Shown here: positions 1-64,000 of the stretch, piece by piece
Layout of the letters: the number at the start of each line of letters is the position of its first letter
Numbering within the stretch: position 1 is the stretch's first letter
NCBI RefSeq assembly: GCF_002929505.1
Contig: NZ_PJJL01000070.1
Location: 124,001-188,000 of the forward strand
Direction: 5' to 3'
DNA length: 64,000 nucleotides
From: Cryobacterium sp. Y57
GTDB taxonomy: Bacteria > Actinomycetota > Actinomycetes > Actinomycetales > Microbacteriaceae
Translations under genes and position numbers: made by a program
Notes under the pieces: model-generated
The model's input: only the letters and a program-made list of their open reading frames with translations
Databases searched by the model: none
Told to the model about the DNA's origin: nothing

Positions 1-250
1 GCAGTCAAGTCGGCTGACACTACGGCAGTTCCGGTCGAAGGCGCGGGTAAGCCAGCCGTGCGTAAACCAGCTGTGCGTAAACCAGCTGTGCGTAAGCCAG
101 CGGCGGTCAAGTCGACTGACACTCAGGCAGCTGCGGACGAAGGCGCAGGAAAGCCAGCCGTGCCTAAGCCAGCAGTGCGTAAACCACCAGTGCGTAAACC
201 ACCAGTGCGTGAACCAGCAGTGCGTAAACCAGCAGTGCGTAAACCAGCAG
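1..250 (+). repeat. In-frame 15-bp tandem repeats coding for KPAVR-type pentapeptides
   Basis: Units of the type aaaccagcagtgcgt recur at 58-102 and 165-250, always in frame, with third-base variation (cca/gcc, gct/gca). A longer unit beginning GCxGTCAAGTCG occurs at base 1 and again at 103. Purely sequence-level observation. Confidence 0.9.
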
Positions 251-1332
251 TTGGCACGTCGACGATGCCGAAAAAGCTGACGGCGCCAAAATTACCGGAC
301 GTTGCCCCGCCGGCCCGGGCGACTGAACAGACACTCGCCGAGAACGCAACCGACGAAACCACGCGCCCGTATGTGACCCGCGATGCGCTCGTCGCGATCG
401 AAACGGAACAGCCACTGGGAACGCCCGTCGCGCCGCTGCCCGAACCGGGCATCGATCCACGTCCACAGGAAACGCCCGGAACGACCACACCTCGCGCCAT
501 CTCAGAGCCAGCCGCAACGGCCGTCATCTCGCCGGCGGCGACGTCGGAAAATGTCCCCGTTGTCGTTGAAGCTCCAACAGTCATTGAAGCCCGGGGACTC
601 GTGAAGAGATTCGGTCACAATGTTGCGGTCTCCGATCTCGACCTGACCGTGCGAGCCGGTTCGTTCTATGGCATTGTCGGGCCGAACGGGGCCGGCAAGA
701 CCACGACCCTGTCGATGATCACCGGCCTGTTGCGGCCGAGCGCCGGGAACGTCACGGTGCACGGTATCGACGTCTGGGCTCGGCCGAACGAGGCCAAACG
801 TGTGATGGGCGTTCTGCCTGACCGGCTTCGACTCTTTGACCGCCTCACCGGCGCACAACTCCTGTACTACGCTGGCACCCTGCGCGGCCTCGACAACGAC
901 ACCGTGCGCAGCAGGTCAGCGGACCTCGCTGTGGCTTTCGGCCTCGAGGACGCCCTCAACCGTCTCGTTGCGGACTACTCCGCCGGCATGACGAAAAAGA
1001 TCGCCCTGGCCTGTGCAATGATTCACTCCCCACGGGTGCTCGTGCTCGATGAGCCGTTCGAGTCCGTCGACCCGGTTTCTGCGGTCAACGTGACCGAGAT
1101 TTTGCAGAAGTATGTGGCCGCCGGTGGCACTGTCGTGCTGTCCAGCCACGGTATGGACCTGATCCAGCGCGTCTGCGATCATGTTGCCATCATCGTGCAG
1201 GGCCGGGTCCTGGCAGCGGGAACCATCGACGAGGTCCGTGGCTCGAAGTCGCTGGAAGATCGGTTCGTCGAGCTCGCCGGTGGGCGCAAGGTCGCGGAAG
1301 GCATGGAATGGTTGCACAATTTTTCGGACTGA
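1..1332 (+). CDS. ABC-2 type transporter ATP-binding protein with repetitive N-terminal tail (5' end outside window)
   Basis: The frame is open to the left edge, so the start codon lies upstream of the window. About 190 residues of Ala/Pro/Lys/Val-rich low-complexity sequence, including pentapeptide repeats of the type KPAVR, precede a complete nucleotide-binding domain. The domain has a Walker A (GPNGAGKTTT, bases about 679-708), a signature replaced by YSAGM instead of LSGGQ, a Walker B (VLVLDEPFESVD) and an H-loop (SSHGMD). The layout resembles CcmA-type ABC-2 exporters. It overlaps the downstream permease by 25 bp, so the two should form one transporter that hydrolyses ATP at the cytoplasmic face. 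The substrate cannot be told. The tail is not part of the known fold and is probably disordered. The repeats have a higher-order period of about 102 bp (bases 1-60 resemble 103-162), so more copies may lie upstream. Confidence 0.9.
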   Translation, partial: AVKSADTTAVPVEGAGKPAVRKPAVRKPAVRKPAAVKSTDTQAAADEGAGKPAVPKPAVRKPPVRKPPVREPAVRKPAVRKPAVGTSTMPKKLTAPKLPDVAPPARATEQTLAENATDETTRPYVTRDALVAIETEQPLGTPVAPLPEPGIDPRPQETPGTTTPRAISEPAATAVISPAATSENVPVVVEAPTVIEARGLVKRFGHNVAVSDLDLTVRAGSFYGIVGPNGAGKTTTLSMITGLLRPSAGNVTVHGIDVWARPNEAKRVMGVLPDRLRLFDRLTGAQLLYYAGTLRGLDNDTVRSRSADLAVAFGLEDALNRLVADYSAGMTKKIALACAMIHSPRVLVLDEPFESVDPVSAVNVTEILQKYVAAGGTVVLSSHGMDLIQRVCDHVAIIVQGRVLAAGTIDEVRGSKSLEDRFVELAGGRKVAEGMEWLHNFSD

Positions 1333-2882
1333 AACTCCGGTTGCTAACCAACCTGTTTCGTCGTAGCCCGTGGCAGGTTGTCGGCCTGGTCGTGGGACTG
1401 CTCTATGGTCTCGGTGTCTCCATCACAATTCTCGTTGCACTGGTCACTTTGCGGTTCGTCGGTGACCCCACACTGATTCGCGATTCGCTCACTGTGGCCG
1501 GATCGGCCGTGGCGCTGGGCTTTCTGATCATCCCGATCGTGGTCGGCATCGATGACAGCATGGACCCCCGTAAGTTTGCCTTTCTCGGAATTCCGAACCG
1601 TTCGTTGTCGCTTGGCCTGGCCGGTTCGGCGCTCATCGGCGTTCCGGCGTTCGCCCTGACGATCGTGCTCCTCGGCACCGTGGTCACATGGTCGCGCGGA
1701 ATCGGTCAGACTCTGCTCGCTCTCATCTCCGCCGCGCTGATCCTTACAACCTGCATTCTGCTCTCGCGAGTCAGCGCATCCCTCGCGGCCTTTCTCCTGT
1801 CGACCAGACGCTCCCGCGAGTTCACCGGGCTGATCGGTGTCGTTGTGCTGGTCTTGATTTCTCCGCTCGTTGTCGTGCTGTTCAGCACGGACTGGGGCCG
1901 ACATGGCCGCACCCTGCTGACCGCTCTCGCCACGATTCTGGGTTGGACTCCGTTCGGGGCAGCGTGGGCCGTTCCCGGCGACGCTTCCACCGGCGCCTGG
2001 GGTGAGGCCATCCTCAAACTGCTTATCGCCCTGGGGTCCACCTACGCGCTCTGGCTGATCTGGCAGTTCGTCGTGGCCCGCATGCTGGTATCGCCCGGCC
2101 ATGAAGCAGCGGCGAAACAGTATTCCGGGCTGGGTTGGTTCGACCGGCTGCCGCACGGTTCCGTTGGCGCTATCGCCGCTCGTACCTTCACTTACTGGGC
2201 GCGCGACTCACGGTACTGGGTGTCGCTGATCATGATTCCCATTGTGCCCATCATCGCCATCCTGCCACTGAGTATCGTCGGCGTGCCGCTGCATTACCTC
2301 GCGCTCGTGCCGGTGCCGCTCATGTGCATTTTTCTCGGGTGGACCATGCACAATGACGTTGCCTACGACAGCACAGCAATCTGGCTGCACGTGGCTTCGG
2401 GAACGCACGGCCTGGCCGATCGTATCGGCCGGATCCTTCCCGCGCTCGTCATGGGCATACCGCTCATCGGCATTGGCTCGGTCATCAGCATTTCGTTCTA
2501 CGGCGACTGGTCGGTGCTGTTGTCGATGCTGGGCGTGAGCACGGGCATCCTGTTGGCCGGTTTGGGCTTCTCGAGCTACACCTCTACTCGTTTTCCCTAC
2601 CCGGTCACCAAACCCGGTGACAGCCCGTTCGCCCAGCCGCAGGCCACAGAGACCGCCGCGGGACTGGTGCAGTCGCTCACCTTCACGGGCTCAATCATTG
2701 TGGCGCTACCCGCGCTCATCTTCGCCTATCTCGGAATCGTCGAGGATCCGGCCTGGCATCTCGTCGCGCTCGGCGCCGGCGTCGGCCTCGGACTCGTGGC
2801 TGTGGTCGTGGGAATCTGGGTCGGTTCGCGTGCCTTTGACCGGCGCGGTCCTGAGATGCTGGCTTCTGCTCAACGGGCCTGA
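1308..2882 (+). CDS. ABC-2 transporter permease, multi-spanning membrane protein
   Basis: A 524-residue protein made almost entirely of hydrophobic segments, roughly ten to twelve predicted helices, beginning shortly after the start and ending with a helix and a short basic tail. It starts inside the end of the ATPase gene (ATG at 1308, 25-bp overlap), which implies translational coupling and a shared complex. It has no recognisable substrate-binding motif. The length and the pairing with one ATPase fit large ABC-2 permeases of actinobacteria. The function in export is inferred from the context. Confidence 0.85.
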   Translation: MVAQFFGLKLRLLTNLFRRSPWQVVGLVVGLLYGLGVSITILVALVTLRFVGDPTLIRDSLTVAGSAVALGFLIIPIVVGIDDSMDPRKFAFLGIPNRSLSLGLAGSALIGVPAFALTIVLLGTVVTWSRGIGQTLLALISAALILTTCILLSRVSASLAAFLLSTRRSREFTGLIGVVVLVLISPLVVVLFSTDWGRHGRTLLTALATILGWTPFGAAWAVPGDASTGAWGEAILKLLIALGSTYALWLIWQFVVARMLVSPGHEAAAKQYSGLGWFDRLPHGSVGAIAARTFTYWARDSRYWVSLIMIPIVPIIAILPLSIVGVPLHYLALVPVPLMCIFLGWTMHNDVAYDSTAIWLHVASGTHGLADRIGRILPALVMGIPLIGIGSVISISFYGDWSVLLSMLGVSTGILLAGLGFSSYTSTRFPYPVTKPGDSPFAQPQATETAAGLVQSLTFTGSIIVALPALIFAYLGIVEDPAWHLVALGAGVGLGLVAVVVGIWVGSRAFDRRGPEMLASAQRA

Positions 2883-2908
2883 CCCGTCGCGGGCAGAGTG
2901 TTTAGACT
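2879..2908 (+). promoter_or_regulatory. Putative promoter of the DUF3039 gene, near-leaderless
   Basis: CTGACC at 2879-2884 and TAGACT at 2903-2908 are 18 bp apart. The -10-like element ends six bases before the ATG at 2915, so the transcript would have almost no leader. It matches the TAGRCT pattern seen before several other genes in this window. Confidence 0.45.
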
Positions 2909-2914
2909 GGTGCC

Positions 2915-3199
2915 ATGACTGAATTTCGTGTGAGCATTGCAGAACCCGGCCAGCCCGGCGGCGGAACGTCCACGCTTGATCGTGAGCTCGAGGAACTTCT
3001 GAACCAGGAGCAGATCGAACCCGGCGATCACGAACGTTTTTCGCACTATGTTCCCAAAGACAAGATTCTCGAATCGGCCATTTCGGGCAAACCGGTCAAG
3101 GCCCTGTGCGGCAAGAAGTGGCTACCGGGACGCGACCCGGAAAAATTTCCGGTCTGCCCGACGTGCAAGGCCATCTACGAGAAGATGAAGGCCAAGTAG
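2915..3199 (+). CDS. DUF3039 domain protein
   Basis: 94 residues. The N-terminal third is acidic and the C-terminal half has an ALCGKKW motif and a CPTC motif, a likely metal-binding pair, followed by a short helix IYEKMKAK. This architecture is that of DUF3039, a conserved small actinobacterial protein of unknown role. It stands alone between the ABC pair and the convergent pncB gene. Confidence 0.85.
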   Translation: MTEFRVSIAEPGQPGGGTSTLDRELEELLNQEQIEPGDHERFSHYVPKDKILESAISGKPVKALCGKKWLPGRDPEKFPVCPTCKAIYEKMKAK

Positions 3200-3217
3200 C
3201 GCCTAATCCGCCCGGAC

Positions 3218-4579
3218 TTATCGATACAAGGTCGGGATAACGGGCTCGCCGCGCCCTAAACGAAAAGCCTCGATTGGCAGTTCCTGCATGACGGATGCGT
3301 TGTGCGCGCGAGCGCGCAGCGTTCCGGCCGGTCCCACGTATCGTTCGTCGACGGTGCCGTCGCTGATCAGCGGAACCAAGAGGGCGCGTTCGAGGCCGCT
3401 GCGGGAATCAAAACTGTTGCCGGGGCCGTCACCGAGCAGAATGATCTCTTCCTGCGCGGTACCGGCGGAATCCACTCGGCGAAGCGCACTCTTGCGGCCA
3501 CCGATGGACAGCTTCGCGGTCGACGTTTTGGCGACGGAGATCCAGTCGTCGCCGTGGCCCTTATGCGCGACGAGCTTGTAGACCAGGCCGGCGGCCGGCT
3601 CTCCCGAACCGGTGACCACCGAGGTGCCAATGCCGAAAGCGTCGACCGGGCTGGCCGACAGAGCCGCGATGGCGAACTCGTCGAGGTCGCTCGTGACGGT
3701 GATTTTCGTGTTGACGGCGCCGAGAGAATCGAGTTGCGCTCGGGCCGCCGCGACGACGATGGGTAGATCGCCGGAGTCGATGCGAATCGAGCCGAGCTCG
3801 GGCCCGGCGATCTTGACCGCCAGTATAATGCCGGCCGGCACATCGTAGGTGTCCACGAGGAGCGTTGTGGCGGTACCGAAGGCATCCACTTGCGCTTGGA
3901 ACGCTTCTTCCTCGCTGTCGTGCAGCAAAATGAACGAGTGGGCGGCTGTCCCCATGGTGGGCAGGCCCCATTGGCGGCCGGCTTCGAGGTTGCTCGTCGA
4001 CGCAAAGCCGGCGATATATGCGGCGCGGGCGGCGGCGACCGCCGAGTGCTCGTTGGTGCGGCGTGATCCCATCTCGGCGATCGGGCGGCCGAGGCTCACG
4101 GAAACCATGCGGGCGGCGGCGCTGGCGACCGAGATGTCGTAGTTGAGCACGCTGAGAATGAGGGTCTCCAGAATGACGCCCTCGGCGAAGGTGCTCTCCA
4201 CCAGCAGCAGGGGAGATCCGGGAAAGTACGCTTCGCCTTCCTGGTAGCCCCAGACGTTGCCGGTGAAAGAATAGTCGGCCAGGTAGTCGAGGGTGGGAGT
4301 GCGCACGACGGCGTTGTCGGCAAGCCAACTCAGTTCCTCGGTGGTGAAGCGGAATTGGCGAATCAGCTCGAGCAGGCGGCCGGTACCGGCGACGATTCCG
4401 TAGCGCCGGCCGGTAGGCAGCCTCCGGGCGAACGCTTCGAACATGCACTCACGGTCGGCGGTCCCGCTCTGGATAGCAGCGTCGACCATCGTGAGCTCGT
4501 ACCGATCGGTACGTAAAGCCGGGGTGCGGGCAGCTGGGCCGCCAGGTGCTGGCACGGGGTACGTGGGGGACGGGGTCAC
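3218..4579 (-). CDS. pncB: Nicotinate phosphoribosyltransferase
   Basis: 453 residues from the GTG at 4579. It converts nicotinate and PRPP, with ATP, to nicotinate mononucleotide in the NAD salvage pathway. Seen: YELTM near the N-terminus, GSRRTNEHS (about residue 170), and GTAAHS (about residue 210), which carries the histidine phosphorylated in this family; the phosphate-binding region IRIDSGDLP follows. Length is normal for the family. A longer in-frame start at 4633 exists, but it would run into the divergent murI start at 4621, so 4579 is preferred. Divergent from murI with a 41-bp gap. Confidence 0.93.
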
Positions 4580-4606
4580 CCGGCACAGCTTATCCGCTTG
4601 TCGGGC

Positions 4607-4612
4607 TAGGCT
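4607..4612 (+). promoter_or_regulatory. -10-like element of murI, probably leaderless
   Basis: TAGGCT lies 8 bases before the GTG at 4621, so transcription would start at or next to the start codon. No clear -35 is seen and no Shine-Dalgarno sequence precedes the GTG. Confidence 0.35.
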
Positions 4613-4620
4613 TAGTCTCC

Positions 4621-5505
4621 GTGACGGATGCACCGATTGGTATTTTTGATTCCGGAGTCGGCGGCCTGACCGTCGCCCGGGCGATCAAGGACCAGTTACC
4701 CAACGAGTCCATTCTCTACATCGGCGATACGGCCCACTCGCCGTACGGGCCCAAGAAAATAGCGGACGTACGCGGGTTCGCCCTGGACGTACTCGATGAC
4801 CTCGTGGCGCACGACGTGAAGCTGCTGGTGATCGCGTGCAACACGGCTTCGGCGGCGATGCTGCGGGACGCCCGTGAGCGCTACAGCGTGCCCGTGATCG
4901 AGGTCATTCAGCCGGCCGTGCGCCGCGCCGTCGCGACCACGCGCAACCAGCGAGTGGGAGTCATCGGTACCCTCGGCACTGTCAACTCGCGTGCCTACAA
5001 CGACGCCTTCGCCGCCGCACCCCAGATCACGCTGTTCAGCACGGCCTGCCCGCGGTTCGTTGAGTTCGTCGAAGCCGGCGTCACGAGCGGCGCCGAGGTA
5101 CTCGCCGTCGCTGAGGAGTACCTTGCGCCGCTACGCGCCGCGGGCGTCGACACCCTCGTGCTTGGCTGCACTCACTATCCCTTTCTGCGCGGTGCCATCT
5201 CATATGTGATGGGAGAGAACGTCACGCTGGTCTCGAGTGATACCGAAACAGCCAATGACGTCTACCGGGTGCTGGTGAGTCAGGGTTTGGAACGCGCACG
5301 CACGAGCCCACCCAGCTACCGTTACGAGGCCACCGGCGATAGCGCCGAGGATTTTCTGGCCCTGGCCCATCGCCTGATCGGACCCGAGGTCAGCCGTGTC
5401 GACCTGATCGAGACCGGCACACTCAACCTTGCCGAACTGGCAGCATCCAGTCGAAGCGGACCCCCGAATTCCCCCTCCACCCGAATCACTAGGAGCACAC
5501 CGTGA
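4621..5505 (+). CDS. murI: Glutamate racemase
   Basis: 294 residues from GTG 4621. It interconverts L- and D-glutamate in the cytoplasm, supplying D-Glu for peptidoglycan. Seen: [10 protein letters not shown] at the N-terminus, GDTAHSPYG, the two catalytic cysteines in ACNTAS (C73) and GCTHYPFL (C183). An upstream start at 4546 would add 25 residues that do not look like the family, so it is rejected. The stop overlaps the rph start by 4 bp (GTGA), making the first gene of a murI-rph-rdgB operon. Confidence 0.95.
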
Positions 5506-6236
5506 CCGAGACCCTGCGCGCCGATGGGCGCACCAACGACGAACTTCGCTCGATCACGATCGAGCGCGGCTGGAGCGACCAGGCCGAAGGCTCGGCGCTG
5601 ATCTCGTACGGCCGCACCAGGGTGCTCTGCACGGCGTCGTTCACAAACGGCGTTCCGCGGTGGATGAGCGGCAAGGGTAAGGGCTGGGTCACCGCCGAAT
5701 ATTCGATGCTGCCGCGCTCGACCAACAGCCGCATGGACCGTGAATCGGTCAAGGGCAAGATCGGCGGTCGCACCCACGAGATCAGCCGCCTGATCGGTCG
5801 CAGCCTGCGCGCGGTGGTCGACATGAAGGCGCTTGGTGAGAACACGCTGGTGCTCGACTGCGACGTGCTGCAGGCCGACGGAGGAACCCGCACCGCGGCC
5901 ATCACCGGCGCGTACGTCGCTCTCGCCGATGCACTCGAATGGGGGCGCACCAAGAAGTTCATCTCGCAGAAGGCGCAGCCGCTCATCGACAGCGTCTCGG
6001 CCGTGTCTGTCGGCATCATCGGCGGAGTGCCCATGCTCGACCTCGCCTATACCGAAGACGTGCGCGCTGACACCGACATGAACGTCGTCGTCACCGGGCG
6101 CGGCAAGTTCGTCGAGGTGCAGGGCACCGCCGAGGCTGCACCGTTCGACCGCAGCGAGCTCGACGTTCTACTCGACCTCGCCGTGAAGGGCGCCATCACC
6201 CTGACCGAATTTCAGACCAGCGCACTGGAGCGTTGA
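5502..6236 (+). CDS. rph: Ribonuclease PH
   Basis: 244 residues, the normal length of RNase PH, the phosphate-dependent 3'-5' exonuclease that trims tRNA 3' ends. The N-terminus [11 protein letters not shown] and the core segments [24 protein letters not shown] and [11 protein letters not shown] are characteristic. The GTG start overlaps the murI stop and is preceded by AGGAG at 5491. It is followed after three bases by rdgB, the order common in actinobacteria. Confidence 0.96.
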
Positions 6237-6239
6237 GCG

Positions 6240-6833
6240 GTGCAGATCGTTCTCGCAACGCACAACGCCCACAAGGTCGAGGAGTTGCGGCGCATCCTGA
6301 CCACGCAGCTGCCCGGCATCGAGGTGCTCGCCTATGACGGCCCCGAACCGGTCGAAGACGGTGTCACTTTTACCGAGAACGCACTGATCAAAGCGCGCGC
6401 CGCCGCCGCCCACACCGGGCTCCCGGCAATCGCCGACGACTCGGGAATCTGCGTCGACATTCTCGGCGGGGCACCGGGAATCTTCTCGGCGCGTTGGTCG
6501 GGACCGGCCAAGGATGCCGGTGAGAACCTGCGCCTGCTGCTTTGGCAGCTCAGCGACGTTTCCGAGGAGCACCGCGACGCCCACTTCACGTGTGTGGCCG
6601 CTCTCGCCCTGCCCGACGGCACCGAGCGGGCCGTGACCGGCGAATGGCCTGGGCAGCTTCTGTTCCAACCGGCTGGCGCCAACGGTTTTGGATATGACCC
6701 GATCTTTCTGCCCGAAGGCTATGCCATTTCGGCGGCCGAGCTTTCGGCCCATGTAAAGAACCAGGTCAGCCATCGGGCGATCGCGTTCGAGGGTCTCGTT
6801 CCGGTGCTGCGCGAGGTGCTCGGCGCCTCCTGA
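6240..6833 (+). CDS. rdgB: RdgB/HAM1 non-canonical purine NTP pyrophosphatase
   Basis: 197 residues from GTG 6240. It hydrolyses ITP, XTP and dITP to monophosphates and so keeps deaminated purines out of DNA. Seen: the nucleotide-binding LATHNAHK at the N-terminus, ADDSGICVDILGGAPG with the catalytic acidic pair, SARWSG, and GFGYDPIFLPEG near the C-terminus. Full length. Third gene of the murI-rph-rdgB unit. Confidence 0.95.
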   Translation: MQIVLATHNAHKVEELRRILTTQLPGIEVLAYDGPEPVEDGVTFTENALIKARAAAAHTGLPAIADDSGICVDILGGAPGIFSARWSGPAKDAGENLRLLLWQLSDVSEEHRDAHFTCVAALALPDGTERAVTGEWPGQLLFQPAGANGFGYDPIFLPEGYAISAAELSAHVKNQVSHRAIAFEGLVPVLREVLGAS

Positions 6834-6934
6834 CGCTGCGTCAGATCGAGCAGTACTCGGATGTTGAGAACGGCATTCATTCCCATCTAGCCTGCGGGCT
6901 GGCAAGCGGGTTCGCGCGGCTCTAACGTTGAGCC

Positions 6935-7843
6935 ATGGGTCACGATCACGCGCACGGCACCGACTCCAACCGGAGGCGACTGGCCCTTGTCATTGGCATT
7001 GTGTTCGTCGTGCTGCTGCTCGAGGCGATCGGTGCCTGGCTGACCGGATCGCTCGCTCTGCTGGCCGATGCGGGGCACATGCTGTCCGACCTGCTCGGGC
7101 TCATCGTTGCCCTGACGGCCACCGTCATGGCGGCACGCCCGGCGACGGACCGGGCCACCTTCGGTTTTCAGCGTACCGAGGTGTTCGGCGCGCTGATCAA
7201 CGGGTTGATCCTGCTTGGCGTGGCGGGCGTCGTTTCGGTCGCTGCGATCGCTCGCCTGATGGCGCCGAGCGAGAGCGCTGTGCTGCCAGCTCCCATGCTC
7301 ATCGTGGCCATCATCGGTCTGGCAGCGAACATCGCCGGAATGCTGCTGCTTCGTCCGGCGGCTGCCGGGTCGATCAACATGCGCGGCGCCTACCTCGAAG
7401 TGCTCGGCGACGCCCTGGGATCTGTTGCCGTGATCGTGGCCGCCATCAGTATTCTGATAACCGGTTTTGCCCAAGCGGATGCTGCCGCCTCGCTCGTCAT
7501 CGCCGCCATGATCGTTCCGCGCGCTTTCGTGCTGTTACGGGACGTCGTGCGTGTGTTCAGCCAGTCCACGCCGGCCGACACCGATATCTCCGAGATTCGG
7601 CGCCATCTGCTCGGCACGGATGGCGTGGTCGACGTGCACGATGTGCACGTCTGGGCCATCACCAGCGGTGCGCACGTGTTCACCGCGCATATCGTCGTGG
7701 AGGCGACCGTGCTGGCACAGGGCACCGACGCTTTGCTCGATGAGCTGTCGGGATGCCTCAGCAAGCATTTCGACGTCGCTCACTCAACCTTTCAGCTGGA
7801 ACCGACCGAGCACGCCGAGCATGAAGACCACCAGCACCGCTGA
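6935..7843 (+). CDS. Cation diffusion facilitator (zinc/cobalt/cadmium efflux, CzcD type)
   Basis: 302 residues with about six transmembrane helices and a cytoplasmic C-terminal domain. His-rich ends (GHDHAH at the N-terminus, HAEHEDHQHR at the C-terminus) and the intramembrane metal site residues in LLADAGHMLSD (helix 2) and a matching acidic/polar helix 5 (YLEVLGDALGS) identify a divalent-cation/H+ antiporter. ATG 6935 follows a -10-like TAACGT at 6923-6928. No dedicated metal regulator lies next to it. Confidence 0.9.
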   Translation: MGHDHAHGTDSNRRRLALVIGIVFVVLLLEAIGAWLTGSLALLADAGHMLSDLLGLIVALTATVMAARPATDRATFGFQRTEVFGALINGLILLGVAGVVSVAAIARLMAPSESAVLPAPMLIVAIIGLAANIAGMLLLRPAAAGSINMRGAYLEVLGDALGSVAVIVAAISILITGFAQADAAASLVIAAMIVPRAFVLLRDVVRVFSQSTPADTDISEIRRHLLGTDGVVDVHDVHVWAITSGAHVFTAHIVVEATVLAQGTDALLDELSGCLSKHFDVAHSTFQLEPTEHAEHEDHQHR

Positions 7844-7861
7844 GCGAATCAGATGACGGCC

Positions 7862-8599
7862 TCAGCTCTCGTGGCGGCCGGTGTGGTTGGTCTTGAACGT
7901 CTCGGGGTCGAGCAGGTGACTGCCCGTGGCTGTGGTGGGCTGGCCGCGCAGTCGGCGGGCTTTCACGATTGACTGCACGTAGTGGTACACCGTGGGAATA
8001 AGGGTGATGACGACCGCGCTGAGCAAGATCAGGTCGATGTACGTCGTGACGAATTCGGCCACCGGCGGAATATAGCCGAGAAAGTACCCGCCGAAGGTCA
8101 GGCCGCCGCCCCAGAGCAGCGCGCCGATCAGGTTGTACAGCGTGTACTTGCGGTAGTCCATATGGCCGACGCCCGCCGCGACCGGTGCGAAGGTACGCAC
8201 GATCGGCACGAACCGGGCGACGATGACGGCGACACCGCCGAATCGCGCGAAGAACGCATTCGTGCGGTCGACGTTCTTGATGCTGAATAGGCCGGACTCC
8301 TTGCGTTCAAAGACGCGCGGACCGAACTTATGTCCGATGAGGTAGCCGATTTCACCGCCCAGGAACGCGGCAAATCCGATGGCCAGGGCGACCCACCAGA
8401 TATCAATCCGGATGACGCCGGCGGCGGGGAACGCGAGCAGACCGGTGATGATCAGCAGGGTATCGCCCGGAAGGAGAAACCCGACCAGCAGCCCGGTCTC
8501 GGCGAAGACGATCGCGCAGACGACGAGCAAAGCCCAGGGACCGGCCGACTCAATGATGTGCGTCGGGTCGAGCCAGGGAATCAGTGCGGTGTGAATCAC
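7862..8599 (-). CDS. DedA family (VTT/SNARE-associated) membrane protein
   Basis: 245 residues with several hydrophobic segments. The DedA signature region is present: FAETGLLVGFLLPGDTLL, an amphipathic re-entrant region GEIGYLIGHKFG, FARFGG..IVARFVPIVRTFAP, and a GALLWG motif. DedA proteins are linked to polyprenyl-phosphate or phospholipid flipping and membrane homeostasis; the substrate here is not known. GTG start at 8599. Convergent with the CDF gene, 18 bp apart. Confidence 0.9.
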   Translation of the reverse strand: MIHTALIPWLDPTHIIESAGPWALLVVCAIVFAETGLLVGFLLPGDTLLIITGLLAFPAAGVIRIDIWWVALAIGFAAFLGGEIGYLIGHKFGPRVFERKESGLFSIKNVDRTNAFFARFGGVAVIVARFVPIVRTFAPVAAGVGHMDYRKYTLYNLIGALLWGGGLTFGGYFLGYIPPVAEFVTTYIDLILLSAVVITLIPTVYHYVQSIVKARRLRGQPTTATGSHLLDPETFKTNHTGRHES

Positions 8600-8906
8600 G
8601 CGGGGAACTCCAGTCGGCGGAGGGCAGACGTTCGGGAAGCGACGGCGGGTGCCGAGTCACACGGTAGCGTCGAATAGTGAGAGAACGCCGGGCCGCCGGG
8701 CCCTGAAACAGTGGGGGCCATCAGATAGTTGTGGGGCTGGTCGAGGTCGCGGGCCGTGCCATCCGCGCAGGACGCCCCTGCTGAACGGAATGAACGTTCC
8801 CAAAAAAATGCCGGTTCGGCAAAAACCGAACCCTCGCATGACCCGAAGGACGTCGACGATGCCCCCGTGGGAAGCATGCTGTCAAGGGCTGAAGGGCGAA
8901 CCATGT
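8600..8906. other. Intergenic region between DedA gene and tRNA-Leu
   Basis: About 300 bp. Open frames here have no supported start, Shine-Dalgarno sequence or family resemblance. It should hold the promoter of the minus-strand DedA gene and the 3' trailer of the minus-strand tRNA. No clear hairpin was found. Confidence 0.5.
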
Positions 8907-8987
8907 GCGGGAGAGGGGACTTGAACCCCCACGCTCGAAAGCACAGGATCCTAAATCCTGCGTGTCTGCCAATTCCACCACTCCCGC
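8907..8987 (-). tRNA. tRNA-Leu (anticodon UAG)
   Basis: 81 nt on the minus strand. Acceptor stem GCGGGAG/CTCCCGC closes 8981-8987 with 8907-8913. The anticodon stem CAGGA/TCCTG encloses the loop TTTAGGA, so the anticodon is UAG (reads CUA). A long variable arm and a GGTTCAAGTCC T-arm are present, as expected for class II tRNA-Leu. CCA is not encoded. Confidence 0.96.
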
Positions 8988-9054
8988 TGGTGCCTTTCTA
9001 GTGTAGTTGTCCAGCTGCACGGTTGGGTGTAGTTGTCCGGTTGCGCGGATCGGT

Positions 9055-10005
9055 CTAATCGGCGGGGACCGTCCCCGCACTGACGTTACGGCCGAGTAGC
9101 GCCGGCGCATAAGACTCCATTTGCGCGCGGAGTGCCGCGACGAGCGCCGCGACGGCCGGCAGCCGCAATGACTCGGTGCGTAAAACCATCCAGTACGGCA
9201 GTCGTTCCTGAAAATCTTCTGGAAGGAGGCGCACCAGGTCTGTATGCTGATCGGCCATGAAGCAGGGCAGAAATCCAACTCCGGCGCCGGCCCGGGTTCC
9301 CTCGACGTGCACGAACACGTTGGTGGAGCTGAGCGACTCCCGCATCTGCGGCACGAGCCGCCGAGGGGCATCGAGATCGTCGACCTGAAGCATGGAATCC
9401 ACGAAATACACGAGGGGATGCTCGGTCAGCTCGGCAATGGTGGTCGGTGTGCCGTGGGCCTTGAGATAGTGCCGTGAGGCGTACATTCCGAGGCTGTAAT
9501 AACCGAGCAGAATCGACTCCGCCCGGTGCACCTGTGGCTCACCCACGACGACTTCGATGTCCAGTCCCGAACGGTGCTGCAGGGCCCGCCGGGTGACGGT
9601 GACGATTTCGACGCGCAAGAGCGGATGCCGGCGCTGCAGTACGGCCACGGCCGGGGCCGCGATATAGGCGCTGAAGCCGTCCGTCGCCGACATGCGCACC
9701 ACCCCGGAGATCTTTTGGGCTTCGGCGTCGGAACCACGCAATAGGCTGACCGCAGATTCCACCCCCTCGGCCGCGGTGCGGGCGCGTTTTCCGAGCTCGG
9801 TCAGCTCCCAGCCGCCCACGGCGCGGGCCAGGAGACGGCCGTCGAGGGCCTTTTCGAGGGCGGTGATGCGCCGGGACACCGTGGTGTGGTTCACGCCCAG
9901 GCTTTCAGCCGCGGTGGTGAATCGGCCGGTGCGGGCGACCGCGAGAAAGATGAGGAGATCATCGGGAGTGGGAGCGGTGCCAGCCGGCGGAAAGGTCATA
10001 CGCAA
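9055..10005 (-). CDS. LysR-type transcriptional regulator
   Basis: About 316 residues (an alternative ATG gives two fewer). The N-terminal winged helix-turn-helix, roughly residues 15-75 (FLAVARTGRFTTAAESLGV, TTVSRRITALEKAL), is followed by a periplasmic-binding-protein-like effector domain. Length is typical. No obvious target is divergently transcribed; the gene downstream on the same strand is the APH-like kinase at 10012-11055, which belongs to another operon. The effector cannot be told. Confidence 0.9.
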   Translation of the reverse strand: MRMTFPPAGTAPTPDDLLIFLAVARTGRFTTAAESLGVNHTTVSRRITALEKALDGRLLARAVGGWELTELGKRARTAAEGVESAVSLLRGSDAEAQKISGVVRMSATDGFSAYIAAPAVAVLQRRHPLLRVEIVTVTRRALQHRSGLDIEVVVGEPQVHRAESILLGYYSLGMYASRHYLKAHGTPTTIAELTEHPLVYFVDSMLQVDDLDAPRRLVPQMRESLSSTNVFVHVEGTRAGAGVGFLPCFMADQHTDLVRLLPEDFQERLPYWMVLRTESLRLPAVAALVAALRAQMESYAPALLGRNVSAGTVPAD

Positions 10006-10011
10006 TTATGC

Positions 10012-11055
10012 CTAGGCGCCCGGCTGCCGGCAGGTCTCGGCGCGCAGCACCGCGGCGAGCGCGGCCCATCGGGGTCGGAAGGCGTAAAGGCAGCCCAGAC
10101 GAAACCAAGCCGCAGCTTCGTATGCGTTCACGCGTTCGGGACCGACGTGAAGTTCGTCGGCGACCGAATCGATCAGGCGTGCGGCGTGCGTGCGGCGTTC
10201 GGAGCTGAGAAGCCCCTGCCGCTCGCGAAGCGCCAGGTGCGCGCGCAAATTGCCCAGGTCGAGAGCAGGCTCCGCATTCGCTGCGGTGTCGAAGTCGATC
10301 AGACCGCTACCGTGCGTGGAATCCCACAGAATCTGTTTGTCGTGCAGGTCTCGATGGGCCGGGCGCAATGCGTCGGCTGTTCCAGCGACCAGCCCGGCGG
10401 CAACTCGATCGGCGACCTGCACGAGGCGAGACGACGAGGGTGACGGGGTGAAACTGGTCAGTTTCGCCGCCCACGACCGTACGATGGCCGCTTCGGCGAA
10501 CGCGTCGTGCGCGGGAAGTGACGGATCTGCCGGTGCGGAGCCGATCGAATCCACCCACGCGCTGCGCCAGGCGTGCCAGCCGCGACCCCACTCGAGGCCA
10601 GCGGCCGGATCCGCTCCGAGATCATGCAGTGAGCGTCCGGGAACGGTGGTGGCGGTGACGACGTCTCTCGTCACTGCCACGATGCGCGGCTGGAGGAAAG
10701 CGGATGCCAGCCCCTCGACGTTTTGCATTGCCGCCACTGCAGCGGCCGCGCGACCCGGCCGAAAGACCTTCGCGTAATTCGAGCCATCTGCAGAACGCAC
10801 GACAGCGCGACGCCCGGGACGGTGTACCACGATCCAACCCGATCGGGCGGTAGCGGTGAGGTCGGGGAGCTGGTCGTCGTGGCCGAAGCGGCCGAGGACG
10901 GCGCCGCTTGACGCTGTCCAACGGCCACCACGTACCTGACCGTCGCGACCGGCCCGCGCCTCGAAGGTCGCTCCGCTATGACGATCAGGCCAGGCGCGTT
11001 CAATCTGCCAGGTGGTTCCGTCGTCGTCGGCGCTGGGGGGCAGTGAAAGCATCAT
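10012..11055 (-). CDS. APH-fold phosphotransferase, last gene of glycosyltransferase/ABC operon
   Basis: 347 residues. The catalytic loop AHRDLHDKQ and the metal-binding IDFD put it in the aminoglycoside-phosphotransferase/choline-kinase superfamily, where Asp in HxD acts as base and DFD binds Mg-ATP. The N-terminal 100 residues match no resistance enzyme. The start codon overlaps the stop of the upstream kinase gene by 4 bp (ATGA). Given three glycosyltransferases and an exporter in the same operon, a sugar or lipid-linked intermediate is a more likely substrate than an antibiotic; this is inference. Confidence 0.8.
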   Translation of the reverse strand: MMLSLPPSADDDGTTWQIERAWPDRHSGATFEARAGRDGQVRGGRWTASSGAVLGRFGHDDQLPDLTATARSGWIVVHRPGRRAVVRSADGSNYAKVFRPGRAAAAVAAMQNVEGLASAFLQPRIVAVTRDVVTATTVPGRSLHDLGADPAAGLEWGRGWHAWRSAWVDSIGSAPADPSLPAHDAFAEAAIVRSWAAKLTSFTPSPSSSRLVQVADRVAAGLVAGTADALRPAHRDLHDKQILWDSTHGSGLIDFDTAANAEPALDLGNLRAHLALRERQGLLSSERRTHAARLIDSVADELHVGPERVNAYEAAAWFRLGCLYAFRPRWAALAAVLRAETCRQPGA

Positions 11056-12317
11056 GATTCCAGCACCTGTTCGGCGGCGGTGAGAATGTGTTCGACGTCA
11101 CCGACCCAGTCCGCGGCCCGGTACCGGAACGGATCGATGGCGCGGCTGAGCAGCGCGTGAGCGAGCCAGCTGTTGATCGCATCCGGGTGCAGTTCGCCGC
11201 CCGCGTCGGCGTAGCCGTCAAACAGGGCGACGGCGAGGTCCGGGCTCCTGAGGATGATGGCGGCCGCGGCGAAGGAACCGAGGTCGCGCTCCGGATCCGA
11301 CCAGCCGACCCGATCGAAATCGATCAGGTGGATCTCGCGGGGTCTAACGAGCACCTGATCGGGCGAGAAATCACCGTGGGTGAGAACTGGGTTGCTGGGC
11401 CGGTCCGATGTGGCACGGCGATTGTTGATGGCCTGGGCCAGTCGGTGCGCGCGGTGGGCGAATTCGGGCAGGACGACCGCAATGGCGCCCGCCGCACGCG
11501 CGGATTCGGATTCGGCCAACGCCGGGTCGGCGGTGCGGGCGCCGATCGCAAACTGGCCGGGTGCCAGGCGGAGGGAATGCAGCGCTGCCAGCGCCCGCCC
11601 GGCCGCACCCGCCGCATCCGTGCTGTGGACGGCGGCGAGGTCACCGGTACCCCACCAGTGACCGGCGACGACATCACGCAGGCCTCCGGGATGCCATAAC
11701 CGAACGACCGGAATGCCCTCGGAAGCAAGGTGATCGAGAAATTCGACCTGACGGAATTGTTGGTCGGCCCTTGCGCGGTGGGTGCGCGGCGTGACCTTGA
11801 CGACGAGATCGGTCGCCCCCGACGTGCGCAGGAGCAACCGCCGGTGCGGGTTGTGCCGGAGCAGGGTCGATGTTTCGGTCAGTTCAGGGCAGACCTGATC
11901 CAGCCGCGTGAGAGTACCGGCGAGCCTGCGGTCAGCTGATGCCGTGCCGTGCACGGTTCCCCGGATACCCTCCATTCGTGCGGCAGCGGCGTTGCCGCGT
12001 CGCGCGTTCATCAGACTCTTGTCCACCTTGCTGTCGTCGACATAGCTGGCGAGCCAGCCGTGGTCACCCCACCGGTCGTGCGGTTCGGCGAAACGGTCGC
12101 TGGAGTAGGTGATCACCACGCTTGATGCCGGCTTGTAGCGGATGCGGGTGACGTGTGCCGGGCAGTTGAGTGCGGCGGACAGCTCCTCGTCGTCGTTGAA
12201 AACCAGTCGGAGCGCCGCCACGCGGGGATCCCGAGAGATCAGATCCTGCTCAGCGGCGTGAGACCTCGCCGTGACGCGGCCGTTCGGCAGCGGGCTCGTA
12301 ATGGCCATCATCGTCAC
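11052..12317 (-). CDS. APH-fold phosphotransferase
   Basis: About 421 residues from GTG 12317, which overlaps the stop of the ABC exporter gene (GTGA). ATG codons at 12311 and 12308 are alternatives; an upstream start at 12434 would overlap the exporter gene by 120 bp and is rejected. The C-terminal half has THGDFSPDQVLV and LIDFDRVGWSDPERDLG, the catalytic and metal-binding loops of the APH superfamily. The N-terminal part resembles a degenerate N-lobe. Two different kinases of one superfamily side by side suggest two phosphorylation steps or one active and one accessory subunit. Confidence 0.78.
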   Translation of the reverse strand: MTMMAITSPLPNGRVTARSHAAEQDLISRDPRVAALRLVFNDDEELSAALNCPAHVTRIRYKPASSVVITYSSDRFAEPHDRWGDHGWLASYVDDSKVDKSLMNARRGNAAAARMEGIRGTVHGTASADRRLAGTLTRLDQVCPELTETSTLLRHNPHRRLLLRTSGATDLVVKVTPRTHRARADQQFRQVEFLDHLASEGIPVVRLWHPGGLRDVVAGHWWGTGDLAAVHSTDAAGAAGRALAALHSLRLAPGQFAIGARTADPALAESESARAAGAIAVVLPEFAHRAHRLAQAINNRRATSDRPSNPVLTHGDFSPDQVLVRPREIHLIDFDRVGWSDPERDLGSFAAAAIILRSPDLAVALFDGYADAGGELHPDAINSWLAHALLSRAIDPFRYRAADWVGDVEHILTAAEQVLES

Positions 12318-14122
12318 GACCGGATCCGAACGGTCGTCTCCTGCTCGGCCAGCCAGTTTGACAGCCGGCTGCCGGGTGACTTGAGAAGTTCTGCCGGGGA
12401 CCCATCTTCGACGATCCGACCGTCTTCGAGCCACAGCACCCGGTCCGCGCGATGCACGGCGTGGGAAGCATGGGTGATCGTGATGACCGTTCGACCCCGA
12501 ATAAGGGTTTCCATCGAGGCTTCGACGACGCTGCGACCGCTGGGGTCGAGACCGGTCGTGGCCTCGTCGAGGATGACGATGGGGGCATCGCGCAGGACGG
12601 CACGAGCAATGGCGATGCGTTGGCGTTGGCCGCCCGACAAGGTGTTGCCACGACCGCCGAGTATCGTCTCGAAGCCGCTCGGCAGGGCGGTGATGAATTC
12701 TTCGGCATTGGCAATCCGGGCCGCGTCCTCGACGTCGGCGTCGGTCGCGTCTAGGCGACCGTAGCGGATGTTCTCCCGCACGGTCGTGGCGAACAGCACG
12801 GAATCCTGCAGCAGGATCGACACCTGCCCGCGCAGGCTGCGCAGCGTCACCTCCCGCACGTCGGTGCCGTCAATGCGCACGCTGCCGGAGGACGGGTCGA
12901 CCATGCGCAGGATAAGACCGACCAGGGTGGATTTGCCTGAGCCGGACGGACCGAGCAGACACACATTCTGCCCGGCCGGAATCTCGAGCGACAGCCCGGC
13001 GAACAACGGCCGGCCGTAGCCGTCCGGGGCGTGCACGTCCTTGAACGTCAACCGGCCCATGCTGTGGTCGAGCGGCCGAGCGGTCGGCGAATCGAATACC
13101 TCGATGGGTTCGGCGAGGAGTTCGGCGATGCGTTCGCCCGAGGCGGTGGCCCGCGCGATGCGCCCGGTGTACTTGGCCAGGTCGCGCAGCGGTTTCATGG
13201 CGATCTTGAGATACATCATGAACATGACCAGTTCGCCGAGAGTCATCTGCCCGTCGATGACGCGCCATCCGCCTCCGGCGAGCACGATCGCGGTCGCGAC
13301 TCCGACGATGATGTCGGTTCGGCGTTCGAGCCCGGCAGCCAGACGGCGACTTTTGATCCCCTCGCGCAGCGCGGTCTCATTGCCGCTGCGGAAGGCTCCG
13401 GAGACGGTGTGCTCCAGACCGTATGCCTGGACCACCCGGATAGCATCGAGCGTTTCGGCTGCGGTATTAGCGAGTGATCCTTCGCCCTTCCTGGTGGTGC
13501 GGGAAGCGGAGGTGATGGCACGTGAACTGCGTCGCGACGACAACAGGTACGCTATGGCCGCGCCCACAACGACGAGGGCGAGGAGCGGATCCAGCACGAC
13601 CATGACGATCGTGAGCACGAAGAATGTCAGCACGTTGGCGAAAAGTGGAAGCCCGGCCGTGACGGCGACTTCCTGCAGCCGGCCGATGTCTCCGACCAGG
13701 CGTTGCACCGTATCACCGGACCTGGCGGCGGCGTGGTAGCGCAGGGAGAGTTCCTGAACGTGGGTGAACACCCGCGTACGCAGGTCGGTCGCAACGCGAG
13801 ACCCGACGAGGGCGAACGCTACCGTGCTCAGATAGCTGCTCACGGCGCGCCCCGCCGTCAGCGCCACCAGAGCTGCTCCGCAGACGAGCAGCAGCCCAAT
13901 GGTCGCCGGCGGCGTGGTTGAGCCGGCCGGAAGGGTGGCGCCGAGACTGGCCGTGACCGAATCGATCACGAATTTCACCGGCCACGGTTCGAGAACGCAC
14001 AGCGCGACCTCGATCAGCAGCGCGATCAGGCCGCCGCTGACCAGTTTCCAGTGCCGTCCGATGTGGGGGCGGACGATGCGCAGGCTTTGACGTAGGGCAC
14101 TGGGCTCGCGTGAGCGCGTCAT
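12314..14122 (-). CDS. ABC exporter, fused transmembrane and ATPase domains
   Basis: 602 residues from ATG 14122, which overlaps the upstream glycosyltransferase stop (ATGA). Residues about 1-320 hold six transmembrane helices (type I exporter fold); residues about 360-600 are the ATPase with Walker A GPSGSGKST (about 392), Q-loop ILLQDSVLF, signature LSGGQRQR (about 494), Walker B IVILDEAT and the H-loop TITHAS. A half-transporter that should work as a homodimer like MsbA-type lipid flippases. In an operon with three glycosyltransferases it is the obvious candidate for moving the finished glycolipid or glycoside across the membrane (inference). Confidence 0.9.
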   Translation of the reverse strand: MTRSREPSALRQSLRIVRPHIGRHWKLVSGGLIALLIEVALCVLEPWPVKFVIDSVTASLGATLPAGSTTPPATIGLLLVCGAALVALTAGRAVSSYLSTVAFALVGSRVATDLRTRVFTHVQELSLRYHAAARSGDTVQRLVGDIGRLQEVAVTAGLPLFANVLTFFVLTIVMVVLDPLLALVVVGAAIAYLLSSRRSSRAITSASRTTRKGEGSLANTAAETLDAIRVVQAYGLEHTVSGAFRSGNETALREGIKSRRLAAGLERRTDIIVGVATAIVLAGGGWRVIDGQMTLGELVMFMMYLKIAMKPLRDLAKYTGRIARATASGERIAELLAEPIEVFDSPTARPLDHSMGRLTFKDVHAPDGYGRPLFAGLSLEIPAGQNVCLLGPSGSGKSTLVGLILRMVDPSSGSVRIDGTDVREVTLRSLRGQVSILLQDSVLFATTVRENIRYGRLDATDADVEDAARIANAEEFITALPSGFETILGGRGNTLSGGQRQRIAIARAVLRDAPIVILDEATTGLDPSGRSVVEASMETLIRGRTVITITHASHAVHRADRVLWLEDGRIVEDGSPAELLKSPGSRLSNWLAEQETTVRIRS

Positions 14123-15354
14123 CGTCGGCCACCGATCAGCAGCGCGGGTTGCGGCGCGACCGCGTCGGCGGCCTTCAGCTGCGCTTGGTCGGCCGCGCTG
14201 AGGTGGCCGAGGATCCGGCCCACTACAGCCCACCAGTCATGCCGCTCAACGGCGAGTGCGCGTGCGGCGCGGCCCAGTCGCACGCGCAGGGCACGATCGT
14301 CATTCACCCGGCCGAGCGCATCCGCGAGGGCCACCTCATCGCCGGGCGGAACGAGCAGCCCGGTGCAGTCGTCGACGATGACGGTGGGAATCTGGCCCAC
14401 CGCCGAAGCGACGACGGGGAGTCCCGCTGAAAGGTACTCGTAGAGTTTGAGGGGAGAGAAGTATTGGTCCTGGCCGGCCGGATACGGTGCGGCGGCCACG
14501 TCGAAGCCTGCCAGCAGCTCGGGCACCCGTTCCGGCGCCACGGCCCCGGTGAACTCCACATCGAGCGGGTAATTCGAAGCCAGCTGGCGCAGCGCCGCCC
14601 GTTCTGGCCCATCGCCCACGATGCGCAGGCGCCACGGCAGTTTGGCGGCACGCCGACCGGAATTCGCGCGTGCGGCAGATTCAGCCCGGGCGGTGGCGCG
14701 GATCAGTACATCGACGCCATGCCACGGTTTCAGGGTGCCGATGAAGCCGACGGTGAACCCGGACGTCACTGACGCGTGCGCTGGGGGCACGATACGCCGG
14801 GTATTCACTCCATTCGCAACGACTGTGATACGACGAGGCGATGTTGTGAAGGGTCGGACCCAGGCGGCGACGGGCTCGGAGACGCACACGACCACGGCTG
14901 CGGCCGTCACCACCCGCCTGGTGTCGGCACGGGCGCCGGCCTCGTCCACGAGGGTACGATGCGTGCGCTGTTCATCGATGAGCGGGGCGTTGACTTCGAG
15001 GATCACGGGGGACCCCGTTGCGCGGGCGATGACGGCCGAGGCTGTGCTGAACAAGGAGTAGCGCTCGTAGACGAGGTCGCATCCGTCTTCGATCGCGGCG
15101 TCGGCGAGGCTCTGCGCGGCGCTGGCGATGGCGCGTTCCCGTTCGGCTGGTGACTCGGTGGCCGCTACCGTGCGCACGACGACGGGGAGGTCGTGCAGGT
15201 CAGCCGGTACGTCGCTGCCACGCCGGGTGCAGTACACGGTCACGGTCATATCGCGGTCCCGGAAGGCGCGCACCACTTCTTGCACGTGCACCGAGGAGCC
15301 CTTCGTGCCGAAGACGGGAACACCGGGGTCGACACACAGATAGGCGACGCGCAT
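14119..15354 (-). CDS. Glycosyltransferase, GT4-like
   Basis: 411 residues from ATG 15354. GT-B fold features: an N-terminal domain with GTKGSSVHVQEVVRAF (GT4 acceptor side), then GFIGTLKPWHGVDVLI and the nucleotide-sugar region FSPLKLYEYLSAGLPVVAS, containing the glutamate of the EX7E motif. The start overlaps the stop of the preceding glycosyltransferase by three bases. A longer frame from 15429 would overlap that gene by 75 bp and has no family resemblance. Retaining sugar transfer from a UDP/GDP-sugar is expected; donor and acceptor are unknown. Confidence 0.87.
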   Translation of the reverse strand: MRVAYLCVDPGVPVFGTKGSSVHVQEVVRAFRDRDMTVTVYCTRRGSDVPADLHDLPVVVRTVAATESPAERERAIASAAQSLADAAIEDGCDLVYERYSLFSTASAVIARATGSPVILEVNAPLIDEQRTHRTLVDEAGARADTRRVVTAAAVVVCVSEPVAAWVRPFTTSPRRITVVANGVNTRRIVPPAHASVTSGFTVGFIGTLKPWHGVDVLIRATARAESAARANSGRRAAKLPWRLRIVGDGPERAALRQLASNYPLDVEFTGAVAPERVPELLAGFDVAAAPYPAGQDQYFSPLKLYEYLSAGLPVVASAVGQIPTVIVDDCTGLLVPPGDEVALADALGRVNDDRALRVRLGRAARALAVERHDWWAVVGRILGHLSAADQAQLKAADAVAPQPALLIGGRR

Positions 15355-16631
15355 CAGGCCACCGCCATCGGTGCGAGTGACGCCGGGTGGTTCGCTAGTT
15401 GGCTCGCAGCAGAGTCGGTGTGGGCACACAACTCGCCCAGTACTCGGGCCTGACGGGCAGAATCGAACGACTCCTCGACCACCCGGCGGGCGTTTCGGGC
15501 GAGCCGACCGAGGTTCGCGGCGGGATCAGCGGCTCCGCGCATGGCAGCCACCAGGTCGTCAAGACTGCCGGAGCGGCACAGGATTCCGGTCTCTCCCGCG
15601 CGGACGATCTCGGGGATACCCGTCACATCCGTTGAAATGCAGGGAACGCCGAGGGCCATCGCCTCGAGTATGGAGGTGGGGAGCCCATCGGCGTTGCCAT
15701 CGCTGCCGACGATGCAGGGAGCGACGAACAGGTCAGCGGCAGCCAGCCGCAGGGCCACCTCGGTCTGCGACACCGGGCCGAGCAGCCGAACGATACCGAA
15801 CAGTCCGAGACGATGGATCTGTTCGCTCAAAGCCCCGGTCAGTTCGCCCCCGCCCACGATGTCCACGGTCAGCGCGACGCCGCTATGGTGCAGTGCGTGC
15901 GCCGCATCGACCAGCAGGCTGAAGCCCTTTTTCTCGACCAGGCGACCAACAGCGATCACCGCGAGGGGCGCACTGGGTGGTCGGTGCTCGGTGAATGGAA
16001 AGCGGGCGAGTTCCAGTCCGTTGTAAACCCGGTGCAGTCGTAAGGTCTCGGCCGGGAACCGGCGACGCAGATAATCGAAGTTGTATTCGCTCACCGTTAC
16101 GGCATGATGGGCCCCGGCCAGTTTCACAGCCAGGTCCGTCGGGTCCACTGACTCGTGGAAAAGATCTTTGGCGTGAGCCGTGAATGAGTACGGCACCCCC
16201 GTGAGCAGCGACGCCAGGCGGGCCACCGTTGTGGCGACCGAGGCGAAGTGGGCGTGCAGATGGGTGATGCCGTATTCCCTGACGGCGCGGGCCAGGCTGA
16301 CCGCCTGCACCGCGTCGTCGACATCGGCCAGCAGCAACTCGTCGAGACAGGCGGACATTGCCGACCCGACGCCGGTCTTGGCCGTGGACTGGAATTCCGC
16401 CCAGAGCAGGGAGGTTTTCCACGGCCGGTCGATGTAGACGACCGGCGCGGCCACGCGGGCTAGTTCCGCATGAAAGCGAGAATCGACCGGCGGCCGCAGG
16501 GAGAAGATGACCAGATTCTCACCGGCGGCTTCGCGGGCGAGGATCTCGGACACGACGAACGTCTCCGAGAGCCGGGGATACATTTTGAGCACGTAGCCGA
16601 TCCGAGGGGATCCGGAATGGTCAGACAGCAT
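15354..16631 (-). CDS. Glycosyltransferase, GT4-like (colanic-acid-type)
   Basis: 425 residues. The N-terminus RIGYVLKMYPRLSETFVVSEI is typical of WcaL/AmsK-like GT4 enzymes that extend exopolysaccharide repeat units. Later segments HLHAHFAS, AVGRLVEKKGFSLLVDA and GLPTSILEAMALGVPCIST (with the conserved glutamate) complete the family. It overlaps the upstream gene by 11 bp and the downstream one by 3 bp. Cytoplasmic face of the membrane, acceptor probably lipid-linked (inference). Confidence 0.9.
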   Translation of the reverse strand: MLSDHSGSPRIGYVLKMYPRLSETFVVSEILAREAAGENLVIFSLRPPVDSRFHAELARVAAPVVYIDRPWKTSLLWAEFQSTAKTGVGSAMSACLDELLLADVDDAVQAVSLARAVREYGITHLHAHFASVATTVARLASLLTGVPYSFTAHAKDLFHESVDPTDLAVKLAGAHHAVTVSEYNFDYLRRRFPAETLRLHRVYNGLELARFPFTEHRPPSAPLAVIAVGRLVEKKGFSLLVDAAHALHHSGVALTVDIVGGGELTGALSEQIHRLGLFGIVRLLGPVSQTEVALRLAAADLFVAPCIVGSDGNADGLPTSILEAMALGVPCISTDVTGIPEIVRAGETGILCRSGSLDDLVAAMRGAADPAANLGRLARNARRVVEESFDSARQARVLGELCAHTDSAASQLANHPASLAPMAVA

Positions 16632-17808
16632 GTTGCACCTCCGCGGGTTCGCGAACCCGCTGTTTGGAATTGAGTAGTGCCGCCGCGAGCACGGCGACTG
16701 TCTCCAGGCCGTCGAGGTTCACTGCGCTGCGCGGAACGACCCGGCCGACGTTCGCAGCGAACCAGGCCGACAGGAAGGCCGGAGTCGCGGTGTCTGTCGT
16801 CACGGTCTCGACGAGTCCGCGGCGGGCCAGTGCTGCGGCGCGAATCGTCTGCTCCTGCCGTCGGGCCTCGCGCGGTACGACCAGGGTGGGCGCAGCGGTC
16901 GTCATCACTTCGCTGATCGAGTTGTATCCGCCCATACACACGACGGCGGCTGCGCGGCGGAGTAAGGCGAGGGCATCCGGAACCGAACGCAGGATGCTCG
17001 TGCCCTCGCGTGCCACGGACGTGATCTCGGCATGATGGGCGTCGGGCATCTGTGGGCCGGTCACGACTAGATGTCGGTATCCGGGTGGCGCGGTCGCACG
17101 GGCCGCAGCCGAGGCGAGACGATGACCGTCGGAACCGCCGCCAACGGTGGTGAGGATGAAGGGCTCGCTGTCGCTCGTTGTATGCCCGATCGGCCGACCG
17201 TTGGCGAGGTAGCCGGTATGCACCGCGAGGTTGAGTAGCGAGGACGGGATTTCTCCGGTCTCGAATGCATTGTGCACGCGCGGGTCGCCGTACACCCAGA
17301 GCGCGTCGAACAACCGTCGGATAGCGCTGGCACCGCCGATGGCCCGCCACTCGGCGAGGGCGACGGCGGGACGGTCGAGCACCTCGCGAAGGCCAAGCAC
17401 GATGGCGCACTCGGGCCGGGTTGAGCGCAGGCTCACCAGGGCGCTTTCGAGTTCTCGGCGGGCGCCGAGTGCGTGCCGATCAACGATCAACAGGTCGGGG
17501 GCGAACTCGCGCAGGGCGACGCGCAGAATGCTGGCGCGAATCGACGTCATCGTGTCGATGCCCAGTGTGAGATGACGCGGGCGGTAGCCGTCAACACCGG
17601 TGGTGATGCCGGGCAGCACCAACCAGTCCCAACCGGCGGGAGTGGGGAAGGACGTTGCGGCACTCTGTCCGGTGACCAGAAGTCCGCTCACCGGTTCGTG
17701 GATGATGGACGGAAGGTACAACGACAGTGCGTGCGCGATGGCGAGGTTCCGCCGTACGTGTCCCAGCCCGATCGAATCGTGCGAGTACAAAACAATCCTG
17801 GTGACCAT
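16621..17808 (-). CDS. GT28/MurG-like glycosyltransferase, first gene of the operon
   Basis: 395 residues, ATG 17808 with a GGGAGGAA Shine-Dalgarno sequence just upstream. The N-terminus IVLYSHDSIGLGHVRRNLAIA is the nucleotide-fold start of MurG/GT28-like proteins; the C-terminal domain has TVGGGSDG, VVCMGGYNSISEVM (the UDP-sugar binding loop) and TLVVPREARRQEQ. It heads a six-gene overlapping operon that ends at 10012. The substrate is unknown. Confidence 0.88.
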   Translation of the reverse strand: MVTRIVLYSHDSIGLGHVRRNLAIAHALSLYLPSIIHEPVSGLLVTGQSAATSFPTPAGWDWLVLPGITTGVDGYRPRHLTLGIDTMTSIRASILRVALREFAPDLLIVDRHALGARRELESALVSLRSTRPECAIVLGLREVLDRPAVALAEWRAIGGASAIRRLFDALWVYGDPRVHNAFETGEIPSSLLNLAVHTGYLANGRPIGHTTSDSEPFILTTVGGGSDGHRLASAAARATAPPGYRHLVVTGPQMPDAHHAEITSVAREGTSILRSVPDALALLRRAAAVVCMGGYNSISEVMTTAAPTLVVPREARRQEQTIRAAALARRGLVETVTTDTATPAFLSAWFAANVGRVVPRSAVNLDGLETVAVLAAALLNSKQRVREPAEVQHAV

Positions 17809-18128
17809 GGCATTCCTCCCGGGTTTCGACCGTCGTGGTCGTGAAATCAGAGTCCGGCCTGCGCGTGAGGTACGGATGAGTAAACAGTGAGTGAATTCTT
17901 AGGGATCACATATGAACTGGCGGTGCAGTGCCTGAGTAAATTCGGAACGGGCACCCCGTTGAGCCATGATCTGCGATTATGCACATCGGCTCTGTTTTTT
18001 TGGTTCTTGTTACCAGCCCGTTGTGCGTGGATACTCAGACACGTCGTACTTTTGTGGGGGCGACCGATTCCTTACCGCACGCCGCTGCGGCCAAGTACGT
18101 GTCATCGACGACACAAAGGAGACAGTCA
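17809..18128. other. Divergent intergenic region (glycosyltransferase operon / MHS permease)
   Basis: 320 bp between two divergent start codons. It must hold promoters for both directions. AT-rich patches (around 17975-18010, with a run of seven T) stand out against the GC-rich surroundings. No clear operator or ORF was recognised. AAGGAG at about 18116-18121 is the Shine-Dalgarno sequence of the permease. Confidence 0.5.
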
Positions 18129-19535
18129 ATGAGTGTCAATCAACGCGTGGGGACTGCCGGTTCTGGTCAGGCCGCTCGCCCCGCTGGCAGCGAAACCGAA
18201 AAATCCGGACTCAAGAAGATCGTCGCCGCCTCCATGGTCGGAACGGTCGTGGAGTGGTACGAGTTCTTCTTGTACGCCACCGCTGCGAGCCTGGTCTTCG
18301 GTACGGTCTTCTTTCCGAACGCCGGCAGCGAACTCGACGGCATCATCGCCGCCTTCCTCACCTATGCCGTGGGATTCATCGCCCGGCCGCTCGGTGGCAT
18401 CGTGTTCGGCCAGATCGGTGACAAACTCGGGCGCAAGCACACCTTGCAGGTGACGATCATCATGGTGGGTGCCGCCACCTTCCTCATGGGCTGTCTACCC
18501 GGCTTCGACACCATCGGCTACTGGGCACCCGCCCTGCTCGTGGCCCTTCGCTTTATTCAGGGCTTCGCTGTCGGTGGGGAATGGGGCGGCGCCGTTCTGC
18601 TCGTCGCCGAGCACAGCCCGAACCAGTCCCGTGGCTTTTGGTCGAGCTGGCCGCAGGCCGCCGTACCGATGGGCAACCTGCTCGCCACTGTGGTGTTGCT
18701 CACCATGACGGGGCTCCTGTCGCCCGAGCAGTTTCTCAGCTGGGGCTGGCGTGTGGCCTTCTGGCTCTCCGCGATCATCGTCGTCATCGGCTATTACATT
18801 CGCACCCACGTGAGTGAAGCTCCGATCTTTCTCGAGGCCCGCGCGCAGGTCGAAGCCGAGAAGGCCGTCAACTATGGCGTGCTCGAGGTCGTACGCAAGT
18901 ACCCTAAGGGAATCCTCGGAGCCATGGGCCTGCGGTTCGCCGAAAATATTCTGTACTACATCATCGTGAGCTTCACGATCGTCTACCTGAAGACCGTGCA
19001 CGACTACGACACCGGCCAGTTGCTGATCGCCCTGCTCATCGCGCACGTCGTACACTTCATCGTCATTCCCCAGGTCGGTCGTCTCTCTGACCGAGTGGGC
19101 CGCAAACCCGTCTACCTGGCCGGCGCCGTGCTCGGTGCTTCCTGGGCGTTCTTCGCCTTCCCCCTGTTCGACACCCTCAACCCGGTGCTGATCATTCTGG
19201 CCGTCACGGTCGGGCTCTGCTTCCACGCCCTCATGTATGCGGGCCAGCCCGCCATCATGAGCGAAATGTTCCCCACCCGGATGCGCTACTCCGGGGTGTC
19301 CCTCGGCTACCAGGTCACCTCGATTCTGGCCGGCTCGATGGCGCCGATCATTGCCTCCGCGCTTTTGCAGCAATACCAAAGCTGGGTTCCGGTCGCGATC
19401 TACATCATGATCGCCTGCGCCATCACGGTGGTCGCTGTGGTCACACTCAAGGAGACCACGGGAGCGTCCTTGCGTGAGGTCGACGCTGTCGACGCCCGGA
19501 AGCACGGGCTCGAGCCGGTCACCACCGGAAACTGA
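18129..19535 (+). CDS. MHS-family MFS transporter (metabolite:H+ symporter)
   Basis: 468 residues from ATG 18129 (AAGGAG upstream); a longer frame from 17979 is rejected because the added residues are not hydrophobic and lack a Shine-Dalgarno sequence. About twelve helices. MHS markers: VGTVVEWYEFFLYATAASLVFG in helix 1, ARPLGGIVFGQIGDKLGRKHTL between helices 2 and 3, GGEWGGAVLL in helix 5, and DRVGRKP later. These proteins import organic acids, betaines or ketone-type compounds with protons. The downstream 3-hydroxybutyrate dehydrogenase suggests uptake of 3-hydroxybutyrate or a related acid (inference). Confidence 0.9.
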   Translation: MSVNQRVGTAGSGQAARPAGSETEKSGLKKIVAASMVGTVVEWYEFFLYATAASLVFGTVFFPNAGSELDGIIAAFLTYAVGFIARPLGGIVFGQIGDKLGRKHTLQVTIIMVGAATFLMGCLPGFDTIGYWAPALLVALRFIQGFAVGGEWGGAVLLVAEHSPNQSRGFWSSWPQAAVPMGNLLATVVLLTMTGLLSPEQFLSWGWRVAFWLSAIIVVIGYYIRTHVSEAPIFLEARAQVEAEKAVNYGVLEVVRKYPKGILGAMGLRFAENILYYIIVSFTIVYLKTVHDYDTGQLLIALLIAHVVHFIVIPQVGRLSDRVGRKPVYLAGAVLGASWAFFAFPLFDTLNPVLIILAVTVGLCFHALMYAGQPAIMSEMFPTRMRYSGVSLGYQVTSILAGSMAPIIASALLQQYQSWVPVAIYIMIACAITVVAVVTLKETTGASLREVDAVDARKHGLEPVTTGN

Positions 19536-19620
19536 CCCGGCCCGAACCATTGGGTCAGGAAGCACGGGCTCGAGCCGGTCACCACCGGAAACTGACCCGG
19601 CCCGAACCATTGGGTCAGGA
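19501..19620 (+). repeat. Perfect 60-bp tandem duplication covering the permease stop codon
   Basis: Bases 19501-19560 and 19561-19620 are identical. The unit contains the last codons and TGA of the permease and an inverted repeat TGACCC/GGGTCA with a 13-base spacer. The second copy is therefore a dead copy of the gene's 3' end with a second copy of the hairpin. Confidence 0.97.
19533..19557 (+). terminator. Weak hairpin after the MHS permease, duplicated
   Basis: TGACCC at 19533-19538 can pair with GGGTCA at 19552-19557; the same hairpin recurs 60 bp downstream because of the tandem duplication. No T-tract follows, so a role in termination is uncertain. Confidence 0.3.
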
Positions 19621-19719
19621 AGTAACCGGGTCAGGGAGACCACGCACCGGTGGAGCCTCGCCACCCACCGACCTGCCCGTGCAGTGATCGTGCAGTGATC
19701 AAGCAACCAAAGGAATATC

Positions 19720-20541
19720 ATGACTGATCTCACCGATGCCGCCGCCGATCGTGTCACCGCCGCTCCCGTTCGCACCAGTGCGCAGCCCCTCGCCGGGCGT
19801 CGCGCTCTCGTCACGGGTGGTGCGAGCGGCATCGGCGCCGCCGTCGTTCGGGCGCTCGCTGCCCGCGGCGCGCACGTCGTCGTTGCCGACATCGACACCG
19901 CCGGTGCCACCGCCCTGGCCGAGGAGGTCGGTGGGTCGATCTGGATCGTCGACCTCATGGAGACCGCCGCCCTCACCGACGAGGCGCTCGCGTCTGCGCT
20001 CGCAGGGGTGGACATCCTGGTCAACAATGCCGGCATTCAACGCATCAACCCGATCCAGGACTTTAAGCCGGCCGATTTCCACAACATCCTGACCCTCATG
20101 CTGGAGGCGCCGTTCCTGCTGATTCGGGCCGTGCTGCCGCAGATGTATGCGGCGAACTTCGGGCGCATCATCAATGTGTCGTCGGTGCACGGCATTCGCG
20201 CCTCGCCGTATAAGAGCGCGTATGTATCAGCCAAACACGGGCTCGAAGGCCTGTCCAAGGTGACCGCGCTCGAGGGCGGCGCGCACGGAGTCACGAGCAA
20301 TTGCGTTGCTCCCGGCTATGTGCGCACGCCGCTGGTCGAGAAACAGATCACCGATCAGGCACTCGTGCACGGCATTCCGGAGTCGGCGGTGCTGAGCACG
20401 ATCATGCTCACCGAGAGCGCGATCAAGCGGCTGGTGGAACCGGCCGAGGTCGGCTCGCTCGTGGCCTGGCTCGCCTCCGACGACGCCGCCATGGTCACCG
20501 GGGCGAGCTACACGATGGACGGCGGCTGGTCGGCTCGCTAA
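19720..20541 (+). CDS. bdhA: 3-hydroxybutyrate dehydrogenase, short-chain dehydrogenase family
   Basis: 273 residues. NAD-binding TGGASGIG (about residue 32), NNAGIQ, and the catalytic Tyr168/Lys172 in YVSAK with the serine in NVSSVHG place it in classical SDRs. The segments NNAGIQRINPIQDF, HGIRASPYKSAYVSAKHGLEGL and SNCVAPGYVRTPLVEKQI are those of D-3-hydroxybutyrate dehydrogenases, which oxidise 3-hydroxybutyrate to acetoacetate. About 20 extra N-terminal residues precede the fold. AAAGGA precedes ATG 19720. Probably co-functional with the permease upstream. Confidence 0.87.
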   Translation: MTDLTDAAADRVTAAPVRTSAQPLAGRRALVTGGASGIGAAVVRALAARGAHVVVADIDTAGATALAEEVGGSIWIVDLMETAALTDEALASALAGVDILVNNAGIQRINPIQDFKPADFHNILTLMLEAPFLLIRAVLPQMYAANFGRIINVSSVHGIRASPYKSAYVSAKHGLEGLSKVTALEGGAHGVTSNCVAPGYVRTPLVEKQITDQALVHGIPESAVLSTIMLTESAIKRLVEPAEVGSLVAWLASDDAAMVTGASYTMDGGWSAR

Positions 20542-20636
20542 AGCGGGGTCGATCATTTTTTGCTGTTCAGAGGAGAAAAAAACAAGCCCTGTGGAGAATC
20601 CGCACGAAGAAGTGCAAAAGAGGCCATCATGCGGGC

Positions 20637-21869
20637 ATGACCGAAGCCGTTCGTATCATCACAGACCAGGTGCGCCAGCGGGTACGCCGCGAGGGCGTTG
20701 ACCTCGCGGCCAACAACGCGTTGGTGGAGCAGTACGTGCGCGACGAACTGCGCCGATACAGCGAGCGGGCGCTCGGCGGGCTCGCACCGATGATCGCCGA
20801 TGAGTACCAGGCCGCCCGCGAGGTCGTGGCCGCGCTCACCGGGTTCGGCGTGCTCCAGCCGTTTCTCGACGATCCGGAGATCGAAGAAATCTGGATCAAC
20901 GGCCCGGCCCGAGTGTTCGTAGCCCGAGATGGGGTACCCGAGCTGACCTCACTGCTGCTCGGCGAGCAAGACGTGCGTGACCTGGTCGAGCGGATGCTGC
21001 AGGCTTCCGGTCGCCGCGTCGACCTCTCGTCGCCGTTCGTCGACGCTTCGCTACCCGACGGTTCCCGGCTGCACGTGGTGATTCCAGACATTACGCGCAA
21101 GCATTGGGCGGTGAACATTCGCAAATTCACCCGGCGCATCCGCGATCTCAACCAGCTGGTCGGCCTCGGCGCGCTCACTCAGCAGGCATCCGATTTTCTT
21201 CGGATCTGCGTGCTGGGTGGGCAGAATATTCTGGTGTCCGGCGCCACCCAGACCGGCAAAACAACCATGCTGAACGCTCTGCTCTCATCTACGCGTCCGG
21301 GCGAACGCATCGTGACCGTGGAGGAGACCTTTGAACTCGACCTGTCGGCCCGTGATGTCGTCGCGATGCAGTGCCGGCAACCGAGTCTGGAGGGAACCGG
21401 GGAGATCACCCTGCGCCGGCTGATCAAGGAGTCGCTGCGCATGCGGCCCGACCGGCTCGTGGTGGGCGAGGTGCGCGAGGCGGAAAGTCTCGACTTGCTC
21501 ATCGCCCTGAACAGCGGGTTGCCCGGAATGTGCTCGATTCACGCCAACAGTGCCAGGGACGCGCTCGCGAAACTTTCAACCCTGCCGCTGCTGGCCGGCC
21601 GTAACATCGACTCCTCGTTCGTGCTGCCCACCGTGGCGGGCTGTATCGACATCGTGGTGCACTGTGAGATCGATCGCCACGGCCGCAGGCGGGTCACCGA
21701 AATCATCGCTCCGAGCGGCCAGTTAGCCGGCGTGACCATCGAGGCGAGCCCTCTCTTCCTCTCTTTGCATGGCCACCTCGAGCCGACCGGTTCGCATCCC
21801 ACCAAGCTCGCCAAGTTTCGCGCAGCGGGAGTCGATCCGGCGCAGGTATTGCGGCAGGGGGCCGCATGA
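20637..21869 (+). CDS. tadA: CpaF/TadA secretion ATPase of the Flp pilus
   Basis: 410 residues from ATG 20637. The GSPE-type ATPase core shows Walker A SGATQTGKTT (about residue 202), Asp box EETFELDL, Walker B-type LVVGEVRE and the His box SIHANSARDAL. An N-terminal helical domain of about 90 residues is normal for TadA. It forms a cytoplasmic hexamer driving pilin assembly. First gene of the Tad operon; it overlaps tadB by 4 bp. The septum-site/TadZ-type gene that often precedes it in actinobacteria is absent here. Confidence 0.94.
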   Translation: MTEAVRIITDQVRQRVRREGVDLAANNALVEQYVRDELRRYSERALGGLAPMIADEYQAAREVVAALTGFGVLQPFLDDPEIEEIWINGPARVFVARDGVPELTSLLLGEQDVRDLVERMLQASGRRVDLSSPFVDASLPDGSRLHVVIPDITRKHWAVNIRKFTRRIRDLNQLVGLGALTQQASDFLRICVLGGQNILVSGATQTGKTTMLNALLSSTRPGERIVTVEETFELDLSARDVVAMQCRQPSLEGTGEITLRRLIKESLRMRPDRLVVGEVREAESLDLLIALNSGLPGMCSIHANSARDALAKLSTLPLLAGRNIDSSFVLPTVAGCIDIVVHCEIDRHGRRRVTEIIAPSGQLAGVTIEASPLFLSLHGHLEPTGSHPTKLAKFRAAGVDPAQVLRQGAA

Positions 21870-22723
21870 CTCTCGTACTCGGGTGCCTGCTCGGGAGCGG
21901 TCTCGTCATGATTTTCGCGCCGTTACTGTGGCCGGCCGGGTCCACGCCCCAGCGGGCCCGAGTGGGCGAGCGGATGCGGGCGCGCCTGGTTCAAAGCGGG
22001 CTGCGGTCCGTTCCGGTGCCGGCATTCCTGACGTTGTCGGTGATCGTGGGTGTGGCATCCGCTGCCCTGATGCACGGAATCTTCGCGGTGCTCGCGCTCA
22101 GTGCTGTTGCCGGTCTGGCCGGGCTGTTACTGCCCTGGTCGATCGTGTCGTGGCGGGCGGCGGCCAGGCGCCGGGCCAATCGCACAGTGTGGCCCGATGT
22201 CGTCGATCATCTGGTGTCGGCACTCCGCTCCGGGCTGGCGTTGCCAGACAGCGTGAGCAGCCTCGCCCACGCCGGTCCGGTCGCGACAAGCATCGCTTTC
22301 GCCCAATTCGAGCGCGAATATCGCGCCACCGGCAATTTCAACTACTGCGTTGACGAGCTTAAACGTTCCCTCGCCGACCCGGTTGCCGACCGCATTCTCG
22401 AGACGCTGCGGATGGCTCGCGAAGTCGGCGGCAGCGACCTCACTGTCGTACTGCGCAGCCTTTCCGCTTGGCTGCGCCAGGATGCCGCGGTGCGGCTCGA
22501 GGTGGAAGCCCGCCAGTCGTGGGTTGTGAACGCCGCCCGACTGGGCGTGGCGGCACCGTGGATCATTCTTATTCTGCTCGCCTCCCGCCCCGAAGCGGCC
22601 ATTGCCTACAACTCGCCGGCCGGAATCGTCGTGATCGCGAGCGGCCTCGCCCTCTCGGTCATCGCGTATCGAGTGATGATCGCTCTCGGTCGACTTCCGG
22701 AGGAGCGCCGATGGTTCTCGTAG
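21866..22723 (+). CDS. tadB: TadB, type II secretion F-domain membrane protein
   Basis: 285 residues, ATG overlapping tadA (ATGA). Hydrophobic helices at the N-terminus and two at the C-terminus flank a cytoplasmic T2SSF domain (VWPDVVDHLVSALRSGLALPDSV to LRMAREVGGSDL). Inner-membrane platform of the Flp pilus, partner of TadC and of the TadA ATPase. Confidence 0.92.
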   Translation: MTLVLGCLLGSGLVMIFAPLLWPAGSTPQRARVGERMRARLVQSGLRSVPVPAFLTLSVIVGVASAALMHGIFAVLALSAVAGLAGLLLPWSIVSWRAAARRRANRTVWPDVVDHLVSALRSGLALPDSVSSLAHAGPVATSIAFAQFEREYRATGNFNYCVDELKRSLADPVADRILETLRMAREVGGSDLTVVLRSLSAWLRQDAAVRLEVEARQSWVVNAARLGVAAPWIILILLASRPEAAIAYNSPAGIVVIASGLALSVIAYRVMIALGRLPEERRWFS

Positions 22724-22730
22724 TCGACGG

Positions 22731-23669
22731 GTGCCGGTGAGCGCCGCATTTGGCTGGGCCGTGTTGTGCGGAACGGGCCTCGGTGTGGGGTTGTGGTCGC
22801 TCGTGAGCTTGACGCCGCGGCTGACCAGGCCCCGCCTGATCGACCGCGTGGTGCCCTACATTCTGGATATTTCTCCGGAAGCGCGCCGCATCGTCGCCCG
22901 GCGAACGGTGAACCCGATTCCCGTGCTGGGAAGCCTGTTCGCACCGCTGTTCGGCGTGCTGTCACGGGGGTTGTCGAGTCTTCTCGGCGGCAGCGAGACC
23001 GTTGCACGCCGACTGCACCAATCCGGGTCGGTAAAGACGGTCGAGGAGTTTCGTTCCGTGCAACTCGTCTGGGCCTTGCTGGCGTTCGCCGTCGGAACCG
23101 TGATCACCATCGTTGTGCTGTCCGAGCTGCTATTGGCCGCTCGTCTTTCGCTACCGTTCCTGGCAGCACTCGGCGGAGTCGTGTTGCGGGACTGGCTGCT
23201 CCACCGGGCCGCCACCGCACGACTGGCTCGGATGCGCAGCGAACTGCCGACCATTCTTGAATTTCTCACCCTGTCGCTATCGGCTGGAGAAGGCATTCTG
23301 GATTCGATCCGACGGGTGTCGCTCACGAGCACTGGGGAACTGTCTCGCGAATTCGCGGGCGTGGTTGCTGACGTTCATACCGGGATCCCCATTGGTTCCG
23401 CATTACAGTCGCTGTCGCGCAGCATCCAGTTGCCGGAGGTGACCCGGTTTGTCGACCAGGTGACCGGCGCGCTGGACCGTGGGTCGCCGCTGGCCGAGGT
23501 GTTGCGGGCGCAGGCGCAGGATTCCCGCGACCAGACCAAGCGCACGCTGCTCGAGCTGGCAGGCAAGAAAGAAGTTGCGATGCTCCTGCCGCTGGTTTTT
23601 CTGATTCTTCCGATGACTGTTCTGTTTGCCGTTTTTCCCGGACTCGTCGTGCTGCAGGCCGGGTTCTGA
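22731..23669 (+). CDS. tadC: TadC, type II secretion F-domain membrane protein
   Basis: 312 residues from GTG 22731 (GTG 22737 is an alternative). Domain order mirrors TadB: N-terminal helices, T2SSF domain (LPTILEFLTLSLSAGEGILDSIRR, FVDQVTGALDRGSPLAEVL), C-terminal LPLVFLILPMTVLFAVFPG helix. Second platform protein of the Flp pilus. Eight bases downstream of tadB. Confidence 0.92.
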   Translation: MPVSAAFGWAVLCGTGLGVGLWSLVSLTPRLTRPRLIDRVVPYILDISPEARRIVARRTVNPIPVLGSLFAPLFGVLSRGLSSLLGGSETVARRLHQSGSVKTVEEFRSVQLVWALLAFAVGTVITIVVLSELLLAARLSLPFLAALGGVVLRDWLLHRAATARLARMRSELPTILEFLTLSLSAGEGILDSIRRVSLTSTGELSREFAGVVADVHTGIPIGSALQSLSRSIQLPEVTRFVDQVTGALDRGSPLAEVLRAQAQDSRDQTKRTLLELAGKKEVAMLLPLVFLILPMTVLFAVFPGLVVLQAGF

Positions 23670-23692
23670 CGCTCCACTGCACCATCCATCCC

Positions 23693-23887
23693 ATGAGAAA
23701 AGAGAACGCCATGACCCGAATCATGCTCCGCTTCAACAGCCTGTTCCGCGATGAAACAGGAGACGTGCCCGGTTGGGTGCTGATCACCCTGATGACGGCC
23801 GGCCTCGTTTTGATCATCTGGGGGCTGGCCGGGCCGGCCCTTAGCGGTGTATTCCAGCAGGCCATGGATCGCGTGAGCAGTTTCTGA
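23693..23887 (+). CDS. Flp-type pilin, short (DUF4244-like)
   Basis: 64 residues (an ATG at 23711 would give 58). A basic leader, then DETGDVPGWVLITLMTAGLVLIIW: a Glu close before a long hydrophobic helix, as in Flp pilins, with a short polar tail. Candidate major pilin, processed at a G/D-E-T-G type leader end. Its position between tadC and the TadE-like genes fits. The mature pilin would be very small. Confidence 0.85.
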   Translation: MRKENAMTRIMLRFNSLFRDETGDVPGWVLITLMTAGLVLIIWGLAGPALSGVFQQAMDRVSSF

Positions 23888-23896
23888 CCGGTCGAC

Positions 23897-24328
23897 ATGC
23901 TCAAATTCGCTAAGCGGATGCGACGCCTCGCCTCGCCTCGCTGCACCACGTTGCGCGATGAGGCGGGTTCCGCCGTGGCCGAATTCGTCATGGTGGTGTC
24001 ATTACTGACTTTTCTGACGCTCATGGTCATGCAGCTGGCCCTCGCGCTGCACATTCGCAACACGGTGCTCGACGCCGCGGCTGAGGGCGCCCGCTACGCC
24101 GCGCTCGCCGACAGCAGTCTGCCTGCGGGCGCCCAACGCACCCGCGATCTGATCACGACAGCTATTGGAGCGACCTATGCCACCGATGTCGTGGTGCAGT
24201 ACAAAGTGAGTGCCGGATATCCCACTGTTGAAGTTCGGGTGGTCGCACCGCTGCCCCTCATGGGACTGCTCGGTGTCCCGCATGGATTGGACGTGGTTGC
24301 TCATGCTGCGGTCGAATCGTTGCGGTAG
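23897..24328 (+). CDS. tadE: TadE-like pseudopilin
   Basis: 143 residues. A basic N-terminal stretch is followed by DEAGSAVAEFVMVVSLLTFLTLMVMQLAL, the TadE motif with Glu at +5 of the hydrophobic segment, and then RNTVLDAAAEGARYAA, diagnostic for the family. The rest is an extracytoplasmic domain. Minor pilin or assembly factor of the Flp pilus. Confidence 0.9.
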   Translation: MLKFAKRMRRLASPRCTTLRDEAGSAVAEFVMVVSLLTFLTLMVMQLALALHIRNTVLDAAAEGARYAALADSSLPAGAQRTRDLITTAIGATYATDVVVQYKVSAGYPTVEVRVVAPLPLMGLLGVPHGLDVVAHAAVESLR

Positions 24329-24761
24329 AAGGTCGGAGGCGGGTTCGGCTTCGCTCGAATTCATCACGGCGGGCATGATCCTGCTGGTGCCCCTGGTCTA
24401 TCTGGTGCTCGCGCTGTCCGCCTTGCAGGGAAGTGCGCTCGCCGTCGAGGGAGCAGCCCGGCAGGCGGCCCGAGTCTACGTGCAGGCCCCCGACGAGGCC
24501 ACCGCGACGGAACGGGCCCGTCGCGCCGTTGCCTTCGCGCTCGAGGATCACGGGCTCGACCCGGGCGACGCCGAAGTGCAGATCGAGTGCGCTGGCGGAA
24601 CAAGCCGCTGTTTGACCAGCCAGGGGCTCGTGACAGTCACCGTGCGAATCGGCATTGCGCTGCCGTTGGTGCCCGACATGCTCGCACTGAACCAGAGCGC
24701 GAGTGTGCCGATGACCGCGGCGTCGACCCAGATGGTGTCCCGATTTGGCGGTCTCGGATGA
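24303..24761 (+). CDS. TadE/TadF-like pilus protein
   Basis: 153 residues from ATG 24303, overlapping the tadE stop by 26 bp; a longer frame from 24210 lies inside tadE and is not favoured. SEAGSASLEFITAGMILLVPLVYLVLAL is another pilin-like helix with Glu, followed by VEGAARQAARVYV. Two cysteines in QIECAGGTSRC probably form an extracytoplasmic disulfide. Confidence 0.85.
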   Translation: MLRSNRCGRRSEAGSASLEFITAGMILLVPLVYLVLALSALQGSALAVEGAARQAARVYVQAPDEATATERARRAVAFALEDHGLDPGDAEVQIECAGGTSRCLTSQGLVTVTVRIGIALPLVPDMLALNQSASVPMTAASTQMVSRFGGLG

Positions 24762-25204
24762 CCAGGCATCGGTTGCCCACCTCGAACGAAGATGGTTCGA
24801 CCCTGTTGCTCACTATTTTCTATGGCTTTCTGGCCCTGAGCCTCGTGCTCGTAGCCCTGTCGGCGACGTCGCTTTACCTCGAACACAAGCGGCTGCTCAG
24901 CCTCGCTGACGGTGCAGCGCTTGCCGGGTCTGAGGCGTTCACCCTCGACACGGTGCAGGTGGGTGTGGGCGGGCCGCGGCCGCAGCTGAGATCAAACGAC
25001 GTGTCGGCTGCGGTCGGTGAGTATCTGCGCCTCGTTCCGCACGACTCATTCGAGGCGCTCGCCGTGATGAGCGCAGCATCCGCTGATGGGCAGAGCGCGT
25101 CGGTGACGCTGCGCTCCTGGTGGCGTCCACCCGTGCTGACCCTCGTCGTGCCAGACGGGGTGCCACTCACGGTGACGGTGGTGTCCCGGGCGGTGTTTCA
25201 TTAA
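24758..25204 (+). CDS. TadG-like/Rv3660-type pilus-associated membrane protein
   Basis: 149 residues from ATG 24758 (ATGA overlap). NEDGSTLLLTIFYGFLALSLVLVALSAT is a TadE/G-type helix, followed by LEHKRLLSLADGAALAGSEAF, the conserved segment of the actinobacterial TadG-like proteins. Last gene of the Tad operon. No prepilin peptidase gene is present in the cluster. Confidence 0.82.
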   Translation: MTRHRLPTSNEDGSTLLLTIFYGFLALSLVLVALSATSLYLEHKRLLSLADGAALAGSEAFTLDTVQVGVGGPRPQLRSNDVSAAVGEYLRLVPHDSFEALAVMSAASADGQSASVTLRSWWRPPVLTLVVPDGVPLTVTVVSRAVFH

Positions 25205-25277
25205 CGGGGGCGCACAAAATCGCACTGGTAATTTCAGGATAGGAGCGTACGCTACCCAGACACGTTGTCGACGTGGC

Positions 25278-25308
25278 AGCCCCCTCCCTTGTCGGGGGCT
25301 TCAGGTTT
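25278..25308 (+). terminator. Terminator of the Tad operon
   Basis: AGCCCCC (25278-25284) pairs with GGGGGCT (25294-25300) around a 9-base loop, followed by TCAGGTTTT. It lies 73 bp after the last Tad gene. Confidence 0.6.
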
Positions 25309-25391
25309 TGTACCGCAGTCGACACCGTGCCAGCCCCGGTCCCCGGTTGGTAGTGCCGGCGATCTTGAGTCGTCGTTCAACCGGGCTGGTC

Positions 25392-25421
25392 GCCGCCGGT
25401 TGACGTGGCCCAACCGGCGGC
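25392..25421 (+). repeat. Perfect 11-bp inverted repeat in the leader of the Cys-rich protein
   Basis: GCCGCCGGTTG at 25392-25402 and CAACCGGCGGC at 25411-25421 with an 8-base loop, ending 29 bases before the ATG. It could be a leader hairpin or an operator. Confidence 0.7.
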
Positions 25422-25450
25422 TATGCAACACCGAGATCGGCTGTGAAATC

Positions 25451-25720
25451 ATGGATGCATTATTGGACGAACACGTCGTGGACGAGCTCGACTTCGATGC
25501 ACTCCTCCCCTGCGAGGGCGTGCACCACGATCGCGGACTCAGTGGTCACGACCCGGCCGAATCGGGGGGGTACCTGGTGATTTCACCGTGCTGTGGCCCC
25601 AAGGTGATTCAGTGTGCGTCGCGGGTGGACGCCATGCGCGTCTCCGGCGTGCTCTACTGCGGGTCTTGCCGGCACGAGCACCTCACCAGCGAATACCAGT
25701 TCATTCCGTTGCAGGTATAG
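25451..25720 (+). CDS. Small cysteine-rich protein, unknown function
   Basis: 89 residues from ATG 25451 (an in-frame TTG at 25265 would include the leader hairpin and is rejected). The first 30 residues are acidic (LLDEHVVDELDFDALLP). Cysteines occur in ISPCCGPKVIQC and VLYCGSC, spaced like a zinc ribbon (CC...C...CxxC). No family was recognised. It stands alone between the Tad operon and the EamA exporter. Confidence 0.6.
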   Translation: MDALLDEHVVDELDFDALLPCEGVHHDRGLSGHDPAESGGYLVISPCCGPKVIQCASRVDAMRVSGVLYCGSCRHEHLTSEYQFIPLQV

Positions 25721-25804
25721 CCGGCGGTTCGCGCCGCTATTTTCAGAGCGGATGCCGCGAGCGGTACTGTCGGTAGGTGCCCTGAAGGCGCCGACAGGAG
25801 CAGC

Positions 25805-26689
25805 GTGCGTACCAGGCGGGACAAACTGAGCGGTGCGGGAGCTCAGCTCGCCACCGAGGTCAGCATCAACTTCGGCTCAGCACTGGCCGGACTCCTCATT
25901 CCCGTCGTCGGCTCGCCCATCGTGGTCGCCGCCCGCCAGATCGTCATGGTCGTCGTCGTACTGCCGCTCGCCCGGCCCCAGTTGAAAAACCTGACCTGGA
26001 CCCGAATCTGGCCGGCACTGGCCCTCGGCGTCGTGCTCGCCGTCATGAACCTCACCTTCTACCAGGCCGTGAGTATCCTCGGACTCGGCATCGCAGCGAC
26101 GATTGAATTTTTGGGCCCCTTTGCCCTGGCTTTGATCACGAGCCGGCGCATCCTGGACTTTGTGTGCGCTGCGGCGGCTGCCGGGGGAGTCTTTTTGCTG
26201 ACCTGGTCGGACGGCACTCTCGACCTGCTCGGAATTGCGCTGGCGCTCACCGCAGCGGCCTCATGGTTCTTCTACATCGTGCTCACCCGCCATGTAGCAA
26301 CCGAATTCGCGGGACTGGAAGGCATCTCAGTTGCGAGCATGGTCAGCCTGGTGATCGTGGTACCGATTGCACTGTTCACCCTCGATTTGTCGGCCTTCAC
26401 CTGGGGCGTCGTCGGACTGCTCCTGCTCGTGGGCGTGGTCTCCTCGGCCTTTCCGTATACGCTCGACACCTATATTTTGCGGCGGATCAGCCCGCGCCTG
26501 TACGCGATCATCACAAGCTTCGGCCCGGTGATCGCTGCAGGTTTTGGCGCGCTCGTGCTGGGCGAGACCTTCACGCTGCTGCAGCAGATCGCCATCGTCG
26601 TCGTCTGCGTGGCGGCCGGCGCGGCAATTGCGACCCAGCGCGACCGGCCAATGTCCGACCTGGAGCTGACCACGACCGCCATTCCCTAG
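25805..26689 (+). CDS. EamA/RhtA-type drug/metabolite exporter
   Basis: 294 residues from GTG 25805 with AGGAG at 25797. About ten helices in two EamA repeats: the first has ATIEFLGPFALALITSRR, the second YAIITSFGPVIAAGFGALVLGE. RhtA-like members export threonine/homoserine; the substrate here is not certain. Confidence 0.87.
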   Translation: MRTRRDKLSGAGAQLATEVSINFGSALAGLLIPVVGSPIVVAARQIVMVVVVLPLARPQLKNLTWTRIWPALALGVVLAVMNLTFYQAVSILGLGIAATIEFLGPFALALITSRRILDFVCAAAAAGGVFLLTWSDGTLDLLGIALALTAAASWFFYIVLTRHVATEFAGLEGISVASMVSLVIVVPIALFTLDLSAFTWGVVGLLLLVGVVSSAFPYTLDTYILRRISPRLYAIITSFGPVIAAGFGALVLGETFTLLQQIAIVVVCVAAGAAIATQRDRPMSDLELTTTAIP

Positions 26690-26739
26690 GGCTGATAAAT
26701 CTGCGGGGCCAGACCGTGGCATCCACTCATCGAACGGCG

Positions 26740-27396
26740 CTACTCGACGCGCAGGCCGAGGTGCGCGGCCAACAGCGGTGCCAGCAGGCTCAGTTGGGCG
26801 TCGTCGATCGTCGCGCCCCGCAGTCCCTCAAGGCCGTGCACGGCCGAGAAATCACTCGAGCGCAGGTCGACATCTTTGAGCTGGGCGCCACCGATCTCGA
26901 GGGTGCCGATGCGGCAGTTCTGCAGCTCGAGTCGCTGCACGGTGGCGCTGCCGAGGTCGAGTTCCTCGATGATGCAGTCACTGAGGAGCATGTCGGTCAG
27001 GGTGGCGTTGCGCAGGTTCACGAAATCGAGCTTCGAGCCGTCGATGTGCACGGAACGCATCGTCGCCTCGTAGGTTTCGACCGAGCCGAGCCGGGCGTGC
27101 TCGATGCGTACGTCACGCCAGCTAGAGCGCGGCGCGCTGAACACCGGCGCATGCAGGTCGGTCGCGAGGCACTCCGAAAAGGAGGCCCCGCGCAATGCGG
27201 TTTCGTGTAGGGACACCCGGCTGAATTCGCACTCCTCGAAGGTGATGCCGGTGAGGTCGCGGCCATCCAAGTCAAGGCCGGTGTACCGTTCGGCTTCACG
27301 GGCGTCGCCGGAACGCAACAGCACACCATCGTCGTCAACGAGGTCGGGCAGGATGATGCGGTCGATCAACGCCTTGCGGGTGGTTGTTTGCGCCAC
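26740..27396 (-). CDS. Pentapeptide-repeat protein
   Basis: 218 residues from GTG 27396, which follows the upstream oxidoreductase stop by two bases. The body is a series of pentapeptides of the A(D/N)LXX type (for example LDGRDLTGITFEECEFSRVSLHE when read in fives; also SKLDFVNLRNATLTDML), which fold into a right-handed quadrilateral beta-helix. Some family members mimic DNA and protect gyrase; most have unknown roles. A longer frame to 27543 overlaps the neighbour and is rejected. Confidence 0.85.
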   Translation of the reverse strand: MAQTTTRKALIDRIILPDLVDDDGVLLRSGDAREAERYTGLDLDGRDLTGITFEECEFSRVSLHETALRGASFSECLATDLHAPVFSAPRSSWRDVRIEHARLGSVETYEATMRSVHIDGSKLDFVNLRNATLTDMLLSDCIIEELDLGSATVQRLELQNCRIGTLEIGGAQLKDVDLRSSDFSAVHGLEGLRGATIDDAQLSLLAPLLAAHLGLRVE

Positions 27397-27398
27397 TT

Positions 27399-27836
27399 TT
27401 ATTCGATGGGTTCGAGTACGAAGACGGGAATCTCGCGATCGGTTTTGATTTGGTAGGCGGCGTAGTCGGGGAATGCCGCCACGGCGCGGCCCCACCAGGT
27501 GGCTTTTTCGTCGCCGGTGACCTCGCGGGCGCGCATGTCCCACTTCTGAGTTCCGTCCTGCAACTCGATCTCGGGATGCGCAACGACATTCGCGTACCAG
27601 ACCGGGTTCTTGGGGCTGCCGCCGAGCGAGGCGACGGCAGCATACTGGCCGTCGTGCTCGACCCGCATAAGCGGGGCCTTGCGCAGCTTGCCGCTCTTCA
27701 CGCCGAGGGTGGTCAGCACGATGACGGGCATGCCGCGCAGGGTCGTGCCCTCGGTACCGCCGGACTTCTCATATAGGTCGACCTGATCGCGCACCCACTG
27801 GGCGGTGCTTGGCTCGTATTCTCCGATGAGGGGCAT
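27399..27836 (-). CDS. DDN-like F420(H2)-dependent oxidoreductase (nitroreductase family deazaflavin-dependent)
   Basis: 145 residues from ATG 27836. The split-barrel segments [46 protein letters not shown] and [27 protein letters not shown] are those of the deazaflavin (F420)-dependent nitroreductase family, of which mycobacterial Ddn is the model. Usual length. The frame extends to 27941 through a region with an inverted repeat, so the longer start is not used. It implies that the organism makes or takes up F420. Confidence 0.9.
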
Positions 27837-27883
27837 GCGTGGACCAACGCTCGAGCTTCCCAGATCATTCCAAGAACAATCGG

Positions 27884-27977
27884 CGCATAACTCCTGCAAT
27901 TTAGGACCTTCCAGAAGCGGATGCCCGCAAATTCGCGACAAATTTTTCGGCCGCGAGGAAATTGCAGGAGTTACGCG
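27884..27977. repeat. 19-bp inverted repeat flanking 56 bp
   Basis: Left arm 27884-27902 (CGCATAACTCCTGCAATTT) and right arm 27959-27977 are inverted copies with one mismatch. Located between the DDN-like gene and a polypurine tract. Confidence 0.9.
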
Positions 27978-28079
27978 CGGGGGGAGGAGGAGACGGGAGA
28001 GAGGGGAGGAGGAGACGGGAGAGAGGGGGGAGACGGGAGAGAGGAGAGGGGGAGTCGGGAGAGAGGGGAGGGAGCGGGC
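27978..28079 (+). repeat. Polypurine tract of about 100 bp with GAGACGGGAGAGAGGGG-type repeats
   Basis: From about 27978 to 28079 the plus strand is almost only G and A; the few pyrimidines are single bases within the repeat unit. The unit gagacgggagagagggg recurs about five times with variation. It lies just after the stop codon of the convergent MFS gene and just upstream of the DDN-like gene. Confidence 0.9.
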
Positions 28080-28081
28080 GG

Positions 28082-29542
28082 CTAGAGCAGGCTGCGGGGG
28101 CGGTGGGGAGCGAAGCGGGGAATGTAGCGGCTGAGCAGCGCGGCGCCGAACAGGCCGAAGACCCCGACGATGCCGCTCGCGATCGACAGCGAAGCGAGCG
28201 CGGTGATGCCGGCCAGGGCCAGTGGCGCGGCGGCACTGCCAAAGTCGGCGGTGAATCGCCAGGCGCCGAGAAACGGCGCCGGGTACTGCTGCGGCGCGAG
28301 GTCAGCGCCGAGCGTCATGAGCAGGCCGCTGCCGATGCCGTTGGCCAGAGAGAGAAACATCGCGATGCCGATGAACCAGCCGACGTTGCTCGGCAGATCG
28401 TGTGTGAACGCGAGTGCGACGTGGCCGATGCCGAGGCCGATCATCGACGGTACCGCGCTCCAGATGCGACCGAAGCGATCCATGATCTGACCGCTGGCGT
28501 AAAACAAGACGAAGTCAATGCCGCCGGCGATACCGATGATGAGCGCCGTGTCGGGCGCACTGATGCCGATGCTGACCGCCCAGAGCGGCAGCATGACGGT
28601 TCGGCTGGCGCGCATAGCGCCCACGAGGGCGGCGCCGGTGCCGAGCCGCACGAGCACGTTCCGGTGGGATCGGATGGTCTTAAAGAGGCCCCGTGCGGCG
28701 AGTGCTGCGGTATCCGTTTCGGCGGCCCCGGGCGGTGTGACGTCGGCCGGCGACGCGGATGCTGGCCCTTCCGGTACAGCCTGTTCCGGTACAGCCTGTT
28801 CCGGTACGGCCTGTTCCGGTACGGCCTGTTCCGGTACGGCCTGCTCCGGTACAGAGGATTCCGGTACAGGGGATTGCGGTACGGCCTGTTCCGATGCGGT
28901 GCGTTCCGGCACCGCGCGTTCCGGTGCGGCGCGCTCCGGCACAGCGCGGTCCGACACGTCGAGGTCACGGGTGGGGTCCGGCAGAATCACCAGTATCGCG
29001 ACGGCGAGCACGCAGCAGACGATGAAGACCCAGAACGCCGCCTGGGTGCTGCCGGTGAGGTGGATCAGCGCGGCGGACAGGAACGGCCCGACGAACCAGC
29101 CGGCCCGAAACACGCCGCCGAGCGTTGACAGTGCGCGGGCCCGGTACATGAGGGGTACGTAACTGGTCATGAAGGCGTGCCGGGCGAGGGCGAACACGGC
29201 CGTCGCGATGCCGATCAAAAAGATTCCCAGGCCGAGTACGAGCGGGTTGGGTGCCGTGAGGCAGATGATCACCGCGCCGATCGTGATGACGGAGGCCCAG
29301 ATCATCGAGTTGCGTTCGCCGATGCGGGAGACGACCCAGCCGCTGGGAATGTCGCCGACCAGTTCGCCGAGCATGACCATGGCGGCGATCACCCCGGCGA
29401 TGGCGAGCGTGGCGCCCAGGTCATTGGCGACCAGCGGAATGAGCGGAATTATTGCGCCCTCACCGACCGAGAACAGCAGGGTGGGTAAGAACGCCGTCAG
29501 GGCGATGGATCGCAGGTTGAGGGCCCGCTGCGCATTACTCAT
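28082..29542 (-). CDS. MFS efflux transporter with repetitive central loop
   Basis: 486 residues from ATG 29542 ([16 protein letters not shown]); the frame is open to 30034 but that part is antisense to prfB. About twelve helices with the MFS loop [16 protein letters not shown] after helix 2. The central cytoplasmic loop, roughly residues 195-270, is a low-complexity series of pentapeptides [10 protein letters not shown] and similar. The substrate is unknown; divergent from prfB with 40 bp between start codons. Confidence 0.85.
28769..28955 (-). repeat. 15-bp tandem repeat (VPEQA pentapeptides) inside the MFS gene
   Basis: On the plus strand the unit ttccggtacagcctg recurs at 28769 onward with few changes for five nearly identical copies and then about seven degenerate copies, to about 28955. 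In frame throughout. Confidence 0.92.
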
Positions 29543-29567
29543 CAGAACCGATGCTACGCCAGCCCGG

Positions 29568-29573
29568 TAGGCT
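29568..29573 (+). promoter_or_regulatory. -10-like element of prfB
   Basis: TAGGCT ending 9 bases before ATG 29583; no convincing -35. A near-leaderless transcript is implied. Confidence 0.35.
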
Positions 29574-29582
29574 GGGCGGAAC

Positions 29583-30695
29583 ATGATTGACTTGGATTTC
29601 TCAGTACAAATCGCCGCGCTGCGGACCACGTTTGGCGACATCCGTTCGGTGATCGACATTGATCGTCTGCGCGCGGACATTGACGACCTCAGCGGTGAGG
29701 CCGGAATGCCCGATTTATGGGACGACACCGAGCACGCGCAGAAGGTGACGAGCGACCTCAGCCACCGGCAGGCGCAGCTGGCGCGCATCGAGAGCATCAC
29801 AACGCGACTCGATGATCTCGAGACTCTCGTGGAGATGGCCAACGACGGCCAGGGCGACCAGGAACTGGCTGATGAAGCCACCATCGAACTCGCCAGCTTG
29901 CAGAAATTGCTCGGTGAGCTCGAGGTACAGACCCTACTCAACGGCGAATTCGATGAACGTAACGCCGTCATCACCATTCGCGCCGGTGCCGGGGGAGTGG
30001 ACGCCGCTGACTTCGCCGAGATGCTGTTGCGCATGTACCTGCGCTATGCCGAACAGCACGACTTCCGCACCACCGTGCTCGACATCAGCTACGCCGAAGA
30101 GGCCGGCATCAAGAGTGCCACCTTCGAGGTCGACGCCGCCTACGCCTTTGGCACGCTCAGCGTCGAGGCCGGCACCCACCGCCTGGTGCGCATGAGCCCG
30201 TTCAACTCGGCCGGCAAACGCCAGACCTCCTTCGCCGCGGTCGAGGTGGTGCCGCTGATCGAACAGACCGAGTCGATCGACGTGCCCGACGGCGACATCC
30301 GCGTCGACGTCTTCCGTTCCAGTGGTCCCGGTGGCCAGTCCGTCAACACCACCGACTCCGCCGTGCGCATCACCCACCTGCCCACTGGCACGGTGGTGAG
30401 CTGCCAGAACGAGAAAAGCCAGATTCAAAACCGCGCAGCCGCCATGCGCGTCTTGCAGTCGCGACTGTTGGTGCTCGAGCGTGAGAAAGAAGCGGCTACC
30501 AAGAAAGAACTGGCCGGCAACATCACGGCGAGCTGGGGTGACCAGATGCGCAGCTACGTGCTCGCGCCTTACCAAATGGTCAAGGACCTGCGCACCGAGT
30601 ATGAGGTGAACAACCCGGGCAACGTCTTCGACGGTGACCTGGACGGATTCATTTCGGCCGGCATCCGCTGGCGCAAGAAGGCTCCTGAAGACTAA
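29583..30695 (+). CDS. prfB: Peptide chain release factor 2
   Basis: 370 residues. It recognises UGA/UAA stop codons and triggers peptidyl-tRNA hydrolysis. Seen: tripeptide anticodon SPF in [15 protein letters not shown] and the catalytic GGQ in [17 protein letters not shown] (about residue 250). The frame is continuous from the ATG, so the programmed +1 frameshift found in many bacterial prfB genes is absent. First of the prfB-ftsE-ftsX-smpB-ssrA block. Confidence 0.97.
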
Positions 30696-30734
30696 ACGGA
30701 TGCTGAGCCTTCGCTGCTGGCGGGTATGTCGCTG

Positions 30735-30763
30735 TTGGGAAAATGCCCGCGGATGCCTAGGCT
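30735..30763 (+). promoter_or_regulatory. Promoter of ftsEX
   Basis: TTGGGA (30735-30740) and TAGGCT (30758-30763) with a 17-bp spacer; ATG 30773 follows 9 bases after the -10. Confidence 0.6.
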
Positions 30764-30772
30764 CTAAGAGCT

Positions 30773-31909
30773 ATGATCCGTTTTGATCACATAACCAAGA
30801 AGTATCCCGGCACCACTCGGCCGGCACTGAACTCGATCGACGTCGAGATTTTGCGAGGCGAATTCGTCTTTCTGGTCGGCGCCTCCGGATCGGGCAAATC
30901 GAGCTGCCTGCGGCTCGTGCTCAAGGAGGAGAAGCCGACCAGCGGCAGCATCCACGTGCTCGGCCAGGACCTGAGGTCGATCTCGAACCGCAAGGTGCCG
31001 TACTTTCGTCGCAATATGGGTGTGGTTTTTCAGGACTTTCGTCTGCTGCCGAACAAGAGCGTCTTCGACAACGTCGCCTTCAGCCTGCAGGTCATCGGCA
31101 AGAGCCGCGGGTTCATTCAGGAAGCCGTGCCGGACACGCTCAAGATGGTTGGCCTGGCCGAAAAATCCCAGCGCCTGCCGCACGAACTCTCCGGTGGTGA
31201 GCAGCAGCGGGTGGCTATCGCCCGCGCCATCGTGAACAAGCCGCAGATTCTGCTGGCCGACGAGCCCACCGGAAACCTCGACCCCACCACGAGCGCTGAG
31301 ATCATGTCGTTGCTCGCGAGCATCAATGCCAGTGGCACCACCGTCATCATGGCCACCCACGAAGCTGGCATCGTCGACCAGATGCAGCGCCGGGTGATCG
31401 AGCTCGTGCACGGTGAGATCGTGCGTGACGAGCGCCAGGGCGGCTACGCCACCGCCTCCATTCCCACCATCGTGCAGGCGTCAACGGCGGATGCCCCCAC
31501 CAGCGAGCCGGCGCCCGTCGCCTACGCCCGGCCCGCCGCGCCGGAACCCTCGTTGACGCATCCTTCTGCGCCGGTTCCCGAAACCTCCGTATCGTTGCAC
31601 CAGGCCGCGGCGGCGGCCGTTGCGGCAGCGTCGGCCGTGGCGCCAGCGCCGATCGCTGCACCTCTTGTCGACGCCCGCGCTATCGACGATCCTGCTATCG
31701 ACGATCCTGCTATCGATGCCCCCGCTGTCGATGTCCCCGCTACCGACGCCGTCCTCACGACACCAGCGCCGCCGATGGCACGCCCGGTGCTGCCGGTCGC
31801 CCAAAATGATGACCCGGAGCAGCTCACTCTCGCCGAGAAACTCGGGCTGCGGGCACCGGGAGAGAAACCCGATCAAACGGGCGAACAGAACGTGGGGCCA
31901 ACCCGATGA
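30773..31909 (+). CDS. ftsE: Cell division ATPase FtsE with long C-terminal extension
   Basis: 378 residues. The first 225 are a normal FtsE: MIRFDHITKKYPG, Walker A GASGSGKSS (about residue 37), signature LSGGEQQR, Walker B ILLADEPTGNLDP. With FtsX it couples cytoplasmic ATP hydrolysis to activation of cell-wall hydrolases at the septum. The remaining 150 residues are an Ala/Pro-rich extension with IDDPAIDDPAIDAPAVD-type repeats, ending in a conserved-looking LTLAEKLGLRAPGEK. Usual FtsE proteins are about 225-230 residues. Overlaps ftsX by 4 bp. Confidence 0.95.
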   Translation: MIRFDHITKKYPGTTRPALNSIDVEILRGEFVFLVGASGSGKSSCLRLVLKEEKPTSGSIHVLGQDLRSISNRKVPYFRRNMGVVFQDFRLLPNKSVFDNVAFSLQVIGKSRGFIQEAVPDTLKMVGLAEKSQRLPHELSGGEQQRVAIARAIVNKPQILLADEPTGNLDPTTSAEIMSLLASINASGTTVIMATHEAGIVDQMQRRVIELVHGEIVRDERQGGYATASIPTIVQASTADAPTSEPAPVAYARPAAPEPSLTHPSAPVPETSVSLHQAAAAAVAAASAVAPAPIAAPLVDARAIDDPAIDDPAIDAPAVDVPATDAVLTTPAPPMARPVLPVAQNDDPEQLTLAEKLGLRAPGEKPDQTGEQNVGPTR

Positions 31910-32820
31910 GGCTCGGTCTGGTGCTGTCCGAGGCCGCGAACGGTCTTCGGCGCAATGCGTCCATGGTCGTCTCCGTCGTGCTCGTGACCTTCATCTCGCT
32001 GACCTTCGTCGGTGCGGCCATTCTCATGCAGATGCAGATCGGCCAGATGAAGAACTTCTGGTACGACAAGGCGCAGGTCGGCATCTACATGTGCTCCGAC
32101 ATCTCGCCGGGTGAAACCTGCACCGGCGGCGACGCGTCACCGGAGCAGATCGCCGCCGTCGAAGCCCAGCTGACCTCGCCGACCCTGGCGTCCTTCATCG
32201 ACAACTACTATTTCGAGACGCACGAGCAGGCCTTCGAGAACTTCAAGAAGCAGTTCGCCGGCAACCCGGTCGCCGACTATGTCACGGCCGACCAGCTCAA
32301 CCAGACGTTCTGGGTGAACCTGAAAGACCCGTCCCAGTCCGCGGTGCTGGTGGAGAGCCTGTCGGGGGTCGCCGGCGTTGAGAATGTCGCTGACCAGCGT
32401 AAATACCTCGACCAGATCTTCTCCGTGCTCAATGTGGCGAGCTACACGGCCATCGGTATCGCCGGGTTGATGCTGATTGCGGCGGCGCTTCTGATCGCCA
32501 CCACCATTCGTTTGTCGGCGTTCTCCAGGCGACGGGAACTGGGCATCATGCGGTTGGTGGGCGCGAGCAACCGGTTCATTCAAACGCCGTTCATTCTGGA
32601 AGGCGTCTTCGCGGCGCTGCTCGGCTCGCTACTGGCCGGCGGCGCGATCGTTGCGCTCGTGTACTTCTTCGTGCAGGGCTACCTCGGTGCGAGGCTCACC
32701 GGATTCGCCCTGGTCGGCATGGACGATGCCCTCGTTGTGGTGCCCATTTTGCTCGTGGTCGGTGCGGTGCTCGCCGCGTTCTCGGCCAACTTCGCCATCA
32801 CTCGCTACCTCAAGGTCTAA
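31906..32820 (+). CDS. ftsX: Cell division protein FtsX
   Basis: 304 residues with one N-terminal and three C-terminal helices and an extracytoplasmic domain between. Two cysteines in that domain (C63 and C72, in MCSDISPGETC) may form a disulfide as in mycobacterial FtsX. MRLGLVLSEAANGLRRN and RRRELGIMRLVGASNRFIQTPF are family signatures. It transmits the FtsE signal to peptidoglycan hydrolases. Confidence 0.95.
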   Translation: MRLGLVLSEAANGLRRNASMVVSVVLVTFISLTFVGAAILMQMQIGQMKNFWYDKAQVGIYMCSDISPGETCTGGDASPEQIAAVEAQLTSPTLASFIDNYYFETHEQAFENFKKQFAGNPVADYVTADQLNQTFWVNLKDPSQSAVLVESLSGVAGVENVADQRKYLDQIFSVLNVASYTAIGIAGLMLIAAALLIATTIRLSAFSRRRELGIMRLVGASNRFIQTPFILEGVFAALLGSLLAGGAIVALVYFFVQGYLGARLTGFALVGMDDALVVVPILLVVGAVLAAFSANFAITRYLKV

Positions 32821-32855
32821 CCCACAAGCGGATGCCGGGCACGGCAGGGTTCCGC

Positions 32856-32861
32856 TAGACT
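32856..32861 (+). promoter_or_regulatory. -10-like element before smpB
   Basis: TAGACT, 61 bases before ATG 32923. Unlike prfB and ftsE, smpB has a leader and a clear Shine-Dalgarno sequence (GAGGTGA, 32912-32918). Confidence 0.4.
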
Positions 32862-32922
32862 GGTGGGCTGTCTGCCGAACGGCCGACGGCATTCGCTTGA
32901 AAAAAAGAATCGAGGTGAACAC

Positions 32923-33399
32923 ATGCCCAGGGAACGTGGAGAGAAGGTCGTGGCGACCAACCGCAAGGCCCGACATGACTACCTCATCAGTGACACCTAC
33001 GAGGCGGGGATGGTCTTGAGCGGCACCGAGGTCAAGTCGCTCCGCGCTGGTCGGGCGACCCTGGTCGACGGCTATGCCTTCATCGACGGCGGCGAGGCCT
33101 GGCTTGATGCGGTGCACATTCCGGAATACTCCGGCGGATCGTGGACCAACCACCCCCCGCGTCGCAAGCGCAAACTCCTGCTGCACAAGAAGGAGATCGT
33201 CAAGATCAGCCACAAGACCAAAGAGGGCGGCTACACACTCATTCCGCTGCGCATCTATTTTGCGGACGGTCGGGCGAAGGTGGAAATTGCCGTAGCCAAG
33301 GGCAAGAAAGAGTACGACAAGCGCCAGACGTTGCGGGAACGCACCGATAAGCGCGAATCGGATCGCGCGATGTCGGCGCAGCGCCAGCTCGGCGATTAG
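32923..33399 (+). CDS. smpB: SmpB, tmRNA-binding protein
   Basis: 158 residues from ATG 32923 (GAGGTGA upstream). It binds tmRNA and brings it to stalled ribosomes. Seen: [11 protein letters not shown] at the N-terminus, the [12 protein letters not shown] strand, and the basic C-terminal tail [18 protein letters not shown] that enters the mRNA channel. The RNA partner ssrA follows 120 bp downstream. Confidence 0.97.
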
Positions 33400-33424
33400 C
33401 CAACTTCTGTAGTAGTATGGAGGG

Positions 33425-33442
33425 CTGCACCCAAGCGTGCAG
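33425..33442 (+). terminator. Possible terminator hairpin after smpB
   Basis: CTGCAC (33425-33430) and GTGCAG (33437-33442) flank a 6-base loop and are followed by only three T. Weak. Confidence 0.3.
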
Positions 33443-33519
33443 TTTGGTAATTCAACAGCGTGTGACATGAACCCATCGCCGGCCACGGTGTTGATTAAGA
33501 CGCCGGGCGCGATGTGTAT

Positions 33520-33894
33520 GGGGATGATCGGTTTCGACATTGTTTGCGCAATTGTGAGAAGCGGGTCGAGGATGCAGGGTTATCTCGTAAACGATCTCTG
33601 CAAAACAATAAGTGCCAAATCAAACCGCACTGACTTCGCTCTCGCTGCCTAAGCGAAAGCACTAACGAAGTCCGCCAGACCGGGAATGCTCTCTACCCGG
33701 ATCCTGACGCCATTTAGAGAGCTTGCTTCTACATTGAGCCACGGGGCGTAGAGGGACTCAAACGAAGGCTGGGCCTGTCGGAGTAGATGCCAGTGGCAAA
33801 TTCCGGGGCCGAGAAAGCGACTTCACTGGATACACCCGTAGAAGGCATATGACCACAGCAATGGACCGGGGTTCAATTCCCCGCATCTCCACCA
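33520..33894 (+). ncRNA. ssrA: Transfer-messenger RNA (tmRNA)
   Basis: 375 nt. The tRNA-like ends GGGGATG (33520-33526) and CATCTCC (33884-33890) pair to form the acceptor stem, with an encoded ACCA at 33891-33894 and a T-arm GGGGTTCAATTCCCC. The tag reading frame runs from GCC at 33614 to TAA at 33650-33652 and encodes AKSNRTDFALAA; the ALAA end is the protease recognition signal. Together with SmpB it rescues stalled ribosomes. Confidence 0.97.
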
Positions 33895-33926
33895 TCGGTT
33901 CTGTCACACGTTGTTGAGTTTCTTCT

Positions 33927-33963
33927 CGCAACTGGCCGCCTCACCGGGCGGCCAGTTGCGTTT
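33927..33963. terminator. Strong terminator after ssrA, possibly bidirectional
   Basis: A perfect 14-bp stem (33927-33940 with 33947-33960) and a 6-base loop, followed by TTT on the plus strand. It lies between ssrA and the convergent PIG-L gene and can serve both. Confidence 0.8.
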
Positions 33964-33978
33964 AACCGGATGCGGCGG

Positions 33979-34710
33979 TCAGCGCAGGCGCAGGCCGATC
34001 GCGGTGCGGATGGCGTCGCGCTGGCCGCCGGAGTGCACGATGTCGTTTCCGTGCACAGTGAGCTGGCTGGCGTGAAAGCGCAGGGCGGCCACGACAGTGT
34101 CGCGCGAGGCGTCGAGGTCGAACCACTCGGCATCCGCTGCGGGAGTGTCGAGAATCTCGGCGTAGGGGACCGCGAGGCTGCGGCTGGCGGCGAGGGCGGC
34201 GTCGTGGACGCGCACGTGGTCGGGATGACCGTAGCCGCCGGTCGCGTCGTAGCTGATGACGAGGTCTGGTCGCACATGCTGCAGTACCGCGACCAGGTCT
34301 TCGGTGACCTCGGCGAGTGGGGCGCGAGCGAGGGCATCCGTTTCCGAATCAGGTGCCGGTCCGGCCAGGCTCGGGCGAATCCACTGCATCCCGGAGTCGC
34401 GGTAGCGGCGAGGGGGGAGCCCGGGTGCGCGCGCCGGTGCTTCGCCCAGCCAGAAGCTCTCATCGACGCCGAGCGTGAAGGTGGCGCGCGCAAGTTCGCG
34501 CTCGCGCTCCTGGGCCAGGGCTATGGTTCCGGCGAGCGGGGAAAGCGGTCCGGCGACGACCTCTCCGCGCTCACCGCGTGTTGCCGTGACCAGGCTGACT
34601 CGGATGTTGCGGCTCGCGAGATGCGCGATGAGACCGCCAGTGCTGATGGTCTCGTCATCGGGGTGCGCGTGCACGAACAGCACGGAGGTGACGGAGTCGA
34701 GCAGGCTCAT
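33979..34710 (-). CDS. PIG-L family deacetylase
   Basis: 243 residues. Zinc-binding AHPDDE near the N-terminus and GHPDHVRVHDAAL (distal His) define the family, which includes MshB of mycothiol biosynthesis, mycothiol-S-conjugate amidase and GlcNAc-PI deacetylases. An exact substrate cannot be assigned; a role in mycothiol chemistry is possible in actinobacteria. The start overlaps the XdhC stop by 4 bp. Confidence 0.88.
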   Translation of the reverse strand: MSLLDSVTSVLFVHAHPDDETISTGGLIAHLASRNIRVSLVTATRGERGEVVAGPLSPLAGTIALAQERERELARATFTLGVDESFWLGEAPARAPGLPPRRYRDSGMQWIRPSLAGPAPDSETDALARAPLAEVTEDLVAVLQHVRPDLVISYDATGGYGHPDHVRVHDAALAASRSLAVPYAEILDTPAADAEWFDLDASRDTVVAALRFHASQLTVHGNDIVHSGGQRDAIRTAIGLRLR

Positions 34711-35891
34711 GCCTCGATCAACTTCTGGCCGGGGGACGCCGATGGCTCGGTAGGCGGGTCGGGGTCGACGAGGTCGTCATGGTGGATGGAATCGACGAGA
34801 GTGTGCAGCGGCTCCCCGCTACCGCCCCACTGCAGCGAGATGATCTCAGCGGCGATCGAGACCGCGGTTTCCTCGGGGGTGCGCGAGCCGAGGTCGAGGC
34901 CGATCGGGCTGCGCAGCCGGGCCAGCTCGGCATCGGTTACCCCTACCGCGCGCAGACGCTCCAGGCGGTCAGCGTGGGTACGCCGCGACCCCATCGCGCC
35001 GATGTACGCCACGGGTGGTCCGTGCAGGGCCGCTTCGAGCAAGGGAACGTCGAATTTGGGGTCGTGGGTCAGTACGCAGATCACCGTGCGGGGATCGATG
35101 AATCCGCCGGCGATCTGTTCGCGCAGGTAGCGGTCGGGCCAGCTCACCACGACCTCGTCGACGCCGGGAAACCGGGCGGCGGTCGCGAAGACGCCGCGAG
35201 CATCGCAAACCGTGACGCGGTAGCCGAGAAAAGTGCCGAGCCGGGCCAGGGCGGTGGCGAAGTCGATCGCCCCGAACACCAGCAGGCGCGGCCGGGGTGC
35301 GTAGCTGGCGAAGAACACCCGCAGGCCCTCGCCGCGCCGTTCGCCGTCTGGGCCGTAGGTGAGGGTGGTGTTGCGGCCGGCGGCGAGCAGACCCTGGGTG
35401 TCGTCGCCGACGGCGTGGTTGGCGCGGTCAGAGCCCAGGTCTCCCTCGAATCCGTGCGGGCGCACTACGAGGTGTCGGCCGATCCAGCCGGCATCCGGAT
35501 GCTCGATCACCGTGGCCACGCCAACCGGGCGCCCGGCAGCCATGTCGTCGTGCACGCCATCGAGCAAGGCGAAGGTGGCGCGGGAGATGGGTTCGATGAA
35601 GACGTCGAGGATACCGCCGCAGGTGAGCCCCACGGCGAAGGCGTCGTCGTCGCTGATGCCATAGCGTACGAGCTGCGACACGCCGTCCTTGGCTACCTGG
35701 GTGGCGAGTTCGTAGACGGCGCCCTCGACGCAGCCCCCCGAGACTGATCCGGCCACGGTACCGTCGGCGCTGACCAGCATTGAGGCGCCGGGCGGGCGCG
35801 GCGCGGACTGGAAGGTTCGCACGACCGTGGCAAGGCCCGCCGTGGTGCCGCTCTGCCAGCCGGTGAGGAGGGTATCCAAAACCTCGCGCAT
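34707..35891 (-). CDS. XdhC/CoxI-family protein
   Basis: 394 residues. The N-terminal XdhC_CoxI domain (TAGLATVVRTFQSAPRPPGASMLV, GSVSGGCVEGAVYE) and a C-terminal Rossmann-like domain (RLLVFGAIDFATALARLG, VTCDAR-type motif, YIGAMGSRRTHADRLERL) are both present. Such proteins insert or sulfurylate the molybdenum cofactor of xanthine dehydrogenase/CO dehydrogenase-type enzymes. No molybdoenzyme gene is nearby. Coupled to the PIG-L gene. Confidence 0.9.
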   Translation of the reverse strand: MREVLDTLLTGWQSGTTAGLATVVRTFQSAPRPPGASMLVSADGTVAGSVSGGCVEGAVYELATQVAKDGVSQLVRYGISDDDAFAVGLTCGGILDVFIEPISRATFALLDGVHDDMAAGRPVGVATVIEHPDAGWIGRHLVVRPHGFEGDLGSDRANHAVGDDTQGLLAAGRNTTLTYGPDGERRGEGLRVFFASYAPRPRLLVFGAIDFATALARLGTFLGYRVTVCDARGVFATAARFPGVDEVVVSWPDRYLREQIAGGFIDPRTVICVLTHDPKFDVPLLEAALHGPPVAYIGAMGSRRTHADRLERLRAVGVTDAELARLRSPIGLDLGSRTPEETAVSIAAEIISLQWGGSGEPLHTLVDSIHHDDLVDPDPPTEPSASPGQKLIEA

Positions 35892-36064
35892 ATCGGTGTT
35901 CCTTCTATTAGCGTGGCGATCGTGGCCACACGCGCACCGACCAATTCGGTATGCGATGAACGATACCGTGGCCAGCAGGCCGAAAGTTTCAGGTGCCGTC
36001 GCAATTCATTTCGCGCGGTGCATGAGCGAGTCCTGCACAATGATGGATTCGGGAGAGGAAGGAC

Positions 36065-37795
36065 ATGGCTGCGACATGGCTGCGGAGGTGGGTGCCGGGG
36101 ATCGACACGGCGCTCAGCTACCGGCGTGCGTGGCTACTGCCCGACCTGCGTGCGGGCGTCGTCCTGACCGCTCTCCTGATACCGGTCGGCATCGGCTACG
36201 CCGAGGTGGCGGGGCTTCCGCCGGCATCGGGCCTGTACGCCACGATCATCCCCCTGGCCGCTTATGCCGTCTTCGGGCCGTCGCGCATCCTTGTGCTCGG
36301 CCCCGACTCGGCACTGGCGCCGATCATCGCGGCCGCGATCGTGCCTCTCGCCCTTGGTGATGATACGCGCGCGGTCGCCCTCGCTGGGCTCCTGGCCATC
36401 ATGGTCGGAGTGATTCTCACGCTTGGTGGAATTCTGCGCCTCGGGTTCGTCACCGACCTGCTCTCCAAACCTATCCGCGTTGGCTACCTCAACGCTCTCG
36501 CCCTGCTGGTCATCGTGTCGCAGCTGCCCACCCTTTTCGGTTTCTCCATCGAAGCGGACTCAGCGCTGCGCGGTGCGATCGGGATCTTCGCCGGAATCGC
36601 CGGCGGCCAGGTGAACGTGACTGCGACGCTCTTTGGCCTCGGTTCGCTGGCCGTCATCGTTGTCCTGTCGTGGCGCAGTACCCGGATTCCGGGTGTGCTT
36701 GCGGCCGTCGTGCTCGCGACAGCAGTGACCGCGGTCTTCGGGCTTCGGGATGACCTGCCTGTTGTCGGCGCGCTTCCCCAAGGCTTCCCCGCACCCGCAC
36801 CCGCGCTCGTTGGTGTGCAGTGGGCGGATGCTGCGGCTTTAGTGGCTCCGGCACTGGGTATCGCGCTCATCGCCTTCGCCGACACCGCCGTGCTTTCACG
36901 ATCGTTTGCTGCCCGCCGCGGAGAGAATGTCAACGGTAGCCAGGAAATGAGGGCGATCGGCGCGTCGAACATCGCGAGCGGACTGCTCGGTGGATTTCCC
37001 GTCTCGGCGTCGTCCTCGCGCACCCCCGTCGCCGAGAAGGCGGGGGCTCGCTCCCAGCTCACCGGAGTCGTTGGTGCTGCCCTCGTTCTGGCCTTCATGC
37101 TCTTCGCGCCCGGTCTCACGGACTTTCTGCCCTCGGCGGCGATCGCTGCGGTCGTCATCGTCGCCGCGGCCGGGCTCGTCGATGTGACAGGGTTCATCGC
37201 GCTCGTGCGCATGAACAAGGTCGATGCGACGCTCTCACTCGCGGCCTTTCTCGGGGTGCTCGTGGTCGGCGTGATCGAGGGGATCGTCGTGGCAATCGTT
37301 CTCTCGCTCGGCGCATTCGTCAGCCAGGCCTGGCGGCCCTACCGGGCCGAGCTCGGTCGGATCCGCGGTCTGCGCGGCTACCACGACCTGTCGCGGCATC
37401 CGGAGGGCGAACGGCTGCCCGGCCTCGTCATCGTTCGCTTTGATGCGCCACTCTTCTTCGCCAACGGGGGAATCTTCGACGACTATGTGCGGGCCACGGT
37501 CGCGGCTGCCGGTAGCGGGATACACACGGTCATCCTCGCAGCGGAGCCCATCACCGATATTGACACAACCGCTGTGGAGGAACTGCTCGAACTCGACGAT
37601 TTTCTGGCTTCTCGCGGCATCACGCTCGTCTTTGCCGAGATGAAAGGCCCGGTGAAAGACCACCTGCGTGACTACGGATTGAGCGGGCGGTTTCCTCCGG
37701 AGCGATTCGCGGGCACTGTCGGAGAGGCAGTCGATGCGGCTACCGGAACGCTGCGCGGCGATCTCGACAGCACCCAGTGGGACACGGACGTCTGA
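36065..37795 (+). CDS. SulP family anion transporter with STAS domain
   Basis: 576 residues. The N-terminal two thirds hold about 12 helices with LIPVGIGYAEVAGLPPASGLYATIIPL, the SulP signature; the C-terminal STAS domain (LVIVRFDAPLFFANGGIF, AAEPITDIDTTAVEELLEL) contains the conserved DTT site. Members carry sulfate, bicarbonate or dicarboxylates; the substrate is not determined. GAGAGGAAGGAC precedes ATG 36065. Confidence 0.93.
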   Translation: MAATWLRRWVPGIDTALSYRRAWLLPDLRAGVVLTALLIPVGIGYAEVAGLPPASGLYATIIPLAAYAVFGPSRILVLGPDSALAPIIAAAIVPLALGDDTRAVALAGLLAIMVGVILTLGGILRLGFVTDLLSKPIRVGYLNALALLVIVSQLPTLFGFSIEADSALRGAIGIFAGIAGGQVNVTATLFGLGSLAVIVVLSWRSTRIPGVLAAVVLATAVTAVFGLRDDLPVVGALPQGFPAPAPALVGVQWADAAALVAPALGIALIAFADTAVLSRSFAARRGENVNGSQEMRAIGASNIASGLLGGFPVSASSSRTPVAEKAGARSQLTGVVGAALVLAFMLFAPGLTDFLPSAAIAAVVIVAAAGLVDVTGFIALVRMNKVDATLSLAAFLGVLVVGVIEGIVVAIVLSLGAFVSQAWRPYRAELGRIRGLRGYHDLSRHPEGERLPGLVIVRFDAPLFFANGGIFDDYVRATVAAAGSGIHTVILAAEPITDIDTTAVEELLELDDFLASRGITLVFAEMKGPVKDHLRDYGLSGRFPPERFAGTVGEAVDAATGTLRGDLDSTQWDTDV

Positions 37796-37903
37796 CGAGA
37801 ACGTCCCGACCGCCCAGCCACCGCAGCCGTGTCGCCCCCGGTGCATCACGCAGCGTCGCCCGGCGCGGCCCCAAGGTGTACGCGGCGCTCTGGAGCTGAA
37901 CTG

Positions 37904-39424
37904 TCAGGGGCGGTTTGTCCAGGCCTTCCAGAAGAGAGCCTCGGCCTCGGCTGCTTTCTGCTGTTCCTGGGCGTGCAGGCGGCCGTAACTGAAGGTGTTC
38001 TCGCCGCGAAGGTAGGCGTCGACCCCGCCGCGGCGCAGCAGGCGCTCACGGGCGATGACACTGTCGTGCTGGTCGCCGAGCATGGTCTGCAGTTTCTGGG
38101 CGAATCCGCTCACCCGCACGGCACGCTTCGGGTTGAGCGGATGCGCCGTCTCGGCCGCGTAGCGCAGCCTCTTGGCGCGCTTGCGCACCTCGTGCAGGGC
38201 AAGGTCGCGTTGTGGCCCCGGCACGGTCTCGGCGGCGCGGCGCACGGCGCGGCGCAGTCTCTTCCACTCCTTCGCGACCAGGGCGGGCACGACCACGCGG
38301 GCGTCCTGGTCGGCCGTAGCCGTGAATGGCGGCGAGGCGACGAGGGCATCGAGGGCGTCGAGCAACCGAAAGTAGCGGTGGGTGTCGAGGGTGGTGCCGA
38401 GCGTGCGCACGGCGGTATCGGCATCCGTTTCAGAGCGAGTCTCCAGGCGTGCCCGAATCGGGCCGAGGAGCAGAACCGGAGGCTCGCGGTCGAGTAGGCC
38501 GGTGAGGCGGCGTTGCAGCACCTCTTCGTCGCGGGATCCGCCGAGCACGGCAGCGAGCCAGCCGAGTTCGGTGCGCAGGTAGTGCACGACGGTGGGGTCG
38601 ACGAGCGATCGATAGGTGGCCAGCACCGAACGCAGCCGGCGCAAGGCGACGCGCATCGCATGCACAGAGCCGGTCGCGTGCTGGCGAACCTGCGGGTCCT
38701 GCGCACGAATGACGCCGATCTGCTCGCCCAGGCTGGCCACTAAGACGTTCCCGGCCGGTCCGGTGGGCGTTGGGCGCCGCCGATCTGGGGGCGGTTCCGC
38801 GGGCATCCGGTCGCCGAGGGTACGCGCGAGTTTCGACGCGTGCCGTGACACAAGGATGCCGGCGGCCGCAAGCACAGCCTGCCCCGCGTCGAGCATGTCC
38901 TCCGGTCCGTCGACAAGTTCGATCTCCCATTCGCGCCACGCCGCGGAGGACGGTCGGTCGATAAGTCGATCGGCGCGCACCCGATCGTCGCACAGCACGG
39001 CGAGGGTTTCGCCGCCCGCACCGATCAAGGCGTGCACGCCGCGGGTGGTGCGAAGGCGCGCAACAGGAACGAGCGGTGCGTCCCGCACGTAGACCTGCAC
39101 GAGCTGCGCGAGCGACTCGGGTACGACATCCGCTTCGCCCTGCCCGTCCCCGCCGCCGAGGGGCGCGTGAATCTCTCGGCGACGGCCAGCAGTCTCTGGC
39201 AGTTTCAGGTGCCATCCGGCGTCGTCGCCGCCGGTGCGCCGGCGCAGCGTGATGTGCACGGCGCTGAGTACGAGATCGTTCGTGTCGAAATAGATGGCCT
39301 CGAGATCGAAGGTCATCGGTTCCGCGATGGCCTGCACGCCGGGCAGATCGTTCAGCCGCGGCAACGGGGTCAGCTCGTCGACGTCAAATTTGCGTTCTAT
39401 CTCGATACCACCGTTAGCGTCCAC
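37904..39424 (-). CDS. CYTH-CHAD domain protein
   Basis: 506 residues from GTG 39424. Residues about 1-190 are a CYTH (triphosphate tunnel) domain: EIERKFDV start and charged strands such as LRRRTGGDDAGWHLKLP. Residues about 220-500 are a CHAD helical domain with repeated His-containing helices (QHATGSVHAMRVALRRLRSVL, HEVRKRAKRLRYAAE). CHAD domains bind polyphosphate; CYTH enzymes cleave triphosphates, so polyphosphate metabolism is likely. Confidence 0.93.
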   Translation of the reverse strand: MDANGGIEIERKFDVDELTPLPRLNDLPGVQAIAEPMTFDLEAIYFDTNDLVLSAVHITLRRRTGGDDAGWHLKLPETAGRRREIHAPLGGGDGQGEADVVPESLAQLVQVYVRDAPLVPVARLRTTRGVHALIGAGGETLAVLCDDRVRADRLIDRPSSAAWREWEIELVDGPEDMLDAGQAVLAAAGILVSRHASKLARTLGDRMPAEPPPDRRRPTPTGPAGNVLVASLGEQIGVIRAQDPQVRQHATGSVHAMRVALRRLRSVLATYRSLVDPTVVHYLRTELGWLAAVLGGSRDEEVLQRRLTGLLDREPPVLLLGPIRARLETRSETDADTAVRTLGTTLDTHRYFRLLDALDALVASPPFTATADQDARVVVPALVAKEWKRLRRAVRRAAETVPGPQRDLALHEVRKRAKRLRYAAETAHPLNPKRAVRVSGFAQKLQTMLGDQHDSVIARERLLRRGGVDAYLRGENTFSYGRLHAQEQQKAAEAEALFWKAWTNRP

Positions 39425-39485
39425 GACTCAGCCTAGCGCGGGCGTTCCGGGCCAGGGCGAATCGTGCTGCGCCCGGGAGACCGGG

Positions 39486-40649
39486 TCAGGCGTTGGCAAG
39501 CCACAGGTCGGGGCCGAAGATCTCGTAGTGGATACGATCGGCCGGCACGCCGGACTGCAGCGCCTGCGCGCGCAGGCTGCGCATGAATGGAAGCGGACCG
39601 CAGAGGTAGACCGAGGCATCCTCGGGGATCGTCACGTTCTCCAGTGACATGAAGCCCTCGTGGTGGCCCGCGCTCGGAATCTCCAGCCAGAGCTCGAGTT
39701 CGGCCGCCTCCAGTAGGGCGACGTCCTCGTTCATCTGGTCGCGCAGTGCCCAGCGTTCGAGGTTGCTCTCGGCGTGGAGTACGAGCACTTCACGCTTTGA
39801 GCCCGTGTCCACCAGGGAACGCAGGATGGAAGCGCTGGGCGTGCAGCCGATTCCGGCCGAGGCCAGGATCAGCGGGCCGGTGCCCGCATCGAGGGTGATG
39901 TCGCCACACGGCACAGAGAGGATGAGCGTGTCGCCGACCTGCACGTCGCGGTGCAGCACGGGGGAGACCTCGCCATCGGCGTCGAGTTTGGTGGTGAAGA
40001 CTCGCGTCGTGGCCGTGCCGGCCGAGAGGGAGTACTGGCGCACTTGGCGGATGCCGTCGGGCATGGTAGCGGTGACGCTGATGTACTGGCCCGGCAGGGC
40101 GGGCGTCACGGGAGTGTCGTCAGCCGGTTCGAGGGTGAACGTGACGGCGTCCGTTCCAGCCGCTTCCTTCTTCACGACGGTCCAGGGGGCAAGCGGCTTG
40201 TCGCTGGCGAGTCCGGCGTAGAGGCCCTTCTCCATCTTGATCAGTGCGTGGGCCATCAGCCAGTAGACCTCGGCCCAGGCGGCGGCGATTTCGGCCGTGA
40301 TGACGTCGCTGAGTTCGTCGGCTATGCCCTCGAACAGGTACTTGTAGACGATGTCGTACTGCTCGGGCTGAATGTCGAGGGAGATGTGCTTGTGGGCGAT
40401 GCGGGAGAGCATGGCCTCCGGCGTGGTGTCAGGGTTCTGCACCAGGTGGGTTGCGAAGACGGCGATGCTGCCGGCGAGGGCCTGCTGCTGCGTGCCGTTC
40501 TTCTGGTTGGAGCGGCTGAACAACCCGTCGAACAATTCGGGGTGCGCGGTGAGCATGCGCTTGTAGAAGTTTCTCGCGATCTGGGGCATCCGCTCGCCGA
40601 CCAGCGGCAGGGTGGCTTCGATGAGGGGGAGGGACTGGGCCGAAAGCAT
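39486..40649 (-). CDS. hmp: Flavohemoprotein (nitric oxide dioxygenase)
   Basis: 387 residues. The globin domain (1-140) has Tyr29 in RNFYKRML and the proximal His88 in HKHISL; the FAD domain has RQYSLS; the NAD domain has GIGCTPSASIL and a C-terminal FGPDLWLA. It oxidises NO to nitrate with O2 and NAD(P)H. AAGGAG precedes the ATG. Directly downstream of nsrR, with two palindromes in between as candidate NsrR operators. Confidence 0.96.
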   Translation of the reverse strand: MLSAQSLPLIEATLPLVGERMPQIARNFYKRMLTAHPELFDGLFSRSNQKNGTQQQALAGSIAVFATHLVQNPDTTPEAMLSRIAHKHISLDIQPEQYDIVYKYLFEGIADELSDVITAEIAAAWAEVYWLMAHALIKMEKGLYAGLASDKPLAPWTVVKKEAAGTDAVTFTLEPADDTPVTPALPGQYISVTATMPDGIRQVRQYSLSAGTATTRVFTTKLDADGEVSPVLHRDVQVGDTLILSVPCGDITLDAGTGPLILASAGIGCTPSASILRSLVDTGSKREVLVLHAESNLERWALRDQMNEDVALLEAAELELWLEIPSAGHHEGFMSLENVTIPEDASVYLCGPLPFMRSLRAQALQSGVPADRIHYEIFGPDLWLANA

Positions 40650-40689
40650 GAATACTCCTTCTATATGACCGACTCCCGTTTGTGGGCGT

Positions 40690-40704
40690 CTTCTACAAAA
40701 GTAG
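40690..40704. promoter_or_regulatory. Candidate NsrR half-palindrome upstream of hmp
   Basis: CTTCTAC-AAAA-GTAG at 40690-40704, sharing the TTCTAC/GTAG arms of the better palindrome 30 bp away. It lies 41 bp before the hmp start. Confidence 0.45.
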
Positions 40705-40730
40705 CATTTGATATGCCAATTAAACGGATG

Positions 40731-40751
40731 CTTTCTACAAGTCGTAGAAAG
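40731..40751. promoter_or_regulatory. Candidate NsrR operator: perfect 8-bp-arm palindrome
   Basis: CTTTCTAC (40731-40738), 5-base centre, GTAGAAAG (40744-40751). It lies in the nsrR-hmp intergenic region. The assignment to NsrR is by context; the sequence is a direct observation. Confidence 0.6.
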
Positions 40752-40765
40752 AAGGGACTTTAGTC

Positions 40766-41209
40766 CTACCGCATCACTCCGAGTTCGATCAAAACAGGCC
40801 CGGCAGGTTTTCCGTGCGGAAGACTGGCGATGACGAGGTCATCCAGCTCGCGGTAGAAGGCATCCCGGGCCCGGCGGAGGGCGGCGCGCAGGCCGCATCC
40901 GCTCAGTAATGGGCAGGGTCCGTCGGGCGAGTCGCAGGCGGCGAGGTCGGTGCGCGTGTCGAGCTGGCGCAGGAGTGCCCCCACGGTGACCTCTCGGCCG
41001 AGCGGGCTGATACGCACGCCGCCGCTTCGCCCCCGAATGGCCTCGACCAAGCCGAGCTCGCGCAGGCGCAACAGCGCCTTGGTCACGTGGTTATAGGGGG
41101 TGTCGACCTCGGCGGCGACCACTCGCGAGGTGAAGGTCACAGTCTCCGGCGCCGCGCAGAGCAGCATGACGACGCGCAGGCACACGTCCGAAAAAGCGTT
41201 GATCCTCAT
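40766..41209 (-). CDS. nsrR: Rrf2-family NO-sensing repressor NsrR
   Basis: 147 residues. Winged HTH (MRINAFSDVCLRVVMLL, YNHVTKALLRLRELGLVEAIRGRSGG) and three cysteines C92, C99 and C105 for an iron-sulfur cluster. Spacing matches NsrR. Nitrosylation of the cluster releases DNA. The next gene on the strand is hmp, its classical target. Confidence 0.92.
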   Translation of the reverse strand: MRINAFSDVCLRVVMLLCAAPETVTFTSRVVAAEVDTPYNHVTKALLRLRELGLVEAIRGRSGGVRISPLGREVTVGALLRQLDTRTDLAACDSPDGPCPLLSGCGLRAALRRARDAFYRELDDLVIASLPHGKPAGPVLIELGVMR

Positions 41210-41255
41210 GCCTTAACTGTAGATGCGCCCGTCCCTTTCGCCGAGATGAGAGAGA

Positions 41256-42008
41256 ATGGGGCAAGTGAACACTGAGTCGGAGACACTGTTTGAGGTAATC
41301 CGCTTCGTGGACCTGGCCGGCGTGCTCGCCAACGCCATTCTCGGCGGGGTCGCCGCGCGCACGGCCCGCCTCGACATCGTCGGTTTCGTGGTGCTCGCGA
41401 TCATGAGCGGGCTCGGCGGCGGCATGATCCGCGACACCCTGCTGCAGCAGGGCAGCCCAGCGGCACTAATCGACCCGGCCTATCTGATCGTTGCCATCCT
41501 CGGCGGGGTCATCGCCTTCTTCGTCACGTTCAACGGCCGGTGGACCCGACGGGTGCTGTTGCTGCTTGACGCGCTCGCCGTGGGGTGCTGGGCGGCGGTG
41601 GGTGTGCAGAAAGCGCTTGATGCCGGTCTCGGCTGGCTGCCGGCTATCCTGCTCGGCATGATCACCGCGGTCGGCGGCGGTATGGTGCGCGACATCATGC
41701 TGCTCAAGGTGCCGACGATCTTCGGCGGCAATACGCTCTATGCCACGAGTGCCCTGCTGGCGAGCGCCGAGATGGTGATTCTGAGCAAGCTCGGGTTCGT
41801 GGCGGTCGGTACCGGCGTGGCCATCCTCAGCGGCGCCGCGCTGTCGCTGCTGGCCAAACGCTATGGCTGGATTCTGCCGACCGGCTACGCGCTGCGCATT
41901 CCGGGGCCGATTCTGCTTCTCAGCCCCCGGGTCTGGCGCCAGCGTCGGCTCGACGCGCGCAGGGCCCGCGACGGCACCTTTCCCGACGATTCGGGTACTT
42001 CGGCCTGA
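41256..42008 (+). CDS. TRIC-type trimeric cation channel family protein (UPF0126)
   Basis: 250 residues with seven hydrophobic segments. Two repeats carry glycine-rich GLGGGMIRDTLL and AVGGGMVRDIML motifs, the hallmark of the UPF0126/TRIC family, bacterial homologues of intracellular K+ channels. GTG 41265 is an alternative start. Confidence 0.9.
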   Translation: MGQVNTESETLFEVIRFVDLAGVLANAILGGVAARTARLDIVGFVVLAIMSGLGGGMIRDTLLQQGSPAALIDPAYLIVAILGGVIAFFVTFNGRWTRRVLLLLDALAVGCWAAVGVQKALDAGLGWLPAILLGMITAVGGGMVRDIMLLKVPTIFGGNTLYATSALLASAEMVILSKLGFVAVGTGVAILSGAALSLLAKRYGWILPTGYALRIPGPILLLSPRVWRQRRLDARRARDGTFPDDSGTSA

Positions 42009-42011
42009 CGA

Positions 42012-42842
42012 TCACGGTGTCTGTGAGGGTGCCCGCTCCGGGTTCAGCACCGCGAGCGTCGCCGCGTGCAGCAGTGTGTTGGTGGCCAGGGCGCTGCCGT
42101 GCCAGGGGCCGGGCTGGCCATCGGCCGAGGTGAACGTGCCGCCGGCCTCCTGCACGATCGGCGCGAGCGCGGCCATGTCGTAGGGTTGCAGGTCGAATTC
42201 CCCGGCCACGTCGAGGTGGCCTTCGGCGAGCAGCATGTATGACCACATGTCGCCGTAGGCGCGGGTGCGCCAGACCTGGCGGGACAGGGTAACGAGCTCG
42301 TCGAGGTGCCCGGCTTGATCCCACTGCTGGAGACTGCCGTAGCTGATGGATGCCTCGGCGAGGGTCTCGATGCCGGAGACGCTCAGGCGGGTGGGGGCAG
42401 CATCCGCCTGCGTCGTGTCGATTGACCACGCGCCATTGCCCGCTGCCGCCCACCAACGTTTGCCGAGCGCGGGGGCGCTGACCACGCCGAGCACGGGAAC
42501 GCCGTCGATGGCGAGGGCGATGAGGGTGGCCCAGATCGGGATACCGCGGAGGAACCCGGCGGTGCCGTCGATGGGGTCGATGATCCACTGGCGGGAAGTG
42601 GACCCGGCGGTACCGAACTCTTCGCCGAGGATGCCGTCGTCGGGGCGGTGTTCGGCGAGCAGGTCGCGAATGGCGCGCTCAACCGCCTGGTCGGCATCCG
42701 TTACCGGTGTGCGGTCGGGTTTGGTCGTCACGACCAGGTCGAGCGCGGTGAAGCGAGCGCTGGAGATGGCGTCGGCGGCTTCGGCGAGGTCCAGCCCGAG
42801 CTGGAGGTCGTCGGAGAGGGCGTAGATTCGCGGTTCGGTCAC
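42012..42842 (-). CDS. hisN: Inositol monophosphatase family, histidinol-phosphatase HisN-like
   Basis: 276 residues. Metal/catalytic motifs GEEFG, WIIDPIDGTAGFLRG and the distal PYDMAALAPIVQEAGG match the FIG superfamily; WIIDPIDGTAGFLRGIPIWATLIAL is the pattern of actinobacterial HisN, which dephosphorylates histidinol phosphate. An inositol monophosphatase function cannot be excluded. Convergent with the TRIC gene by three bases. Confidence 0.87.
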   Translation of the reverse strand: MTEPRIYALSDDLQLGLDLAEAADAISSARFTALDLVVTTKPDRTPVTDADQAVERAIRDLLAEHRPDDGILGEEFGTAGSTSRQWIIDPIDGTAGFLRGIPIWATLIALAIDGVPVLGVVSAPALGKRWWAAAGNGAWSIDTTQADAAPTRLSVSGIETLAEASISYGSLQQWDQAGHLDELVTLSRQVWRTRAYGDMWSYMLLAEGHLDVAGEFDLQPYDMAALAPIVQEAGGTFTSADGQPGPWHGSALATNTLLHAATLAVLNPERAPSQTP

Positions 42843-42967
42843 CCTCCCAAGGATAGTAATTTCGTGAGCGGATGCCGGTCACCGCCCCTGTTCGACCTCG
42901 ATTGGCATCGAGGCCTCTTGGGGTGTTAGGGTTACACGTTGCCGCGGGTCGTTCCGCTGCCTCACAT

Positions 42968-43040
<73 letters not shown>

Positions 43041-43048
43041 CAATGAAA

Positions 43049-43082
43049 GACCTGGTCAGATAGTTGATCAGGTCATTTTTTT
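43049..43082 (+). terminator. Terminator downstream of tRNA-Lys
   Basis: GACCTGGTCA (43049-43058) pairs with TGATCAGGTC (43065-43074, one G-T pair), followed by a run of seven T. It separates the tRNA from the convergent integrase gene. Confidence 0.8.
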
Positions 43083-43120
43083 ATGTCCGCCTGAGTCAGT
43101 CGCGATGCGAAATCCGCGAC

Positions 43121-44254
43121 TTACTCGCTACTTTCAAACATGCTTTCAATGACTCCTGCAAAGTCCGCAACTTCCCGCTGGCGCTCCACGTAATACTTCA
43201 CAGTAATGTCCGACGAGCCGTGACCAAGCTGGGCCTGAGCCGCCTCGATGCGGACCTGCTTGTCCAGATGGGTAGCTACTGCCTTGCGGAAATCCCGGGG
43301 AGTCTTACCTTCGTAAACGGTCCCGTCGATTGCTTGACGCCATTGTCGCCGCGAGTTGTTAGGCCAGCGGTAGGTGCCCGTGCTCGACGGGAAAACCATA
43401 GGGTAAACGGATTCGACACGGCGCTGCGTGAGCATGCCCAGAACGGTCGCCGGCAACGTTAGTCCCCGGTTGCCCGCCTCAGATTTAGGGTGCGCCTGGC
43501 GTTGCAACTTCCCGGTCACATCGTCCACCACGAGTGTCCCTGTAATCCTCAGCACACCCGTATCGACTTCGACGTCTTCCCACCGAATGGCGAGAGCCTC
43601 ACCCTGGCGGCATCCGGTAGCCATCAAGAGCATGCTGAGCTCGCGCAGCTCTGACGTGTGGCCTGAATCGTAGGCAACGAACAGCGACCGCATGGCGTGG
43701 ATATCCGAAAGCGCGATCACCTTCACCTCGCGTTTCTTTGGGCTGATCGACATCGTCTCCTTCATGGGATTTCGATTGACCGCCCCTTGACGAGTCGCGA
43801 GCGCAAACATTTGAAGTAATACTGTTCGCGCCGTGCGCGCAGCTGTGGGTGTAACCATGAGCCCTTTGAGGAATCGGTCGAGCCGGGGGATTGTCGCCTC
43901 TTTCAGGCGAAGCTCACCGATGCCGGGGACGATCTTGCTGCGGATGCTACTGCGGTACGTCGTGAGCGTTCCCGCTACGGTCTCCTTGATCTTGAGCTCT
44001 TCGAGCCACTTTCCGGCCAGTTCCTCGATTGTCGATTCGGGAGACAGGAGGTCGCCTCCCGTTTGCTCTGCGATCTTTGCTTTGAGTGCCTTCTCTAAAA
44101 TGCGCGCAGCCTCGGGCTCAGTGCGGCCGTTCCGCTGCATTCGACTCCGGCGCCCGGTGGAGCCGCGGTAGTAGGCGGACGCCTGCGCCTGACCGTTGAC
44201 GGTACTGCGTGTGATCTTGCCCCACGCATCGAGGTCGAGGGGAGGTCTAGGCAT
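43121..44254 (-). CDS. int: Tyrosine recombinase (phage integrase)
   Basis: 377 residues: N-terminal arm-binding domain, SAM-like core-binding domain (EELAGKWLEELKIKE to ARTVLLQMFALA), and catalytic domain with the first Arg in ATGCRQGEAL, the HxxR box read as PRDFRK, LGHGS and the nucleophile Tyr in TVKYYVERQ. At the HxxR position this protein has Arg instead of His (RDFR). It integrates at tRNA-Lys. A near-consensus LexA box lies 49 bp upstream of its start. Confidence 0.95.
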   Translation of the reverse strand: MPRPPLDLDAWGKITRSTVNGQAQASAYYRGSTGRRSRMQRNGRTEPEAARILEKALKAKIAEQTGGDLLSPESTIEELAGKWLEELKIKETVAGTLTTYRSSIRSKIVPGIGELRLKEATIPRLDRFLKGLMVTPTAARTARTVLLQMFALATRQGAVNRNPMKETMSISPKKREVKVIALSDIHAMRSLFVAYDSGHTSELRELSMLLMATGCRQGEALAIRWEDVEVDTGVLRITGTLVVDDVTGKLQRQAHPKSEAGNRGLTLPATVLGMLTQRRVESVYPMVFPSSTGTYRWPNNSRRQWRQAIDGTVYEGKTPRDFRKAVATHLDKQVRIEAAQAQLGHGSSDITVKYYVERQREVADFAGVIESMFESSE

Positions 44255-44302
44255 GATTCACTTCTAACATTCGGTAGACGGTGTCAGTGGTTCCCCATAT
44301 GA

Positions 44303-44318
44303 TCGAACATATATTCGA
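44303..44318. promoter_or_regulatory. Putative LexA (SOS) box between integrase and a small divergent ORF
   Basis: TCGAACATATATTCGA: compared with the actinobacterial SOS box TCGAAC-N4-GTTCGA there is one mismatch. It is at -49 of the integrase start and about 20 bp before the small plus-strand ORF. Confidence 0.65.
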
Positions 44319-44337
44319 AATCAGACGGGGGAATGAC

Positions 44338-44448
44338 GTGTCAGTGAATGCAGAGTCGACGTTGATGGAAGCGATTGAAGAGGCTCGTCGTAGCGGAGTG
44401 AGGCTTGAAGTGATCATCGCTCAAGTCGCTGCTTCGCTCGCTCCATAA
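44338..44448 (+). CDS. Possible 36-residue ORF divergent from the integrase
   Basis: GTG 44338 to TAA 44446-44448, encoding an amphipathic acidic/basic helix (LMEAIEEARRSGVRLEVI). Downstream of the SOS box. Its end overlaps the 3' end of the opposite-strand HTH gene. A weak GGGG-rich region precedes it. No family recognised. Confidence 0.4.
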   Translation: MSVNAESTLMEAIEEARRSGVRLEVIIAQVAASLAP

Positions 44449-44668
44449 TGATGGTCACATCTATGTTCAATGCGCCTGCGATCTCCAAAAAGAATCCAAG
44501 CGGCATGGACCGCTCCTTTTTCAAGTAGTTGCGCGTGGAGTCGTAGGGCCTGCCGAGTATTGCAGCAAACTGCTTCATGCTGATGCCAGATGCTCCGAGC
44601 TCGGCGTTGATCTGGTCAATGATTGCGGACTGCAGCGCGTCATTTTCTTTGGTCATGCGCCTCATCAT
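44414..44668 (-). CDS. HTH (XRE-like) DNA-binding protein, candidate phage repressor
   Basis: 84 residues (or 80 from the ATG at 44656, preceded by GAGG). ISMKQFAAILGRPYDSTRNYLKKERSMPLGFFLEIAGALNIDV is a full XRE-type HTH. It is transcribed away from the cro-like gene across a short divergent control region, the layout of a lysogeny switch. It lacks a RecA-sensitive C-terminal domain. Confidence 0.75.
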   Translation of the reverse strand: MMRRMTKENDALQSAIIDQINAELGASGISMKQFAAILGRPYDSTRNYLKKERSMPLGFFLEIAGALNIDVTIIMERAKQRLER

Positions 44669-44716
44669 ATGGACTAATCGACCAATTGTCTAGATGAAAT
44701 TGGCCGCTTTTTAGGG

Positions 44717-44756
44717 TTGCGGTTGGCCATACGACCACATAACCTAGTCATATGAC
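44717..44756 (+). promoter_or_regulatory. Early promoter and palindrome at the cro-like start
   Basis: TTGCGG (44717-44722), 17-bp spacer, TAACCT (44740-44745), then ATG 44752: a leaderless start. The palindrome GTCATATGAC (44747-44756) covers the start codon, and the related CATATGATG lies near the start of the opposed gene. These are candidate repressor operators. Confidence 0.55.
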
Positions 44757-44988
44757 CATTTACAACACCGCGGCAGATGTAGCAGCACGCATCACGAAGG
44801 CCCGAAAAGATGCTGACCGAACCGGAACTTGGCTTTCCATGAACTCAGGGATTTCCGAGAAGACCCTGAGTCGTCGGTTCGCCGCTCCAGAACAATTCAC
44901 CCTGGCAGAACTTAGTGCAATCGCCCGGGTTCTCAACTGCGATTTCGATGAAATCCTAATCGGTAACACCGCGGCACTGGCCGCCTGA
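44752..44988 (+). CDS. Cro-like HTH protein
   Basis: 78 residues. TWLSMNSGISEKTLSRRFAAPEQFTLAELSAIARVLNCDFDEILIG is an XRE/Cro HTH. It opens the rightward early operon; its stop overlaps the next start (TGATG). Likely the counter-repressor of the lysogeny switch. Confidence 0.75.
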   Translation: MTIYNTAADVAARITKARKDADRTGTWLSMNSGISEKTLSRRFAAPEQFTLAELSAIARVLNCDFDEILIGNTAALAA

Positions 44989-45182
44989 TGTGCACCCTCT
45001 CCGCTAACTGGCTCAATGAGCATGCCGTTGCATCCAAAACGGGAATCAATGTCGAAACTCTCCGCATCTGGCGCCGGGCCAAAAAGCACATCCCGTTCTC
45101 CAAGATTGGCCGTCTCGTTCGCTACGACGAGGGAACTGTCGACGCCTACATGAAGTCGCAAGAAGTGGCCGTGGCAGCGTGA
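44988..45182 (+). CDS. Excisionase-like MerR-type HTH protein
   Basis: 64 residues. ANWLNEHAVASKTGINVETLRIWRRAKKHIPFSKIGRLVRYDEGTVDAYM has the pattern of HTH_17/excisionase proteins (recognition helix, then RLVRYD wing). Possible Xis partner of the integrase or an early regulator. Confidence 0.72.
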   Translation: MCTLSANWLNEHAVASKTGINVETLRIWRRAKKHIPFSKIGRLVRYDEGTVDAYMKSQEVAVAA

Positions 45183-45694
45183 CCGCTCTCACCCAGACGA
45201 TCTGTTGCGTCCTCCGAAACGTGGTGGCGTCTCTCGCGCCCGCTCCACAGGGTGGGCAACCACAGTGGGCCACGCAGGCGCTTACTGACGCACTCGCAGT
45301 AAACGCCCCCAGTCGCTCTGCCCTATTGAAGGCGGCTCGGGATCTGTTTGTCATTTTCGGCCTCATAAGCGAACGCGATGGGGATACCCGCCGTCACCAG
45401 CAGTTCGAGGTATGGCTGTTGCCCGGGGGCAATAGAGGCTTTGAGCCAACCGGAGATCTCCGAGTTGATGATGGTATCGATGCGTTTGATCATCGTTGCT
45501 TTTTCCGCATCATCTATAGCGGGGCCTACAGGGGTGCCGGCGTAGATCAGTTTCCAGGCCATCAGGTTTCTCCTTCAGATACGGCTTCGGTGCTCGATAC
45601 GCCGGATGCCTCACAAGCAACTGTAGGAGACACCCCTGACCGCTCTGATTCTCCTTCGGGCAGCTCCGGGGCAACCTCGGGAGGTGCGCTGTGA
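45179..45694 (+). CDS. Doubtful 171-residue plus-strand ORF overlapping an opposite gene
   Basis: GTG 45179 overlaps the excisionase stop (GTGA) and its TGA overlaps the antirepressor start (GTGA), which would fit an operon. But no Shine-Dalgarno sequence precedes it, the middle uses codons rare here (aga, ata, cta), and the C-terminal 45 residues are low-complexity Ser/Asp/Thr. The opposite-strand gene 45323-45562 has a better start site. Confidence 0.35.
   Translation: MTALTQTICCVLRNVVASLAPAPQGGQPQWATQALTDALAVNAPSRSALLKAARDLFVIFGLISERDGDTRRHQQFEVWLLPGGNRGFEPTGDLRVDDGIDAFDHRCFFRIIYSGAYRGAGVDQFPGHQVSPSDTASVLDTPDASQATVGDTPDRSDSPSGSSGATSGGAL
45323..45562 (-). CDS. 79-residue minus-strand protein of unknown function
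   Basis: ATG 45562 with a strong Shine-Dalgarno sequence (AAGGAG 8 bases upstream). Common GC-rich codons throughout. MAWKLIYAGTPVGPAIDD start, then an amphipathic stretch and LLVTAGIPIAFAYEA near the C-terminus. No family recognised. It opposes the early operon, so it is a candidate lysogenic (morON-type) gene. Confidence 0.55.
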   Translation of the reverse strand: MAWKLIYAGTPVGPAIDDAEKATMIKRIDTIINSEISGWLKASIAPGQQPYLELLVTAGIPIAFAYEAENDKQIPSRLQ

Positions 45695-46446
45695 CCGCCC
45701 TCGACATCTTCACCTACAGTGGCCAGCAGGTCAGAACCGTACTTATCGACGGGGAGCCGTGGTTCATCGCCGGTGACGTGACCATGCTGCTCGGCTATTC
45801 CAATGGGCGCGACGCCGCGGCGAAGCTTCCCGAGCGCATGAAGAGTTCCGTCGTTCTGACCGACGGAACTCCTGGCAACCCGAACAGAGCGATCCTCAAC
45901 GAGGCTGGTGTAAATCGCCTCATCATGCGGTCAACCCTCCCTCAGGCTGAGGCCATTCAGGACTGGATTGCCGAGGACGTTCTCCCCGCAATCCACAAGA
46001 CCGGCAGCTACTCCACTACCCTCGCTCTCACCGAGGACCAGATCGTGCAGCAGGCGCTCACCATTCTGGTGGCGAAGACCGCAGCACTTGAGTCGAAAGT
46101 CGCCGAGCTTCAGCCGTCCGCGCTCGCATGGGACGAGCTCGCCTCTGCATCCGGCGATTACGAAGTGGCCGACGCGGCGAAGATCCTGGCTCGCGCTGGC
46201 ATTGAGACAGGACGCCAGCGTCTGTTTATCCAAATGCGCGACATCGGATGGATTCTGCGCGGCGGTCACGGTAGCTGGAAGGCGTACCAGTCGACAGTCG
46301 ATAGCGGCTACCTCACCGAAAAGCCGGTGAAGCATTTCCACCCCAAGACGGGCGAGGTCGTTCTAGACCCGCCTCAGGTGCGCGTCACCGTCAAGGGGTT
46401 GGAGCGATTGCGAGTCCGGTTGGGCGCGCTGATCCTCACCCCATAA
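45691..46446 (+). CDS. Phage antirepressor (Bro-N and KilAC/ANT domains)
   Basis: 251 residues. N-terminal BRO domain (VRTVLIDGEPWFIAGDVTMLLGY, AILNEAGVNRLIMRSTLPQAEAIQDWIAEDVLPAIHKTGSY) and C-terminal KilAC region (ALTEDQIVQQALTIL, then EVADAAKILARAGIETGRQRLFIQMRDIGWI). Such proteins antagonise the lysogenic repressor or act in early control. Confidence 0.92.
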   Translation: MTALDIFTYSGQQVRTVLIDGEPWFIAGDVTMLLGYSNGRDAAAKLPERMKSSVVLTDGTPGNPNRAILNEAGVNRLIMRSTLPQAEAIQDWIAEDVLPAIHKTGSYSTTLALTEDQIVQQALTILVAKTAALESKVAELQPSALAWDELASASGDYEVADAAKILARAGIETGRQRLFIQMRDIGWILRGGHGSWKAYQSTVDSGYLTEKPVKHFHPKTGEVVLDPPQVRVTVKGLERLRVRLGALILTP

Positions 46447-46459
46447 CACATCACATTCT

Positions 46460-46480
46460 TTCCCCTCGCTCTGAGGGGAA
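46460..46480 (+). terminator. Hairpin after antirepressor
   Basis: Stem TTCCCCTC/GAGGGGAA, 5-base loop, no T-tract. Confidence 0.45.
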
Positions 46481-46572
46481 TCCGCCGGCGTGCCCTCGGG
46501 CATCCGGCAACTGCACCAAATTCCCCTGGCCGTGCGCCGCTGTCAAAGGCCGTGCATAGGAGGGGGAGCACG

Positions 46573-46671
46573 TTGATTGGTAACTACACACAGAACCCCG
46601 CGAAATATACGAGGGGAGGCCTCCGCACGGTTTTACACCCGGCCGGAGAGGCGCAGCCATTCGCTGCGTAA
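46573..46671 (+). CDS. Possible 32-residue mini-ORF
   Basis: TTG 46573 preceded by an excellent AGGAGGGGGA. It encodes a polar peptide ending EAQPFAA. Could be a leader peptide; no family. Confidence 0.3.
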   Translation: MIGNYTQNPAKYTRGGLRTVLHPAGEAQPFAA

Positions 46672-46910
46672 CGACAAACGGGGACTGGCCCGCATAACCC
46701 AGTCACGCGCCGAGCCTGCAATCGGTATTCCGGGAGCATCACCCGGCGGCGCACTCAACCGCGGGATCGGCGGGGACAGGGATCACGGCAGCAGGACGAG
46801 GCAGGACCTCGATACCGGATGGAGAGCCGCCACGAGGGTACTCCGGACCTCACCCTCATCCCCGATTCGGCGGGACAAACCCACCAACGAATATCACGAA
46901 AGGACATCGC

Positions 46911-47219
46911 ATGTCAGACAAGAAGATCAGCCCCCGCAAGATCCGCAACACCGCGGCGAACGAAGAACGGCACGCGGCAAACGTCGCCCGGGTCTCCACT
47001 CTGGACATCGGTTCTTACACCAGCGAGCACGTCAAGCTACGGCGCGATGCAAAGGGCAACACGTACGCGGTGACAGTCACTCGCCGCGTCAGCCCCTCGA
47101 AGATGCTGCGCACCGCCGACAGGCATCGCGCCCGCCTGATCGCCGGCCAGGTTGCGGCTGCCGCTGCGCGTGCCGAGGATGCCGCGATCGAAGCCGAGCT
47201 CGCCGAGACGGTTCGTTAA
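46911..47219 (+). CDS. 102-residue basic phage protein, unknown
   Basis: ATG 46911 after GAAAGGA. Strongly basic N-terminus (KKISPRKIRN), a central strand-like region and an Ala/Glu-rich C-terminal helix. No family recognised; a nucleic-acid-binding role would fit the charge (inference). Confidence 0.7.
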   Translation: MSDKKISPRKIRNTAANEERHAANVARVSTLDIGSYTSEHVKLRRDAKGNTYAVTVTRRVSPSKMLRTADRHRARLIAGQVAAAAARAEDAAIEAELAETVR

Positions 47220-47230
47220 CTCCAAACATG

Positions 47231-47258
47231 AAAAAGCCCCCGATCACTACTCGGGGGC
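47231..47258 (-). terminator. Rho-independent terminator, best on the minus strand
   Basis: Stem GCCCCCGA/TCGGGGGC (47236-47243 with 47251-47258), 7-base loop. The A5 at 47231-47235 becomes a T-tract on the minus strand. On the plus strand no T-tract follows. Confidence 0.55.
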
Positions 47259-47280
47259 CATGACACCGAAACGAGATCCA

Positions 47281-47418
47281 ATGCCCAATCAGAATACCGG
47301 CTACAACAAGTACCCCAATCCTCCTTGGATGGACGACGACCTCAGCCACCTCCCAAGTTCGACGGCCGCCGCCCGTCATCCCCGTACCCGCCTGAACCCA
47401 CGCACGGCTCGCGCATAA
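47281..47418 (+). CDS. 45-residue small protein, unknown
   Basis: ATG 47281. Polar, Pro/Asn-rich N-terminus (MPNQNTGYNKYPNPPW). Weak ribosome-binding site. No family. Confidence 0.4.
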   Translation: MPNQNTGYNKYPNPPWMDDDLSHLPSSTAAARHPRTRLNPRTARA

Positions 47419-47441
47419 TCGAGAGCGATCGACACCGGCGA

Positions 47442-47546
47442 GTGAGTGGACGCGCCCGTCGTCGCCTCGTCATGGAGTGGCTGCTCGTCGGCCTCATCTT
47501 GGCCTTGCTTGTGGTCGGCGGCCGATTGATTGCGATCTGGTCATGA
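47442..47546 (+). CDS. 34-residue single-helix membrane protein
   Basis: GTG 47442 (ATG 47472 is an alternative). Basic RARRRLV then one helix MEWLLVGLILALLVVGGRLIA. Its stop overlaps the next ATG (ATGA). Inside the small-gene operon. Confidence 0.5.
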   Translation: MSGRARRRLVMEWLLVGLILALLVVGGRLIAIWS

Positions 47547-47794
47547 GCACGACGGAAGACCTCACGGTCGCGATCCGTACGCTCACCGACCTGACCGACC
47601 CCCGGGCGCGCAGTGAGTCCGCACAGAAGGCCAACGATGCCGACCTGCGCGCCGCACTCAAGCGCACCGTCCCCGAGCTCCTCGCGATCATGACGGCAGG
47701 ATTCGGCGGTGACGACGACCTGACCATTCATGCGGTGAATCTGGCGCGGCTCGTGAACGCTCAGCCCGACTCGCATCCCGAGCAGCCGTGTTGA
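47543..47794 (+). CDS. 83-residue phage protein, unknown
   Basis: ATG 47543 overlapping the previous stop. Helical, acidic: LTVAIRTLTDLTDPRARSESA ... RTVPELLAIMTAGFGGDDDLTIHAVNLARLVN. No family recognised. Confidence 0.6.
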   Translation: MSTTEDLTVAIRTLTDLTDPRARSESAQKANDADLRAALKRTVPELLAIMTAGFGGDDDLTIHAVNLARLVNAQPDSHPEQPC

Positions 47795-48042
47795 AGTCGC
47801 CGGGATTCATTCCGCCGGCCATCGCAGTCGACGGCGACCGGGTCAGGGTGATTCGGAGAAACAGCGACGGCGACGGGCTGGTCGGCTACCAACTGCCCGC
47901 GCCGCCCGGCGTTGTTCGACTGGCCGCCGAGGCCGTCGACGACAACAGGAATGATCCGCCGGACGACTGGTGGCGCGCTACGTATCGCGCCGACGAAGTC
48001 CGTGTCGTCCTGATTCGACGGCGTCCGTGCGTGTTCGCATGA
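47788..48042 (+). CDS. 84-residue phage protein, unknown
   Basis: GTG 47788 overlapping the previous gene by 7 bp. Charged beta-rich sequence with VDGDRVRVIRR. No family recognised. Confidence 0.5.
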   Translation: MLKSPGFIPPAIAVDGDRVRVIRRNSDGDGLVGYQLPAPPGVVRLAAEAVDDNRNDPPDDWWRATYRADEVRVVLIRRRPCVFA

Positions 48043-48200
48043 CCGCAGCGAACTGGGTCATCGTCCTCGCCGTCATCGGCGCCCTACTCATCTTCGCGGG
48101 TGCCTGGTTCCTATCGAACCCGCTCGCACTCTTCGGCGTGGCCCTCATGGTCCCGCTGCTCTTAGTACTCGCTTTCACCTACGCAAGGAAAATGCAATGA
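48039..48200 (+). CDS. 53-residue two-helix membrane protein
   Basis: ATG 48039 (ATGA overlap). WVIVLAVIGALLIFAGAWF and LALFGVALMVPLLLVLAFTY are two helices with a short loop. It precedes the recombination module. Confidence 0.6.
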   Translation: MTAANWVIVLAVIGALLIFAGAWFLSNPLALFGVALMVPLLLVLAFTYARKMQ

Positions 48201-49468
48201 CCCAAACATTTACCGCCACGAACTTCAAGCGCCTCATCGGCGAGGCGACCATCACCCCATCAGGCAATGAGCTTGTCGTGCTCGCCGGGGAAAACAGGGC
48301 GGGCAAGTCGAGCTTTCGCCAGGCGATGCAATCGCTCCTCAAGTACGCGTCCAAGCTGATCCCTGACCCGATCCACGAGGGTCAGGACGAATCCCGCGCC
48401 GAGTTCATCGACACCGAGCTGGGCGTGAGACTCCTGCGGGTGTGGAAGCGCAAGGCGGACGGCACGATTACCTCGACGTTCAGTGCCTACGCTCTCGACG
48501 GCGCCAAGTACCCCTCAGCCGTCGCACTGGTCGCTGAGCTCATGGGTGGCAACCTGATCGACCCCAGTGAGTTCGTGGGGTTCGACGAGAAGAAGCAGCG
48601 TGACGAGTTGCTGCGTCAGGTGGAACTGCCCTTCGACATCGACAAACTCGACGCCGAGCGCAAGAAAATCTTCGACGGCCGCACGGAAAAGAATGGCGAG
48701 GTCAAGCGCCTTACCGCGCAGCTCGCCGGATTCGTTCCCCTCGATTCGACAGTTCCTGATGAGCAGGTGTCGGCCGCCTCGCTGTACGCCGAAATGGACG
48801 CGATCCGCGAGCACAACGTGGATGTGGACCGCCGCAAGGATGTCGCGGAGCGGGCGTGCATCGCCCGGACCGCTCTCGACGAGCGCGGCAAGGCGCTGGC
48901 GATTGAGATGGATGCGCTGCGTGCCGAGCGCGCGGCAATGCTCGCCGCCGAGCGTGACGCGATCGCCGCGGCTGTGTCGATCGCTCCGCAGGCGCCGGAT
49001 GCCGTTGCCGCGCAGCTGGCCAGCCTTGACGAGACGAACACCAAGGTGCGCGAGCAAATCGCTCGGGCCGCGATCGCCACGGCACTCGCCAAAAGCACCG
49101 CCGACAGCGAGGGCCTTACCGCGAAGCTCGACGCGATCGACAAGCGCAAGGCTGACGGTCTCGCCGCCGCCAAGTTCCCTGTCGAGGGACTGAACGTGAG
49201 CGACGAGGGCATCACCGTCAACGAGCTGTCGTTCCTGTCGCTCAGTGAAAGCGAGCAGCTGTGGGTTGCTCTCCGCATCGCGACGGCTGGCAACCCGAAG
49301 CTCAAGCTGATCTTCCTCAAGAATGGCGATGCGTTCGACGACAAGACGCTCGCGAAGGTTCAGGCGTACGCCGCTGAGAACAAGTGGACGATCATCGCCG
49401 ACCGGGGCCGCGACAACTCGGCTGACTTCGGGTTCGTCTTCGAAGAGGGAATCTTGGCGGTGGCATGA
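48197..49468 (+). CDS. Phage AAA/SMC-like ATPase of recombination module
   Basis: 423 residues. P-loop GENRAGKSS at about residue 32, a long coiled-coil-like middle (about 150-310), then LSLSESEQLWVALRIA (signature-like) and a Walker-B-like LIFLKNGDAFDD. This is the ATP-binding protein found next to YqaJ/RecT in many phages; its exact job is not known. ATGA overlap with both neighbours. Confidence 0.85.
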   Translation: MTQTFTATNFKRLIGEATITPSGNELVVLAGENRAGKSSFRQAMQSLLKYASKLIPDPIHEGQDESRAEFIDTELGVRLLRVWKRKADGTITSTFSAYALDGAKYPSAVALVAELMGGNLIDPSEFVGFDEKKQRDELLRQVELPFDIDKLDAERKKIFDGRTEKNGEVKRLTAQLAGFVPLDSTVPDEQVSAASLYAEMDAIREHNVDVDRRKDVAERACIARTALDERGKALAIEMDALRAERAAMLAAERDAIAAAVSIAPQAPDAVAAQLASLDETNTKVREQIARAAIATALAKSTADSEGLTAKLDAIDKRKADGLAAAKFPVEGLNVSDEGITVNELSFLSLSESEQLWVALRIATAGNPKLKLIFLKNGDAFDDKTLAKVQAYAAENKWTIIADRGRDNSADFGFVFEEGILAVA

Positions 49469-50058
49469 GCTACGTGGACCGCATCATGGCCGACTCGCTC
49501 GACCGGCCTGCGTGGCTCACTGCGCGAGAACCAATCATCGGGGCGAGCGACGCGGCCAAGCTCGTGAAGATGTCGTCGGTTCCGACGTACCTATCCGCGA
49601 AGCTCAAGCCTTCGACGTTCTCGGGTAACCGGTTCACCGAGTCAGGCAACGAGTGGGAGCCGATCATGCTCGCCTGGGCAGGCATCCCCCAGAACACCCT
49701 ACTGATTCATTCCGCAGAACACCCGGGACTTGCGGCCACCCCCGACGGGCTGCTCGTGAAGCCTGAGGGCATCGTGCTCTCTGAGGTAAAAGCCAAACAC
49801 GATCGCATCGTCTACGGCCCTACACCGGGCGAATTCCGGCAGGTCGCATTCCAGCAGTACTGCGTTGGTCCCGAGGTCCTCTACACGGAATTCATCTGGG
49901 CCGAGATCGTCAACGGCGAGATGCGCACCGAGGTTCCCAAGAGCCTGCGCATCTACCCCGCCGACGTCGCCGACGTGCTGGCCGCCATGCTGCCGATCGC
50001 CATTGAACTATCCAAGCGACTCACCACCGCACTCGAATTTGAAAGAGGTATGCCATGA
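49465..50058 (+). CDS. YqaJ-type PD-(D/E)XK exonuclease
   Basis: 197 residues. The YqaJ fold is recognised by EPIIGASDAAKL, GNEWEPIML, the catalytic TPDG...SEVKAK (D...E-V-K) and QVAFQQYCV. It should resect double-strand ends to 3' single strands for the RecT partner encoded next. Confidence 0.9.
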   Translation: MSYVDRIMADSLDRPAWLTAREPIIGASDAAKLVKMSSVPTYLSAKLKPSTFSGNRFTESGNEWEPIMLAWAGIPQNTLLIHSAEHPGLAATPDGLLVKPEGIVLSEVKAKHDRIVYGPTPGEFRQVAFQQYCVGPEVLYTEFIWAEIVNGEMRTEVPKSLRIYPADVADVLAAMLPIAIELSKRLTTALEFERGMP

Positions 50059-50996
50059 GCAAGGAAGTAACTCAGTACGAAGCCGCCGGGCTGGACGAGA
50101 AGATGCGCTACGTGCAGACGATCAGCAGCGCGGGCAGCCTCATCCCTACCGGCTTGCACGAGAAGGGCCAGCCATCCCCCGGCAAGGTGCTGCTCGTGAT
50201 GGAGACCGGCGCTATGCTCGGCATCCACCCAATGGCGGCGCTCGGCGGCGTGCACATCATCGAGGGCAAAGCATCCATTTCGCCCGGGCTAATGTCTGGC
50301 CTGGTACGGAAGGCCGGCCACAAGCTGCGCATCACGACAACGGGCACGATCAAGGGCGGCGATTTCGCGGCCACGGCCAGCCTGACCCGCGCCGACAACG
50401 CCGACTTCACCTTTTCCGCGACGTGGACGATGGACCGGGCCCAGCGCGCCGGACTCGCAGGTAAGGCCGTCTGGAAAAGCTACGGCGAGGCGATGTGCAA
50501 GGCCCGTGCAATCGGCGAGGTCGTGCGTGAAGGTGCCGAAGACGTCCTCATGGGTGTCAGCTACACCCCCGAGGAAATGGGCGCGCTCGTCGACGACGCC
50601 GGCGAGCTGCAGTCCACCCCCGACAAAGACGCTGAGCCCGCCGAGGATTGGGCTGCACTCGTGGCCGCGGCGACGACGATTCCCCAGCTCAAGGCGATCA
50701 GGGACCGGGCTAACGCAGCCGATCAGTACACGGCCAACCGCGCGACGTTCCTCACGAGGCAGGGCGAACTCAGCCGAGCCGAGGAATTCGCAGCGGCACC
50801 CGCACCGGCCGCCGCCGAGGCTGAGCCGGACGAGAACGTGATCGACGCCGAGATCGTTCCCGATGACGAACCTGCTGCCGAGGCACCTGCAGACCCGGCA
50901 CCCGCCGAGCCCGAGGACGAAGAGTCCGCGCTGGACAAGTACGAGCGCGAGAGCGCCGAAGAGTACGCGGCAGAGATGAAGATCACCGGTGCCTGA
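50055..50996 (+). CDS. recT: RecT-family single-strand annealing protein
   Basis: 313 residues. VMETGAMLGIHPMAALGGVHIIEGKASISPGLMSGLVRKAGHKLRI is the RecT core, followed by AKAVWKSYGEAMCKARAIGEVVREGAEDVL-type helix. The C-terminal 100 residues are acidic, Ala/Pro-rich. Anneals single strands; works with the exonuclease upstream. Confidence 0.9.
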   Translation: MSKEVTQYEAAGLDEKMRYVQTISSAGSLIPTGLHEKGQPSPGKVLLVMETGAMLGIHPMAALGGVHIIEGKASISPGLMSGLVRKAGHKLRITTTGTIKGGDFAATASLTRADNADFTFSATWTMDRAQRAGLAGKAVWKSYGEAMCKARAIGEVVREGAEDVLMGVSYTPEEMGALVDDAGELQSTPDKDAEPAEDWAALVAAATTIPQLKAIRDRANAADQYTANRATFLTRQGELSRAEEFAAAPAPAAAEAEPDENVIDAEIVPDDEPAAEAPADPAPAEPEDEESALDKYERESAEEYAAEMKITGA

Positions 50997-51456
50997 CATC
51001 TCGCCCCAGCTGCTCGACGTTCTCCGCGACATCGGCATGGACCACCCCGACCCCGAGGTACCGCTGCACACCAAGCTCATTGCGACGATCGAGCGGCTCG
51101 GGCCCGGCGCCACCTTCGGGCAACGCCTGGCCGCGATCCGGTTCGACTTCAACTGGGAGTTGAACGACGCCGGCAAGGTATTCGCCAAGGCCAAGGCTGA
51201 CCATGAGCACTACCTCGATGCCGAGACGGTTCGACTGCGCGCCAACTCCGAGAAGATGTCGCGGGTCGAGGGCGAGCAGATTGTCCGTGCCCGGGACAAG
51301 GCCTACGAGCTGCGACTGCAATTTCTTCTCGCCGAGCAGCGCGAGCGGGCCATGCGGAACTTCCTGCTCACGATCCAGTCCGCGTTGGACAACCACCGTA
51401 CGGACCGCGCGGACTGGCGTGCCGCGGATACCGAACACCGAACTAGCGCCACATGA
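50989..51456 (+). CDS. 155-residue phage protein, unknown
   Basis: Overlaps recT by 8 bp. Mostly helical with a charged coiled-coil-like middle (VFAKAKADHEHYLDAETVRLRANSEKMS, VRARDKAYELRLQFLLAEQRERAMRNFL). Possibly a recombination accessory; no family recognised. Confidence 0.65.
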   Translation: MPDISPQLLDVLRDIGMDHPDPEVPLHTKLIATIERLGPGATFGQRLAAIRFDFNWELNDAGKVFAKAKADHEHYLDAETVRLRANSEKMSRVEGEQIVRARDKAYELRLQFLLAEQRERAMRNFLLTIQSALDNHRTDRADWRAADTEHRTSAT

Positions 51457-51692
51457 TGCCGGTTGCACCTGGCCGGGACGTGGTGCGGTATCCCGTCGCC
51501 GCCGGCCACAAGGTGCAGCGATGGTTCCTCAAATTCTCGGAAGCCGACGAGTTCGCACAGCCGAAGGGTCTGGACGTGTTCTTCATCGACGCGCTCAAGG
51601 TCATTCACCGGTGCGAACGACTCCCGTACGAGATCAACTTCGAACAGAAAAGGAAGCCGCATGATCAGCATGGACAAAGGGCTGACGGCTGA
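51453..51692 (+). CDS. 79-residue phage protein, unknown
   Basis: ATG 51453 (ATGA overlap). Compact, mixed sequence with a FFIDALKVIHRCERLPYEI centre. Overlaps the next gene by 32 bp. No family recognised. Confidence 0.55.
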   Translation: MMPVAPGRDVVRYPVAAGHKVQRWFLKFSEADEFAQPKGLDVFFIDALKVIHRCERLPYEINFEQKRKPHDQHGQRADG

Positions 51693-52053
51693 GACGCATC
51701 AGACGGGCGCGATCAGCTTGCCCGAGGTTGCCGCGAAAAAACCCCGCCGCAACCTCCGCAGTGCGAAAGCTGCCGGCACATGGATGGAGCGAATCACCGC
51801 CGAGTTCCTGGCGTTTCGACTCGCTGACGACCGGATTGAACGGCGCACGAAGAACGGCTCGAAAGATCGGGGCGACATCACCGGAGTGAAGACCTTGCAG
51901 GGCGGGCGCGTGGTCATCGAGTGCAAGAACGTGACGACGCTGGCGCTGCCCCAATGGCTGCGCGAGGCTGAGGCTGAGAGGGGCAACGATGACGCGGTGA
52001 TCGGTGTCGTCGCCCACAAGCGGCACGGCACCGGAAACCCCGCCGATCAGTAA
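51661..52053 (+). CDS. PD-(D/E)XK-like nuclease/Holliday-junction resolvase-like
   Basis: 130 residues from ATG 51661. AGTWMERITAEFLA, RGDITGV and VVIECKN form the E...D...ExK pattern of archaeal-type resolvase/PD-(D/E)XK nucleases. Probably acts on recombination or replication intermediates. Confidence 0.75.
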   Translation: MISMDKGLTAETHQTGAISLPEVAAKKPRRNLRSAKAAGTWMERITAEFLAFRLADDRIERRTKNGSKDRGDITGVKTLQGGRVVIECKNVTTLALPQWLREAEAERGNDDAVIGVVAHKRHGTGNPADQ

Positions 52054-52110
52054 GTGACGATGACGCTCGAGACGTTCGCCAAGCTGCTCGAGGGTGGGTT
52101 GGCGCTGTGA
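52054..52110 (+). CDS. Possible 18-residue bridging ORF
   Basis: GTG 52054 right after the resolvase stop, ending in a TGA that overlaps the GTG of the next gene. Too short to judge; may be only translational coupling. Confidence 0.25.
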   Translation: MTMTLETFAKLLEGGLAL

Positions 52111-52532
52111 TCCTCCCGAAGGTCGCCAAACCCACCAAGGCGCAGGAGACGGATGCCTACGAGCTGGCCACGCTGCGAGATCTCGACACCTGCCAGCGTT
52201 GCCGCCGCCGGTGTGGCCCGTCGAACCGTGACCACCGGCAGAACCGCTCGCAAGGCGGACTGACCATCGTCTGCAATTTGCAGGTGCTAGGTGGGACCGG
52301 CACGACCGGCTGTCATGGCTGGGCGACGGCTCACCCCGCCTTGGCGATTCAAGAGGGCTGGGCGTGTCCCGGCTGGGCCGATCCGAGCACGTGGCCGGCG
52401 CGGCGATGGCTGCCCGGGAACCTCGGCACGCTGCACCTTGCGTGGGTCATCTACGACAACGAGGGCGGCTGGCTGGAACTGACCGATGAGCAAGCGAAAG
52501 CAGCCATGAGCGGTGACGGCATTATCTACTAA
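52107..52532 (+). CDS. HNH endonuclease-like protein
   Basis: 141 residues. CQRCRRRCG zinc pair, NRDHRQNRSQGG and TGCHGWATAHP correspond to the H-N-H metal site of phage HNH nucleases. The C-terminal half resembles the extension seen in actinophage HNH proteins. Confidence 0.78.
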   Translation: MILPKVAKPTKAQETDAYELATLRDLDTCQRCRRRCGPSNRDHRQNRSQGGLTIVCNLQVLGGTGTTGCHGWATAHPALAIQEGWACPGWADPSTWPARRWLPGNLGTLHLAWVIYDNEGGWLELTDEQAKAAMSGDGIIY

Positions 52533-52831
52533 CTCGAACATTCAGCACGTACTTGAATCTTTTTTTGTTTATTTCACAATCCGGGTAATTCGGCCCGTAT
52601 TCAGAGGGATCGGAGGCGCAATTGATTAGTTATCCCCAACCTGATCCACAGATTATCGAGAGTTATTTCTGGGATTCCACATTTTGTCCACAGAGTTATC
52701 CACAGGCCGAGTTGTGGACAAGCGTTCGATCCAGCCAGCATTGCACTGCGCCTGAAAAGGCGAAGCGGCCCTGTGCTCTTACACGAAGGCCGCTTCTCAT
52801 CCGCTCTCTGGATTACACCATTGAAGGGACT
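52533..52831. other. AT-rich candidate replication origin with DnaA-box-like repeats
   Basis: No gene supported. A TTTTTTTGTTTATTTC segment (52560-52575) is followed by DnaA-box-like 9-mers: TTATCCCCA 52630-52638, TGATCCACA 52642-52650, TTGTCCACA 52684-52692, TTATCCACA 52696-52704 (exact consensus) and, reversed, 52713-52721. An upstream in-frame extension of the next gene through this region is considered non-coding. Confidence 0.6.
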
Positions 52832-53029
52832 TTGCAAAAGTCTAACAACGGGCTCACGGCCGCGGCCGAAACCCACCTCAACCTGCTCCGTCAAGAACGG
52901 GTCACGCTCGCACGCCAGGATCGGTATTATGTCGATCTGGCGTTCAAGTACGGCGTCACCGTCCCAGAGATTGCCCAGCGGTCCGGGCTTACTGTGGCCG
53001 CCGTGCAGAGCATTTTGGTCGGCACCTGA
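52832..53029 (+). CDS. Small HTH protein
   Basis: About 65 residues from TTG 52832 (GAAGGG upstream). ERVTLARQDRYYVDLAFKYGVTVPEIAQRSGLTVAAVQSILV contains a resolvase-type HTH. The start is uncertain. Overlaps the next ORF by one base. Confidence 0.6.
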   Translation: MQKSNNGLTAAAETHLNLLRQERVTLARQDRYYVDLAFKYGVTVPEIAQRSGLTVAAVQSILVGT

Positions 53030-53160
53030 TGGGCGTCGATCGGGACAAGCTCATCGCCTGGCTGTCGACTCGCGGCAACTCAGAGAACGTCGTGGTGTTC
53101 GCGATCTACTCGGGGCTAGTAATGCGCCTCAAGCGCGGCGACTTCGACGAGGTGCCGTAG
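53029..53160 (+). CDS. 43-residue small protein
   Basis: ATG 53029 overlapping the previous stop; sequence DRDKLIAWLSTRGNSENVVVFAIYSGL. Its TAG shares a base with the next GTG. No family. Confidence 0.5.
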   Translation: MGVDRDKLIAWLSTRGNSENVVVFAIYSGLVMRLKRGDFDEVP

Positions 53161-54044
53161 TGGCCCGCGACCGCGCGAACATCCGCGTCGACATCTGGGC
53201 AGATCAGGATTTCCGAGATCTGACCGGCGAAGCGCAACGGCTATATATGCAGCTCACGACGCACCCGACGCTGAATTATGCGGGCGTCTGCGAGTGGCGG
53301 CCAGGGCGACTCGCCGCCATGGCCCGCGATCTGACGGCAGGCAGCATCGAGCGCGCCGGCCGAGAGCTTGGCGAACGATTCTTCATCGTCGTCGACGAGC
53401 AGACCGAAGAAGTCCTAGTGCGCTCGTACGTGAAGCATGACGGTCTTTTGAAGCAGCCGAAGCTGGTTGTCTCGATGACCAATGCTTATGCGGCGATCGC
53501 GTCGAAACTGATTCGGAATGTGATCGCTTTCGAGGTGCAGAAGATGCATGACCGAGAGCCGAATATGGCCGCGTGGAAGGTCACGCAGACCGAGACGGTT
53601 CTTCGGGCCGAAGCGCAGGACGTTCGGGAGTTATCACCGGGGCTAACCCTACTGTTTACCCCAGAGCTAACCCCTGCGTTTACCCCAGGTTTTACCCCAG
53701 AGCTAACCCCTAGCTCTGGGCAGGCCCAAGGGTTAGCTACTACTACAGCTACTACTACAGCTACTACTACAGCTACTATTACAGCTATAGGAACTTCGTT
53801 CCTTACACCCGAGGCGAAGGCGAAGGAAGGTCGATTACCAACTGACTGGGTGCCGTCGAAAGCTCACTACGAGCGAGCCCAGGAACGTGGCGTCGACATT
53901 GCGACCGAGGCTGAGGCCTTCCGGCTCCATGCCGAGACTCACAACCGGCACGCGGCGCAATGGAATTCCGCGTTCACGTCTTGGCTGATCAAAGCCAAGC
54001 CTGCTGCCGCCAAGTCCAACCGTGACTCTTGGATGCAAAAGTGA
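53160..54044 (+). CDS. Replication initiator/replisome organiser-like protein
   Basis: 294 residues from GTG 53160; the longer frame to 52773 crosses two other genes. The N-terminal 120 residues (IRVDIWADQDFRDLTGEAQRLYMQL, GRLAAMARDLTAGSIERAGRELG) match the winged-helix N-terminal domain of actinophage initiators. The middle, about residues 160-210, is encoded by repeats (see iterons). The C-terminal part is helical and may contact the helicase. Next gene is the helicase. Confidence 0.75.
   Translation: MARDRANIRVDIWADQDFRDLTGEAQRLYMQLTTHPTLNYAGVCEWRPGRLAAMARDLTAGSIERAGRELGERFFIVVDEQTEEVLVRSYVKHDGLLKQPKLVVSMTNAYAAIASKLIRNVIAFEVQKMHDREPNMAAWKVTQTETVLRAEAQDVRELSPGLTLLFTPELTPAFTPGFTPELTPSSGQAQGLATTTATTTATTTATITAIGTSFLTPEAKAKEGRLPTDWVPSKAHYERAQERGVDIATEAEAFRLHAETHNRHAAQWNSAFTSWLIKAKPAAAKSNRDSWMQK
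53642..53737. repeat. Iteron-like repeats inside the initiator gene
   Basis: GCTAACCC at 53642-53649, 53666-53673, 53702-53709 and reversed at 53730-53737; TTTACCCCAG at 53655-53664, 53679-53688 and 53691-53700. Confidence 0.9.
53735..53788 (+). repeat. 12-bp tandem repeat AGCTACTACTAC
   Basis: Four units (53735-53782) plus a partial copy; encodes ATTT-type repeats in the initiator. Confidence 0.93.
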
Positions 54045-55219
54045 CCGGCTCACCTGCCGAGCGGAACCTGATCGGCGCGGTGATTCTTGATCCGCGCCAG
54101 TTCCGCTCGGTCCGTGACCTGGTCTCGGGCGCCGACTTCGAGAATCCAAACATGGGCGATGTCTTCGCCGGCATCGGTGACATGGTTGCTCGCGGCCTTC
54201 CGGTGGATCACATCACGGTCGTGAACCAGTGGCCGGCGTGGGGCATCCGCGGTATCGACGCTAACGAGGTGTTCGAATGGACGGGCGCTGAGGTGTACAC
54301 CCAGGCGGCGACGGAGTACGCGCACTCGGTTCGTGACTCATCGGTGCGGCGCGGATTGAAGTCCATCGTCGGGCTCATGATGACGGGCGTTTCAGACTCG
54401 GTAGCATCACCGCTGGATATTGCAGCGATGGTGGCGACGGCGCTGGAAGGACTTCGAGCCGGATCAAGGTCCGGCGAGCTCGTGGCGAAACCGCTGGCCG
54501 AGATTCTGGCCGGTGAAGATGCCTACGACTGGATCATCCCGGGGCTACTCGAGCGTCAGGATCGTCTGGTCCTCACCGGCGCGGAGGGCGCGGGCAAAAC
54601 CACGTGGGTTCGGCAGATGGCGGTGTTGGCGGCGGCGGGAATTCACCCGACAACGTTCGCCCCGATCGATCCGGTCAACGTGCTCGTGGTCGATGCGGAG
54701 AACACCGAACGGCAGTGGCGGCGTGCAGTGCGGTGGATGTCGTCTCGTGCGGCCGAGATCGGCGCGGCTGATCCTCGGCTGAGCATGCACATCACGGCGG
54801 GCAAGCGAATCGACGTGACGAGGGGTTCGCACCTCGGCGAGATTCACCGGCTGGTCGATCTGCACAAGCCGGATGTTCTGTTCATCGGGCCGCTGTACAA
54901 GCTCGTGCCGAAGGCGATCACGAATGACGACGACGCCTCACCGCTGATCGTCGCACTCGATTCGCTGCGTGAGCGCGGGCTGGCTTTGATCATGGAAGCT
55001 CACGCGGGCAAGGCGAACGGTTCGGACGGTGAGCGCAACCTGGCGCCGCGCGGATCCGCTGCGCTGATGGGCTGGCCTGAATTCGGACTGGGGCTGCGGC
55101 ACAACCCCGATGATCCGAAGCTGGTTGACGTCGTTCGGTGGCGTGGTGACCGCGATGAGCGGGACTGGCCGACGCGGATGTACAAGGGCGGTGACTGGCC
55201 ATGGACGCCGGCGCAGTAG
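54041..55219 (+). CDS. DnaB/RepA-like replicative helicase
   Basis: About 392 residues from GTG 54041 (GTGA overlap with the initiator). N-terminal DnaB-N-like domain (AERNLIGAVILDPRQFRSVRDLV), then a RecA-fold AAA_25/RepA domain with Walker A TGAEGAGKTT, NVLVVDAENTE, and VLFIGPLYKLVP with EAHAGK. Replicative helicase or helicase loader of the prophage. Confidence 0.85.
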   Translation: MTGSPAERNLIGAVILDPRQFRSVRDLVSGADFENPNMGDVFAGIGDMVARGLPVDHITVVNQWPAWGIRGIDANEVFEWTGAEVYTQAATEYAHSVRDSSVRRGLKSIVGLMMTGVSDSVASPLDIAAMVATALEGLRAGSRSGELVAKPLAEILAGEDAYDWIIPGLLERQDRLVLTGAEGAGKTTWVRQMAVLAAAGIHPTTFAPIDPVNVLVVDAENTERQWRRAVRWMSSRAAEIGAADPRLSMHITAGKRIDVTRGSHLGEIHRLVDLHKPDVLFIGPLYKLVPKAITNDDDASPLIVALDSLRERGLALIMEAHAGKANGSDGERNLAPRGSAALMGWPEFGLGLRHNPDDPKLVDVVRWRGDRDERDWPTRMYKGGDWPWTPAQ

Positions 55220-55503
55220 CCTCCGACTTCACTCTCGCCCGCTACCTCGAATTCCCGGACGTCGTCAAGATCGAGGCCGAGCGGTTCCCGCCGCTGGCCG
55301 TGGTGTTGCGTGAGTCGTTCGGGTCTTCCGCGCATCAGCTCATGGTGATGGAGCACGAGATCCGCGTGGCCCGGTTCAACACCCGGGATCGGGATCGATC
55401 GATCATCGGCGACTGGAACGGGGACGCGCGTCTCTACGAAGCGCATGCCGAGGCGATGGCCTTTAGCGACCGACAACGAGCGATCAACTCGGACCGCGCC
55501 TAA
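55201..55503 (+). CDS. 100-residue phage protein, unknown
   Basis: ATG 55201, overlapping the helicase gene by 19 bp. Helical, with ARYLEFPDVVKIEAERFPPLAVVLRESF. No family recognised. Confidence 0.6.
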   Translation: MDAGAVASDFTLARYLEFPDVVKIEAERFPPLAVVLRESFGSSAHQLMVMEHEIRVARFNTRDRDRSIIGDWNGDARLYEAHAEAMAFSDRQRAINSDRA

Positions 55504-55656
55504 CCGCCCATTTACCCACAACGCTCCACCACGTGCCCGCTCGCACGATTACAGGCGAAAAGCACACTGGCGCGCGGGAAGCCAATCCCAACGCCGCACA
55601 GAGGCACACAGCCTCTCCGGCTGATCACGAAAACAAACAGGAAACGAGCAATTGAC

Positions 55657-55818
55657 ATGGCACGCAGAACCCCCCAGCAGGAACTGGAACACCAGATGCA
55701 GAAAATGAAAGACATGGGCGTGACCATCAGCGTCAGCCCGGCTCCCGGCGAGTGGGCCAAGACGATCGCCGAAGCCGCAAAAACTGCCGGAATATACGAG
55801 GAAAAAGAGGCAAAATAG
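55657..55818 (+). CDS. 53-residue charged protein
   Basis: ATG 55657 to TAG 55816-55818; GGAAACGAG upstream. Sequence starts MARRTPQQELEHQMQKMKDM and ends EEKEAK; a helix-turn-helix-like arrangement of two charged helices is possible. Stands alone. No family. Confidence 0.55.
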   Translation: MARRTPQQELEHQMQKMKDMGVTISVSPAPGEWAKTIAEAAKTAGIYEEKEAK

Positions 55819-55913
55819 CTGGTCAAATCGTCAAATTGGCACGGCTCCAAACCGAGTGCTGCAACACCCGCCGGGACCTGACCCACCATCGTCAAACCGA
55901 TCGGAGAGCTGCC

Positions 55914-56381
55914 ATGAATGGTACCCGAATAGACCAAATTCCATGCCTAGAGTTCGACGGAGCGCGGAACAAGAACGGCTACGGAGTGCTACCGAAGCCC
56001 GTCAATGGGTCTCGGCTCGCTCACCGCGCGGCGCTGTCATCAAAGCTGGGAAGACCGGTCATCGGCATGGCGCGGCACACCTGCGACAACCCGCCGTGCA
56101 TCGAACCTACGCATCTCATCGAGGGAACCCAAGCGCAAAACATCGCTGATGCCGTAGCTCGCGGGCGAAATCGTGGTGGCCGATACAACCAGACGACCTG
56201 CTCAAAGGGCCACGCGCTCACGAAAGAGAACACGAGATTGAAGCCGAACGCAGAGTGCCGACTCGGAGTCGAGCGCGTCTGTATGACCTGCAGCAAAGAG
56301 TTCAACCGTACGCAATCTGCCCGGCGCAAACAAGCACGTCACGAACGCGGATTACTCCGCCAACGAAAGGAACTCCCATGA
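55914..56381 (+). CDS. HNH endonuclease, phage
   Basis: 155 residues from ATG 55914 (GGAGAG upstream). [22 protein letters not shown] is the HNH core, with a zinc-type CSKGHAL and CMTC further on. Resembles homing-type HNH proteins inserted among phage genes. Overlaps ssb by 4 bp. Confidence 0.85.
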
Positions 56382-56902
56382 GTGGAGAAACCATTTTGAC
56401 CGTGGTGGGTGACCTCACCGCAGATCCCGAACTCAGGTATACCCAGAACGGCCTGGCCGTGGCGAACTTAACCATCGCAAGCACACCGCGCACCTTCGAC
56501 CGGGCCAAGAACGTATGGGTCGACGGCGACGCGCTGTTCCTCCGCGCAAGCGTCTGGCGCGAGTTCGCCGAGCACGTGGCCGGCAGCCTCACCAAGGGCA
56601 GCCGCGTCATTGCCTCGGGTCGCCTGAAGCAGCGGTCGTATGAGACGAAGGAAGGGGAAAAGCGCACGTCGATGGAACTGGAGATCGACGAGATCGGCCC
56701 CAGCCTCAGGTACGCGACGGCGAGCCTGACCCGTGCGCAGTCCGGCGGCCGCGGTGCTCCCGCGACGGGGGGCCAAGGGCACGACGAGCCATGGACGCCG
56801 ACCGGACCCGGCGGTGCAACCTCGCAGCCCGAAGCGACCTCGGCCGCCGGCGGCGACGTCTGGAACAAGCCGGGGAATTTCTCGGACGAGACACCGTTCT
56901 AA
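56378..56902 (+). CDS. ssb: Single-stranded DNA-binding protein
   Basis: 174 residues from ATG 56378. OB fold: [62 protein letters not shown], then a Gly/Pro-rich linker and the acidic tip DETPF that binds partner proteins. Confidence 0.95.
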
Positions 56903-56994
56903 GCGCGTAACCCGGGGGCGGCACAAGTCGCCCCGCCGAATCCGGCGCGGACATTCCGCTACTTAACTTCGCACAAAAACGCCCACCTATTCAC

Positions 56995-57022
56995 AAGGCA
57001 CCCGCCATCTGGCCGGTGCCTT
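56995..57022 (+). terminator. Terminator-like hairpin after ssb
   Basis: AAGGCACC (56995-57002) pairs with GGTGCCTT (57015-57022); loop 12 bases; followed by TACTCG, so a weak T-tract. Confidence 0.55.
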
Positions 57023-57046
57023 TACTCGTACCCCAGAGAGGAAATC

Positions 57047-57163
57047 ATGACGGAGCAGTTCGCAGCGTGCGAGGATCACCAATCGCTGAACGGAATGGAG
57101 TTTGAGCGGGCGCTGGAGATTGCCCGCGAATGCGATCAGTGCATGGTCGAGGCGCGGACGTGA
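57047..57163 (+). CDS. 38-residue small protein
   Basis: ATG 57047 after AGAGAGGAAA. Sequence has a CxxC-type pair (ECDQC) near the end. GTGA overlap with the next gene. Confidence 0.5.
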   Translation: MTEQFAACEDHQSLNGMEFERALEIARECDQCMVEART

Positions 57164-57468
57164 CGTTCGACCTCACCGCACCAGTCGCCCGGTTCGGGGT
57201 CGGCGATCACGTCTCGTGGATCTACCAGAGCGTCAAACCTGTGTTCGGGACCATCCGCCGCATGGACGAGCACGATGCTCGCGGCGGCGAAGACGGGTCA
57301 CTGACCTCGTTCGACGGGCTCTATTACGGTCGCCGTGTCTACATCGAATGCGACAGCGCCGACTGTCACGTGAACTGCGAAACCGATGGATGGTTGCACT
57401 GCTGCAACGAGTGCCAACTGACCATCGAGGATGGGTCGCTGCCGCAACTTACTGGGGCGCTGTTTTGA
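57160..57468 (+). CDS. 102-residue Cys/His-rich protein
   Basis: GTG 57160 (GTGA overlap). VGDHVSWIYQSVKPVFGTIRR resembles an SH3-like barrel; CDSADCHVNC and HCCNEC are potential zinc ligands. No family recognised. Confidence 0.55.
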   Translation: MTFDLTAPVARFGVGDHVSWIYQSVKPVFGTIRRMDEHDARGGEDGSLTSFDGLYYGRRVYIECDSADCHVNCETDGWLHCCNECQLTIEDGSLPQLTGALF

Positions 57469-57668
57469 CCGGCCAAATTGCCTGGGACTTCGACGCCCTC
57501 GGCCTAGAACCCACCCCTGGCGCCGATCAGTGGGCGTGCATCCCTGAGCGGGTGGACGTTCACCGGGTCGGCATCTGCGGCCATTGCGAATTCTGCGGCA
57601 AGCCGTGCTTTCAGAAAATCATGGGCGAGCTTGCCCACCTGTGCGGCGGACATGAGGTCGCCGCATGA
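57465..57668 (+). CDS. 67-residue zinc-knuckle-type protein
   Basis: TTG 57465 (TTGA overlap). CGHCEFCGKPC with a nearby CGGHE: four-cysteine zinc site. Unknown function. Confidence 0.5.
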   Translation: MTGQIAWDFDALGLEPTPGADQWACIPERVDVHRVGICGHCEFCGKPCFQKIMGELAHLCGGHEVAA

Positions 57669-57811
57669 CGCTCAAAGGCGCATTCAACGCGCCTCAACCA
57701 ACCCCGGGCCGGTCGTGGGATTCACCACCGGCCCATATCTGCTCGAACTGTCGAACTCCGTTCGGCAAGAGCGCTGTGCGATGCCCCAACGAACCGAAGG
57801 AGACGAAATGA
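57665..57811 (+). CDS. 48-residue zinc-ribbon-like protein
   Basis: ATG 57665 (ATGA overlap). CSNCRTPFGKSAVRC, a CxxC...C ribbon. Overlaps the next ATG by 4 bp. Confidence 0.45.
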   Translation: MTLKGAFNAPQPTPGRSWDSPPAHICSNCRTPFGKSAVRCPNEPKETK

Positions 57812-57912
57812 TCACCTACACGATCCCGCAACTGGACCACATGATCGACCTCGCGCAGCAGCTGGGGTTCTGGGATGACGTAGAGCACGGACTGCAGTGC
57901 GGGCAGAGATGA
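57808..57912 (+). CDS. 34-residue small protein
   Basis: ATG 57808 (GAAGGAGACGAA upstream). Helix YTIPQLDHMIDLAQQLGFWDD. Unknown. Confidence 0.4.
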   Translation: MITYTIPQLDHMIDLAQQLGFWDDVEHGLQCGQR

Positions 57913-57925
57913 AGCGGGGCAACTC

Positions 57926-58282
57926 GTGAGCACCCGTTGCCTGCATTGTGGCCAGACCCGCGAGGGCATCAAGCGCGATAACACCATCTGCGGGATTGAG
58001 GGCGGCTACGAGTACGTCGAACTCCAGGAGGAATGGCCGCGCCACCGATGGGCTGACTGGTCGGACAAAATTCTGACGGGTTTCGGGATAGTGCCGGAGG
58101 CGTTCGAGCGCTACCGGCGAGTCCCGGTCATGGATGTGCAGTGGTTGGCGTGCGACGACCTGAAGCGGGGCCACATTTACCCGAAGGCGAACGACCCCGA
58201 GTCCGGGTTTCGGACTAACCAGTGCATGGCCTGCGGGCGAGAAATCACAGCAAACGAGACAGAGCAAGGAGAAGAGCAATGA
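57926..58282 (+). CDS. 118-residue zinc-binding phage protein
   Basis: GTG 57926. CLHCGQTREG at the N-terminus and CMACGREI at the C-terminus form two CxxC pairs bracketing an aromatic-rich core. ATGA overlap downstream. Unknown. Confidence 0.55.
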   Translation: MSTRCLHCGQTREGIKRDNTICGIEGGYEYVELQEEWPRHRWADWSDKILTGFGIVPEAFERYRRVPVMDVQWLACDDLKRGHIYPKANDPESGFRTNQCMACGREITANETEQGEEQ

Positions 58283-58539
58283 CCACAGCAACGACAGCCT
58301 GGCAAGCCCGAGAGGTCGAGCGGGGCACGACACGCAGTTGCAATCCACAGACGGAGTTTCGGGCGGGGTTCGCGGCGGGTGAGGCTTCAATCGACGCCGC
58401 CGAGCCTGAGCGGTTCCGGGCGCTCCGCATGATCCACACCGAAGAGCAGTTCGGCGACTGCGTTGAGGACGGCGAGCGGTTCCCATGCAAGACGATCAGC
58501 ATCCTCGATTGGGTGCCAGCAGAGAAGGACAACGACTGA
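58279..58539 (+). CDS. 86-residue phage protein
   Basis: ATG 58279 with AAGGAG upstream. Mixed polar sequence with two cysteines. Unknown function. Confidence 0.55.
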   Translation: MTTATTAWQAREVERGTTRSCNPQTEFRAGFAAGEASIDAAEPERFRALRMIHTEEQFGDCVEDGERFPCKTISILDWVPAEKDND

Positions 58540-58841
58540 GGGGCGCAACGTTATCGACGGAGCGGATTGCCGACCTGTTCACAATGGCAATCGCATGGCG
58601 AAGCGAAGACCCGGACGGCGGCACAGACCTGAGTGGGTTGCGCGCATCGAACCGGGCTGAGTTTGACGCATGGCTGGCCGCGCACGATCGGGAGGTAGGT
58701 TCGAAGGCTCTGGCGCTGGCTGCGGAAGCTGTATATGTGCGGATGGGCTTCGGCCTATTCGAGAGTCCAGATCAGCACCGAGAGGCTATGGCCAAGTGGC
58801 TACGCGATCGTGCCGCCGAGTATCGGGCGGTGAGCGAGTGA
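58485..58841 (+). CDS. 118-residue phage protein; start uncertain
   Basis: ATG 58485 overlaps the preceding gene by 55 bp; TTG 58509 is an alternative. Sequence TERIADLFTMAIAWRSEDPDG, LAAEAVYVRMGFGLFESPDQHREAMAKWLRDRAAEY is helical. Unknown; GTGA overlap downstream. Confidence 0.5.
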   Translation: MQDDQHPRLGASREGQRLRGATLSTERIADLFTMAIAWRSEDPDGGTDLSGLRASNRAEFDAWLAAHDREVGSKALALAAEAVYVRMGFGLFESPDQHREAMAKWLRDRAAEYRAVSE

Positions 58842-59116
58842 CTGCCGACGAGTGCCGCCCGGCCTACGTGGACGGCGAGGTTGTCAGTATTCGAGGCGGC
58901 GAGCCGATGAATGCCGAGGATCAGGAGATATTCGGCGGCGTCATTCGGTCTGCGAAGGCAAGATTACTGGCCGAGCGAGCCGCGCATGATGCCGAGGTCT
59001 GGGACGAGGGCGTTGAGGCGTACCTGTCACGGTATGAGCGCGACGAGTCCCTGCCGCTCACTAACCCTTACCGCCCGGCCCCTGAGCCGCCCACAATATC
59101 AAGGGGTGACTCGTGA
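58838..59116 (+). CDS. 92-residue phage protein
   Basis: GTG 58838. EDQEIFGGVIRSAKARLLAERAAHDAEVWDEGVEAYLSRYERDES is a long charged helix. Unknown. Confidence 0.55.
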   Translation: MTADECRPAYVDGEVVSIRGGEPMNAEDQEIFGGVIRSAKARLLAERAAHDAEVWDEGVEAYLSRYERDESLPLTNPYRPAPEPPTISRGDS

Positions 59117-59181
59117 GCGCCGACGATGCGCACCACACCTTGACGCCTCGGGATCGCCTCAGATCGGGCGACAAGCCCTAG
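59113..59181 (+). CDS. Possible 22-residue ORF
   Basis: GTG 59113 (GTGA overlap with the previous stop) to TAG 59179-59181. Polar. Its last bases overlap the end of the opposite-strand membrane mini-protein. Confidence 0.25.
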   Translation: MSADDAHHTLTPRDRLRSGDKP

Positions 59182-59357
59182 TACGGGCTGCCGACCGATC
59201 GGGCGCTCTGCTGTTCACTCGAGTGCTCGCGGAGAGCCGCCAGAACGGCACTTTTGATTACTGCACGCACCACGAAGATCGAAATAATCGCGCCGATCAT
59301 CGTGACAGTCAGGGCGAGCAGGGACCAAAGCATCACGGTATTTGCGTCGAAAGGCAT
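59178..59357 (-). CDS. 59-residue single-helix membrane protein, minus strand
   Basis: ATG 59357 to TAG at 59178-59180 on the minus strand. VMLWSLLALTVTMIGAIISIFVVRAVI is one membrane helix, followed by a charged tail. All surrounding genes are on the plus strand, so it has its own promoter. Candidate lysogeny-expressed moron, toxin-like peptide or superinfection-exclusion factor; function not known. Confidence 0.55.
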   Translation of the reverse strand: MPFDANTVMLWSLLALTVTMIGAIISIFVVRAVIKSAVLAALREHSSEQQSARSVGSPY

Positions 59358-59415
59358 ACCCGCATGCTAACGCCACCAAAGCGAATCCCGGAGTGCGGGG
59401 CATGAGCTCGCGACG

Positions 59416-59736
59416 GTGACGGCAGGCGGATGCCCCCGGCCGGGATGCGGGCGAAGTCGGGTCGGTTTGTCAGATCTGTCCGGCAACGATGCGAACCCGG
59501 ACGCGCATATCGCAGAAGCCCATGGTTCGACAGAGCCGCAACCACCCCAAACAACATTCAACAACGAATTCAACTCACAACACGGCCGCTACGGCCAGAG
59601 ACGAGCAGGACGCATGAGCGAGAACGACAAGACGGCCCGGTTGCAGAACGCGGTGCGGAAGCTCGCCGGATCGAGCGGCAACGACATCAGCGAACTGATC
59701 GAAGACGGGCTGATCGAAGACGGAGACATGGAATGA
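59416..59736 (+). CDS. 106-residue ORF, or 40-residue protein from an internal ATG
   Basis: GTG 59416 gives a frame with CPRPGC and HIAEAH (possible C2H2-like zinc site), then a low-complexity middle. ATG 59614 (GAGCAGGA upstream) would give only the helical MSENDKTARLQNAVRKLAGS part. Cannot decide. Confidence 0.4.
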   Translation: MTAGGCPRPGCGRSRVGLSDLSGNDANPDAHIAEAHGSTEPQPPQTTFNNEFNSQHGRYGQRRAGRMSENDKTARLQNAVRKLAGSSGNDISELIEDGLIEDGDME

Positions 59737-59855
59737 GCACGCACACGGAGACAATCGCGGAGCTAGGGTCCCTGATGGGCGACCTCGTTGCCGGGTTCGG
59801 GGTGCAAGGGCCCGGTTGCGTGACGATTCTGCAAAGTGCGATAGCAGCACTCTAA
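59733..59855 (+). CDS. 40-residue small protein
   Basis: ATG 59733 (ATGA overlap). ETIAELGSLMGDLVAGFGVQG, amphipathic. Unknown. Confidence 0.45.
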   Translation: MSTHTETIAELGSLMGDLVAGFGVQGPGCVTILQSAIAAL

Positions 59856-59888
59856 GCCGCTGAATCACCGACCACTGTTGAGTGGGGA

Positions 59889-60044
59889 GTGCGAGTAGGC
59901 GACACCGCACGCGTCAACAAGTTTCAGGATCGCGACGCGTGCGACCGGTTCATTCGTAACCCGCCGCTCTGGTTCGACGGAAACACGGACGCACTGAGCG
60001 TAGTCACCCGGACCGCTGCGAGCCCTTGGGTGGTGCAGTCATGA
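59889..60044 (+). CDS. 51-residue small protein
   Basis: GTG 59889 after GTGGGGA. Basic, with DACDRFIRNPPLWFDG. ATGA overlap with the next gene. Confidence 0.45.
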   Translation: MRVGDTARVNKFQDRDACDRFIRNPPLWFDGNTDALSVVTRTAASPWVVQS

Positions 60045-60298
60045 CCCGCGCAATCGATTCCGGCCAGCCGCCGGCGCCCATCCCACGGTTGAAGATCACC
60101 TCCCTGGTTGGCGGCGGCCACGAGATCCGTGTGAGGCAGTCCGAGATCGACGGCCTGACCCTGAGCGAACTCACCGCGGCGATCTGCAACCTGCGCATCG
60201 GAGGTAGGCGCATCGGACCCGACGACCTCAGCCCCGCTATCGAGAAACAGTACCCACACCGATGGGTGATCCCCATCACGAACGGAGACACCGAATGA
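60041..60298 (+). CDS. 85-residue phage protein
   Basis: ATG 60041 (ATGA overlap both ends). LTLSELTAAICNLRIGGRRIGPDDLSPAIE; beta/alpha mix. Unknown. Confidence 0.55.
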   Translation: MTRAIDSGQPPAPIPRLKITSLVGGGHEIRVRQSEIDGLTLSELTAAICNLRIGGRRIGPDDLSPAIEKQYPHRWVIPITNGDTE

Positions 60299-61059
60299 CA
60301 ACCGACCATGACGCGCAAGCCGCAGCGTTCCCATGTGTTCGCGGATGCATTCACCCGCACGCCGAAGATGCCCCGCCCAAGCCGAAAGGCGCGCGGCATG
60401 GGGATCTGTGCGACTCGTGCTTCTACCGGCTCGTGGCGGCGCTCAAGCTCGTGCCTGACCTGGTGGCGAACATGCGCGCGCAACTCTGGGGAATCGGCGC
60501 GGCTGACTACTCCGAGCGGGTCGGTGGGGGCGGTGCTGAAGCGCCGGCGCCACTGAACCTCGGGCCGCTCGATGCTTCGGATGCGCTGTTCGCCAAACTC
60601 GCCTCATGGATCGAAGTGTTCGCGGAAGAGTTCGGGCACACCGGGCCGAACATTCCGATGTGGGCCAATGGCCGGGAGGTGCAGGGGTCGCGTCCGGTGA
60701 GCGTTGAAGTCGCCACGGGGCAAGCCGCGCAGCAAGTCGGTTGGCTCGCTGACCGACTCGAGCGGATCTGTGGCACGACATCGGCCACTGAATTCCACAA
60801 CGACATCTGCGTCGGTCACGAGGATGCACGCGGCGTGTTCAGCCTGTCGGCTGCGTACGGGGTCAAGGCTCGGCCTGTTCCGTCGTCCGAGAAGAGACCG
60901 TGCCCGGTATGTCGCGAGCACTCGGTGTTCCTCAAGCTGCCCGACAAGCTGAACGCCGAATTCGCCGTAATGTGCGAGAACTGCGAATGGGTGCAAGAGC
61001 CCGCCACGTTCGAGAAACACCTGAAACCGTTCCGAGAACTTGAGGCAATGTATGTCTAA
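60295..61059 (+). CDS. 254-residue zinc-binding actinophage protein
   Basis: ATG 60295 (ATGA overlap). Two zinc pairs: FPCVRGCIHPH...LCDSCFYRL at the N-terminus and CPVCREH...CENCEW near the C-terminus, separated by a helical middle. Resembles conserved actinophage proteins that sit just before the DNA-packaging genes; role unknown. Overlaps the next gene. Confidence 0.7.
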   Translation: MTTDHDAQAAAFPCVRGCIHPHAEDAPPKPKGARHGDLCDSCFYRLVAALKLVPDLVANMRAQLWGIGAADYSERVGGGGAEAPAPLNLGPLDASDALFAKLASWIEVFAEEFGHTGPNIPMWANGREVQGSRPVSVEVATGQAAQQVGWLADRLERICGTTSATEFHNDICVGHEDARGVFSLSAAYGVKARPVPSSEKRPCPVCREHSVFLKLPDKLNAEFAVMCENCEWVQEPATFEKHLKPFRELEAMYV

Positions 61060-61270
61060 ACCGATCAACCAGAAGACGTACACCATCAAGACCGCCGCAC
61101 GACGGGTGAAGCGCAGCGAATGGACCATCAAGCAGTGGATGCGCGACGGGATGCCGCGGCGCATGGTGGCTGGGGTGGTCGTCATCGAGCACGACGACCT
61201 CATGGTGCGCTACCGAGCGAACATCATGGGCAATCGGACCCGCGCAGCAGACGCGCCAGAAACGGTGTAG
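61052..61270 (+). CDS. 72-residue MerR-like HTH protein
   Basis: ATG 61052. YTIKTAARRVKRSEWTIKQWMRDGMPRRMVAGVVVIEHDDLMVRYRAN is a MerR/excisionase-type HTH followed by a wing. Late-gene regulator or packaging-related factor (inference). Confidence 0.65.
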   Translation: MSKPINQKTYTIKTAARRVKRSEWTIKQWMRDGMPRRMVAGVVVIEHDDLMVRYRANIMGNRTRAADAPETV

Positions 61271-61293
61271 CGCGACCTACCCCCCCCCCGTAG

Positions 61294-61314
61294 GCTCAAT
61301 GCTATGCATTGAGC
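61294..61314. repeat. Perfect 9-bp inverted repeat, 3-base loop
   Basis: GCTCAATGC/TAT/GCATTGAGC, just after a run of C at about 61281. Confidence 0.85.
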
Positions 61315-61356
61315 AACTTTCGTCCCCTCGGCGGTTGCCTTCTTCGTTCCCGAGAG

Positions 61357-61389
61357 AGGCCGTCGCATCCCCCATGCGGCGGCCTTTTT
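61357..61389 (+). terminator. Strong intrinsic terminator of the early operon
   Basis: AGGCCGTCGCAT pairs with ATGCGGCGGCCT (one G-T pair) around CCCCC, followed by five T (61385-61389). Confidence 0.88.
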
Positions 61390-61828
61390 CGCGTTAACTT
61401 TCGGTCGCACCCCCGACACAAACATGCCCTATTATAGGCCATTCACGGGCGAGTCGCGACCGAATCATCTTGCCAGGCACTCTTTCCTGGTCATGCCGGT
61501 ACTGGATCTCCGGTGCAAGTAGAAACGATCTGGCGGGTGAAGTGCAGGGCTTACGAGCCTGAGTCATCGCCACCCGCGTCCAACACTTGCCACCCGGACC
61601 TACATGGAACGGGCCGTCCACCGCGCTCAGCGGCGGCAAGGCAGCGAGCATAAACAGTCAGCGTAAGGCTGGCTCACACGCACTGGTAGGCCGCAGGCGC
61701 ATACGGCTCAAGCTTCCCACCCATCGTGTCAACGCCGTATGCATTGGCGGCAAAGGACCCCCACAGGCTGACTCTCTGCAGCTGGTGTACCTGCACGGAT
61801 GGGTGGGGCCATACCTGAGAGGCCAGCC

Positions 61829-61900
61829 GTGACGGACGCCGAGATCGAGGAAGCGTACGCCGTGCAGTTCGATGACGAACACCTGCTGGAAGTGCGATAG
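61829..61900 (+). CDS. Doubtful 23-residue ORF
   Basis: GTG 61829 to TAG 61898-61900; acidic (MTDAEIEEAYAVQFDDEH). No Shine-Dalgarno sequence of note. Confidence 0.2.
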   Translation: MTDAEIEEAYAVQFDDEHLLEVR

Positions 61901-62024
61901 GCGCTGATCACCTCGGTACACAGGCTTGAGAATCACGGGCTAAGACCACTCACGAGGCATCCGGAATCGACTCGCCTACCGTAAAGACGCGGAAGTCGCC
62001 CGATGTTTGTACCAAGGAGGCGGC

Positions 62025-62345
62025 ATGGCAAGGTCGAACACCCGCCGGATGAACCTTCTGCGCGATGAGTTCTTAGCCGAGGGCCGCAAGCAATCAGAGT
62101 CCGACGATCCCGAAGTGCGCGACCTGTCCGAATGCTGGCTCTGCAAGATGCCGATCGACTACGTTGCCGACCCGCACAGCACTGACGACTCGCACAACCT
62201 CGACCACTACTTCATTGTTCGCGATTACCCCGAGCTCGAAGAAGACGTCGGTAATTTTCGCCATGCGCATCGACTCTGCAACTTGAACCGCGGAACAAAA
62301 TCACCGAGCCTCGGGCTCGGCACTGCAGTCGCCGATTGGTGGTAA
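62025..62345 (+). CDS. HNH endonuclease of the terminase module
   Basis: 106 residues from ATG 62025 with AAGGAGG upstream. SECWLCKMPI zinc pair, SHNLDHYFIV, RHAHRLCNLNRG complete an HNH motif. HNH proteins beside the terminase are part of cos cleavage in many phages; that role is inferred. Confidence 0.85.
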   Translation: MARSNTRRMNLLRDEFLAEGRKQSESDDPEVRDLSECWLCKMPIDYVADPHSTDDSHNLDHYFIVRDYPELEEDVGNFRHAHRLCNLNRGTKSPSLGLGTAVADWW

Positions 62346-62368
62346 CCACGATGACAGGAGAACCAACC

Positions 62369-62869
62369 ATGGCCGCAATGCTACCCATCACCGGAACCGT
62401 GAGCGTTGGATTCGACGGCAGGGAGACTCAGGCAGTCGGCACGTTCAGCATCCCTGTACGCATGACCATGGATACTGAGACCGGCCTCGCCCACGTTGAG
62501 GGCGCGACCGACAGCTCTATCATCTTCGCCATGGTCGCCGCCTTGCAAGGTGCAGCCGATGAACTGCTCGCAACGATCCAGCCCGCCACGGTCGAGATCG
62601 CAGCACCTGAGTCAATGAGTGACGCGGACGCATACCGCGCGCTCCTCGAAGCATCCCGACGTCAGAGCGGCAGGATGTACCGCAGTTACGCGGAGGACAT
62701 CGCCGAGCGTTGCTGGTCAGCAACCGGAGGCAGCGAGACCATCCCCACCGTCAAGGCCGAGACCATCGCCGTCTGCCCGACCTGCAGCGCTGAGCTGGGA
62801 GTAGCTGACGCATCGATCACCATCGAGCACGGTCACGACGGCGCCCACATCGAGAACCACCGATACTGA
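62369..62869 (+). CDS. 166-residue phage protein, unknown
   Basis: ATG 62369 (AGGAG upstream; ATG 62351 and GTG 62336 are alternatives). Beta-rich start (GTVSVGFDGRETQAVGTFSIPV), a helix, and a C-terminal CPTC motif. No family recognised. Confidence 0.65.
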   Translation: MAAMLPITGTVSVGFDGRETQAVGTFSIPVRMTMDTETGLAHVEGATDSSIIFAMVAALQGAADELLATIQPATVEIAAPESMSDADAYRALLEASRRQSGRMYRSYAEDIAERCWSATGGSETIPTVKAETIAVCPTCSAELGVADASITIEHGHDGAHIENHRY

Positions 62870-63014
62870 CCATCGAATGCCCCTCAATAGGGGGAGTCGC
62901 CAAAAAATCCAGTCTTCGGGTTGGGGGGTGGACAGAGCCAAGGGGACCTTTCCTCCCTCCCCGACCCTCTGACCGGGGGTCGCACGCGCGCACACGCGTA
63001 GAAGGGATTCCGAA
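62870..63014. other. Intergenic region before terminase small subunit, candidate cos
   Basis: 145 bp with G- and C-rich tracts and CGCACGCGCGCACACGCG at about 62981-62998. Position upstream of the small terminase gene is usual for cos; no overhang can be identified by eye. Confidence 0.3.
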
Positions 63015-63359
63015 ATGGGTGCAGTCGTTGAGGGAACTGTCGTTTCTGTCGCGGCCGCCGAGCACCTTGACCGTGAAGGCAAGGACGCCGGCGCGATCGC
63101 GGCCCTGCTCGCCTTGGCACACAAGATCGACGACTACGACACGATCCTCGATCACATTCTTGATCAGATCGAGAGCGACCCTGAGTCGAAGGTTCGCCCG
63201 CCGGCGTCGGACAATGTCTCTATTCCCACCTACCTGAAGTACTGCGAGTCCCTTGGCTTGACCCCTGGTGGTCGCGGCGAGCTTGCGACTGGCAAGAAGT
63301 CGGGGCCCGCTCCCAAGGATGAGCTGGCTGAGTTCCGAATGGAGCACGGTATCGCCTAG
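63015..63359 (+). CDS. Phage terminase small subunit-like protein
   Basis: 114 residues. Helical N-terminus, then IPTYLKYCESLGLTPGGRGEL, as in P27-type small terminases; basic/GPAPKDELAEFRMEHG tail. Followed by the large subunit. Confidence 0.75.
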   Translation: MGAVVEGTVVSVAAAEHLDREGKDAGAIAALLALAHKIDDYDTILDHILDQIESDPESKVRPPASDNVSIPTYLKYCESLGLTPGGRGELATGKKSGPAPKDELAEFRMEHGIA

Positions 63360-63376
63360 TTTTCCCGGAGGTTCAC

Positions 63377-64000
63377 GTGGCTGCGAAGCTCCTAGGGCGC
63401 ACCGAACCCCGCATTTTCACGAAGCCTCTTCGCGAATTGACCCCGGAAACGTCGCGCGGGTTCGAGGTGATCAAGTTTGCGCTGGTGATTCTCGGCGTAA
63501 ATCTTTACCCCTGGCAGAAGTTTTTGCTAATCCACGCGTTAGAGATCATGCCTGATGGGCAGTACCGGTTCAAGCGCGTCATCGTTCTGGTCGCCAGGCA
63601 GCAAGGCAAGACCACTATCGCCTCCGTTCTTGCCGCGTGGTGGCTGTTCGTTGACTCGAAGCGTCACCCTGACATGGTTCCGCCGGTGAAGTTCAAGGTC
63701 GTCGGCGTCGCCCAGAACCTTGACATCGCCCGTGAGCCGTGGGCCGCGGTGAAGATGTGGTGCGATCCAGAGCCGAACACGGACGAGGAGATGGAGCTCG
63801 CACTGCCGGCCCTGCAGAACGCGACTGCGAAGGTGTCGGATACGAACGGCAAGGAGGGCATCTACGCCCGGTCTCGTGCTCACTATGAGATCCGTGCTGC
63901 GGCGAACGCTCGTGGAAAGCCTGCCGCGCGAGTGCTCATGGATGAGATGCGCGAGCAGAAGACGTGGACCGCGTGGAACGCCGTCTCGCAGACTCTGAAG
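63377..64000 (+). CDS. Terminase large subunit (3' end outside window)
   Basis: GTG 63377 with GGAGG upstream; 208 codons visible. NLYPWQKFLL adenine-binding motif, Walker A VARQQGKTT and Walker B VLMDEMRE are present in the packaging ATPase domain. The nuclease domain lies beyond the window. Confidence 0.93.
   Translation, partial: MAAKLLGRTEPRIFTKPLRELTPETSRGFEVIKFALVILGVNLYPWQKFLLIHALEIMPDGQYRFKRVIVLVARQQGKTTIASVLAAWWLFVDSKRHPDMVPPVKFKVVGVAQNLDIAREPWAAVKMWCDPEPNTDEEMELALPALQNATAKVSDTNGKEGIYARSRAHYEIRAAANARGKPAARVLMDEMREQKTWTAWNAVSQTLK

What the first reader, a model, noticed from the sequence alone, without database searches (positions are those of the whole stretch)
10012..17808. Six-gene overlapping operon: three glycosyltransferases, ABC exporter, two different APH-fold kinases
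Every junction overlaps by 3-11 bases, so these proteins are made together. GT28-like, two GT4 enzymes and an MsbA-like exporter describe assembly and export of a glycolipid or glycoside. Two adjacent APH-superfamily kinases are unusual in this setting; they have catalytic HxD and DFD motifs but no resemblance to resistance enzymes. I know of no described pathway with this set; sugar-phosphate or lipid-phosphate modification during export is a hypothesis.
Basis: partly seen in the sequence, partly recalled or inferred. Interest (0 to 1): 0.72.

Follow-up and report, generated by a model that had tools for sequence, protein, structure and literature searches.

The report
Widespread glycan-export operon with two kinases
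Six tightly packed genes, found together in the same order in many bacteria, look like a small factory that builds a sugar compound, probably adds phosphate to it with two sugar-kinase-like enzymes, and pumps it out of the cell; what the compound is remains unknown.

Summary
Six minus-strand genes (17808 to 10012) of a Cryobacterium encode a MurG/GT28-like glycosyltransferase (A), two GT4s (B, C), an MsbA-like exporter (D) and two APH-fold kinases (E, F); junctions overlap by 11, 1, 4, 4 and 4 bases. The block is a clean ~7.96-kb insertion between an MFS and a LysR gene: 5 of 5 relatives fetched show the empty site. The order is not local. In 52 of 52 other fetched loci with all six genes, they lie on one strand in this order: many actinobacterial genomes, two Rhodobacterales plasmids and an E. 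coli plasmid. D is fused to E in 2 loci, E to F in 8 and B to C in 3, which ties the kinases to the exporter. Catalytic residues of both kinases are nearly invariant, so both are probably active. A UDP-glucose/GDP-mannose-type dehydrogenase gene lies directly after F in 9 of 58 loci. Best reading: cytoplasmic assembly of a short glycan, in some versions with uronic acid, phosphorylated by E and F at the exporter and exported by D. Product and kinase substrates are untested. Ten searches of an open-licence paper library found no description.

The parts
16621..17808 (-). gene A: MurG/GT28-like glycosyltransferase, 395 aa, motif YSHDxxGxGHxRRN
   Evidence: Pfam PF04101 24.6 bits, cut-off 22; 33-65% identity to the 8 other rows of A3, the lowest being E. 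coli; profile finds MurG 1f0k at 3.9e-8
15354..16631 (-). gene B: GT4 glycosyltransferase (EpsE/WcaL-like), 425 aa
   Evidence: Pfam Glycos_transf_1 102 bits; NCBIfam EpsE 175.1 bits, below its cut-off of 400
14119..15354 (-). gene C: second GT4 glycosyltransferase, 411 aa from ATG 15354
   Evidence: Pfam Glyco_trans_1_4 97.8 bits; start chosen by the overlap
12314..14122 (-). gene D: ABCB/MsbA-like exporter half-transporter, 602 aa
   Evidence: Pfam ABC_membrane + ABC_tran; MsbA_rel 388.1 bits, below its cut-off of 780.4; fused to E in L081 and L082
11052..12317 (-). gene E: APH-fold kinase, 421 aa from GTG 12317, with an extra N-terminal RYKPxxSxV motif
   Evidence: Pfam APH 70.9 bits; catalytic H and D in 58 of 58 rows without a gap there
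10012..11055 (-). gene F: second APH-fold kinase, 347 aa
   Evidence: Pfam APH 31.1 bits; H234, D236, Q241, D254, D256 in 57 of 57 rows; homologous to E over 270 columns, E 5.1e-19
10012..17972 (.). inserted block: absent in relatives, where MFS and LysR are directly adjacent
   Evidence: 5 of 5 fetched empty sites; boundaries read by eye
10002..10011 (+). left junction copy of the site repeat (GCAATTATGC)
   Evidence: comparison with empty sites
17973..17982 (+). right junction copy of the site repeat (GCGATTATGC)
   Evidence: comparison with empty sites

Best explanation
The operon is a self-contained glycan assembly-and-export module. Three cytoplasmic glycosyltransferases (A, B, C) build a short oligosaccharide on an acceptor, probably a membrane lipid. 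Two paralogous, catalytically competent APH-fold kinases (E, F) phosphorylate the glycan (or its acceptor) at the cytoplasmic side of the ABCB-type exporter D, and D then moves the phosphorylated product, in some versions with uronic acid, across the membrane. Shown: gene content, order, wide conservation, fusions, conserved catalytic residues, insertion as a unit, a recurrent adjacent UDP-glucose/GDP-mannose-type dehydrogenase and, in the two E. coli plasmids whose annotation I fetched, an alginate-export-type outer membrane protein. Inferred: that the glycan is the kinases' substrate, that it is short and lipid-linked, and that phosphorylation precedes export.
For: 52 of 52 fetched loci with all six genes keep strand and order within 7.3-8.9 kb; 31 of the 32 strong-F loci fetched are complete and the other is cut by its contig end. 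D-E fusion in 2 loci, E-F in 8, B-C in 3. Kinase catalytic residues nearly invariant in 59 E and 57 F rows. Dehydrogenase gene directly after F in 2 of 22 loci (L043, L045) and 7 of 36, and one gene further on in the E. coli plasmid, after an Alginate_exp protein. Pairwise distances of the six proteins correlate, r 0.77-0.91, 47 loci. Clean insertion of exactly this block in Cryobacterium.
Against: Pfam sees no initiating phosphoglycosyltransferase, polymerase or ligase among the six proteins, so acceptor and final location are guesses. The dehydrogenase gene was not found next to F in the other 48 of 58 loci, this window likewise having none (some loci are cut by contig ends). Kinase substrates cannot be read from sequence; at E's usual ATP-binding lysine arginine is commoner (31 R, 27 K), and F has lysine there in only 48 of 57 rows. 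The distance correlation was not corrected for the species tree. AlphaFold models were too poor to use.
Confidence: 0.5

Rival explanations
1. The kinases act upstream: they make sugar phosphates (for example sugar-1-phosphates, as maltokinase and anomeric kinases do; recalled) that feed the nucleotide-sugar donors used by A, B and C; the exported glycan itself is not phosphorylated.
For: E's catalytic loop HGDxxxDQ aligns with the maltokinase loop HGDLHLGQ, with Q in place of the N of the three other phosphotransferases shown (4h05, 6fuc, 8agy); both kinases are conserved.
Against: No clear nucleotidyltransferase among the 30 flank proteins scanned (a DUF427/'NTP_transf_9' protein beside L080 aside); the D-E fusions put a kinase on the exporter rather than on a donor-making enzyme.
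Confidence: 0.18
2. The product is a bioactive glycoside and the kinases protect the producer by phosphorylating it inside the cell before export, as recalled for streptomycin (APH(6) with ABC exporters StrV/StrW).
For: Kinases next to an ABC exporter, APH fold, corramycin phosphotransferase among the nearest solved structures.
Against: No scaffold-making or sugar-modifying enzyme among the six proteins; F-positive genomes are common in the order (68 of 396) with near-constant cluster content, which looks more like an envelope or matrix function; no phosphatase among the 30 flank proteins scanned.
Confidence: 0.1
3. E and F are regulatory or structural partners of the exporter (gating or energising it by ATP binding or protein phosphorylation) and do not modify the glycan.
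For: D-E and E-F fusions; the kinases are less conserved than the other four proteins (median pairwise identity 28% and 32% versus 42-49%); E often has arginine for the ATP-binding lysine.
Against: The catalytic H, D, Q and the DxD are kept in all 57 F rows and nearly all E rows; APH-fold kinases with small-molecule substrates are the norm (recalled).
Confidence: 0.12

Closest known systems
Sinorhizobium meliloti msbA2 operon (SMb21188-SMb21191; passages of PMC3687685 read)
   Same: Two glycosyltransferases and an acyltransferase in an operon with an MsbA-type exporter, proposed to make and export an unknown polysaccharide; activated by the ExoS/ChvI two-component system.
   Different: The fetched 14-kb region (L119) has one match above 60 bits, to profile D (259 bits, by position presumably MsbA2); none to A, B, C, E or F. 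No kinase is described.
Rhizobial and Rhodobacterales/Azospirillum clusters that start with an A-B pair (L052, L053, L055, L056)
   Same: A and B homologues in the same order, with polysaccharide deacetylase genes in the three annotated ones and nucleotide-sugar dehydrogenase in one.
   Different: No E or F match in the stretches fetched; in L053 and L055 the ABC protein that follows is a different, ~900-aa one; L052 and L056 have a histidine phosphatase instead.
Maltokinase (Mak/Pep2)
   Same: APH-fold sugar kinase; catalytic loop with Q; profile match 1.4e-6; length similar to E.
   Different: Only the C-lobe part aligns; its usual setting is trehalose/glycogen metabolism (recalled).
LxmK kinase of class V lanthionine synthetases
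   Same: Best NCBIfam hit of E (47.7 bits) and of the E. coli E (37.8 bits).
   Different: Far below the family cut-off of 315 bits; no lanthipeptide gene among the six.
PglK / MsbA lipid-linked glycan flippases
   Same: Same ABCB-type half-transporter architecture.
   Different: D scores 127.8 and 367.5 bits against cut-offs of 1000 and 602.

Membership tests
APH superfamily (Pfam PF01636) | Score above curated cut-off 23.2 bits | tested here: met
   E 70.9, F 31.1 bits
Aminoglycoside APH(3') resistance kinases (NF033068) | Score above curated cut-off 205 bits | tested here: not met
   E 29.9 bits; F no NCBIfam hit
Class V lanthionine synthetase LxmK (NF038156) | Score above curated cut-off 315 bits | tested here: not met
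   E 47.7 bits
Maltokinase | Catalytic loop HGDxxxxQ and full-length match | tested here: inconclusive
   Loop matches; against 4o7o only profile positions 185-332 of 381 align
Maltokinase | Phosphorylates maltose | not testable with these tools
   needs an enzyme assay
MsbA lipid A exporter (TIGR02203) | Score above curated cut-off 602 bits | tested here: not met
   D 367.5 bits
PglK LLO flippase (NF050066) | Score above curated cut-off 1000 bits | tested here: not met
   D 127.8 bits
MurG (TIGR01133) | Score above curated cut-off 250.25 bits | tested here: not met
   A 20.5 bits
S. meliloti msbA2 operon | Homologous glycosyltransferases beside the exporter | tested here: not met
   In L119 only D has a match above 60 bits
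Known anti-phage systems (PADLOC) | Matches to system-specific proteins | tested here: not met
   Only D has hits (mad3, mad8; I read them as generic ABC/ATPase similarity); none for A, B, C, E, F

The most novel reading that the evidence does not exclude
A previously undescribed class of glycan export in which a tandem pair of APH-fold kinases sits on an ABCB exporter and phosphorylates the glycan as an obligatory step of export, shared by Actinomycetota, Rhodobacterales and enterobacterial plasmids.
Probability: 0.3. Interest if true: 0.8.

Novelty: new variant of a known kind. Interest (0 to 1): 0.62.

Why it matters
If right, many bacteria carry an unrecognised pathway for a phosphorylated surface or secreted glycan, and two kinases that annotation calls 'aminoglycoside phosphotransferase' or 'phosphotransferase' are biosynthetic rather than resistance enzymes. 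The natural D-E and E-F fusions offer a handle to purify an exporter-kinase complex and ask whether transport depends on phosphorylation.

Tried and rejected
LysR (9055-9999) as a seventh operon gene: rejected. LysR homologues at E <= 1e-60 occur in 33 of 41 Cryobacterium genomes, whereas E was found in 3 of 37, and LysR abuts the MFS gene in 5 of 5 fetched empty sites.

E hits outside the cluster: L085-L088 are APH genes without matches above 60 bits to other cluster genes; L084 has in addition only a D-type ATPase match of 73.9 bits. L047 has only weak paralogues. These six were left out of the conservation counts.

Structure: two AlphaFold jobs with three near-identical rows gave mean pLDDT 34.6 and 44.2; no fold search was made with them.

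Extra N-terminal hairpin of E as a duplicated N-lobe: profile score 20.63 against a maximum of 16.92 in 100 column shuffles, but over only 18 columns and with 15% probability; against F's hairpin 18.08 versus a shuffle maximum of 17.97. Kept as a lead, not a result.

Defence system: PADLOC gave hits for D only. Two-component system as a fixed partner: response-regulator matches lie in 10 of 22 and 18 of 36 fetched loci, without a background control, and none in this window; not counted as a part.

Rows dropped: the distance comparison used 47 of the 52 complete loci; I left out L042, L153, L177, L185 and L186, whose genes are split or in several pieces. In the count of 52, L042 (D, E), L153 (A) and L177 (B) count as complete on their best-scoring piece. 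The 32 loci (L155-L186) are 32 of the 63 strong-F genomes not already examined, picked by me down the list, not at random.

Papers: ten searches. Seven returned nothing; two searches listed 15 of 47 and 15 of 357 papers, none of whose titles concerned this gene set; one search listed 7, of which I read passages of PMC3687685 only. The library holds only open-licence papers and most searches demanded several terms at once, so this is not proof that no description exists.
Full report
What is there. On the minus strand six genes run from 17808 to 10012: A (GT28/MurG-like), B and C (GT4), D (ABCB/MsbA-like exporter), E and F (APH-fold kinases) by Pfam. The likeliest starts give overlaps of 11, 1, 4, 4 and 4 bases.

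A mobile block with an empty site. E was found in 3 of 37 Cryobacterium genomes including this one. In 5 of 5 fetched relatives without it, the MFS gene and the LysR gene that flank the operon here are directly adjacent. The block occupies about 10012-17972, beginning at F's stop codon, and a short site (GCAATTATGC / GCGATTATGC) lies at both ends but once in the empty site. LysR homologues occur in 33 of 41 genomes of the genus, so LysR is a neighbour and not a member.

Conservation. tblastn showed the whole order in loci of other genera and families, and profile searches extended this to genomes of the same phylum but not the same class. Separately, a profile of F was run on 396 genomes of the order: 68 genomes, this one included, have matches at E <= 3.6e-44, separated from the next matches at 7.7e-28 or weaker (my count of the listing). 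Five of these had been seen already (this window, L043, L045, L046, L049); I fetched 32 more; 31 of the 32 hold all six genes in order and the other is cut by its contig end. Over all fetched loci, 52 besides the window hold all six genes and 52 of 52 have them on one strand in order A-F within 7.3-8.9 kb; three of these count on the best piece of a split gene (L042, L153, L177). The loci with cluster-type E or F but fewer genes are cut by contig ends (L039, L083, L089, L151, L152, L154, L156). Pairwise distances of the six proteins correlate (r 0.77-0.91, 47 of the 52 loci, permutation maxima 0.12-0.21), without correction for the species tree.

Outside Actinomycetota. Plasmids of Paracoccus aestuarii and Pseudorhodobacter turbinis carry A-B-C-D with E and F fused. 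The E. coli plasmid pCFSAN004179G (IncFIA, IncFIB) and plasmid pN96-1 carry six genes in this order, followed by an Alginate_exp outer membrane protein and a nucleotide-sugar dehydrogenase; the profiles of A-F were run on the first only. The kinase-E gene is on plasmids of 18 of 5,426 E. coli genomes and on no chromosome. Related rhizobial, Azospirillum and Ruegeria clusters have A and B but no match to the kinases.

Fusions. D and E form one reading frame in L081 and L082; E and F in L050, L058, L157, L159, L161, L166, L185 and L186 (and at lower score in L089); B and C in L164, L167 and L185. I inspected the joined frames of L050, L058, L081, L082 and L089; the others rest on the domain positions. 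A kinase on the exporter, and the two kinases on one chain, argue that D, E and F act together.

The kinases. E and F are homologous to each other (99.1% probability, E 5.1e-19 over 270 columns). In 57 F rows the catalytic H, D, Q, D and D are invariant; in 59 E rows H and D are kept in all 58 without a gap, Q in 57 of 57, D333 in 57 of 57, and D335 in 55 with E in 2. The Q replaces the N of three other phosphotransferases aligned and is shared there with maltokinase and the 'Kinase' of PDB 9dk1. At E's usual ATP-binding lysine (K174) arginine is commoner (31) than lysine (27), and F's K96 is lysine in 48 of 57 rows, while an additional N-terminal RxK motif of E (R60, K62) is nearly invariant (56 and 57 of 58). 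That extra motif may be a duplicated N-lobe hairpin, on weak evidence.

Neighbours. A gene of the UDP-glucose/GDP-mannose dehydrogenase family lies directly after F in L043 and L045 (2 of 22 loci; Pfam for L045) and, by tblastn, within about 150 bases after F in L159, L161, L163, L171, L173, L177 and L183 (7 of 36; F positions). In the E. coli plasmid it follows one gene later. This genome has one match of that family over the cut-off, on another contig. Two-component systems are common nearby but without a background control.

Mechanism. Shown: composition, order, co-inheritance, fusions, conserved active-site residues. Inferred: A, B and C build a short glycan, because three glycosyltransferases and no polymerase are present; D exports it; E and F phosphorylate it at D. 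Uronic acid in some versions is inferred from the dehydrogenase. Rivals are precursor kinases, self-protection of a bioactive glycoside, and regulatory partners.

Comparison with the known. E falls far below the cut-offs of the named kinase families it hits, F hits none, and D is below those of MsbA and PglK. The nearest described operon that I found, msbA2 of S. meliloti, shares only the exporter type in the profile test. Ten paper searches found no description of this set.

Noticed in passing
L054, L057 (E. coli plasmid NZ_CP012501.1) and L059 (pN96-1): In both fetched E. coli plasmids the cluster has an IS630 transposase gene upstream and a plasmid-borne fdnG/fdxH/fdnI-type formate dehydrogenase downstream (IS66 fragments between them in pN96-1), and an annotated heat-stable enterotoxin gene lies a few kb upstream. 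Sources of the 15 listed E. coli hits include cattle, a crow, a pig and lettuce.
   Followed up: partly
L038 about 7423-7850 (-), L049 12509-12970 (+): A small Thr/Pro/Ala-rich, apparently secreted or anchored protein lies between F and the response regulator, on the strand of the cluster, in two families; seen by eye only.
   Followed up: no
L052 and L056: Sister A-B clusters in Azospirillum and Ruegeria carry a histidine phosphatase gene where this cluster goes on with exporter and kinases.
   Followed up: no
L042 7020-10025: D and E are each split over two frames in this genome (decay or sequencing error); left as pieces.
   Followed up: no
L081 2404-3882 (+): An HTTM / vitamin-K-dependent gamma-carboxylase-like protein gene lies 5 bases upstream of A in the locus with the D-E fusion.
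   Followed up: no
window 33520-33894: tmRNA gene, tag AKSNRTDFALAA; ordinary.
   Followed up: no
window 20301-23669: Genes that look like a Tad/Flp pilus ATPase and two TadB/TadC-like membrane proteins by inspection of the translations; not searched.
   Followed up: no
window 8905-8987 (-): tRNA-Leu gene between the LysR and DedA genes.
   Followed up: no
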